Source: Balneolaceae bacterium (lineage in GTDB: Bacteria > Bacteroidota > Rhodothermia > Balneolales > Balneolaceae). From it: 42,497 nt of DNA. Location of the stretch: contig JAFGWN010000048.1 in assembly GCA_016937115.1 (NCBI GenBank), positions 1-42,497 of the forward strand. The letters run 5' to 3'. The notes under the pieces were generated by a model. That model was not told where the DNA came from. It was given only the letters and a program-made list of their open reading frames with translations, and made no database searches. A program made the translations under genes and the position numbers. Within the stretch, counting starts at the first letter, position 1. The number at the start of each line of letters is the position of its first letter. This document shows positions 1 to 42,497 of this stretch, piece after piece.

Positions 1-60
1 CAAGTAACAAGTAACAAGTAACAAGTAACAAGTAACAAGTAACAAGTAACAAGTAACAAG
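1..60. repeat. Heptanucleotide tandem repeat (CAAGTAA)n, about 8.5 copies, cut by the window edge
   Basis: Perfect caagtaa repeat from base 1 to base 60, ending 4 nt before the HIT ATG at 65. Confidence 0.97.
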
Positions 61-64
61 AGGT

Positions 65-463
65 ATGGCTACCATTTTTACTAAAATCATTAATGGCGAT
101 ATTCCCAGCCATAAGATTGCCGAGGACGAACACCATTTTTCCTTTCTGGATATTAGCCCTATTGCCGAAGGCCACACGCTGGTTGTGCCAAAGAAAGAAA
201 CCGATTACTTTTTTGATCTTTCGCAGCAGGAAATTGATCGTATGATGGCATTTGCAAAGAAGGTTGCCACAGGCATCGACCAAGCACTGGAACCTTTGCG
301 GACCGGCATCATTGTGCAGGGACTGGAGGTGCCGCATGCCCATATCCATTTAATTCCGTTGTATACGAAAACACAGCCGATGGCACTGGGGTATAATGTT
401 GAAGTGAGCGATGAACGGATGCAGGAGCTTGCGACAAAAATCAGTCAAACGGTGCAGTTATGA
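65..463 (+). CDS. HIT family protein (histidine triad)
   Basis: FTKIINGDIPSHKIAEDEHHFSFLDISPIAEGHTLVVPK and the HAHIHLIPL histidine triad. Confidence 0.95.
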   Translation: MATIFTKIINGDIPSHKIAEDEHHFSFLDISPIAEGHTLVVPKKETDYFFDLSQQEIDRMMAFAKKVATGIDQALEPLRTGIIVQGLEVPHAHIHLIPLYTKTQPMALGYNVEVSDERMQELATKISQTVQL

Positions 464-894
464 AATGTATGATCCTGAACGGACCAAACCTGAACATGTT
501 GGGCAGGCGGGATGCCGGCCATTATGGTTCAGATACACTGGATAATATCCAGGATTTTCTCACCGGACGATTCTCCAATCACGAGTTTATTTTCATGCAA
601 AGTAACCTTGAGGGAGATCTTGTTGAAGCCATTCAGTCGCTGGTTGATTCGGATGTTGACGGACTGATTGCCAATTTCGGCGGTTATACGCATACCTCGG
701 TAGCCATTCGTGATGCGCTTGATCTGCTGGATATTCCCATTGTGGAGGTGCATCTTTCCAATATTCATGCCCGGGAGAAATTTCGGGAGCGGTCGGTTAC
801 CGGCGCGAAGGCAAACGGAGTCATCACCGGCTTCGGGAAACAGAGTTACGTGCTTGGGGTACAAGCGTTGGAAGAATTGGAGAAAAAACAGTGA
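460..894 (+). CDS. aroQ: Type II 3-dehydroquinate dehydratase (divergent)
   Basis: LNGPNLNMLG, YTHTSVAIRDAL, EVHLSNIHAREKFRERSV, GVITGFG; ATGA overlap with the HIT stop codon. Confidence 0.88.
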   Translation: MKCMILNGPNLNMLGRRDAGHYGSDTLDNIQDFLTGRFSNHEFIFMQSNLEGDLVEAIQSLVDSDVDGLIANFGGYTHTSVAIRDALDLLDIPIVEVHLSNIHAREKFRERSVTGAKANGVITGFGKQSYVLGVQALEELEKKQ

Positions 895-900
895 AATTGT

Positions 901-1003
901 ATTGAATGATTCTCTTTTGATAAAGGGAGAACCAAAGAGGGGGTTATTGGGAATATTTTACTGATGAATACCCCCTGATCCTCCTTTCCCGGGGGACGTT
1001 CAA
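901..1003. repeat. Imperfect long inverted repeat (aroQ-flippase intergenic)
   Basis: attgaa...aaagggaga...gaggggg / ccccctgatcctcctttccc...ttcaat. Confidence 0.5.
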
Positions 1004-1007
1004 TAAA

Positions 1008-2495
1008 ATGAAGAAAATATCTTTTTTGAAAAAACTCAAAGAACTTCTTTCCGATACGCTCATTTACGGCATTAGCAGTGTGCTGGCGCGGTTTATTAAT
1101 TACCTGCTGGTGCCGCTGCACACCAAAGTGTACAGCACTGCTCAGTATGGTGTGGTATCGTTGATTTATGCAGCCATTGCTTTTTTGAATGTCATTTTTA
1201 CATTCGGCATGGAGTCGGCCTACCTGCGCTATGCCAAGGACCGGGAGCATGCCCGAAGCGTATTTAAAACGGTGCAGCTTGCTTTACTGGGTTTTGCATC
1301 ACTGCTTGCTTTTCTGATGTGGATGTTTGCACCGCTTATTATGCCGGTGATGAGTCTCGAACCTGGTACCCAGCAAATTTATGTTATGATGATCGGGATT
1401 GTCTGGTTCGACACGCTTTCGCTGGTGCCGTTTGCCGAGCTGCGGCTGGTGCGCAAATCCATTCAATATACAGCCATTCGCACTGGAAGTGTGTTTATCA
1501 ATATCGGATTGAATATTTATCTGATTCTGTATCTTGGCTGGGGCATTGAGGCTATATTTATTGCTAACCTGGTGGCCTCGGGTGTTACAACAGCATTCAT
1601 CTGGGTGTTGACGGCTGATATGTGGAAAGGCAACTGGAGCCGCCCCATTCTGCAAAAAGTGTTCTGGTTCGGTATTCCATTTGTACCGGCGGGCCTCGGT
1701 TTCGTTATTAACGAAACACTGGACCGTTATTTGTTGAAATTTTTCTTGTCGGATGCAACTATAACCAATCTTTATGGAGCAGGAGTGACGGCCGAAGGGG
1801 TGATCGGTATCTACAGCGCCTGTTATAAGATGGCAGCCTTTATGCTGCTGCTTATCCAGATGTTTCGCATGGCCTGGCAGCCTTTCTTTTTACGCCACTC
1901 TGATGATGAGGATGCGCCGCAACTATATGCCGAAGCGTTCTTCTACTTTAATGTGGCAGCAGCCGTGGTGTTTTTGGGTGTGGCCCTTTTTGCAGAACAA
2001 ATTGTGCAGATTCGTATCCCGCTAATCGACGCCTATCTTATCGGCCAGGAGTTCTGGGGCGGGCTCGTTATTGTACCGGTAATTTTAGGCGCCTACTGGT
2101 TCCACGGCTGGTATATGAATTTTTCGGCGGGCATCTATATCGAAGAGAAAACATCGGTTTTACCCAAGATCATGCTAACCGGCGCTGCCATTACAGTTAT
2201 AGCCAACACTATTTTAATTCCTTTCTACGGTATGATGGGGGCTGCTTTTTCAACGCTTATCAGTTATGCTTCCATGGCACTCCTTTTGTACTGGCAGAGC
2301 CGAAAAGCCTATCCCGTTCCCTATGGAATGGGCAAGGCTGCCGCTATGCTGGTTTGGGTTACCGCATGTGTTATCATTCAACCAACGGTTGTACAATGGG
2401 TGGGTTCGGAATGGACAGGCAGCATTTTATTGTTATTAACAGGGGTTGGCGGACTGTCTCTGTTTGTCATACCAAAAATTTCAAGACAGCATTGA
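1008..2495 (+). CDS. Oligosaccharide flippase / polysaccharide biosynthesis protein (MOP superfamily, Wzx-like)
   Basis: Multi-pass membrane protein, 495 aa, N-terminal LLSDTLIYGISSVLARFINYLLVPLHTKVYSTAQYGVVSLIYA typical of polysaccharide exporters. Confidence 0.88.
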   Translation: MKKISFLKKLKELLSDTLIYGISSVLARFINYLLVPLHTKVYSTAQYGVVSLIYAAIAFLNVIFTFGMESAYLRYAKDREHARSVFKTVQLALLGFASLLAFLMWMFAPLIMPVMSLEPGTQQIYVMMIGIVWFDTLSLVPFAELRLVRKSIQYTAIRTGSVFINIGLNIYLILYLGWGIEAIFIANLVASGVTTAFIWVLTADMWKGNWSRPILQKVFWFGIPFVPAGLGFVINETLDRYLLKFFLSDATITNLYGAGVTAEGVIGIYSACYKMAAFMLLLIQMFRMAWQPFFLRHSDDEDAPQLYAEAFFYFNVAAAVVFLGVALFAEQIVQIRIPLIDAYLIGQEFWGGLVIVPVILGAYWFHGWYMNFSAGIYIEEKTSVLPKIMLTGAAITVIANTILIPFYGMMGAAFSTLISYASMALLLYWQSRKAYPVPYGMGKAAAMLVWVTACVIIQPTVVQWVGSEWTGSILLLLTGVGGLSLFVIPKISRQH

Positions 2496-2592
2496 CTCGA
2501 AGCCAATCTTAAAGCTGTGTATTTACGTTTATAATTATTAGAAATACAGCTTTCGATGCTATTATTATAAAATCTTGGGGGTTGATATTATT

Positions 2593-3405
2593 ATGAGTAA
2601 AGCTACCGTAGGTATTTTTGTTGATGCTGTAAATGTAACTATGAATGGAGGGTTTGGTCTCCGATATGATATACTGCGACGGCTTGCCTGCCGAAACGGA
2701 GCCTTCCCATCACGCCTTAATGTTTATTTGGCCTATGATAAACAGCGGGCTGAAGAAGATGAGCCCTACAAAGAGAAAACCCAACGTTTTAGTGAGGTGC
2801 TTCGTGATTTTCAGTATAAAGTGATCAAAAAACCGGTTCAGTATTATAGGGATTCCGAGACGAATGAAACCATCATAAAGTCGACCGTCAACATGGATAT
2901 GGCGGTAGATATGATTATGCAGGTTGAACATTTTGATACGGTTGTCCTGTTGACCAATAACGGAAGCTATGTGAGTGTAGTAAATGCACTGCAGCGGAAA
3001 GGATGCCGGGTAGAATTGGTTGGCTTTGATGATGTGCCCGGGGATTTGAAGACCGAGGTTGACACCTATATTTCGGGTTACCTGATTCCGGGTCTGCTTC
3101 CGATTGAATCACCCTATGAATGGGGAAAAGTAGGTTCACGGGTGCGCGGGGTCTGCTACGATTTTTCCCATAACGATGGTTATGGTTTTATGCGGTATAT
3201 CGACAGCATAAACGAAAATTTTTGGGTGACCGATTCACGATCTGAACGTTCACCCTATGAAACAGTTTTTGTCCACATATCGCAGTTTGAAGATAATTTC
3301 GATACCTCTTATCTGCCCAGCCGCAATCTTATTTTTGAAATGGATCTGCTCAAAAATGACAAAGGACTTTACGCTGAGAATATTGTGCTGGTGAGTGCGC
3401 CCTGA
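2593..3405 (+). CDS. NYN (LabA/DUF88-like) domain protein with C-terminal cold-shock-like domain
   Basis: IFVDAVNVTMNGG...NMDMAVDMIMQVEHFDTVVLLTNNGSYVSVVNALQRKGCRVELVGF (NYN); C-terminal GVCYDFSHNDGYGFMRYI...ETVFVHISQF resembles CSD motifs. ATG at 2593 preferred over TTG at 2575. Confidence 0.82.
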   Translation: MSKATVGIFVDAVNVTMNGGFGLRYDILRRLACRNGAFPSRLNVYLAYDKQRAEEDEPYKEKTQRFSEVLRDFQYKVIKKPVQYYRDSETNETIIKSTVNMDMAVDMIMQVEHFDTVVLLTNNGSYVSVVNALQRKGCRVELVGFDDVPGDLKTEVDTYISGYLIPGLLPIESPYEWGKVGSRVRGVCYDFSHNDGYGFMRYIDSINENFWVTDSRSERSPYETVFVHISQFEDNFDTSYLPSRNLIFEMDLLKNDKGLYAENIVLVSAP

Positions 3406-3411
3406 TAGCGG

Positions 3412-3951
3412 CTAAAATTCATCGATGATACGCGCGGAGCCGATAAACGATATGCCTTGCTGATGCGATGTGCTGATCATAACCGCCTCCACAATGGGAT
3501 GCGATATCGGTGTACTGGCAGACCACATCACAATAAAATTTGCCCCGATGCCTCCGGTCAAGTCGTCTTCATCAATCACATAGGCAATAGATGATAACGG
3601 TCCCATGGTGCGTGTTTGTGAAAGATAGTTTCGTACAAGGCTTCCATTAGAATCATAATACTGCACTGCATTGATCTGCAGAGAATCTTGCATACTCGTA
3701 TTGCGGATGCTTAGCGTGGCTGTCAGGTTAAAGGTTTTGGCTCTGTTCTGTTGATAGATATGCGAATAGACCGGCACGTAGAGCGTTTGGCCTGTTACAG
3801 CGCTGTCACTGTATTGCTGGGAAAGCGTTGTGGTGTCTGCCTGCGATGGGGTTCGGCTGTTATTCGTGGTTTTAATGGGCTGATTATCTGATTTACACGA
3901 AGCGACCAGCACCCAGAAGCTCACCAAAAATAAAATCGTCCGGATATTCAT
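3412..3951 (-). CDS. DUF3124-like lipoprotein
   Basis: Signal peptide with lipobox VASC; LYVPVYSHIYQQN...LSIRNTS...VQYYDSNG pattern of DUF3124. Confidence 0.72.
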   Translation of the reverse strand: MNIRTILFLVSFWVLVASCKSDNQPIKTTNNSRTPSQADTTTLSQQYSDSAVTGQTLYVPVYSHIYQQNRAKTFNLTATLSIRNTSMQDSLQINAVQYYDSNGSLVRNYLSQTRTMGPLSSIAYVIDEDDLTGGIGANFIVMWSASTPISHPIVEAVMISTSHQQGISFIGSARIIDEF

Positions 3952-4026
3952 AAGGGTTTATTTTGTTTCTATCTGAATTTTTAAAATAGAAAGAAAAAAG
4001 AAGAATTGTATGGCCCGTTAATATAC

Positions 4027-4058
4027 AAAAGACTCCGCTGTGGTCGGCGGAGCCTTTT
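4027..4058 (-). terminator. Intrinsic terminator downstream of mdh (A- and T-tracts on both sides)
   Basis: aaaagactccgctgtggtcggcggagcctttt; ctccgc/gcggag stem. Confidence 0.75.
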
Positions 4059-4106
4059 GTGTAAATGCAAGTAGTGAGAACCTTACGTCCTCTATTTATT
4101 TGCGAT

Positions 4107-5066
4107 TTATTTATTTTCCATCAGCTTACGGAATTCCTGAAGCACGGAATGAACGTGCTCTGCTGATGTATCTAAAAGTTGTTGTTCTTCATCGTTTAAG
4201 TCAACCTCTATTATTTGCTTGATGCCGCCTTTGCCAAGTTTGACAGGCACACCCAAAAAGAGGTCGTCTTGTCCATATTCACCATTTAGGTGGGCCGCAA
4301 CCGGGAAAATACGGTTTTGATCGAGCATAATAGCCTCGACCATCTGTGCGGCTGCTGCGCCCGGTGCATACCAGCCGGAAATTCCCATCAGGTTGACAAG
4401 CTCACCACCGCCGCCTTTCGTACGTTCCACAATTTCTTCAAGTCGGTCTTCATCGATAAACTGCGTTACCGGCATGCCGCCGATAGTGGTAAATCGGGGC
4501 AGGGGCACCATTGTGTCGCCGTGACCGCCCAGCAGCAGCGCCTGAATATCTTTGGGTGAAACGTCGAGCTCTTCGGCAATGAACGAGCGATAACGGGCGG
4601 TATCAAGAATGCCGGCCATGCCCATCACGCGGTTCGATTCAAATCCGCTGGTTTCGAGGGCAACCTGCGCCATTACGTCAAGCGGGTTGGAGACGATAAT
4701 CAAAATGGTGTTGGGTGAATGTTCTGCCAACTGTTTTACTACACTTTGTACAATGTTGGCATTGGTTTCCAGCAGATCATCGCGGCTCATGCCGGGTTTG
4801 CGGGGCACGCCCGCGGTAATTACGCAAACATCGGATCCGGCGGTGTCTTTATAATCAACGGTGCCGGTCAGTTTCGTGTCAAAACGGTCGATGGGAGATG
4901 ATTCCCACTGATCGAGCGCCCGACCTTTGGAGGGATAGAACTTTTCCCCGTCTCGTTCCTGGACGATGTCGACCATCACCACTTCTTTGGCAAAATCTTT
5001 TTGAGCTACGGATAGTGCTACGGTGGAACCGACATTACCGCCGGCACCTACTACAGTTACTTTCAT
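4107..5066 (-). CDS. mdh: Malate dehydrogenase (LDH-like type)
   Basis: MKVTVVGAGGNVGSTVA, VCVITAGVPRKPGMSRDDLLETNA, VSNPLDVM, LGGHGDTMVPL. Confidence 0.97.
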   Translation of the reverse strand: MKVTVVGAGGNVGSTVALSVAQKDFAKEVVMVDIVQERDGEKFYPSKGRALDQWESSPIDRFDTKLTGTVDYKDTAGSDVCVITAGVPRKPGMSRDDLLETNANIVQSVVKQLAEHSPNTILIIVSNPLDVMAQVALETSGFESNRVMGMAGILDTARYRSFIAEELDVSPKDIQALLLGGHGDTMVPLPRFTTIGGMPVTQFIDEDRLEEIVERTKGGGGELVNLMGISGWYAPGAAAAQMVEAIMLDQNRIFPVAAHLNGEYGQDDLFLGVPVKLGKGGIKQIIEVDLNDEEQQLLDTSAEHVHSVLQEFRKLMENK

Positions 5067-5148
5067 AGTGAATTGAGTTGATTTTTATTTTTAATTGTTA
5101 ACTTGATTATAAGAAATCATTCTAATAGTCCAGATTCTTTACAGGCTC

Positions 5149-5194
5149 CCAGATACCGGTATCCGAAATCTGCTATCCGGCATCCGGTATCTGG
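5149..5194. repeat. Inverted repeat with 11-bp perfect arms
   Basis: ccagataccgg (5149-5159) / ccggtatctgg (5184-5194), 24-nt loop, between nadK and mdh. Confidence 0.9.
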
Positions 5195-5196
5195 TT

Positions 5197-6063
5197 TCAG
5201 CTTCTAAAATCCCGCCCCCACATTAATTTGTGACGGAGCGTATCAAAATAGTTTTGGTTTGGCAGTTCAATAAGATCAATTGAAAAATCAGATTGCTGAA
5301 TTTTCACCTCCAGCGGATACTCCTGAATGTCACAAATTTTACCGTCATACGAAAACAAAACTTCATGTTCCTGTTTTTCTACCGTTACCTTTAACGGCTT
5401 GTTGGACGGCAGCACCAGCGGACGCGTAGTAAGCGTATGCGGATTGATCGGCGTCACAACCATTACGTTGCTGTTGGGCATCACAATAGGCCCGTCAGAA
5501 GATAAATTATACGCTGTTGATCCGGTTGGCGAAGCAACAATCAGCCCATCGGCCCAGTATTTATTGATGAACATGCCGTCATACTCGGCATCAACAGTAA
5601 CCATCGATGTGGAATCTTTTTTTGAAAAGAGGAATTCATTCAGGGCGTGATAAATATTTCCGTGCTTATCTTCGGCTTGCAGAAGAAAGCGTTTTTCCAG
5701 CCGGTAATTCCCTTCATTAAGGTTGTGCAGTGCCTTTTCCAGATTCTCTTTCTGGGTATTAGCCATAAAACCCAGCCGTCCGCTGTTAACGCCTAAAATT
5801 GGTTTTTGGATGTTCTTGAGTAGCCGTGCCGTGTAGAGCATAGTTCCGTCGCCGCCCATTGCAATAATGATATCAGCGTTGTCAATGGCTTCTGTTTCAG
5901 AATCAGTTATATGAGATGAATGATGCTCTTCTCCGTCGTAAAGTTCATTGAGCTGATGGCTGAAGAATACCTGTCCCTCATGTTCATCCGCCCAGGCAAG
6001 CACCTGCATAAAGGGCTCTTTAACAGCGTATTTTTCAGGATTTGCAATGATGGCCAGGTTCAT
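5197..6063 (-). CDS. nadK: NAD kinase
   Basis: IIAMGGDGTMLYTARL, ILGVNSGRLGFMA, NEFLFSK, DGLIVASPTGSTAYNLSSDGPIV. Confidence 0.96.
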   Translation of the reverse strand: MNLAIIANPEKYAVKEPFMQVLAWADEHEGQVFFSHQLNELYDGEEHHSSHITDSETEAIDNADIIIAMGGDGTMLYTARLLKNIQKPILGVNSGRLGFMANTQKENLEKALHNLNEGNYRLEKRFLLQAEDKHGNIYHALNEFLFSKKDSTSMVTVDAEYDGMFINKYWADGLIVASPTGSTAYNLSSDGPIVMPNSNVMVVTPINPHTLTTRPLVLPSNKPLKVTVEKQEHEVLFSYDGKICDIQEYPLEVKIQQSDFSIDLIELPNQNYFDTLRHKLMWGRDFRS

Positions 6064-6066
6064 ATA

Positions 6067-7542
6067 TCAGCGATTTTTATTCAACCCAACAGTTGTTTCC
6101 CGCAGATCGATCCACCAGGGGAACGCGTTCAGCTTAATAGCATCTACTTGTTTTTGGTTGAGTGCTAATGATTCAACAAAAAGTTGAACCAATGGTTCGG
6201 TAGAGGCATTATGGGCTTTATACCCCTCGTAAAGAGGCAGAATTTGGCGGAAAAATAGTTCTATATTACGGTTTAAAACGCGGGTTGATTTCATTTCGAA
6301 GGTGATGTTTTCCTGTGCAAGCTGCCTTGAAAGCGATGAATAGAAGTACTGTACAAAGGCGTCGCTGGAGTAGCTGCTTGAAAGGGTATCGGGCGGAGTA
6401 AATCCGCTTGGAATGGGTACAGACCAGTTAAGGCGTACTACGTTGTTGGGTATATGAGCAAGGATCGAATCTTTTTCAACGGTATTTAACGCATTATCTA
6501 CGTGGCTTTGTTGCGTATCCGACCCTGTATTATAGTGCAGGGTATACATGGTTGATCCGCCCGCTTTGGTGAGTTTGTATTCATTACTCAAACCATTCTT
6601 CAATTCTCCATCAGAATTGATGATTTCCAATATTTGCCGGGGACCCAGCTGGGGCATGAGCTGGATATCACCCCGGCTCATAGCTTGAAATAATATCATC
6701 TCATCAGAGCGGGTACGTATGTCTACGCGATTGAGTACCGGCTGATTTTCAATCCGGTAGTTTTCAAACTTTGAAAAGATATAGAGCGAATCACTTCGCT
6801 TCTGCGAAAGCTTAAACGGACCGGAGCCTGTGGCTTTGAAACCGTTTGAAGTAACCGCCTCTCTGGGATAGATAACGGCATAGGGCGCAGCCAGTTTATT
6901 GATAAAATTGGGATCTGGTTCTATCAGGGAAAAAGTAATGGTTGAATCATTGGGCACCTGGATTCCGCTGATGCTTTTGAGCTGGCGGTCTTCCGGCTGA
7001 AGCACTTGCCGCTGCTCCTGGTAGTAGGGTTCGAACCCGCGGATATTCATGAAAAGTTGAGCGGCCCGATCGGGGACATCAGCTTTGCCCATGCGTTCGA
7101 AAACGTATTTAACATCGCGGGCCGTAAGTTTGCGGCCGAGGCCATTGGGAAAAATGTCGCTGTCGTGATAAAAGATATCACTCTTTAAGTTAAAGCGGTA
7201 CGTCAGGTTATCACTGCCGACCGTCCAGTCCTTTGCCACAGCAGGTACAATTTCGCCATTTTCATCATACCGGACCAGCCCTTCGTAAAGAAGCTGAACC
7301 GCGCGCATGCCGGCTGCGTTTTCAACAAAAAGGGGATCGATTGAACGGATGGGCATTACTTCACCAATCGTCAACTGTTGAAACCGATCATTTGTAGATT
7401 CCTGAACGGTTGTATCAGCAGGGCCTGCGCTTATCGGGGCATCCTCTATAACAATGGTGGTATCCGATGACTTGCATGAAACCAGTGCAAAAATGGATAC
7501 TATTGCAATGGCCAAAAACCTGTTTTTTAGGAAAATAGTCAT
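6067..7542 (-). CDS. ABC transporter substrate-binding lipoprotein, family 5 (peptide/nickel type)
   Basis: Lipobox LVSC; IDPLFVENAAGMRAVQLLYEGLVRYDENGEIVPAVAKDWTV, FYHDSDIFPNGLGRKLTARDVKYVFER. Confidence 0.9.
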   Translation of the reverse strand: MTIFLKNRFLAIAIVSIFALVSCKSSDTTIVIEDAPISAGPADTTVQESTNDRFQQLTIGEVMPIRSIDPLFVENAAGMRAVQLLYEGLVRYDENGEIVPAVAKDWTVGSDNLTYRFNLKSDIFYHDSDIFPNGLGRKLTARDVKYVFERMGKADVPDRAAQLFMNIRGFEPYYQEQRQVLQPEDRQLKSISGIQVPNDSTITFSLIEPDPNFINKLAAPYAVIYPREAVTSNGFKATGSGPFKLSQKRSDSLYIFSKFENYRIENQPVLNRVDIRTRSDEMILFQAMSRGDIQLMPQLGPRQILEIINSDGELKNGLSNEYKLTKAGGSTMYTLHYNTGSDTQQSHVDNALNTVEKDSILAHIPNNVVRLNWSVPIPSGFTPPDTLSSSYSSDAFVQYFYSSLSRQLAQENITFEMKSTRVLNRNIELFFRQILPLYEGYKAHNASTEPLVQLFVESLALNQKQVDAIKLNAFPWWIDLRETTVGLNKNR

Positions 7543-7600
7543 TAATAAACTGATTTTTTTAAACTTATGAGGGTTGGTAACGATTCCCGGCAGTTAATTA

Positions 7601-8794
7601 TTAGGTTTTACTTCCTTTCAATCCTTTAATCCCGCGCACGGCTTTTTCGCTTAGTAAGTTGGTGTCATAGCTGCGAATCCGGCCGGTCTTTTTCTGGTGT
7701 TTTCTGATAGCAATATCAACCAATTGAAGCATTAATTCCTTCATATTCATGCCTTCTTCTTCCCACAAGTAGAAAGAGAAGGAGCCGGGAATCGTATTGA
7801 TTTCGTTGAAGTAGATATCGCCGGTATTTTTCTGAATGAGGAAGTCGAGCCGGGCAACTCCCGAGGCCTGAAACACCGAAAATATCCGAAGCGAGAGTTC
7901 TTTGATTTTTTTGCTCTGTTCGTCGGGGATGTCAGCCGGAATCACGCGGTCGGCCGAAGCCATGCCTTTGCTGCTGCCTTTCTCATTTTGGTATTTGTCT
8001 TCAAAGGAAAGTGTTTCTTCACTGCCTACCGGCCGTTCGCAAACGCTGGCCCGGGCATCGCCGGGCAGCCCAAGTACCGAGCAGTTTATTTCAACTAAAG
8101 GTTGAATTGCTTGTTCAGCCAGCAAACGTTCATCATAGCGGAAAGCGGTTTCAATCACATCGATAAGTGCGTCTTTGTTCTCCGCTTTTTTCACACCGAT
8201 ACTGCTGCCGAGCGTTGCCGGTTTTATAATAACCGGATAGCCAAGAGCTTCAATATTGCTCAGAATGGTTTCTTGGTTCTCCTGCCATTCATTTTCGATA
8301 AAGGTTACATCATTGACGACCGCAATATCATGCGCCCGGCATAACTCTTTTGCCTTAATTTTATCCATGCCCAGGCTGGAAGCAAAAACCCCGCTGCCGC
8401 CGAATGGGATGTGGAATATTTCGCAGGCGCCCTGAAAAGCGCCGTTTTCACCTTCTGAACCGTGAAAAGCGGGAATAAGCGCATAGATAGAATATGAGCG
8501 TGCCGACGAGAAAAATCCTTTTTTTTCTGTTTCAAGCAGTACCGGTTTTCCCAGGTCATCAAAGCTGAACGTACAGGCAACAGCTTGTTCTTGAAGCGTA
8601 TCCAAATCCTGGTAGTGTTCCAGTTCCAGCAGATAATCACCAGTGAACCATCGCCCCGATTTGCTTATATACAAAGGCACAATGTTATAGTTCGTTTTTT
8701 CCAGCGCAGCAATGGCCTGCATGGCACTCAATACTGATACTTCATGCTCGGGCGACCGACCGCCAAAGGCTATGACAATGTTTTTTTCACTCAT
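7601..8794 (-). CDS. ddl: D-alanine--D-alanine ligase
   Basis: IVIAFGGRSPEHEVSVLSA, FHGSEGENGAFQG, PVIIKPATLGSSIGV, VARLDFLI, FNEINTIPGSFSFYLW. Confidence 0.96.
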   Translation of the reverse strand: MSEKNIVIAFGGRSPEHEVSVLSAMQAIAALEKTNYNIVPLYISKSGRWFTGDYLLELEHYQDLDTLQEQAVACTFSFDDLGKPVLLETEKKGFFSSARSYSIYALIPAFHGSEGENGAFQGACEIFHIPFGGSGVFASSLGMDKIKAKELCRAHDIAVVNDVTFIENEWQENQETILSNIEALGYPVIIKPATLGSSIGVKKAENKDALIDVIETAFRYDERLLAEQAIQPLVEINCSVLGLPGDARASVCERPVGSEETLSFEDKYQNEKGSSKGMASADRVIPADIPDEQSKKIKELSLRIFSVFQASGVARLDFLIQKNTGDIYFNEINTIPGSFSFYLWEEEGMNMKELMLQLVDIAIRKHQKKTGRIRSYDTNLLSEKAVRGIKGLKGSKT

Positions 8795-8947
8795 CCGCGA
8801 CCAAGATTTAATAAAATTTCAATGACTGTAAATGATAAGAAAAGATCATTTGAGATGTAATAGAGATTCCCCGGAATGCACATATACTGCAAGGGTTGAT
8901 TCACATTTAGTTGGTTAATCGACTTGGCTTAATCAGCCGGTGTTGAA

Positions 8948-9000
8948 GATGTTCTAAATGGCATTTTCCTAATGTTGCCATTTCCTGGCGTGATAACATC
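8948..9000. other. Structured intergenic inverted repeat between ddl and recQ
   Basis: aaatggca (8956-8963) / tgccattt (8976-8983), outer gatgtt (8948-8953) / aacatc (8995-9000). Confidence 0.6.
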
Positions 9001-9053
9001 AGTTGCCCAAGAAAACGTAGCTATTGGTTTTTAACCAAGATCAATATCTTCAA

Positions 9054-11231
9054 CTATTTTTCTGTATTCTTTGCCTGGTAATACAGTTGCATTACGCGGA
9101 GCTCGTTATATCCCACCGACTTGTCCATGGCATCGTACACGGCCCGCAGCATGCGCGTACCTTTTTGGTCGAAAGCTTTCATCACCTGATCCTGCTTGCG
9201 GCGGGAGAGATCGGCCGCTTCTGCGATGCCCTCGGCCCGTAAATCGTTACCTTCGTCAAAATATTTCTTCAGATACTTCAGGATAGTGACGGGCTTTACA
9301 CCTTTCTGTTCAGCCAGGTGTTCAATGGATTGGCCGTCATTAAAGGCTTTGGCGATTTGTTCGTGCAGCTCGCCGCTGTATTTGGGTTCGCCTTTTTTTT
9401 GCAGTGATTTCTGCTTTTCCTCTATGTTGTGCTCATCACAATACTCCGTAATTACTTTAAGAAAAGCTTTCCCGAAATGTTTAAGCTTGGCGGAACCGAC
9501 GCCGTAAATCTTCATTAATGATTCGTTGCTTTTCGGAAAGTAGTAAGCCATCTCCATCAGCGTGGTATCGGGGAAGATGGCATAGGGCGCCACGGCATTT
9601 TTGTCGGCGATGGTTTTACGCTTATCACGCAGCAGATTAAAGAGTTCTTCATCATGCTTTTCTTCCACCTCGGTTGTGGTTCGCGCGGCAGCTTCGCGAT
9701 CGACGACAGCCGATGACCGGTCGAGCAGCCCGTACACTTTTTCCTTACTGTTAAGGACAAGCTGGGCTTCATCTGTAAGGATTAGTTGACCACTCTCATG
9801 CTTTTCCAGGTAGTTTTGGTTTACCAAAAGACGAGAAAGCAGGATCCACTGCTCACGGTTCCAGTCTTCGCCAATGCCGAAAGTTGAAAGATTCTGATGC
9901 CCGTTTTCAATAATCTCATCTGTGTCGGAACCCTGAAGCACGTCCGTCACATAATATTCGCTGTGCTGCTGGTCTGTGCGTGCTACGCAAGACAAGAACT
10001 TTTGAGCTTCTTCCGTCAGGTCTTCTACTTCGGCGTCTACTGTCAGGCAGTTATCGCACATGCCGCATTCATCGTTTTGATACTCCTCGCCGAAATAGGC
10101 CATCAGCGGGATACGTCGGCATTCATCTGTTTCGAGAAAACCGAGTAGCGATTTAAGATGCTGTTCGGCCACCTCTTTTTCACGCCCTTCTTTTTTATTG
10201 ATGAAGTAGCGGATTTTTTGGGTGTCCGACGGGCTGAAGAGTACCAGGCAGTCGGCACGGATGCCGTCGCGTCCGGCCCGGCCAATTTGTTGATAATACG
10301 ATTCTATATTCTTGGGCATATCGTAATGCACCACATAGCGCACGTCAGGTTTGTTGATACCCATACCAAAAGCGATAGTCGCTACAATAATGTTGATATC
10401 ATCCCGGATAAAGAGCTCCTGGTTTCGATTTCGCACGCCTTCCGAAAGGCCGGCATGATACGGCTTGGCAGCGTATCCCTCTTTTTTCAGTTCAACATAT
10501 AGCTCATCAACCTGTTTGCGCGAAAAACAGTAAATGATGCCCGACTGTTTTTTTCGCGTATACAGAAAATCGAGCACCTGTTCCAGCGGGTCATCCTTGT
10601 CAGCCACTTTCAGCAGGAGATTCTTGCGATCAAAACTGGCCAGATAGGTCTGGGAATCGTCAAAATCGAGCACTTTCTTAATGTCTTCGCGAACACGCGG
10701 CGTGGCAGTGGCTGTCAGCGCCAGGCAGGCCGCTTCGGGAAAGTCTTTGCGTACTTCGGTTAACTGGCGGTATTCGGGGCGAAAATCGTGTCCCCATTCC
10801 GAAATACAGTGCGCTTCGTCAATAGTGAAGCAATCGACCTTCATGCCGTCCAGTAGCTTGCGTGTTTTGGGCATTAGCAGCGTTTCGGGCGCAACGTAGA
10901 GCATTTTAACTTCCCCATTCCGGAGACGTTTAACATTATACCGGTATTCGTCTTCAGATAGTGAACTGTTCAGGTAAAGCGCCGGAATATCAAACTGGCG
11001 AAGCTGTTCTACCTGGTCTTTCATCAAAGAAATAAGGGGAGAAACGACGATCGTCAATCCGTCAAAAACAAGGGCGGGAATCTGATAAATGAGAGATTTG
11101 CCGCCGCCCGTAGGCATAATGACGAGCGCGTCTTTTTTGTCAAGCACCTGGCTGATGGCTTCTTCCTGCAAAGGCCGGAATGAATCATAGCCGAACACAT
11201 TATGGAGCTTGTCTTTTGCTTGTTGAATCAT
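9054..11231 (-). CDS. recQ: ATP-dependent DNA helicase RecQ
   Basis: VIMPTGGGKSLIYQIPAL, TIDEAHCISEWGHDFRPEYRQL, ALTATATPRV, QQIGRAGRDG, Cys motif CRRI...CGMCDNC, C-terminal HRDC/HTH. Confidence 0.97.
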   Translation of the reverse strand: MIQQAKDKLHNVFGYDSFRPLQEEAISQVLDKKDALVIMPTGGGKSLIYQIPALVFDGLTIVVSPLISLMKDQVEQLRQFDIPALYLNSSLSEDEYRYNVKRLRNGEVKMLYVAPETLLMPKTRKLLDGMKVDCFTIDEAHCISEWGHDFRPEYRQLTEVRKDFPEAACLALTATATPRVREDIKKVLDFDDSQTYLASFDRKNLLLKVADKDDPLEQVLDFLYTRKKQSGIIYCFSRKQVDELYVELKKEGYAAKPYHAGLSEGVRNRNQELFIRDDINIIVATIAFGMGINKPDVRYVVHYDMPKNIESYYQQIGRAGRDGIRADCLVLFSPSDTQKIRYFINKKEGREKEVAEQHLKSLLGFLETDECRRIPLMAYFGEEYQNDECGMCDNCLTVDAEVEDLTEEAQKFLSCVARTDQQHSEYYVTDVLQGSDTDEIIENGHQNLSTFGIGEDWNREQWILLSRLLVNQNYLEKHESGQLILTDEAQLVLNSKEKVYGLLDRSSAVVDREAAARTTTEVEEKHDEELFNLLRDKRKTIADKNAVAPYAIFPDTTLMEMAYYFPKSNESLMKIYGVGSAKLKHFGKAFLKVITEYCDEHNIEEKQKSLQKKGEPKYSGELHEQIAKAFNDGQSIEHLAEQKGVKPVTILKYLKKYFDEGNDLRAEGIAEAADLSRRKQDQVMKAFDQKGTRMLRAVYDAMDKSVGYNELRVMQLYYQAKNTEK

Positions 11232-11317
11232 AAAAAATCTTAAATTAAGCTGAGTTTAAAGCAGGTGTTGTCGTAAGTAGCTACTTTTTTAAATCGCAAT
11301 TAACTTGGTTTGGAACA

Positions 11318-11377
11318 ACCCACTCTGCACCTCTCCCGGGAGGGGAAAGATAAATCCCCTCTTGAGAGGGGATTAGG
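11318..11377. repeat. Dispersed palindromic repeat, family 1 copy
   Basis: acccactctgcacctctcccgggaggggaaagataaatcccctcttgagaggggattagg. Confidence 0.8.
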
Positions 11378-11429
11378 AATGTGTAAATTATACTTTTTAT
11401 TTTAATATAAAAGAGATCTTCTTTTCTAA

Positions 11430-14267
11430 TTACTTAGATAAATATAGGTTTTTGAACTCAAACGGCTTTTTGAAATGCTCGTCGTTAAAGTCGTCCATGA
11501 AATAGATGGTTTCGCCGGTTGATTTCATTTCCGGGCCGAGCTCTTTCTTTACTTCAGGGAATTTATCAAAGGGGAAGACCGGTTCTTTAATTGCCCACTT
11601 GTCAAGCGTAGAGGTGAGTTCTTTTTCAGAAAAATCACTCAGCTTGGCGCCCAGCATCACTTTTACAGCAATGCGTGCTTCGGGGCGACCGGTAGCCTTG
11701 GCCAGGAATGGTATGGTACGTGTTGATCGGGGGTTGGCTTCCAGTACATATACCTTGTTGTCCTTCACGGCGTACTGCACATTCAGAAAACCGACGATCC
11801 CCATCGCGTCGGCAATTTTTTCCTGGTATTCTTTAATTTTTTGAATGGCTTCATCGCTCACCGAGTAGGTAGGGATGACGGCGGTGGAGTCGCCCGAGTG
11901 CACCCCGGCCGGTTCAATATGCTGCATGATGCCGGCGATATGAAGCTGATCGCCATCGTATACCGCGTCTACATCCAGTTCTGTGGCATTTTCCAGAAAT
12001 TTGTCGATCAAAAATGCATTCTCAGGATGGGTTTTCAATACATTTTCGGTGTAATATTCGAGTTCGTCCTGCTTTACGGCAATGCGCATACCCTGTCCGC
12101 CCAGCACGTAACTGGGCCGTATGAGCACCGGGTATCCAATGCGGTCGGCAATTTCCACGGCGCCCTCAACATCGCGGGCCGTGCCATAGGAAGGGAAGGG
12201 GATGTCCAGTTCTTTCAGGAATTCGGAGAACGACCCACGGTCTTCGGCAAAGTTGATCATCTCAAACGGTGTGCCGAAAATATTGATTCCTGCTTCTACA
12301 AATTTTTTGCCGAGTTTCAGTGCAGTCTGCCCGCCCACTTGCAGGATCACACCCTCGGGCTGTTCGTGCTCATAAATATCGAGCACGCGCTCCCAGAACA
12401 CCGGCTCAAAGTAGAGTTTGTCGGCAATATCGAAATCAGTTGAAACCGTTTCGGGATTGCAGTTCACCATAATGGCTTCATAGCCCATTTCCTGGGCAGC
12501 TTTCACGGCGTGCGTGCAGGAGTAGTCGAACTCAATGCCCTGCCCGATGCGATTTGGCCCGCTGCCGAGAATCATCACTTTTTTCTTGTCGGTGACTTCG
12601 CTTTCGTTTTCGCCTTCGTAGGCCGAGTAGTAGTAGGGGGTTTGGGCAGGGAATTCCGCGGCGCAGGTGTCAACCACCTTAAATGAAGGTTTGAGCCCAA
12701 GTTCCTTTCGCTTTTGGCGCACTTCATTTTCGGTGACTTCACCATTGCTTTGGCTGAGCATCCAGGCAATTTGCGGATCGGAAAAGCCGGCTTGTTTCAG
12801 TTCATAAAAATCATCTTTGCCAATATTATCGAGAGTCTGTCCTTCGGTGCGATTTTCGAGCGAAACCATATAGCGGATCTGCTGTAAAAACCAGGGGTCT
12901 ACCGAGGTGATATCAGCAATTTCTTCGACGGATGCTCCCAGTTTGAATGCATGACGAATGTTGATCATGCGATCCCAGTATGGTTTCATCAGACGTTCGC
13001 GCACTTGGTTGCGGTCAGGCTCATCGTAGCCGTCGGCGCCGAGACCCTGGCGACCGATTTCCAGCGATTGCCACGCTTTGTTCAGCGCTTCGGGAAAGTT
13101 TCGCCCGATCGACATCACTTCGCCTACGGCCTTCATCTGCGTGGTAAGCTCTTCGTCTACATTTGGAAATTTCTCAAAATTGAACCGCGGTGCTTTTACA
13201 ATCACGTAATCAATCGACGGTTCAAAACAGGCCGAGGTGTTTCCGGTAATGGGGTTTGGCAGTTCATCAAGCGTGTAGCCGACGGCCAATTTCGTCGCGA
13301 TTTTGGCGATGGGGTAGCCTGTGGCCTTGGATGCCAGCGCTGATGATCGGCTTACCCGCGGGTTAATTTCAATGGCAACGAATCGATCGCTGCCCGGCTC
13401 AACAGCAAACTGCACGTTACAGCCTCCGGCAAATGTGCCGATGGAGTTCATCATCTTGATGGCTGCATCGCGCAGCATCTGGAATTGCTTGTCGGTGAGC
13501 GTTTGCGAGGGCGCTACGGTCACGGAATCACCGGTGTGCACGCCCATCGGGTCGATGTTTTCAACCGTACAGATAATGACCACATTATCATTATCATCGC
13601 GCAGCAGTTCCAGTTCATACTCTTTCCAGCCGAAGATCGATTCTTCAATAAGCACGCGGTGTACTGGACTCATCTCCAGGCCGCGCAGTACTTTGCGCTC
13701 AAATTCGTCTTCGCTCCACACGATACCGCCGCCGGCTCCTCCCATTGTAAAGGAGGGACGAATTACAATGGGCAGGCCGCCCAGCTCTTCGGTAATTTCT
13801 TTGGCTTCCAGCATCGATTCGGCCGCGCGGCTCCGGCACTGTGGTATGTCAATTTCTTCCATCAGGTCCCGGAATTGCTGGCGGTCTTCGGTAATATCTA
13901 CGGCCGCAATATCAACTCCGATAATTTTTATGCCGTGTTCGCTCCAGTAGTTTTCCTGCTGCAGGTCGCGCGTGAGGTTCAACCCGGTTTGTCCGCCCAT
14001 TGTTGGCAGTACAGCATCGGGTTGTTCTTCCTCAACAATTTCTTTGATGGACTCAATAGTCAGCGGTTTTAAGTAGATTTTATCAGCCATCATGGGGTCG
14101 GTCATGATGGTAGCCGGATTTGAGTTGATCAGTACTGTTTCGTAGCCGTCGTCATTCAATGAACGGCACGCCTGTGAACCAGAGTAGTCAAATTCGCAGG
14201 CCTGACCAATGACAATGGGTCCGGAGCCAATGATAAGTATTTTATGGATGTCGTCGCGTCGTGGCAT
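11430..14267 (-). CDS. carB: Carbamoyl-phosphate synthase large subunit, apparently lacking the C-terminal MGS domain
   Basis: MPRRDDIHKILIIGSGPIVIGQACEFDYSGSQACRSL, two ATP-grasp halves; ends just after LGPEMKSTGE. ATG at 14267 preferred over the upstream extension. Confidence 0.96.
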   Translation of the reverse strand: MPRRDDIHKILIIGSGPIVIGQACEFDYSGSQACRSLNDDGYETVLINSNPATIMTDPMMADKIYLKPLTIESIKEIVEEEQPDAVLPTMGGQTGLNLTRDLQQENYWSEHGIKIIGVDIAAVDITEDRQQFRDLMEEIDIPQCRSRAAESMLEAKEITEELGGLPIVIRPSFTMGGAGGGIVWSEDEFERKVLRGLEMSPVHRVLIEESIFGWKEYELELLRDDNDNVVIICTVENIDPMGVHTGDSVTVAPSQTLTDKQFQMLRDAAIKMMNSIGTFAGGCNVQFAVEPGSDRFVAIEINPRVSRSSALASKATGYPIAKIATKLAVGYTLDELPNPITGNTSACFEPSIDYVIVKAPRFNFEKFPNVDEELTTQMKAVGEVMSIGRNFPEALNKAWQSLEIGRQGLGADGYDEPDRNQVRERLMKPYWDRMINIRHAFKLGASVEEIADITSVDPWFLQQIRYMVSLENRTEGQTLDNIGKDDFYELKQAGFSDPQIAWMLSQSNGEVTENEVRQKRKELGLKPSFKVVDTCAAEFPAQTPYYYSAYEGENESEVTDKKKVMILGSGPNRIGQGIEFDYSCTHAVKAAQEMGYEAIMVNCNPETVSTDFDIADKLYFEPVFWERVLDIYEHEQPEGVILQVGGQTALKLGKKFVEAGINIFGTPFEMINFAEDRGSFSEFLKELDIPFPSYGTARDVEGAVEIADRIGYPVLIRPSYVLGGQGMRIAVKQDELEYYTENVLKTHPENAFLIDKFLENATELDVDAVYDGDQLHIAGIMQHIEPAGVHSGDSTAVIPTYSVSDEAIQKIKEYQEKIADAMGIVGFLNVQYAVKDNKVYVLEANPRSTRTIPFLAKATGRPEARIAVKVMLGAKLSDFSEKELTSTLDKWAIKEPVFPFDKFPEVKKELGPEMKSTGETIYFMDDFNDEHFKKPFEFKNLYLSK

Positions 14268-14316
14268 TTTATTTGTTTTCTGTTCAGAAAGATTAAAATT
14301 TATTGTTGAGTTTCTG

Positions 14317-14373
14317 ACCCACCCCTGCATCCCTCCCGGGAGGGGATACTACTGTTTCTGTAAGGGGATTAAA
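14317..14373. repeat. Dispersed palindromic repeat, family 1 copy (carA-carB intergenic)
   Basis: acccacccctgcatccctcccgggaggggatactactgtttctgtaaggggatta; matches 11318-11377. Confidence 0.8.
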
Positions 14374-14393
14374 GGTAGATGGCTTAAATCAAA

Positions 14394-15512
14394 TCAAGCT
14401 AATTCCTTTTTTACTTCTTTGATCATATCGAGAAACTGATCGAACAGGTACGATGAATCGTGCGGTCCGGGCGATGCCTCGGGATGATACTGTATCGAAA
14501 ATCCCGGGAAGTTTTTAAATCGCAGGCCCTCGATGGTATCATCATTTAAATTCAAGTGTGTCACTTCTACCTTTGATTCGTCGAGCGTGTCTTCATCGAC
14601 GGCAAAGCCGTGATTTTGCGTGGTGATTTCTACTTTACCGGTGCTTAAATTCTTAACCGGCTGGTTGGCGCCACGGTGGCCCACAAACATTTTTTTGGTA
14701 GAAATGCCTTCGGAGAGTGCCATAAGCTGGTGGCCGAGGCAGATGCCAAAAATAGGCTTCCCCGTTTCTTTGGCATAATTCACGGCCTCCAATGCATATT
14801 TGGCGGTGGCATCGGGATCACCCGGTCCATTGCTAAAGAAAAATCCGTCGGGTTTCCAGTTGTCAAGTTCTTCTTTGAAGTTGCCCCGAGCCGGGAAAAT
14901 ACGCAGCGTGCAACCTCGTTCATTCAAATTATTGATGATATTCTGTTTAATACCATAGTCGAAGGCAGCCACCTTAAAGGGGCCGTCGCTGTGGGCCGTT
15001 TGGGGTTCATCCCGCGTAACCTTGGTGGCCAGTTCCAGGCCCTTCATGTTGTCCCACTCCTTGGCCATTTGCACCAACTTGTCTTCATCCAGTTCTTCAG
15101 ACGATATTACGGCATTCATCACACCTTTTTCGCGGATGTGACGCACCAGCTTGCGCGTATCCACGCCGGATATGCCAATTACTTCGTTGCGTTCAAGATA
15201 TTCCTGCAGACTGCCGTCGGCCTGGGGATTACTGTATTCCCAGGAGAACGAGCGGGTGATGAGCCCGGCGATCATGACCTTGCGGGCTTCATTGTCGCGG
15301 CTCATGGTGCCGTAGTTACCGATGTGCGGGTAGGTCATCATCATAAGTTGACCGTAGTAGCTGGGATCGGTAAAAATTTCCTGGTAGCCGGTCATGCTGG
15401 TGTTAAAGCAGAGCTCGCCGCCGGTGGTTCCTTTTTTGCCGATGGCAACGCCGTGCGCAACGGTGCCGTCGGCCAGTGCTATAATAGCTTTATCTTTGGG
15501 ATAAAGAGACAT
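14394..15512 (-). CDS. carA: Carbamoyl-phosphate synthase small subunit
   Basis: GELCFNTSMTGYQEIFTDPSY, GVDTRKLVRHIRE, PIFGICLGHQLMAL, NHGFAVD, FSIQYHPEASPGPHD. Confidence 0.97.
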   Translation of the reverse strand: MSLYPKDKAIIALADGTVAHGVAIGKKGTTGGELCFNTSMTGYQEIFTDPSYYGQLMMMTYPHIGNYGTMSRDNEARKVMIAGLITRSFSWEYSNPQADGSLQEYLERNEVIGISGVDTRKLVRHIREKGVMNAVISSEELDEDKLVQMAKEWDNMKGLELATKVTRDEPQTAHSDGPFKVAAFDYGIKQNIINNLNERGCTLRIFPARGNFKEELDNWKPDGFFFSNGPGDPDATAKYALEAVNYAKETGKPIFGICLGHQLMALSEGISTKKMFVGHRGANQPVKNLSTGKVEITTQNHGFAVDEDTLDESKVEVTHLNLNDDTIEGLRFKNFPGFSIQYHPEASPGPHDSSYLFDQFLDMIKEVKKELA

Positions 15513-15552
15513 GATCAGATGATAATATGGGTGAAAGAGATTGGTGAATGGT

Positions 15553-15586
15553 CAAAAAAAATCCGACAACGGAAACCGCGTCGGAT
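15553..15586 (-). promoter_or_regulatory. Terminator hairpin in the carA leader (candidate attenuator)
   Basis: Minus strand ATCCGACgcggtttccgttGTCGGATTTTTTTT, 41 nt upstream of the carA ATG. Confidence 0.72.
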
Positions 15587-15638
15587 GAAAATGCCTGGAA
15601 AAGAGGCAATGCCGGATCGCCAAAAATGGAAGTCTTGT

Positions 15639-15664
15639 GCCAATAGATTTGGCAGCTTTTTTTT
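15639..15664 (+). terminator. Weak terminator-like hairpin on the + strand within the carA leader
   Basis: tgccaa tagat ttggca gc tttttttt. Confidence 0.4.
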
Positions 15665-15809
15665 ATGAATCTGTTTTCGGGGCTTCCTGTGGTGATCAAC
15701 GGACTAAAGTTTCAGTGTGTTTATTTGTGCGCCATTTTTTGGTTCTGGCGCAAAACTGTATAAAGATACAAATCCAATACTCGAAGTTCAACAGAATTTA
15801 CCGGAGAAA

Positions 15810-16019
15810 TTACTGCGATTGACTTGCGCGAATTGCATACTGTTCATTCCACTCATCATAACTGACGCGCAGTTCGTTGGGTCGGCAGCAAATCTGGCAG
15901 TCTTCAATATATTTTTGCTGTTTGCCCTGGCTGGGATCCACAAAGGTGTGATTGGTTTCGCCGCAAAAGGCGCAACGATAAGATGTTGAAGAGACTTCAC
16001 CCTGGTTAATGGAATCCAT
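15810..16019 (-). CDS. CPXCG-motif cysteine-rich protein (small, probable zinc-binding)
   Basis: YRCAFCGETNHTFVDPSQGKQQKYIEDCQICCRPNELRV matches the CPXCG family pattern. Confidence 0.82.
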   Translation of the reverse strand: MDSINQGEVSSTSYRCAFCGETNHTFVDPSQGKQQKYIEDCQICCRPNELRVSYDEWNEQYAIRASQSQ

Positions 16020-16050
16020 AGGTTAGGATAAATTATTAAAGCTAATATCT

Positions 16051-16187
16051 CGTTCCAATGCTCTGCGTTGGAACGCTCATTCGATGCTCCGCGTCAGTTT
16101 CAAATAATACGCAGAGTGTATAGGCTTTCATCAGCCGTGGAGCGACTGATGAAGATATAGGATATGTTGAGGTTTCTCTGTGAAACC
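16051..16187. repeat. Composite of four consecutive hairpins, family 2 dispersed palindromic repeat
   Basis: cgttccaa/ttggaacg (16051-16075), gcgt/acgc, catcag/ctgatg, ggtttc/gaaacc (16171-16187). Confidence 0.75.
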
Positions 16188-16205
16188 CTGCGCGTACCAT
16201 TGTGG

Positions 16206-16571
16206 TTAATTTGTTATAACCTTTCGAAATAAATAACCCGTCAGCGTGGTAATTCCACCAATCAAACTGCCCATAATAACGGTAATCAAAATAACAAGCC
16301 AGCCTGCCGGCAGGCTGAAAAGGTCGGCGATGCGTGCAGTTAAAACGCCGTCATTGCCAATGTGGAAAAATAAAGTTTGAATCAGCCAGAGCGCAGCGAT
16401 GCCAACAAATCCCCACAGAAAGGAGGAGCCACCGGAACGGCCCAGCAAACCACCGAATATCAACCCGGGAATAAAGACCGACCACCACGGCAAGAAAAGT
16501 GACAAAAGCCAGGCGGTAACAGCAATAAAAAGTGCTAAAAGCATAAATTTACTATTTATATCTTGTCTCAT
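16206..16571 (-). CDS. Small membrane protein of unknown function
   Basis: 121 aa, several hydrophobic segments (LLALFIAVTAWLLSLFLPWW...). Confidence 0.65.
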   Translation of the reverse strand: MRQDINSKFMLLALFIAVTAWLLSLFLPWWSVFIPGLIFGGLLGRSGGSSFLWGFVGIAALWLIQTLFFHIGNDGVLTARIADLFSLPAGWLVILITVIMGSLIGGITTLTGYLFRKVITN

Positions 16572-16616
16572 CGCTCTGCGTCAAATGAAATTACGCAGAG
16601 CGACTGAGGAAGATCC
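16572..16616. repeat. Family 2 dispersed palindromic repeat
   Basis: cgctctgcgt (16572-16581) / acgcagagcg (16593-16602), then actgaggaagat. Confidence 0.8.
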
Positions 16617-19043
16617 TTATTTTAGTATTATTGAGTAAGCGACAGAATCATTCTTCGCTGGTTGATTTTTCATAAACCAGAGCGGATATAGTTCACCTTT
16701 CGCCCAGTCATCAATCATATTGTCGTAATATTCAGACCCGGGATTGCCCGATTGTCCGCCTGGATAGATGCCCCATGCTTTAATCTCAGGCCCGAGTTCC
16801 ACCACCATGCGCCAGGATGGCCCGTGGCTGCCTCGTATAGCGTTGACCGATTCTCCTGCTCCATCAGTAAAGAGATTGCTGCGGCCCAGCCCGGGAATCT
16901 GTCCTACATGATTGATATCTGTGTCATTTACGTAGCCCCATTTCCAGCTGTCGCCGTATGGTCCGTATTCTTCCGAAAGATTTTGTAGCGCCCCATGAAA
17001 AGAACGGTTTACTAACTCTTTTAACGTTTCGCGTTGCGGCGTATTCACATCATCAATCCACTGCAGTGTTGAATCATTTTTTATGAGCTGAGTGGTTTCG
17101 TCCCGTTTAGGCCACTCCAGCGGAAGGTCGGTGGTTCCGTATTCATCACCCCATAGTGCGCTGTAAAATGCATCCCACCATGCCGCAAAAAGAGAGGGGG
17201 CAATTTGATTGCCCTCGTTTTTAAGATTCCATTCTGTGAGTTCACGATACGCGTTTTGTCCGGTCTCTGAAAGCGTATCAGCTTGCAGGTAATTTAATAG
17301 CGTGGGCAGAATTGTTTTCGCGTGATAGCTGTAGGTATCCAGTTGCAACTGTTGCATATCTTTCGGCGTGATATTCTGCATAGCGGCCAGGCGGTCGTTA
17401 ATGCGGCGGCCTCGTTCGAACGGAGCAAACTCATCATCCAGATAGTAGGGATAAGTGTCATCGGTAGGATTCTGATTGGCTGAACTAACAAACCCGCGCC
17501 CCGGATTTTTAATGAACGGAATTTGGTCGAACGGAATCCAGTTCTGCCAGTCGTATTTTGGATCCGATCCGTCGCCGATAAACCGTCCCTGTTCGTTCCA
17601 TTTTGCCGGATATTTACCGGCTACGGTGATGGCAATATTACTGCTGTCGGCAAATACCCAGTTTTGCGCGGGATTTTTATAATGCTGCAGCGCCTGACGG
17701 TAATCGCTGTAATTTTTAGCCCTGTTGATGCCCAAAAAATATTTCATTTCGTTTGATTTTTCGTAGGCAATCCAGCGCATGGCATGGTATTTTGGGATGC
17801 CGGATCGCATGGGCTCACCCGGGAAGTTCTGTACCACCGGTCCGTGGTGCGTATAAAAAACAGTATCAACAAACGTTTCCTGCCCTTTAATTTTAATTTC
17901 TTCAATCCGCTTGCGGGTTGATTTCCATTGGTTGTCATGCCGGTATTCAGCCAGGGTAGAATCCCGAAATTGAATCTCATACCAGTCCCATACATCGGCG
18001 CCTACATTGGTGGTGCCCCACGCTATCTGTTCATTAAAGCCGATAATGATGGCGGGAGCGCCCGGCAGGGTGACCCCCATCACATTTTGATGGGGTCCAT
18101 GCAGCTGCACAGCATACCAGATGGAAGGCAGTGTCATATTCAAGTGCGGATCGTTGGCCAGGATGGGATGTCCGCTGGCTGTTTTACTGCCGCTAACGGC
18201 CCAGTTGTTACTTCCATTTGCAGGATCGGGCTGGTAGGGCATTACATGTTCGACAACAGATGGAGTGAATACAGAATCCGGCTGCTCAACTTGTACGGGA
18301 TCAAACTCCCAGCTTTTACTTGCGGGAATTGTCGGCTCCATCAAGTCCGTTTTGGTGTCCAGTACCTTTTTAATGAAATCATCACCGAAATACGCACGGG
18401 TATTGCTCATGCGTAAATCACCATTGTTACCCGCCAACGTATACGTCATATATTTCAAGAGCAGGGCCGTTTTCTTTGGCGTCCATTTTTCGGGCGCATG
18501 ATCGAGAATTTTGTATTCAACAGGGTATTCGGCAGAACGAAGCTGATCAATCCATGCATTAACGCCGGCGGCGTAAGCTTTTACAGCAGTCGCAGTTTGG
18601 GGATCACTCATAATGCTGGCCAGTGCTTGTTCGGCGGCGTAACCCATGCCGATACGCCGCTGGTAGCGATCATACGCCAGTGTTCGTTCGCCCAATATTT
18701 CAGAAAGACGTCCTGCTGCGGCATAGGTTTGTAGTTCCATTTGCCAGAGGCGGTCGCGGGCGGTGATGTAGCCCTGGACGAAGTAAAGGTCGGTGGTGTT
18801 GCGCGCAAAAATATGGGGAATCCGATGCTTATCGTAATACACGTGTACCGAATCGGAAAGAGCTTCGCCGGGAATTGTTATGGTTTCATTCTCTTCGGGT
18901 TGATTGGCGCTTGCCCAAAATCCTGAAGCGGGATTAAGCAGCGGGCCCAGGGGTGGCGCCGGACCTAAGGACGTAGATAACGCCCAAAATAATAGTAGGG
19001 TTGCCCCGGCAGCAGCCAACAGTTGAACAATTTTTTTAGCCAT
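16617..19043 (-). CDS. Penicillin acylase family protein (Ntn hydrolase)
   Basis: VYYDKHRIPHIFARNTTDLYFVQGYITARDRLWQMEL; GSNNWAVSGSKTASGHPILANDPHL with candidate nucleophile Ser. ATG at 19043 preferred. Confidence 0.93.
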   Translation of the reverse strand: MAKKIVQLLAAAGATLLLFWALSTSLGPAPPLGPLLNPASGFWASANQPEENETITIPGEALSDSVHVYYDKHRIPHIFARNTTDLYFVQGYITARDRLWQMELQTYAAAGRLSEILGERTLAYDRYQRRIGMGYAAEQALASIMSDPQTATAVKAYAAGVNAWIDQLRSAEYPVEYKILDHAPEKWTPKKTALLLKYMTYTLAGNNGDLRMSNTRAYFGDDFIKKVLDTKTDLMEPTIPASKSWEFDPVQVEQPDSVFTPSVVEHVMPYQPDPANGSNNWAVSGSKTASGHPILANDPHLNMTLPSIWYAVQLHGPHQNVMGVTLPGAPAIIIGFNEQIAWGTTNVGADVWDWYEIQFRDSTLAEYRHDNQWKSTRKRIEEIKIKGQETFVDTVFYTHHGPVVQNFPGEPMRSGIPKYHAMRWIAYEKSNEMKYFLGINRAKNYSDYRQALQHYKNPAQNWVFADSSNIAITVAGKYPAKWNEQGRFIGDGSDPKYDWQNWIPFDQIPFIKNPGRGFVSSANQNPTDDTYPYYLDDEFAPFERGRRINDRLAAMQNITPKDMQQLQLDTYSYHAKTILPTLLNYLQADTLSETGQNAYRELTEWNLKNEGNQIAPSLFAAWWDAFYSALWGDEYGTTDLPLEWPKRDETTQLIKNDSTLQWIDDVNTPQRETLKELVNRSFHGALQNLSEEYGPYGDSWKWGYVNDTDINHVGQIPGLGRSNLFTDGAGESVNAIRGSHGPSWRMVVELGPEIKAWGIYPGGQSGNPGSEYYDNMIDDWAKGELYPLWFMKNQPAKNDSVAYSIILK

Positions 19044-19185
19044 AACCCTTCCTAAATTAATAATTGTCATCCCCCCTGATTCTTCCGGGACGAATCCATC
19101 CCCCTTCAAAGGGGGACTTACATTGCCAATAACTTTATCTTAGCGCTCACTACTCACTTGCTACTCACAACTTATTACTAAAAAA

Positions 19186-20082
19186 TCACCACACCATCTG
19201 TTTCATACAGAAAACGCTGCCGCCGCTTTTAATAAATTCTCCGGTATTTACCTCATGAACAGCAAATTCGGCATCGCGCAGGTTCTTATTGACGTCTGTA
19301 GCCCCCTGTTGGATGATGACGTTTTTGCCATCGGGACAGGCAGCATTACAGGCAAAGAGTTTTTTGGCTTCATACTCGGTTGCTTCAATGACATTTTCGA
19401 AAATGCTGTTAATCAATTTCAGTCCCTCATTATTGAACGCATCGGGATAAATGAGTACTGTCTTTTTGTTGAGTACACAAAAACAGGTGTCTAAATGGTA
19501 GAACGCTTCATCAACCAATTCCAAAGCGATGATGGAGAGGTCGAATGTCTCGGAAATTTCTTTGTATGCCCTGATGGATGACCGGTGTCCGTATCCACCC
19601 CAAAGCAGTTTTTTGCCGGTATGCCAGATGGCGTCGCCGCAGCCTTCGAAGTCTTCAATTTTATCTTCATTGAGATAGTGGATTTCGTAACCCGCCTGAC
19701 GGAACCATTGCTCGATATACGGTACTTCCTGCTTGCGTTCTTCAGCATGCATAATACTCATGAAAACGTGCTTTTTACCGTCTTCATCAACAAACGGCAA
19801 ACTCTGATTGGCACAAAAAACCATGTCGGGCAGGCCCTGCTGGCCTTCAATAGTGTGAGGCTCAATTTCAATTTGCTCAAACGTACTTTTAATGAGTTCC
19901 CATTCGTCTTGTGCTTCCATCTTGTCCACCATCCCCACATTATCGGCCATATGCGGGTTGATGACATATTCAACCGAAAAGTGAGTCGGTTCCACCATCA
20001 AAACTTTATTTGGGAATGGCATGGAGGGAATATCCGCAAGGGAAAAATCAAGCTGGTTTTCAGAGGTAATCACATTCGGCAT
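19186..20082 (-). CDS. Dimethylarginine dimethylaminohydrolase / amidinotransferase family protein
   Basis: VLMVEPTHFSVEYVINPHM, DMVFCANQSLPF, FEGCGDAIWHTGKKLLWGGYGHRSS, LDTCFCVL. Confidence 0.88.
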   Translation of the reverse strand: MPNVITSENQLDFSLADIPSMPFPNKVLMVEPTHFSVEYVINPHMADNVGMVDKMEAQDEWELIKSTFEQIEIEPHTIEGQQGLPDMVFCANQSLPFVDEDGKKHVFMSIMHAEERKQEVPYIEQWFRQAGYEIHYLNEDKIEDFEGCGDAIWHTGKKLLWGGYGHRSSIRAYKEISETFDLSIIALELVDEAFYHLDTCFCVLNKKTVLIYPDAFNNEGLKLINSIFENVIEATEYEAKKLFACNAACPDGKNVIIQQGATDVNKNLRDAEFAVHEVNTGEFIKSGGSVFCMKQMVW

Positions 20083-20282
20083 AAAAATGACGCTTTATTA
20101 ATTATTCAATAGTTGGGCTTCAAATTTTGGATGAATAATATACGTATTCAATGGAAAGAAAAAAGTTTCGTGAAATGGATTATGTAACAGAAATAGTAAA
20201 AAGGGTCTTAAAAGCTTTTAGAAAAACATTCTATTCAAGTAGTCATGTAGTTAATGAATAGTGTATAGCACTCAGAACCTGT

Positions 20283-20298
20283 AAAACAGACCTGTTTT
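20283..20298. promoter_or_regulatory. Short inverted repeat upstream of the repeat lipoprotein
   Basis: aaaacag ac ctgtttt, perfect 7-bp arms. Confidence 0.35.
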
Positions 20299-20394
20299 GA
20301 CAGTAAGTTAATGTTAATCTTTGTCTTATTGATAACGTTTATATAGGTTGATATATACCTGGAAAGGATGCTTAATCCCTTAAAGTTGCATTTT

Positions 20395-22104
20395 ATGAGA
20401 CATTTACTGTTGCTATTATCTGCTTTTGTCTTAAATCTTATTATAGGGAGTTGCGGCTCTGTTGATAGTAATAATACGGAAAAAGAGTCCCCGAACACAT
20501 GGGGTGATCTTGTATTAATTTCTACAGAAAAGGCAGAATATGGCTTGAAAACAGACGGGCAAGCAGAAATAACTATTAAAAATAATTCAGATGAGTCAAT
20601 TTTTATTACCCGAGATTCGCACCGTCCGTATTCATCTTATTTTGGTATTCAGCGTCAACAAAGAGATGAAAGCTGGGAGTATGTAGATGCCTCGCGATGG
20701 TTTACAGGTGAGCGTTTTCTTCTTTCCCGAGAAATAAAACCGGGTCAGGCTTTTGGGCCAGATTCCGTGCTGCTTGGTCCGCTTCGTTTTTATTCGGGAA
20801 CTTATCGCTTTGTTTATCTTCTCTGTCCTACCTCTAATCCTTGTCCGGAATACGAGATGTTGCCATTCTCCTCAAGAATATCCAATACGTGGAAAATTGC
20901 AGATGTTGATCTTGCCCTGAATATTTCAACTGATCGAAAAGAATATGCTTTACATGAAGAGGATGCCGGCAGTGAAATTACATTATCACTTACTAACAAT
21001 TCAGAAGAAATCGTGTTTATAAGAGATTCTGACATTATTGCATTTCAGCTTCGTGAAGGGAGTGATTGGGAGACAATACAAAAGATTGATATTAAAGGGG
21101 ATGCATCATCCGATTATTATAAAATTGAACCGGGTGAAGTTTTCAACCCGCAAAAATTTTCGATTTCAGGGTTGACAGGTTATTCAGGTACGTACCGATT
21201 TGTATATGAACTTTGTCCTATGCAACAGGATTGTAGAGAAGACGAGATGCTGCCACTGAAGATGAGAGTCTCTAATACGTTTGAGATCGGTCAATCCGTG
21301 ATTGAGCCCAGTGTTGATATCACGACAGATAAAACGGGACTAAATTTTAATGGCGATAAAAGTATTGGAGTAACACTCGTAAATAACTTCGATGAGACTA
21401 TCTATTTGAAGGATCAGGAATATGTGGGCTATCAGCGCCTTGAAAATGGGAAGTGGGTTACGGTAGAGGAGGATTGGTTTACCGAGAGTAGAACAGCAGA
21501 ATTTCTGGAGATTAAACACGGCGAAAGGCTTGAGTCGGATAATTTGCCATTAAACCGATTAACGGGACAAACAGGAACCTATCGGTTTATATATGAGCTT
21601 TGCAGGACAGGACCCGGTTGTAGTGAAGATGAACTTTTGCCTGTTTATAGCCGCACCTCTAATACCTGGCAGGTTATAGAAAGTGATTTTCAAACGGAGG
21701 TGTTTACAGATAGGTCTGAAGTAAGTTTATCGCAGGATGAAGAAATCGGGGTAGGTTTGATTAATAATTCTGATAATTCAATATTTCTGAGAGGCAGTGA
21801 GTATGTAGGTTATCAGCGTTTTGAAAACGAGCAGTGGGTTACGATACAGGAATATATTTATACCGTCGATAAATTCCCTGACTTTTTTGAGCTTAAACCG
21901 GGAGAAAGACACAACCCAAGTGATGGTGATTTTGATTCCTTGCCTTTGAAGTATTTGCAGGGAGGTCCCGGAGTTTATCGTTTTGTCTATTTACTGTGCC
22001 CAACTATTTCAGAAAGTAATACCAACCCTGCTACCAACTGTACAGAAGATGAAATGCTGCCATTAGCTTTGCGGGTTTCAAATACTTTCACAGTGGTGAA
22101 ATAG
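20395..22104 (+). CDS. Lipoprotein with four tandem Ig-like (Big_14-like) repeats
   Basis: MRHLLLLLSAFVLNLIIGSCGS lipobox; four ~130-aa units ending GTYRFVYxLCxxxxxCxxxEMLPxxxRxSNT. ATG at 20395 preferred. Confidence 0.8.
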   Translation: MRHLLLLLSAFVLNLIIGSCGSVDSNNTEKESPNTWGDLVLISTEKAEYGLKTDGQAEITIKNNSDESIFITRDSHRPYSSYFGIQRQQRDESWEYVDASRWFTGERFLLSREIKPGQAFGPDSVLLGPLRFYSGTYRFVYLLCPTSNPCPEYEMLPFSSRISNTWKIADVDLALNISTDRKEYALHEEDAGSEITLSLTNNSEEIVFIRDSDIIAFQLREGSDWETIQKIDIKGDASSDYYKIEPGEVFNPQKFSISGLTGYSGTYRFVYELCPMQQDCREDEMLPLKMRVSNTFEIGQSVIEPSVDITTDKTGLNFNGDKSIGVTLVNNFDETIYLKDQEYVGYQRLENGKWVTVEEDWFTESRTAEFLEIKHGERLESDNLPLNRLTGQTGTYRFIYELCRTGPGCSEDELLPVYSRTSNTWQVIESDFQTEVFTDRSEVSLSQDEEIGVGLINNSDNSIFLRGSEYVGYQRFENEQWVTIQEYIYTVDKFPDFFELKPGERHNPSDGDFDSLPLKYLQGGPGVYRFVYLLCPTISESNTNPATNCTEDEMLPLALRVSNTFTVVK

Positions 22105-22124
22105 CTGAGCTGAAGGTAGGTATT

Positions 22125-22919
22125 CTAAGTCACATTGCTCTTTCTGAGTACTTTGTTAAGCAGCCTTGGCGCAAGCCGCTTCAACCAGACGGCCCACACT
22201 TCCTTGCCGCCGATATAAAATTCCTCTTTCCCTTTTTCAATGCCCGCCAGTATTTTCCGGGCACAGGCATCCGGCGACATGCCGTTTTGCTGGCCTTTGC
22301 TCATCTCACCTAATTTAGATCCATCTCCCTTCAGAGCATTAACGGTAACATTGGTTTTGATGAACCCCGGGCAAACAAGCGTCACATCAATGTTTTGAAC
22401 AGCAACTTCTTGCCGCAAGCTGTCGAACCAGCCATGCAGTGCATGCTTTGAGGCGGCGTACGTAGATCGCATCCGGGTGCCGAATTTGCCCATCACGCTG
22501 CTGGTAACCACAATATGTCCCTTTTCACGCTCCATCATAGAGGGCAGGACCGCTTTGGTTAAGGCGATGGTCCCAAAGAAATTCACTTCCATGATGTTGC
22601 GGATGACGTCTATATCCGTTTCCACAGCAAGCGAACGCTGACTGATGCCGCCATTATTAAAAAGGTAATCGATATGGCCAAAAACACGTAATGCTTCTTC
22701 CGTTTTTTGGGTCAAGCTTTCGGTATCAGCCAGATCAAGCGGAAGCACATAGATATTATCTTTATTTCCGGCACATTTGTTTTTCACTTCTTCAAGTTTT
22801 TCGGCCCGGCGTGATGAAATGATGAGTCTGGCGTTCCGCTCATGTAACGCGTAGGTCAGTGCTTCACCAATTCCCGATGATGCGCCGGTGATCCAAATAA
22901 CACTGTTTTTAAAATTCAT
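22125..22919 (-). CDS. SDR family oxidoreductase
   Basis: VIWITGASSGIGEALTYAL, NNGG, SSVMGKFG...YAASKHAL. Confidence 0.94.
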   Translation of the reverse strand: MNFKNSVIWITGASSGIGEALTYALHERNARLIISSRRAEKLEEVKNKCAGNKDNIYVLPLDLADTESLTQKTEEALRVFGHIDYLFNNGGISQRSLAVETDIDVIRNIMEVNFFGTIALTKAVLPSMMEREKGHIVVTSSVMGKFGTRMRSTYAASKHALHGWFDSLRQEVAVQNIDVTLVCPGFIKTNVTVNALKGDGSKLGEMSKGQQNGMSPDACARKILAGIEKGKEEFYIGGKEVWAVWLKRLAPRLLNKVLRKSNVT

Positions 22920-23095
22920 TTTATAAGCAGTTTTTTTTGCACGTACAAAATGGTTAATCCCATTCAATATGACAAGCGGGAATGAAACAATGGCCTCATT
23001 CAAATAATGCTCAAAGTTTGCTATCTTTAACAGCGAATTTAATGGGATAGGATTTCGTTTGCCATATTTAAAACAATAAATAAAACGTATTTGGC

Positions 23096-23797
23096 TTGAG
23101 ACCGAAACACACCATTTTACTTGTTGAAGATGAAAAGGAGCCAGCTGAAATGCTGTCCAATTTTTTAGAAATGAATGATTATCGCGTGCTGGTAGCTAAT
23201 GAAGGAAATCGGGCACAGGAGTTAATCGATGAAGAAGCCGGTGCTATTCACCTTGCCATTCTTGATATTATGGTTCCGAATATAGATGGTAAAGAACTAT
23301 GCAAACGTATTCGCCGGCACCCGGTGCTGAATGATATTCCCGTTATATTTTTGACTGCCAGGGATCAGGAACAGGACGAAATTGAAGGTTTGGAGCTTGG
23401 GGCAGATGACTACATTTCCAAGCCGGCCAGCCTCGATCTGGTGAAAACGCATGTAGAAACACTGCTGCGCCGCCAAAATCCACAAAATGCCAACTGGCTG
23501 CAGTATGGTGACGCTTATCTCGATACCGATGGCAAGGAGTTGTATATAAACGACAAAAAAGTAGAACTTACCTCAACCGAATATAGCTTAATTGAGTTGT
23601 TATTTAAGAGCCCGAAGCAGGTGTTTAGCCGGCAGCAGATTCTGGAGCATATCACCGAAGAAGGTCGTTTTGTATTTGATCGTACCGTTGATGTGCACAT
23701 CAAGAATTTGCGGCTCAAAATGGGTGATGCCGGGGAAATCATAAAAACATATCGCGGTATCGGCTACGGAGTGAATCGAGAGATCGCAAAAGTCTAA
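23096..23797 (+). CDS. OmpR-family response regulator
   Basis: HTILLVEDEKEPAEML, LDIMVPNIDGKELC, LTARDQEQDEIEGLELGADDYISKPAS, winged helix; TTG start. Confidence 0.95.
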   Translation: MRPKHTILLVEDEKEPAEMLSNFLEMNDYRVLVANEGNRAQELIDEEAGAIHLAILDIMVPNIDGKELCKRIRRHPVLNDIPVIFLTARDQEQDEIEGLELGADDYISKPASLDLVKTHVETLLRRQNPQNANWLQYGDAYLDTDGKELYINDKKVELTSTEYSLIELLFKSPKQVFSRQQILEHITEEGRFVFDRTVDVHIKNLRLKMGDAGEIIKTYRGIGYGVNREIAKV

Positions 23798-23805
23798 ATA
23801 AATAT

Positions 23806-23882
23806 GTCATCCTGTCCGGAATGCTTTCGGGATCAGGATCTATTATATTGTATGCCGGAACAAGTTCGGCAGGGCATTAATT
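23806..23882. repeat. Degenerate intergenic palindromic repeat in the response regulator/kinase gap
   Basis: gtcatcctgtccggaatgctttcgggatcaggatct...tgccggaacaagttcggcag. Confidence 0.55.
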
Positions 23883-23889
23883 TTCCCAT

Positions 23890-25278
23890 ATGAAAATTCG
23901 TTCAAAACTGGCGTGGACATTCATCATTCTTTTGTTTTTTGGAATTACTTCCATCAGCAGTTATTCTATCCTGTTTATCCGTGATTACATGCTGGAGCAG
24001 GGTCGTGAGGAGCTGCAAAAAGATACCCGCTGGCTTTCAGTTACAATTTCAAACCTTCCACAGGATGGCCAATTCGAGGCTCATTTCAATGATGTAGCCG
24101 AAACATCCGGCTATGATTTGGCGCTGTACGATTCTTCCGGGGCGCTTGTAAATTTCTATCCAGATACTATTAGCTTTTCGGCGTATTTGCCTGACGACAC
24201 GCAAGAGATATTAAAATCTCGCGAAGAAATACCCTGGATTCCACGCAACGAAGATTCAGAAAAACTGATTAGCTATATCTATCTGTCGCAAAGTACAAAT
24301 AATGCGGCGTTCATTCGTCTCAGTCAGTATAAGGATGAAGTCTACGAACCCATCAAGACCATTCGCTGGATTATCTATTACGGTATGTTTATTTCTATCG
24401 GGCTGGTGATAATTGTGAGCGTGTGGATGGCGCGTTACCTCACCAAGCCGATTACACAAATTAAAAATGCAGCCCAGAATATTGCCGACGGCGATGTGGA
24501 TCAGCAGATTGACCTGAACCGCAATGACGAGTTTGGCACGCTGGCCGATTCGCTTAACCAGATGGCAATGAAACTCCGCGAGGATACCGAACAAATCAAG
24601 CGATACGCCGAGCGTCAGCGCCAGTTTTTTGCCGATATCACCCACGAACTGCGCAACCCGTTGCATACTATATCGGCTTCGCTGGAAATGCTGGAGCTGG
24701 ATGGAATTTCAGAAGAAAAGCGGCAGCAGTATCGCAAAAATGCCAGAAGTCAGGTAGAGCGGATCAACCGTTTGTTCAAAGATTTGGTAACCTTGCAGCG
24801 GTATGATTCGGATGAATACTTTATTGAAAAGCAGACCTTTGATCTGGCGACCATCAGCGAGCACATGCGAGAGTGGCATATCGAAAAAGCACACGAAAAA
24901 GGACTTTCGCTACAGGTTGACAAGAAATCGTGCAAAGCAGTAGGCGACCCTGGAAAAATAGAACAGGTGATAGACAATCTGATTTCTAATGCGATTAAAT
25001 ATACTAATGAAGGAAGCGTATTCTTAAAATATTACCAAAAGGGTGGCCAGGTTGAGGTTAAGGTTGAAGATACGGGCATTGGTATTTCAGAAGAACATCT
25101 TGAGTGGTTGTTCGATCGTTTTTATCGAACGGATAAGGCACGTTCGCGCGACAAAGGGGGTACGGGGCTCGGCTTGGCGGTCGTAAAGAGTATCTTAAAC
25201 GCTCATGGCACGGATATTGAAGTGGAAAGCACACCCGGGAAGGGCTCCGTTTTTCGGTTCCGGCTTCCAACTGCTTGA
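23890..25278 (+). CDS. HAMP-domain sensor histidine kinase
   Basis: Two TM segments, HAMP, ADITHELRNPLHTI H-box, DNLISNAIKYTNEG, VEDTGIGI, GGTGLGLAVVK. Confidence 0.95.
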   Translation: MKIRSKLAWTFIILLFFGITSISSYSILFIRDYMLEQGREELQKDTRWLSVTISNLPQDGQFEAHFNDVAETSGYDLALYDSSGALVNFYPDTISFSAYLPDDTQEILKSREEIPWIPRNEDSEKLISYIYLSQSTNNAAFIRLSQYKDEVYEPIKTIRWIIYYGMFISIGLVIIVSVWMARYLTKPITQIKNAAQNIADGDVDQQIDLNRNDEFGTLADSLNQMAMKLREDTEQIKRYAERQRQFFADITHELRNPLHTISASLEMLELDGISEEKRQQYRKNARSQVERINRLFKDLVTLQRYDSDEYFIEKQTFDLATISEHMREWHIEKAHEKGLSLQVDKKSCKAVGDPGKIEQVIDNLISNAIKYTNEGSVFLKYYQKGGQVEVKVEDTGIGISEEHLEWLFDRFYRTDKARSRDKGGTGLGLAVVKSILNAHGTDIEVESTPGKGSVFRFRLPTA

Positions 25279-25394
25279 CCATTGAGATAGAACCAATCTA
25301 AATAAAGCAGGGGCTTCACTCTTCAAACTTCCTTCACAAAAGATGGGTTTATTAAAAGGCTTCAAATTAATGTTTTAATCTTTGTATTAGCACT

Positions 25395-26507
25395 ATGCGC
25401 ATCGGCGTTGTACTTATGAACCTGGGGGGACCGAATCGCGAAGAATATGTCCGCCCGTTTTTGAAAAACCTGTTCCAGGATGAGGATATCATTAAAATGG
25501 GTGGCGGCGTGTTGCAAAACACATTTGCAAAGATTATTGCCAAATTTCGGGCACCAAGCGTTGCAGAAGATTACAAGGAGATAAACGGCTGCCCAAAGGG
25601 ATGCATGGGCAACAAACACTGCATCAACCGGGAAGAAAAGCATGTTTCGGAGTGCTGTTCACCGATCAACAGTTTGACAGAGCGCCAACGGCGCGCGCTT
25701 GAAAAGAAATTGGAGGGCGACCTTTCTGAACATGAAGTGAAGGTTTATACCTGCATGCGCTACTGGATTCCCTTTGCCGATACTACAATGCAAGATATGG
25801 TGGATGATGGAATTACGCATGCGGTGATGGTGCCGCTCTACCCGCAATTTTCATGGACGACTACCGGGAGCGGATTTCGCGATTGGGAAACGCAGCGTAA
25901 AAAGCGGTTTGGTGATGAAGCGCCCTGGAAAGAGTTTCACGTGAAGAACTATCACCTCAACCAAAGGTATCTGAATGCGCTGAACAGCCGTATCGACGAA
26001 GCGCTGGAGCAGATGGATGAAGAAACGCGGAGCAAGACACACCTTATTTTTAGTGCACACGGCACGCCAAAGCTGGAAGTGCGCAGCGGTGATCCATATA
26101 CGACCGAAATCAAGGAAACGATGGAAGCCATTATGGATATGCGCGGGCGTGATGAATCATACTGGTTGGGCTATCAATCAAAAGTGGGTCCCCAGAAATG
26201 GACACAGCCGAATACCGCTGAACTGGTAGAACGCCACCTGCAGTATGGCATCAAAAACTTCCTGATGATTCCAATTGCTTTTGTCACTGATCATATTGAA
26301 ACGCTGTACGAACTTAGCATTGAGCTGAAAGAAGACCTGGAGGAAGAAGGATATGCGTTTGAAAGCCTTGAAGTGACGGAAGGCATCAACGATCACCCCG
26401 AATACATCACCGCCCTGGCCGACGAAGTAAAAAAACGGCTGCCGGCTGATGGAATTGCCGAATTGGAAACTGAACCTGAAGAACCTAAAATGGTAAAATC
26501 TGAGTGA
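25395..26507 (+). CDS. hemH: Ferrochelatase with an unusual Cys-rich insertion
   Basis: GVVLMNLGGPNREEYVRPFLKNLF, VPLYPQFSWTTTGS, LIFSAHGTP, YWLGYQSKVGPQKW, IPIAFVTDHIETLYEL. Confidence 0.95.
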   Translation: MRIGVVLMNLGGPNREEYVRPFLKNLFQDEDIIKMGGGVLQNTFAKIIAKFRAPSVAEDYKEINGCPKGCMGNKHCINREEKHVSECCSPINSLTERQRRALEKKLEGDLSEHEVKVYTCMRYWIPFADTTMQDMVDDGITHAVMVPLYPQFSWTTTGSGFRDWETQRKKRFGDEAPWKEFHVKNYHLNQRYLNALNSRIDEALEQMDEETRSKTHLIFSAHGTPKLEVRSGDPYTTEIKETMEAIMDMRGRDESYWLGYQSKVGPQKWTQPNTAELVERHLQYGIKNFLMIPIAFVTDHIETLYELSIELKEDLEEEGYAFESLEVTEGINDHPEYITALADEVKKRLPADGIAELETEPEEPKMVKSE

Positions 26508-27772
26508 TGAACCGAAGCTGTCCGACGATTGACACATTTTGTATAGTGGGCGTGAACCATTGGGAAGCGACGATAGAAGTACGCGAGAAATTCAGTATTT
26601 CAGATGCTCAAAAAGAAGCCCTGATTGAAGGCGCAAAGCGCGAAGGTATTCGCAGTCTGTTTGTGATTTCTACCTGCAACCGCACCGAAATTGTAGCACA
26701 GGATGCCTCCCCCCGGGAACTTATTCGCCTGCTGATTACCTACTCCGATGCTTCCTTGGATGAGTTTCATACCTATGGGTTTGAAAAGGAAGGTGAGAAA
26801 GCCATACAGCATTTATTCCAGGTTACGGTCGGACTTGATTCCCAAATTTTAGGTGACCTGCAAATTGTAAAACAGGTAAAGGAAGGGTACGTACTGGCCT
26901 CTGAAATGAATGCGGTAGACGGTGAACTGCACCGCTTGATGCAGCATGTGTTCCGGGCGCACAAGCGTTCACGGAATGAAACATCGCTGGGTGAAGGAGC
27001 CGCAACAACGGCTTATGCTGCCGTTCGGTTTGCAACCAACACGTTTGATAATCTTTCGGATAAAAACATTCTGCTGATTGGCACCGGAAAAATCGGCAAG
27101 GTGACGTGCAAAAACCTGGTGAGTCTTGGAGCCAAGAAAGTTACATTAATGAACCGTACACGCGATCGGGCCGAGTTTGTGGCCGACCGGTTCAATCTTG
27201 AAGTTGCGGGCATGGATGATATGCCGGCACAAATTGCCGATGCAGATTTAGTTATTGTAGCCACCGGCGCGACTGATGCCATCATCACGATGGAACACAT
27301 GCAGCCTTCCATTGCCGATGGTTGTTATAAAGTGATGCTCGACTTATCGGTGCCGCGGAATATCGATCCCGATGTGGGTGAACTTGATTTTGTAGATGTA
27401 GCCAACATGGATTATTTGACCGACGTGACGGATGAGGCTTATCAGAAGCGTGAGGAGAATATTCCCCTCGTGAAAAAGATCATTGAAGACGAATTGATTG
27501 GCTACAAAAACTGGCTCAGCACCCAAAAAGTAGTGCCGACCATTAAAGCGCTGACCCAGAAGTTTGATGATATCCGCGAAGATGAATTCGACTTTTTTAA
27601 GAATAAGATAAAGGATTCTGATCGGGATAAAGTTGAGAATCTGACGCGGCGTATCGTCAATAAAATTGCAGCTTATTCGATTGAACATCTGCGCGACCAT
27701 CATGAATCGGAGCAGGTAACGCAGGTGGTGAATGAGATGTTTAAGTTGGAAACGCATTCCTCTGATGAGTGA
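26507..27772 (+). CDS. hemA: Glutamyl-tRNA reductase
   Basis: FVISTCNRTEIVA, GLDSQILGDLQIVKQVKEGY, LLIGTGKIGKVTCKNL, DLSVPRNIDP; TGATG junction with hemH. Confidence 0.96.
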   Translation: MNRSCPTIDTFCIVGVNHWEATIEVREKFSISDAQKEALIEGAKREGIRSLFVISTCNRTEIVAQDASPRELIRLLITYSDASLDEFHTYGFEKEGEKAIQHLFQVTVGLDSQILGDLQIVKQVKEGYVLASEMNAVDGELHRLMQHVFRAHKRSRNETSLGEGAATTAYAAVRFATNTFDNLSDKNILLIGTGKIGKVTCKNLVSLGAKKVTLMNRTRDRAEFVADRFNLEVAGMDDMPAQIADADLVIVATGATDAIITMEHMQPSIADGCYKVMLDLSVPRNIDPDVGELDFVDVANMDYLTDVTDEAYQKREENIPLVKKIIEDELIGYKNWLSTQKVVPTIKALTQKFDDIREDEFDFFKNKIKDSDRDKVENLTRRIVNKIAAYSIEHLRDHHESEQVTQVVNEMFKLETHSSDE

Positions 27773-28682
27773 TTCTCAAACGGTACGCATTGGCACAAGA
27801 AGCAGCGAACTGGCTACCTGGCAAGCCCGAAAAGTAGCTGAGGAACTGAAAGCTTGCGGCGTCGATTCAGAGCTTGTTTTTATTACTTCCGAAGGTGATC
27901 GCGATCAAACCACCCCGCTGCCGGAAATGGGCGGCAAAGGCGTGTTTACCAAAGCCGTTGATGAAGCGCTTTTGCATGATGAAATTGATCTTGGTGTTCA
28001 CTCCTATAAAGATTTACCGACCGATAATCCACTGCCGCTGAAAATTGCAGCGATTATGGAACGCGCCGATCCGCGCGATACGCTGGTCGCTCCCGACGGT
28101 ATCGATTTTCTGAATGATTCAGACTATAAAGGCATTATCGCTACCGGCAGCAATCGGCGACGGGCACAGTGGCTCAATCGCTATCCGAATCACAGGGTAG
28201 TGAATCTGCGAGGCAATGTGAATACACGCCTTGAAAAAGTTCAAACGAACGAGTGGGACGGCGCTATTTTTGCTGCGGCCGGACTCCTGCGGATTAATTT
28301 AGGCCATCATGTCAGCCAATATCTCGATTGGATGGTGTCTGCTCCGGCACAGGGCGCAATGGCGGTTATGGTCCGTGAAAATGACCAGCAGATGACTTCG
28401 CTTGTTAATCGCCTTAATCATGAAGAAACTGCTATTTGTACCAATACCGAGCGCGAATTCTTGCATGTGATGGAAGCCGGGTGCAGCGCACCAGTGGGAG
28501 CATATGCGGAACGCAGAGAAAATGAGCTTCATTTTAAAGCGGTGGCATTGACACTGGATGGGCAGGAGCGATTCGATTTTGAAAAAACGGTTTCGTTTTC
28601 CGAAGCAAAAGGGCTGGGAAGAACCGCCGCCCGGCAAATGCTTGATGAAGGGGCTGATAAAGTAATGGAAGAATTGACATAA
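27765..28682 (+). CDS. hemC: Hydroxymethylbilane synthase
   Basis: VRIGTRSSELATWQA, MGGKGVFTKAVDEALL, DLGVHSYKDLPT, EAGCSAPVGAYA. Confidence 0.97.
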   Translation: MSDSQTVRIGTRSSELATWQARKVAEELKACGVDSELVFITSEGDRDQTTPLPEMGGKGVFTKAVDEALLHDEIDLGVHSYKDLPTDNPLPLKIAAIMERADPRDTLVAPDGIDFLNDSDYKGIIATGSNRRRAQWLNRYPNHRVVNLRGNVNTRLEKVQTNEWDGAIFAAAGLLRINLGHHVSQYLDWMVSAPAQGAMAVMVRENDQQMTSLVNRLNHEETAICTNTEREFLHVMEAGCSAPVGAYAERRENELHFKAVALTLDGQERFDFEKTVSFSEAKGLGRTAARQMLDEGADKVMEELT

Positions 28683-28698
28683 AAGTTTCTATTAATCT

Positions 28699-28775
28699 CC
28701 ATCCACCGCGGAGCGGTGGATGGTTGATCGTACGCTCCGCGTTCAATATTGTACGCAGAGCGGCTAAAGTAGATG
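28699..28775. repeat. hemC-hemD intergenic hairpins, family 2 dispersed palindromic repeat
   Basis: ccatccaccgc/gcggtggatgg (28699-28723); cgctccgcgt (28733-28742) / acgcagagcg (28753-28762). Confidence 0.82.
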
Positions 28776-28794
28776 AGAATTTAATCTACATTTC

Positions 28795-29526
28795 ATGAGA
28801 CAGTACAAGCAAAATATTTTAGTAACACGTCCGCTTGACGGGCAGCAGCGAGAATACGCCCGAATATTGGGGCTGAATCCCATTGAAAACCCGGCGCTGG
28901 AATTTAAGTTTCCTGCCTACTGGGATCGGGTGCTTGCGGTTATAAATGAGCATCCCAAATCGGATTGGGTATTTACCAGTACCAATGGAGTAAAAGCGCT
29001 TGAAGAACTGATGCGCAGTGGATTGCAGGTTCGTCCTGAAGTGCAAATTTTTGCGGTTGGTTCTAAAACCCAAGAAGCATTGAAAGAACTCGGGCTCGAA
29101 GCGAAAATTCCATTTCAACAGGATGGTAAGCACCTGGCTGAACTGGTTATCGAAGAAGGTAAGATTAATTCGGTGATCTATTTTCACGGCAATTTGAGTC
29201 GCGACGAAATGACCAACGTTCTTGTTGAGGAAGATATTGAAGTAATTGAAGTTGAAGTATATAAAACTAAAATAAATCCGATTGAGCTCCCGGCGGAGCC
29301 GGTGCAGGCCATCCTGTTTTACAGTCCCAGTGCAGTGGAAGGATTTAAGCAGGGGCAAGGCTTTGATGAAGAGCTGCCAGTACCTTTTGCGATTGGGCCC
29401 ACAACAGCTGAGGCTCTTAAGAAGGAAACGGACCAGCAAGTTATTGTAGCCGATCGCCCCGACACTAAAGTGATGCTTCAGACTGTATCAACGCATTTAT
29501 TTCGTGAAGAAGAAAGCATAGAATAA
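28795..29526 (+). CDS. hemD: Uroporphyrinogen-III synthase
   Basis: ILVTRPLDGQQREYARILGL, DWVFTSTNGVKALEEL, FAVGSKTQEAL, ILFYSPSAVEGF, AIGPTTAEAL; position in cluster. Confidence 0.93.
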   Translation: MRQYKQNILVTRPLDGQQREYARILGLNPIENPALEFKFPAYWDRVLAVINEHPKSDWVFTSTNGVKALEELMRSGLQVRPEVQIFAVGSKTQEALKELGLEAKIPFQQDGKHLAELVIEEGKINSVIYFHGNLSRDEMTNVLVEEDIEVIEVEVYKTKINPIELPAEPVQAILFYSPSAVEGFKQGQGFDEELPVPFAIGPTTAEALKKETDQQVIVADRPDTKVMLQTVSTHLFREEESIE

Positions 29527-29620
29527 TGTTCCCTTTGAAGGAGATGCAGGAGGATGAACCGTCAAGCTATAAATTTAATAAAGATCCTGAATCAGGTTTA
29601 GGGTGGCAAGAATATTTTAT

Positions 29621-30679
29621 ATGGCACACGATTTTCCGGAATTAAAAAATGATTTACTGCTTCGCGCCCTGCGCGGTGAAGACGTTGACCGCCCACCGGT
29701 GTGGATGATGCGTCAGGCGGGCCGTTATTTGCCACAGTACATGAAGCTTCGCAAAAAATATTCTTTTTTTGAGCGTGTGGAGACACCCGAGCTGGCGTGC
29801 GAAATCACCATTCAACCCATCGATGAACTGGAACCGGATGCGGCCATTATCTTTTCTGATATTCTCACCGTTCCGCAGGCCCTGGGCATCGATGTAGATT
29901 TAGTAAAGGGCAAAGGACCGGTGCTGGATAACCCTATTCGTACGGTGGATGATGCATTTTCTATCTTGGCGGAAGATGTGCCCGGCAAGTTGGAGCACGT
30001 AATGGATGCCATCACGCTGACGCGTAAGGAGCTTAACGGTCGTGTACCGCTGATTGGTTTTGCGGGTGCTCCGTGGACGCTCTTCTGCTACATGGTGCAG
30101 GGGCAAGGCTCAAAGAATTTTGCCAAAGCCAAGCAGTTTCTTTGGCAGGAGCCGGATGCCGCGCAACATGTGCTCAAGGAATTAACAAAAGCTACTATCG
30201 AATACCTGAAGGCCCAGATTGATGCCGGCGCGCAGGTCGTACAGATTTTTGATTCCTGGGCGGGTTTACTCAGTCCGGATGATTTTAACAAATACGCACT
30301 TCCACACCTGATGGAAATTTGTAGTGCTATAAAAGAAGTGCCGGTGATTCTATTTGCAAAAGGCGCTTGGTATGCACTGTCACGACTGGCGTTTAAAAGC
30401 GGTGCATCCGCACTGAGCGTCGACTGGACGATGTCGCCCGATTATTCGCGGTCGGCTACGCGCAGCGACATTACCCTGCAGGGTAATTATGATCCGACAA
30501 AACTGCTCGGTTCGCGCAAACAAATTGAAAAAGACGTGCGGCGCATGATTGATCGGTTTGGCCGGCACAAGTACATTGCAAACCTCGGTCACGGTATTTT
30601 GCCTAATGTACCAGTTGATAACGCCCGTGTTTTTATCGATACCGTAAAAAGTTACGCAGAGTATAATGCCCGTGATTAA
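29621..30679 (+). CDS. hemE: Uroporphyrinogen decarboxylase
   Basis: RPPVWMMRQAGRYLPQYM, IIFSDILTVPQALG, GFAGAPWTLFCYMVQG, DSWAGLLSPDDF, NLGHGILPNVPVDN. Confidence 0.97.
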   Translation: MAHDFPELKNDLLLRALRGEDVDRPPVWMMRQAGRYLPQYMKLRKKYSFFERVETPELACEITIQPIDELEPDAAIIFSDILTVPQALGIDVDLVKGKGPVLDNPIRTVDDAFSILAEDVPGKLEHVMDAITLTRKELNGRVPLIGFAGAPWTLFCYMVQGQGSKNFAKAKQFLWQEPDAAQHVLKELTKATIEYLKAQIDAGAQVVQIFDSWAGLLSPDDFNKYALPHLMEICSAIKEVPVILFAKGAWYALSRLAFKSGASALSVDWTMSPDYSRSATRSDITLQGNYDPTKLLGSRKQIEKDVRRMIDRFGRHKYIANLGHGILPNVPVDNARVFIDTVKSYAEYNARD

Positions 30680-31625
30680 TCCCTCCATCAAACAACGCTT
30701 TTCTACATTTATCTGCGATTTGCAGGATGATATCTGTAAAACATTGGAAAAGCTTGACGGAAAGGCCCAATTCAAATCGGATGATTGGGAACGCGAGGGG
30801 GGCGGCGGCGGACACAGTCGTATTATTAATGATGGCAACCTGTTTGAAAAGGGGGGTGTTAGCACATCAACCGTATATGGAGAACTACCCAAACCGATAC
30901 AGGAGCGATTTGAGGTAGAACAGGGTTGGTTTTGGGCCGGAGGAATATCACTCGTTATTCATCCATGGAGCCCGATGATTCCCACAGTGCACGCCAATTT
31001 CCGTTATTTTGAGTTATATGATGACGCCGATATGACGGATGTCCGCGATTGCTGGTTTGGCGGCGGAGCGGATCTCACCCCGTATTACCTCTGGGATGAG
31101 GACGCTGTACACTTTCATCAAATTCTAAAAAAAGCGTGTGATCTTCACGGCGACGATATGTATCCGCGGTTTAAAAAAGAATGCGACGAGTATTTCTATA
31201 ATGAGCACCGCAATGAAGCGCGCGGCGTCGGTGGACTCTTTTTTGATTATCTGCGGCCAAATGCAAAGCGTGATGCCGAAGACTGGTATGCGTTTACCAC
31301 CGAGGTCGGCCGTGCTTTTTTGGATTCGTATGTGCCCATTGTAAAGCGGCGAAAAGATGAGTTGTACACCGATGAACAGCGCTATTTCCAGGAAATTCGT
31401 CGCGGCCGCTACGTAGAGTTTAATTTAATTCACGATCGCGGTACATTATTTGGGCTCAAAACCGGGGGCCGCACAGAGTCGGTACTGATGAGTCTCCCGC
31501 CGGAAGTGCGCTGGGACTACGATTTCCAGGTTGAACCGGGCAGCCGCGAAGCTTACTTGATTGAACGGCTGAAGAATCCGATCAACTGGATTGAATATGG
31601 AAAAGAAGAAGGAATTATAATTTAA
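30666..31625 (+). CDS. hemF: Oxygen-dependent coproporphyrinogen III oxidase
   Basis: DWEREGGGGGHSRII, HPWSPMIPTVHANFRYFEL, WFGGGADLTPYYLW, GRYVEFNLIHDRGTLFGLKTGGRTESVLMSLPP. Confidence 0.97.
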   Translation: MPVINPSIKQRFSTFICDLQDDICKTLEKLDGKAQFKSDDWEREGGGGGHSRIINDGNLFEKGGVSTSTVYGELPKPIQERFEVEQGWFWAGGISLVIHPWSPMIPTVHANFRYFELYDDADMTDVRDCWFGGGADLTPYYLWDEDAVHFHQILKKACDLHGDDMYPRFKKECDEYFYNEHRNEARGVGGLFFDYLRPNAKRDAEDWYAFTTEVGRAFLDSYVPIVKRRKDELYTDEQRYFQEIRRGRYVEFNLIHDRGTLFGLKTGGRTESVLMSLPPEVRWDYDFQVEPGSREAYLIERLKNPINWIEYGKEEGIII

Positions 31626-31628
31626 TAT

Positions 31629-31674
31629 TGTCATTGTGAGTGAATGAACTATCGGGACCGCACTCAGGATGACA
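31629..31674. repeat. Palindromic intergenic repeat (hemF-hemB)
   Basis: tgtcattgtgagtg / cactcaggatgaca (12 of 14 positions complementary). Confidence 0.8.
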
Positions 31675-31688
31675 GTCTAAAAAATTAG

Positions 31689-32687
<999 letters not shown>

Positions 32688-32694
32688 TAAAACG

Positions 32695-32777
32695 GTCATT
32701 GCGAGGCCTGATTTATTGGGGTGCGGCAATCTCTCCATGAGGATATTGCCGCGGTCGCTCCGCTCCCCCGCAATGAC
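32695..32777. repeat. GTCATTGCGAGG-type palindromic intergenic repeat (hemB-hemL)
   Basis: gtcattgcgagg...cccgcaatgac termini; inner gcggcaat (32723-32730) / attgccgc (32745-32752). Confidence 0.88.
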
Positions 32778-32791
32778 AAATACAGCATTTT

Positions 32792-34093
32792 ATGTTAGAA
32801 ACCAGCAAACAATTATTTGATCGCGCACAGCAGTTCATTCCCGGTGGAGTAAACTCTCCGGCGCGTGCGTTTAATTCAGTTGGGGGAAGCCCGGTATTTT
32901 TTGAGAAAGCAAAGGGCTCAATTTTGACTGATGTTGATGGCAAAGAATATATCGACTATGTGGGTTCATGGGGACCGATGATACTTGGTCATGCCTTTGA
33001 TCCGGTTATTGAAGCCGTGAAGAAGGCAGCTGAAAAATCGACCTCATTTGGGGCGCCAACCGAAATTGAGATTAAGATGGCCGAGTTGGTGAGGCAGATG
33101 GTGCCCGGCGTGGATAAGATTCGTATGGTGAATTCCGGGACCGAGGCCTGTATGAGTGCCATTCGGGTTGCCCGCGGATATACCGGAAAAGACAAGATTA
33201 TTAAGTTTGGAGGGAATTACCACGGCCATGGCGATTCCTTTTTGATCAAGGCCGGAAGTGGTGCGCTCACACTCGGCTCACCCGACAGCCCGGGTGTTAC
33301 TGAGGGGACAGCCAAAGATACGCTAACCGCTCATTTCAATGACCTGAATTCTGTAAAGAAATTACTTAACGAATATCGGGATGAAGTGGCGGCAATTATC
33401 GTGGAACCGGTCGCCGGCAATATGGGATGCATTCCTCCGAAGTCTGGGTTCTTGCAGGGGCTTCGCGAACTGTGTGATGCCCACGATGCGGTCCTCATTT
33501 TTGATGAGGTGATGACTGGTTTTCGCGTGGCAAAGGGCGGTGCTCAGGAACGCTACGGCGTGACCGCCGACTTGGTAACCTACGGCAAAATTATCGGTGC
33601 CGGACTGCCGGTTGGTGCGTTTGGGGGCAGGAAGGAGGTGATGGATGTGGTTTCACCTGTGGGCCCTGTGTATCAGGCGGGTACACTTTCGGGTAATCCA
33701 CTTGCGATGGCGGCAGGATTTACGTTGCTCACCGAACTGCAGGAGAATCCCCGGCATTATGATGAACTTGAAGCGAAAGCTGCGCATCTGCTTAATGGAC
33801 TCAACCAGGTATTTGAATCGCATCATGTACCGGTATCGATTAATCAGGTGGGTTCTATGATAAGCGTGTTCTTTACCGATCAGGAAGTCACCGATTTCGC
33901 GACAGCAAATACTACTGATAAAGAATTATTTAAGGCATTTTTCCATGGCATGTTGGAACGCGGTATTTACCTGCCACCATCGCCCTTTGAGTCGTGGTTC
34001 CTGGCCAATACGCTTACAAAAGAACAGCTGAATCAGACCATAGATATGGCCGATAAAGTGATGCAAGAAGTAACCCGCAGTAAGGACGGTTAG
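32792..34093 (+). CDS. hemL: Glutamate-1-semialdehyde 2,1-aminomutase
   Basis: [72 protein letters not shown]. Confidence 0.97.
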
Positions 34094-34411
34094 ATGGAAA
34101 AGTTAATGGAAAAACTGAAAGCAAGGTGGGGCGTAGAAAGTCCGTGGCAGGTCCTGCTTATCCTGTTTATTTTTGCTATAACAGGATTTTCGGCGCTTTA
34201 TGTGCGAAAGTTTTTCTTTACGTTTTTTGGCATTGATGCTCAGACGCCGATGTGGAGTAAAATTTTGCTTTGGGTTTTAACCGTGGTCCCTTCATACCAG
34301 GTATTATTTCTAACCTACGGATTTTTGCTGGGGCAGTTCGAATTTGTCTGGGAGTTCGAAAAGAACAGCGCCCGCCGCATCAAACGGCTTTTTTCATTTA
34401 GCAAGCAGTAA
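34094..34411 (+). CDS. Small membrane protein, DUF6787-like, directly abutting hemL
   Basis: LKARWGVESPWQVLLILFIFAITGFSALYV...GFLLGQFEFVWEFEKNSARRI; ATG immediately follows the hemL stop codon. Confidence 0.7.
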   Translation: MEKLMEKLKARWGVESPWQVLLILFIFAITGFSALYVRKFFFTFFGIDAQTPMWSKILLWVLTVVPSYQVLFLTYGFLLGQFEFVWEFEKNSARRIKRLFSFSKQ

Positions 34412-34414
34412 AGA

Positions 34415-34783
34415 CTATTCTTCTTCCATTGCTTCCAGCTTTCGCTGCTTTTTGCGGGGCAATGATTCTACGACTAAATCGTAGGAGTCTTTGATCCACT
34501 CTTTGATGATTTCATCATCCAGCGCTCCATTTGGATCAATTGAATTCCAGTGCCGTTTGCTTTTGTATGAGCCCGGCTGCACTTCTTCATATAAATTCCG
34601 CAAGGTAGCGGCTTTTACCGGATCACACTTCAGCGTAATGCGTTCAAACTTGTCTTCATTGGTGATTGCAAAGGTCTTTCCCATCACTTTGTAAACAAGG
34701 ATTTTTTCATCCTCATCAGCGGGATACTCTTCATTTACCGCATTAAACGAAAGGCAATACTTTTTAAATTCTTGAATTTTCAT
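34415..34783 (-). CDS. MmcQ/YjbR family DNA-binding protein
   Basis: EFKKYCLSFNAVNEEYP...VMGKTFAIT...ITLKCDPVKAATLRNLYEEVQPGSYKSKRHWNSI. Confidence 0.9.
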   Translation of the reverse strand: MKIQEFKKYCLSFNAVNEEYPADEDEKILVYKVMGKTFAITNEDKFERITLKCDPVKAATLRNLYEEVQPGSYKSKRHWNSIDPNGALDDEIIKEWIKDSYDLVVESLPRKKQRKLEAMEEE

Positions 34784-34786
34784 GCG

Positions 34787-34945
34787 TTATTTTTCTGCTA
34801 TAATTAATACTCCGGCTAACAGGGCGATAATTCCTATTACAATTCCGATTCCATCAAAATGGAGATCGAAAAGTTGGATGAGCCCCTCAAGTATAAGCCA
34901 TACACCTAATAATTTAAATCCGATGTTCTTAAAACTTTTAGCCAT
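34787..34945 (-). CDS. 52-aa two-helix membrane protein, not in the supplied ORF track
   Basis: Manual translation: MAKSFKNIGFKLLGVWLILEGLIQLFDLHFDGIGIVIGIIALLAGVLIIAEK*. Confidence 0.7.
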   Translation of the reverse strand: MAKSFKNIGFKLLGVWLILEGLIQLFDLHFDGIGIVIGIIALLAGVLIIAEK

Positions 34946-34957
34946 TATTGTTCAAAT

Positions 34958-35479
34958 TTAATTTGAGTTTACTCTATGGTAGTCGTCAATAAAATTTTTA
35001 ACGACGCCCACTGCCGCCTGTTTAATAACACCTATTTTATCATAACTTGCAATACCTACAACGCTGGTTTCCCACGTGCTGGCCGTAATTTCTTTATCGC
35101 CGTTCAACACAAGTTTTACGGGTTGATACAAGCTTGCCGTTATGCCGAACGAGATAATACCCGTTTTGGTGCTCAGTAAATTAAGATGAACATACAGCAC
35201 CGGCCGGCGGATCGATTCCTGAATTTGCCGGTCATCATAAATAGTGATTTCTCCTTCTTTCAATGCCTGAATACCCAGATCTTTTATCGTTTCTATTTTT
35301 ACCAGTTGGGTATCAGCGAAGGCGGTATTCTGTTCAATATCAACTGTAAAACCTACGCCCGGCAAGCCAAGTAACGAGCTCCGTTCTTCTTCAATTTCAG
35401 ATTGGCCCAATGTGACCCGGGGAACACAGAAACCGATCATCAGAATAAAAAAAATGATATAGATATGATTCGTATGCAT
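34958..35479 (-). CDS. Secreted hypothetical protein
   Basis: Signal peptide IYIIFFILMIGFCVPRVTLG; start at MHTNHIY preferred. Confidence 0.6.
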   Translation of the reverse strand: MHTNHIYIIFFILMIGFCVPRVTLGQSEIEEERSSLLGLPGVGFTVDIEQNTAFADTQLVKIETIKDLGIQALKEGEITIYDDRQIQESIRRPVLYVHLNLLSTKTGIISFGITASLYQPVKLVLNGDKEITASTWETSVVGIASYDKIGVIKQAAVGVVKNFIDDYHRVNSN

Positions 35480-35613
35480 GTGGCTAAATTTGTTGGTCAA
35501 TCATACTAAATAAAAAGGAAAGGTACCAATTGGCAGAGTTGCGTATAGAATACAGCTTCAACCGCTAATTTCAGCGCCGTTTCAAAAGGTTTTCATCAAA
35601 ATGGATTTTAGAT

Positions 35614-35982
35614 TTATCGTAATACGGCTATCGCTAATATAACCCATGCCGCGATAAACGCTGTTCCACCTATCGGGGTGATGGCCCCCAGCCATTTTAT
35701 GCCGGTAGCAGCCAACACGTATAAGCTGCCCGAGAATAAAAGAATCCCGAATGCCATCAGCCACCCCGACCATTTTACCAGTGATGAGTTGGGCAGATGG
35801 GTAGCGATGAGACCTACGGCCAGTAACCCAAGCGCGTGATAGAAATGGTACTGCACGCCGGTTTCAAAAATAGCAAGCATGTTGGCCGAAAGCCGGTCTT
35901 TTAGCGCATGTGCTCCAAAAGCGCCGAGTGCAACAGCAACGAACGCGTTAATACTTCCAAGTGATACAAATAGTTTAAACAT
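35614..35982 (-). CDS. DUF423 (YgdD-like) membrane protein
   Basis: LGSINAFVAVALGAFGAHALKDRLSANMLAIFETGVQYHFYHALGLLAVGL. Confidence 0.93.
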   Translation of the reverse strand: MFKLFVSLGSINAFVAVALGAFGAHALKDRLSANMLAIFETGVQYHFYHALGLLAVGLIATHLPNSSLVKWSGWLMAFGILLFSGSLYVLAATGIKWLGAITPIGGTAFIAAWVILAIAVLR

Positions 35983-36361
35983 GATCTGTAATTTTTAGCC
36001 GTAATGCCGACCAGTTATCGTTAATGGAAATCATTGCCACGCCTTTGAGTCCGTTTTTCTTTGCATACTCAGCAATGGAATCACGGTTTATATCAGTATC
36101 AACCGATGAGGTATCTTTATGATAGGCAATCCACAGAGCGCCGTCGTCTTTAATACTACTTTTGAGCGCCAGCAGGTTGCGTTCGAGCTGTTCGCGATCC
36201 TCGATGTACGCCAGCAAAATATCGGCCGGATCGCCTTCAGAAATGGAAATATCTTGATCAATACCGCCCAGCAGTTTCTCATTGTTTTCCGGGGGATTGA
36301 AAAAGGTTACTGATTTTCCAGGCTTTATATGAAGTTTTTCAGCTACCGTTTTATCCGACAT
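35975..36361 (-). CDS. DUF3052-like protein
   Basis: MSDKTVAEKLHIKPGKSVTFFNPPE...DGALWIAYHKDTSSVDTDINRDSI...DNWSALRLKI. Confidence 0.75.
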   Translation of the reverse strand: MSDKTVAEKLHIKPGKSVTFFNPPENNEKLLGGIDQDISISEGDPADILLAYIEDREQLERNLLALKSSIKDDGALWIAYHKDTSSVDTDINRDSIAEYAKKNGLKGVAMISINDNWSALRLKITDHV

Positions 36362-36401
36362 GTGGAAGATTAGTTGGTTTACAGAATAGTTGATAAAATA
36401 C

Positions 36402-37058
36402 TCATGATTCAAACCCAATCTCTTTGTGCGATCCGTCGCAAAATGGTTTGTTATCGGACGCTCCGCAACGGCACAGCGCTATATTTTTGGAGCACTGCTG
36501 TGGTTCACTTACTTCCGAGTAAATTTCGTAGGAACCGTCTAAAAGTGCGGGTCCGTTCTTCATCAGTTTTATAACCAGTTTGTCGGGGGTATCGTTTTTC
36601 TCCTTTTCTTTTAATGATTCCGCGTTGATCGCTGCAGAAGCTTCAAACTCACTATTTACATGGGTATTATCACAAGCAGGCTTATTGGCCGAGAGGCCGC
36701 ACCGGCAGAGGGCAAAGCGAGTGTCTGTCAGAACAACGTTATTCTCGTGATCCTGTACTTCAATATCACCCCGGAAATATACGGGGCCATCAGGCACAAC
36801 ATTTATAGTGTTTTTATCCGGCGGTTGTTCTTTTTTGTTTTTTGTTTTCAGTCGGTAGTGTAAAGCACCGGTAGGACAGCGTTCAACAACATCAACAATC
36901 TCTTCAATAGTAGCATTATCCGGCTGTATCCATGGGCGTTTTTCGGGATTAAATACAGCCCGCAGACCCTTAACACATTCCCTCGCGTGTATGCAACGAT
37001 TCAAATCATACTGAATTTCGATGTTGTTACTTTCGTACCTATGAATTTTTTCTTCCAT
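36402..37058 (-). CDS. Fer4_19 plus two CDGSH-type iron-sulfur domains
   Basis: RCIHARECVKG...VVERCPTGALHYRL; ALCRCGLSANKPACDNTHVNSEF and ALCRCGASDNKPFCDGSHKEIGF. Confidence 0.93.
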   Translation of the reverse strand: MEEKIHRYESNNIEIQYDLNRCIHARECVKGLRAVFNPEKRPWIQPDNATIEEIVDVVERCPTGALHYRLKTKNKKEQPPDKNTINVVPDGPVYFRGDIEVQDHENNVVLTDTRFALCRCGLSANKPACDNTHVNSEFEASAAINAESLKEKEKNDTPDKLVIKLMKNGPALLDGSYEIYSEVSEPQQCSKNIALCRCGASDNKPFCDGSHKEIGFES

Positions 37059-37190
37059 GCCTGCGATGCCGATTAATTAGTTTAGCTAAGTATAAAAAAT
37101 CCCGTTCTCTTTAAGAAATATGTGGGTGAGAGAGGTGAACCAATCTCAGCCGTCTTCTGTTTTGCATTTAAAAATGAGCAGTAGAAGAAA

Positions 37191-38696
37191 ATGAATAAAA
37201 ATAATAATCAACGATTGTGTTTAGTAACGGGGGTTACCGGTTATATCGGCGGGCGGCTTGTGCCCTGGCTTTTGGAGCGTGGATACCGCGTAAGGGTGTT
37301 AACCCGTGACATCGATCGCCTGCAGGGCCGCGGCTGGATTGAAGAGGTAGAAGTAGTAGAAGCCGATGTACTAAACCCGGAAACACTGCCACGGGCCATG
37401 CAGAATGTTGATGTAGCTTACTACTTGATCCACAGCATGAGCGGAACTAAAAATGAGAGTTTTCATGAGCGTGATATGGAGGCTGCACGCAATTTTGGTA
37501 AAGCTGCTTCCGAATATAAACTGGATCGCATCATATATCTTGGTGGGTTGGGAAATCCTGAGGACAATCTTTCAAAACATCTGCGTTCGCGGCAAAAAAC
37601 AGGGGAATGCTTGCGAGAATTCGGGGTGCCCGTCACTGAATTTAGGGCGGCTATTGTAGTAGGATCGGGTAGTAAATCATTCGAGATGATGCGATATTTG
37701 ACGGATCGCGTTCCGGTTATGATTTGTCCAAAATGGGTGTATAGTAAAGTGCAGCCGATTGCCATCCGTAACATTCTGCAATATCTAGTTGAGGCGCTTG
37801 ATAAACCGGAAACAAAGAATGAAATCATTCAGATTGGTGGGAAAAGTGTTATCACTTACGCCGAAATGATGCAAATTTATGCGCGCATAAATAATTTGAA
37901 GCGTTTTCTTATTCCGGTACCTCTGCTTTCACCACGGTTGTCTTCGTACTGGGTGCATTGGGTAACCCCAATTCCTTCTTCGCTGGCACAACCTTTAATC
38001 CAAGGACTTAAAAACGATGTTGTTGTGTATGATGATAAAGCCCGGAAATTTTTCCCTGACATTGAGCTGCTTTCCTACGAAGAAGCCGTTAAGAGAGCCT
38101 TGGATAAAATTACAGATCCCCGTGAGGTAGAAACGACCTGGAATGATGCCCTATTGAGCAGCAAAGGTGATGAGCGGCCGGTAGAACTGGAAACCAAGGA
38201 AGGATTGAATATTGAGCGGCGTTTCCGGATCGTGGAGGCATCCCCTGAAAAAGTATTTAAAGCTTTTACAAGCTTGGGTGGAGAAAAGGGATGGCTGACG
38301 TTTGAATGGGCCTGGAAACTTCGGGGTATAGCCGATCGCATGGTCGGCGGTGTAGGGTTCAGGCGCGGCCGTCGCGATCCCAATCAGTTGCGTGTTGGTG
38401 ATGCTCTTGATTTTTGGCGGGTTGAAGCAATTCGTACAAACCGTCTGTTACGGCTTCGTGCTGAAATGAAAGTACCGGGAAGGGCATGGCTCGAATTTCA
38501 ATCAATGCCTGATGAAAGCGGCCGCACAAAATTGGTTCAAACAGCTTACTTTGCACCAAAAGGTTTGCCGGGTTTGCTTTATTGGTATGCTTTATATCCG
38601 CTACACAGCCTCATCTTTTCAAGCATGATTGAACAAGTGGCAAAAGACGCAGAAAACTTCACTCCTGCTCGGGTATCAACGGCTCTGGGTGAATGA
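37191..38696 (+). CDS. SDR/NAD(P)H-binding protein with C-terminal DUF2867-like domain
   Basis: CLVTGVTGYIGGRLVPWLLERGYRVRVLTRD; C-terminal GGEKGWLTFEWAWKLRGIADRMVGGVGFRRGRRDPNQLRVGDALDFWRVE. Confidence 0.93.
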   Translation: MNKNNNQRLCLVTGVTGYIGGRLVPWLLERGYRVRVLTRDIDRLQGRGWIEEVEVVEADVLNPETLPRAMQNVDVAYYLIHSMSGTKNESFHERDMEAARNFGKAASEYKLDRIIYLGGLGNPEDNLSKHLRSRQKTGECLREFGVPVTEFRAAIVVGSGSKSFEMMRYLTDRVPVMICPKWVYSKVQPIAIRNILQYLVEALDKPETKNEIIQIGGKSVITYAEMMQIYARINNLKRFLIPVPLLSPRLSSYWVHWVTPIPSSLAQPLIQGLKNDVVVYDDKARKFFPDIELLSYEEAVKRALDKITDPREVETTWNDALLSSKGDERPVELETKEGLNIERRFRIVEASPEKVFKAFTSLGGEKGWLTFEWAWKLRGIADRMVGGVGFRRGRRDPNQLRVGDALDFWRVEAIRTNRLLRLRAEMKVPGRAWLEFQSMPDESGRTKLVQTAYFAPKGLPGLLYWYALYPLHSLIFSSMIEQVAKDAENFTPARVSTALGE

Positions 38697-39489
38697 ACTC
38701 ATATTGGAGGACGCTCTTTAATTTTTCATTCGATACGACTTTATATTGCTTCTTCTCTTGGCTTTTCTTAAAAGAAGGAGGTTCGAGTCCCAGCGAGCGG
38801 CAAGCGGCCGTATAATATTCCTTGCGGGTCGGATGACCATCACAAATTGCGTTGAAAATTTCGCCGGTTATTTTCTCTTCAATAATCTTTGCTATAATAG
38901 CAATGCAGTCATCCCGGTGGATGAGATTGACCGGAGCGTTAGCCTTTTCGAGGTTTTTGCGCCCGGCCATATATTTTGCCGGGTTACGATCTCTGCCGTA
39001 AAGTCCTCCAAAACGCAAAACAGTGGTTTCAAAATCATCAGATGCCATCAGCAGGTCTTCGGCCCGGAGTAACGCATTGCCGGATTCACGGGTGGCTTCG
39101 CCCGGGATCGTGTCCTGTTCCTGAACCACACCCGGGTTATCCGGGTATACCGATGTTGAGCTAATAAAAACAATAAATTTAATTGATGAATTTTTAACGT
39201 GGTCAATGACTGAGTGAATCTGCTTGGAGTGGTATTCTATTATATTTTCACGCTTTCGACCGGGGGGAATATTTAGCACCAAAGTATCTGACTTCCAGAA
39301 ATCACTGATGGTTTGGGAATCAGCTATTTCTGGAGATAACTCTATCACATACGGTTCAATAGACCGATTTTTTAACGCTTTAACTTTTTCCTTTGTAGTT
39401 GTAGAACCTTTAACGCTGTGGTTTCGACGAATTAGGTGTTGTGCAAGCGGAAGTCCCAACCACCCGCACCCAAGAATGCTTATAGTCAT
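38659..39489 (-). CDS. NAD(P)-dependent epimerase/dehydratase-like protein (YeeZ-like)
   Basis: ISILGCGWLGLPLAQHLIRRNHSVKGSTTTKEK; FISSTSVYPDNPGVVQEQD; VLRFGGLYGRDRNP. Confidence 0.88.
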   Translation of the reverse strand: MTISILGCGWLGLPLAQHLIRRNHSVKGSTTTKEKVKALKNRSIEPYVIELSPEIADSQTISDFWKSDTLVLNIPPGRKRENIIEYHSKQIHSVIDHVKNSSIKFIVFISSTSVYPDNPGVVQEQDTIPGEATRESGNALLRAEDLLMASDDFETTVLRFGGLYGRDRNPAKYMAGRKNLEKANAPVNLIHRDDCIAIIAKIIEEKITGEIFNAICDGHPTRKEYYTAACRSLGLEPPSFKKSQEKKQYKVVSNEKLKSVLQYEFIHPEPLIPEQE

Positions 39490-39629
39490 TATGTCTTATA
39501 GTTTTGATTATAAAATAACTGCTTTCACAAATTAAAACACGTTTGATCTATTTAAAATAGAGGGAACAATTTTCTATTGTCTATGTTTATAGGATTTAAG
39601 CAACTTATATCTAACTAACTTATGGAGTC

Positions 39630-40199
39630 ATGAAGTATTTTAAATCACTGTTTATTATAATGTTAGGTGCTATTACTGTGGCAGCTTGTAGCAATGAAGC
39701 TGAAACGGATATAAAACAGGAGAGGCAGGATAGTACTGCATATCAATCTGATAACCCAAATGTGCAGGGTGGCATTCAGGGAAGCCAAACAATTGTCTCG
39801 GTTGCCTCTACCAATCAGAATTTATCAACCTTTGTTAATGCCGTACAAAGTGCCGAGCGTACGCAAATGTTGAATAGCGAAGGGCCGTTTACGGTATTCG
39901 CTCCAACGAATGAAGCTTTTAATGCTTTGCCCGAAGGCACATTAGATAACTTAATGAGGCCTGAAAACAAGCAAAAGTTAGGTGATATTTTGGCCTATCA
40001 TGTTGTTGAAGGTACGGTTATGGCATCCGATTTATCGGACGGGCAGACTGTGACAACAGTACAGGGTGAAAAGCTCACCGTAACTAAACAAAATGGCAAT
40101 GTTATGATCAATGGCGCCCAGGTTATCCAGGCAGATGTCAACGCTTCAAATGGTGTTGTCCATATTATTAATCAAGTTTTAATGCCTTCTAATAACTAA
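39630..40199 (+). CDS. Fasciclin (FAS1) domain lipoprotein
   Basis: Lipobox VAAC; FVNAVQSAERTQMLNSEGPFTVFAPTNEAFNALPEGTL...YHVVEGTV...VIQADVNASNGVVHIINQVLMP. Confidence 0.95.
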   Translation: MKYFKSLFIIMLGAITVAACSNEAETDIKQERQDSTAYQSDNPNVQGGIQGSQTIVSVASTNQNLSTFVNAVQSAERTQMLNSEGPFTVFAPTNEAFNALPEGTLDNLMRPENKQKLGDILAYHVVEGTVMASDLSDGQTVTTVQGEKLTVTKQNGNVMINGAQVIQADVNASNGVVHIINQVLMPSNN

Positions 40200-40211
40200 A
40201 TTAGCCAACAC

Positions 40212-40256
40212 ACAGGATTTAAGATTGGGTTGCAATCTGGTCCTGTTTTCTTTTAT
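40212..40256 (+). terminator. Probable intrinsic terminator downstream of the fasciclin gene
   Basis: acagga...agattg/caatct...tcctgttttctttt. Confidence 0.65.
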
Positions 40257-40322
40257 CTTAATGCAATAACATTCACAAGAATGCTATCTAACCATACAAT
40301 TAACTAAAAAAAGGATGGAGTA

Positions 40323-40733
40323 ATGAAACAATTTAAATATTTAATTATCGCCTCGCTTTCAGCTGTATTAATGTTTGCTGCGTGCAGTAACGAAGGACAG
40401 CAGGAAGCAAATGAAGCTATGGATGAATGGCAGCAAGAGCGCAAGGAGTTTGTTGCTGACATGAATCAGCGTATTAACGAAATGGAAGCGGAGATGGAGC
40501 AAATCGAAGCTCAAATGGAAAATGCGTCTGATCAAACACAGCAAGAGCTGCAAGAGGAATGGAATCAGCTGAAAACAGAGAAAGAACAACTCGAGCAAGA
40601 TCTTGAAGAACTGGAAAATGCCAGTGAACAAGAGTGGGAGCAAGCAAAAGCTGAAATCCAGAGTGACTGGGAAGAGTTCGAGAGTAACTTCGACGATTTC
40701 AAAGTCAAAATTGATGTGGACAGCGAAGGATAA
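40323..40733 (+). CDS. Acidic coiled-coil lipoprotein
   Basis: Lipobox FAAC then ~110 aa of Glu/Gln/Lys-rich heptad-like sequence. Confidence 0.78.
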   Translation: MKQFKYLIIASLSAVLMFAACSNEGQQEANEAMDEWQQERKEFVADMNQRINEMEAEMEQIEAQMENASDQTQQELQEEWNQLKTEKEQLEQDLEELENASEQEWEQAKAEIQSDWEEFESNFDDFKVKIDVDSEG

Positions 40734-40759
40734 TCTAAGCTGATATATTCAATATATAA

Positions 40760-40792
40760 TAAAAAAGCCCTCCGCTCAGGAGGGCTTTTTTT
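40760..40792. terminator. Bidirectional intrinsic terminator
   Basis: aaaaaagccctccgctcaggagggcttttttt, 8-bp stem between convergent genes. Confidence 0.92.
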
Positions 40793-40818
40793 ATGTCCTC
40801 TAATTTTCGAAAGTACAA

Positions 40819-42450
40819 TTATTCTTCATCCATAAAGGGATATGTCCAGTCTTTGGGAGGACTAAATGTCTCCTTCATAGAACGGGGAGAAATCCACCGC
40901 ATCAGGTTCGCGGCGCTGCCCGCTTTATCATTAGTTCCTGATTTCCGTGCCCCTCCAAACGGCTGCTGATTCACCACTGCGGCCGTTGGTTTATCATTTA
41001 TATAGAAGTTGCCTGCAGCTTGGTTTAAGTTATCAGCCATGTGGTTGAGCGCGTAACGATCCTGGGCAAAAATGGCACCGGTCAGCGCATATGGAGAGGT
41101 GTTGTCACAGATTTCAAGGGTCTCTTCAAACTTGTCATCTTCATAAATATAAGCGGTAAGAACAGGACCAAAGATCTCTTCTTCCATCGTTTTGAATTTC
41201 GGATTATCTGCTTTGATTAACGTAGGTTCAATAAAATAGCCTTTGGAGTCATCATAGCCACCGCCTGAGATAATCTCGGCATCGTCGGCATCAGCAGCAA
41301 AATCGATATATTCGCTGATTTTCTTGAATGCTTTGTCATCAATGACAGCCGTCATAAAGTTGCTGAAATCACCGGCATCACCCATGGTGATTTTTTTCAC
41401 CTCTTCAACAAAACGCTCTTTAAACGCGGGCCATACTGACTTCGGCATATACATGCGGGAAGCCGCAGAGCATTTTTGCCCCTGGTACTCATAGGCGCCG
41501 CGCAGCGCAGCAATGACAAGCGCGTCTACATCTGCCGATTGATGAGCAAAGATAAAGTCCTTCCCACCTGTTTCGCCGACAATACGGGGATACGTTTTAT
41601 AATGATCAATGTTGTTGCCAATCGTTTTCCACAGGTGGTGGAAAGTTTCGGTTGATCCCGTAAAGTGAAGTCCGGACAAATGCTCACTTGCCAGGGCCGG
41701 ATCACCTACATCAGCGCCGTTACCGGGAAGAAAGTTCACTACGCCATCGGGCAGGCCGGCTTCTTTCAGCATTTTCATAGCAAAGTAGCTGGAGTATGCA
41801 GCGGTATTCGAAGGTTTCCAGATAGCCACATTACCGCACATGGCCGGAGCGGTGGGCAGGTTTACAGCAATTGAGGTAAAATTAAAGGGCGTTACGGCGA
41901 ATACAAATCCTTCAAGCGGACGATATTCGGTGCGGTTCCACATACCATCGGGGGAATAGGGCTGTTGCTGATATATTTGGGTAAGATAATAAGCATTAAA
42001 TCGAAAAAAGTCGGCCAGTTCGGCAATGGCGTCGATCTCGGACTGGTAGCACGTTTTCGATTGCCCAAGCATAGTCGATGCGTTGATCGTGTAGCGCCAC
42101 GGACCGGCAAGCAGGTCGGCTGCTTTTTTGAAAATGGCCACCCGTTCCTGCCACGGCATGGCTGCCCATTCATCGCGGGCTTCCAGGGAAGCCTCAATAG
42201 CTTGCTCTACTTCCTTTTCACCGCAAAGGTGAAGTGTGGCTAACTTCTGCTGATGGTCGTGCGGTACAACAACGTCCACTGTTCGATCCGTTTTTACTTC
42301 TTTGCCGCCAATGATAGCAGGAATATCGATCGTCTCGGAGGAGAGCTTTTTAAGTTCATCCTTTAGTTTTTTACGTTCTGGCGTTCCGGGAGCGTACGAG
42401 TTGACCGGTTCATTCTCCGGTTCCCGTATTTCAAAATAAGCGTTAGACAT
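40819..42450 (-). CDS. pruA: L-glutamate gamma-semialdehyde dehydrogenase (1-pyrroline-5-carboxylate dehydrogenase)
   Basis: FVFAVTPFNFTSIAVNLPTAPAMCGN, HFTGSTETF, RIVGETGGKDFIFAH, YEYQGQKCSAASRMYMPKS, EEEIFGPVLTAYIY, QPFGGARKSGTNDKAG. Confidence 0.97.
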   Translation of the reverse strand: MSNAYFEIREPENEPVNSYAPGTPERKKLKDELKKLSSETIDIPAIIGGKEVKTDRTVDVVVPHDHQQKLATLHLCGEKEVEQAIEASLEARDEWAAMPWQERVAIFKKAADLLAGPWRYTINASTMLGQSKTCYQSEIDAIAELADFFRFNAYYLTQIYQQQPYSPDGMWNRTEYRPLEGFVFAVTPFNFTSIAVNLPTAPAMCGNVAIWKPSNTAAYSSYFAMKMLKEAGLPDGVVNFLPGNGADVGDPALASEHLSGLHFTGSTETFHHLWKTIGNNIDHYKTYPRIVGETGGKDFIFAHQSADVDALVIAALRGAYEYQGQKCSAASRMYMPKSVWPAFKERFVEEVKKITMGDAGDFSNFMTAVIDDKAFKKISEYIDFAADADDAEIISGGGYDDSKGYFIEPTLIKADNPKFKTMEEEIFGPVLTAYIYEDDKFEETLEICDNTSPYALTGAIFAQDRYALNHMADNLNQAAGNFYINDKPTAAVVNQQPFGGARKSGTNDKAGSAANLMRWISPRSMKETFSPPKDWTYPFMDEE

Positions 42451-42497
42451 AAGTGTAAAGTCCTTTAATTAAATAATCCTTTTTGTTGAATTGAAAG

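Follow-up and report, generated by a model that had tools for sequence, protein, structure and literature searches.

A conserved cysteine-rich insertion at the active-site mouth of Balneolales ferrochelatases, a probable third site for an Fe-S cluster

Introduction

What the [2Fe-2S] cluster does in ferrochelatases has been asked for decades. The Cys residues that hold it are located in one of two places, either in an internal insertion, as in Myxococcus xanthus and 43 of 46 Bacteroidetes, or at the C-terminus (Weerth et al. 2021, PMC8529089). According to the same work, the characterised Cys-rich segments harbour [2Fe-2S] clusters, and in the characterised insertion enzymes both residues of the vicinal CC are cluster ligands. 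In the legend of its Figure 3C the insertion is assigned to the CXC grouping region, and Cys-to-Ser variants of the tested bacterial enzymes that lose the cluster remain active (PMC8529089). In human ferrochelatase S130 and Y123 bind propionate 6 and R115 binds propionate 7; G129-S130-P131 form part of the alpha3-alpha4 loop, and closure of the active-site mouth may involve S130 (PMC9133952). A search of the open-licence PMC literature for ferrochelatase in combination with Balneol* retrieved nothing.

Here we describe the ferrochelatase of a Balneolaceae bacterium with a Cys-rich insertion at another position, which we term the N-site. From sequence comparisons, we consider it likely that this insertion constitutes a third, independently evolved Fe-S site on bacterial ferrochelatases, most likely for a [2Fe-2S] cluster, at the active-site mouth.

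Results

The hemH gene and its surroundings

The window, i.e. the whole stretch of 42,497 nucleotides that was analysed, stems from a metagenome-assembled genome (MAG) of Balneolaceae kinship. Among the best 80 loci in a scan of the genome collection, its closest named relatives were Fodinibius, Aliifodinibius and Rhodohalobacter. We take the host of the window to be a salt-loving bacterium. In profile searches the hemH product (Table 1) matches PF00762 with 312 bits (E 4.6e-93; curated cut-off 27) and TIGR00109 with 279.7 bits (E 3.4e-83; curated cut-off 124.6). The gene heads a tetrapyrrole gene run that continues with hemA, hemC, hemD, hemE, hemF, hemB and hemL up to position 34093, where the names hemA to hemL were read off the translations.

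Genes for a response regulator and a histidine kinase (23096-25278) immediately precede hemH on its strand. At least 41 of the 80 named loci share this arrangement, many of the other loci ending early. The pair could sense heme, iron or redox state. Elsewhere in the window, a minus-strand frame (36402-37058) combines a ferredoxin-like N-terminal part with two CDGSH-like motifs (CRCG...CDNTH and CRCG...CDGSH), and its product is probably an Fe-S protein.

HemY is encoded in the window's own genome (G000:C59, E 4.4e-96), and ChdC was detected in none of 39 genomes, of which the window's own is 87% complete and the relatives include complete ones. Since HemY is present and ChdC absent, the substrate of the enzyme is protoporphyrin IX. 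Several Balneolaceae genomes, some of them nearly complete (G004, G009, G012, G014, G015 and G020), lack a PF00762 ferrochelatase as well as a real HemY; in these the final part of the heme pathway seems to have been lost as a unit.

Table 1. Coordinates of hemH, its insertion, aligned functional residues and the adjoining gene in the window
Feature	Position	Strand	Basis
hemH, protoporphyrin ferrochelatase, 370 aa	25395..26507	+	PF00762, TIGR00109, AF2 model vs 1HRK
R52 = human R115, propionate 7 ligand, upstream of insertion	25548..25550	+	alignment to human chain; invariant 160/160; role PMC9133952
Y60 = human Y123, propionate 6 ligand, just before insertion	25572..25574	+	alignment to human chain; invariant 160/160; role PMC9133952
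N-site Cys-rich insertion, C66-X3-C70-X5-C76-X10-C87-C88	25590..25658	+	orthologue conservation, codon variation, phylum scan
S89 = human S130, propionate 6 ligand, active-site-mouth loop, just after insertion	25659..25661	+	phmmer alignment; invariant 160/160
H222 = catalytic His, human H263	26058..26060	+	alignment to human chain; invariant 160/160
hemA	26504..27772	+	start overlaps hemH end (ORF list); hemH-hemA-hemC order conserved in relatives

Five invariant Cys residues in the insertion

An earlier note on this DNA had proposed that HemH carries, at 25584-25658 and in an uninterrupted frame, an insertion of about 25 residues with five Cys and two His. The open reading frame is indeed unbroken, and the span encloses all five motif Cys codons. 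The insertion is real, but its size needs correction: 25 residues instead of 3 lie between I63 and S89, i.e. 22 have been added. When HemH sequences were aligned, as the note had advised, all five Cys proved invariant in every one of 79 distinct orthologues (from Balneolales and one MAG, gathered from a scan of GTDB genomes plus further loci). The two His, on the other hand, do not belong to the motif. H75 is replaced by Tyr in 34 of the 79 proteins and position 83 is His in only one, and His ligands in the insertion were thus rejected.

The Cys residues of the window HemH are located at positions 66, 70, 76, 87, 88 and 120; with random placement, five of six would fall inside 23 residues with P ~3e-4. 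C120, the sole Cys outside the motif, is Ala in 29 of the 79 relatives. All five motif Cys had already been kept in a first set of 26 sequences from five families, including that of the window, and in each of the 79 N-site proteins I63 and S89 enclose exactly 25 residues, with identical Cys spacing. Both TGT and TGC are used at each of the five Cys positions, and the third base varies in all 26 codons of the insertion stretch. Cys residues that stay invariant while their codons drift point to strong purifying selection on the residues rather than chance. Besides the Cys, G69, G72 and S85 are invariant within the insertion, and N78 is nearly so. As the motif is present in cultured isolates as well as in MAGs in the scan of the collection, it is not an assembly artefact.

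The insertion conforms to the published scan pattern CX(1,11)CX(1,11)C (PMC8529089), with spacings of 3, 5 and 10. No Pfam match and no known Fe-S domain were found in it, and its one PDB match, an ice recrystallization inhibition protein (E 0.06), was taken as chance. A heme regulatory motif (Cys-Pro, C66-P67) as the core of the motif was also rejected, for position 67 is Thr in 9 and Ala in 1 of the 79 proteins.

Location of the insertion in the enzyme

Residues were numbered by alignment to the human chain, in which query residue 89 equals chain residue 66 of 2qd3 and human residue 130 (offset 64, which H263 and C196 confirm). The AF2 model of the window HemH has a mean pLDDT of 88.5 (about 79-84 in the insertion), and its best match among solved structures is human ferrochelatase 1HRK (TM 0.81-0.83). 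In the model, helices 38-63 and 90-109 flank the insertion. Taken together, the alignment and the flanking helices place the insertion in a loop between two invariant substrate ligands. The suggestion that it lies beside a substrate-proximal segment is thereby substantiated, with the porphyrin 6-propionate ligands Y60 and S89 on either side. The human cluster ligand C196 aligns with W154 of the window HemH, a position that is never Cys in the N-site group. The window HemH has no Cys after residue 120, hence neither the C-terminal Cys triplet nor the C196 equivalent.

Distribution and phylogeny of ferrochelatase Cys motifs

In the Bacteroidia proteins and in a Caballeronia protein (L227) a Cys-rich insertion directly follows the catalytic His, e.g. 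HGIPERHIRKTDITKSHCKIDGSCCNTPSPAHEFCYRHQ, and their N-site is without such a motif. The alphaproteobacterial protein L228 carries a GDPYYRQC stretch in this mid-site, in agreement with the legend of Figure 3C in PMC8529089. The segment after H222 comprises 21 residues and no Cys in all 79 N-site proteins, compared with 40-44 residues and 4-6 Cys in mid-site proteins.

Counting at least three Cys in the N or mid segment, or at least two in the C-terminal segment, as a motif, we sorted 160 distinct ferrochelatases into 79 with the N-site only, 46 with the mid-site only, 16 with the C-terminal site only (a loose class, of which 13 have the clear form with DPYCC) and 19 with none. Two motifs never occur together. 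When the insertion columns were left out of the tree calculation, the N-site proteins grouped in one clade with 100/100 support and the mid-site proteins in another group (90/56, 93% of bootstrap trees), separated by long, fully supported branches. Two long plasmid rows (L227 and L228) make nearby details of this tree uncertain, leaving the separation of the N-site group unaffected. The N-site group stands outside the single clade of insertion enzymes; its lineage falls among insertion-free proteins, including those of Rhodothermia with C-terminal motifs. From a phylogenetic perspective, the tree indicates a single origin of the N-site, within the Balneolales lineage and separate from the origins of the C-terminal and mid-protein sites.

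A DNA pattern of the motif was detected in 28 of the 396 genomes of the phylum, all from one order, and the reversed control pattern in none of the 396. When the whole collection was scanned with CCSPIN[GSP]LT and P[VI]AFVTDH, the insertion occurred among the best 80 loci only in Balneolales and one MAG (L166); the scan covers these two spellings, and others may exist elsewhere. No Myxococcus record appeared among these 80 loci. Within Balneolaceae, 58 genomes divide into 24 with an N-site enzyme, 17 with a mid-site enzyme (a class assigned here from fetched loci), 17 with no ferrochelatase and none with both. All 41 genomes with a ferrochelatase thus have either the N-site or the mid-site Cys motif. 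In the mid-site genomes that were checked hemH adjoins hemY, which is not so in N-site genomes. The simplest reading is that one Cys-motif ferrochelatase was replaced by the other in Balneolaceae, a Cys motif being kept either way.

The mid-site enzyme of some Balneolaceae genera (L027-L049, the N-site loci being L001-L026) is Bacteroidia-like. A number of ferrochelatases from Rhodothermia and KSB1 (L171, L173, L175, L177-L182 and L086-L091) combine a DPYCC pair downstream of the catalytic His with an RCHQC-type motif at the C-terminus, so that each of the two may supply half of their cluster ligands. In four ferrochelatase-like proteins (L206-L209) the usual SAHG/SYHG catalytic motif is altered or missing.

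Discussion

A putative cluster in the propionate-binding loop

Since C120 is the only Cys outside the insertion, Trp occupies the C196 position and C-terminal Cys are lacking, any cluster of this enzyme must sit in the insertion. The vicinal CC, which is common to the confirmed insertion class where both residues are ligands, favours a [2Fe-2S] cluster bound through C87, C88 and two others. We therefore propose that the insertion probably forms a metal-cluster site, most likely [2Fe-2S], in the alpha3-alpha4 loop of a protoporphyrin ferrochelatase, with the vicinal pair and two of C66, C70 and C76 as candidate ligands, and that this cluster would stand in for the C-terminal and mid-protein clusters of other ferrochelatases. 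The presence of five rather than four invariant Cys is not explained by a [2Fe-2S] site alone; the fifth might serve in exchange or folding.

Because the loop runs between the 6-propionate ligands Y60 and S89, the state of a cluster should affect the active-site mouth. Its assembly or loss would stiffen or loosen the mouth, and heme synthesis would thereby depend on the Fe-S or oxygen/NO status of the cell. That a cluster in the propionate-binding gate controls active-site opening, and so couples heme synthesis to Fe-S supply or to oxygen/NO, is nevertheless a doubtful extension of the proposal; it is speculative because the cluster-losing Cys-to-Ser variants of tested bacterial enzymes stay active (PMC8529089).

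The invariance of five Cys in a short loop could also reflect a structural Zn(II) site of four Cys that orders the loop and has no redox role. Gly-rich Cys knuckles such as CPxGC suit Zn sites, which speaks for this reading. Yet the characterised ferrochelatase Cys-rich segments named in the literature are all [2Fe-2S] (PMC8529089) and the confirmed Fe-S insertions also have a vicinal CC, so that we regard a Zn(II) site as unlikely. More improbable still is a metal-free thiol switch, in which C87-C88 and other Cys would form disulfides upon oxidation and close or open the mouth. The vicinal Cys, the odd number of conserved Cys and the vicinity of S89, the counterpart of the proposed mouth-closing residue S130 (PMC9133952), would agree with such a switch, but a group of five closely spaced Cys in a cytosolic enzyme is more suggestive of metal ligands.

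The loop might instead serve a partner protein as a surface for docking or iron delivery, its Cys binding Fe(II) transiently before insertion into the porphyrin. Its location at the mouth fits, and it has been noted in a review that iron-delivery partners could act on S130 (PMC9133952). However, a candidate partner is lacking, this many soft Cys ligands favour a cluster, and acidic or His ligands are not conserved in the insertion among the 79 N-site proteins, all of which makes iron delivery barely plausible. The least probable reading of all equates the insertion with the already described one of M. xanthus, merely aligned elsewhere. Both are Cys-rich, equal in length (22 residues) and contain a CC, where the site of the class is known here via Bacteroidia; from these, the Figure 3C legend and its agreement with L228, we infer that the M. 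xanthus insertion is the mid-site one. This identity had been our first reading and was dropped once the Bacteroidia insertion was found after the catalytic His, in proteins whose N-site is free of Cys. It is further at odds with the position given in the figure legend (PMC8529089) and with the separate N-site clade of the tree.

With a [2Fe-2S] cluster in the N-site as the preferred reading, a third separate origin at another position of the chain, in a lineage whose examined ferrochelatases each carry one motif but never two, suggests selection for having a cluster and not for its position. Being next to the porphyrin 6-propionate ligands, the N-site offers a direct test case for cluster action on the active-site mouth, and the enzyme is present in cultured, named hosts, Fodinibius and Rhodohalobacter. 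Gating by the cluster, if true, would provide the function that has long been sought for ferrochelatase clusters.

Comparison with known ferrochelatases

The novelty that the earlier note claimed for the site holds in part. Its position and lineage are new, since it differs from the C-terminal and mid-protein sites of PMC8529089, whereas Cys-rich ferrochelatase insertions with [2Fe-2S] clusters as such are already known. The redox, iron- or zinc-sensing or metal-delivery function that the note had considered for the element is hypothetical. The internal-insertion class of M. xanthus and most Bacteroidetes likewise has a Cys-rich insertion of about 22 residues with a vicinal CC, but there it follows the catalytic His (C..CC..C and then CYRHQ, as read in Bacteroidia). 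In the window HemH it precedes the SPIN motif, about 160 residues closer to the N-terminus, with five invariant Cys and in a separate clade. The C-terminal [2Fe-2S] class (human, Caulobacter, Rhodothermus, Salinibacter) includes the closest solved structure, the human enzyme, and the enzymes of the Rhodothermia relatives are roughly 40-48% identical to the window HemH and have the IGG/SPI core in common with it. Unlike this class, the window HemH is without a C-terminal Cys motif and has Trp at the human C196 position, whereas the Rhodothermia ferrochelatases possess DPYCC plus the C-terminal RCHQC. The coproporphyrin ferrochelatase CpfC of Bacillus agrees with the window HemH in core fold and catalytic His, but has no Cys insertion at the N-site, and the window genome encodes HemY instead, without ChdC.
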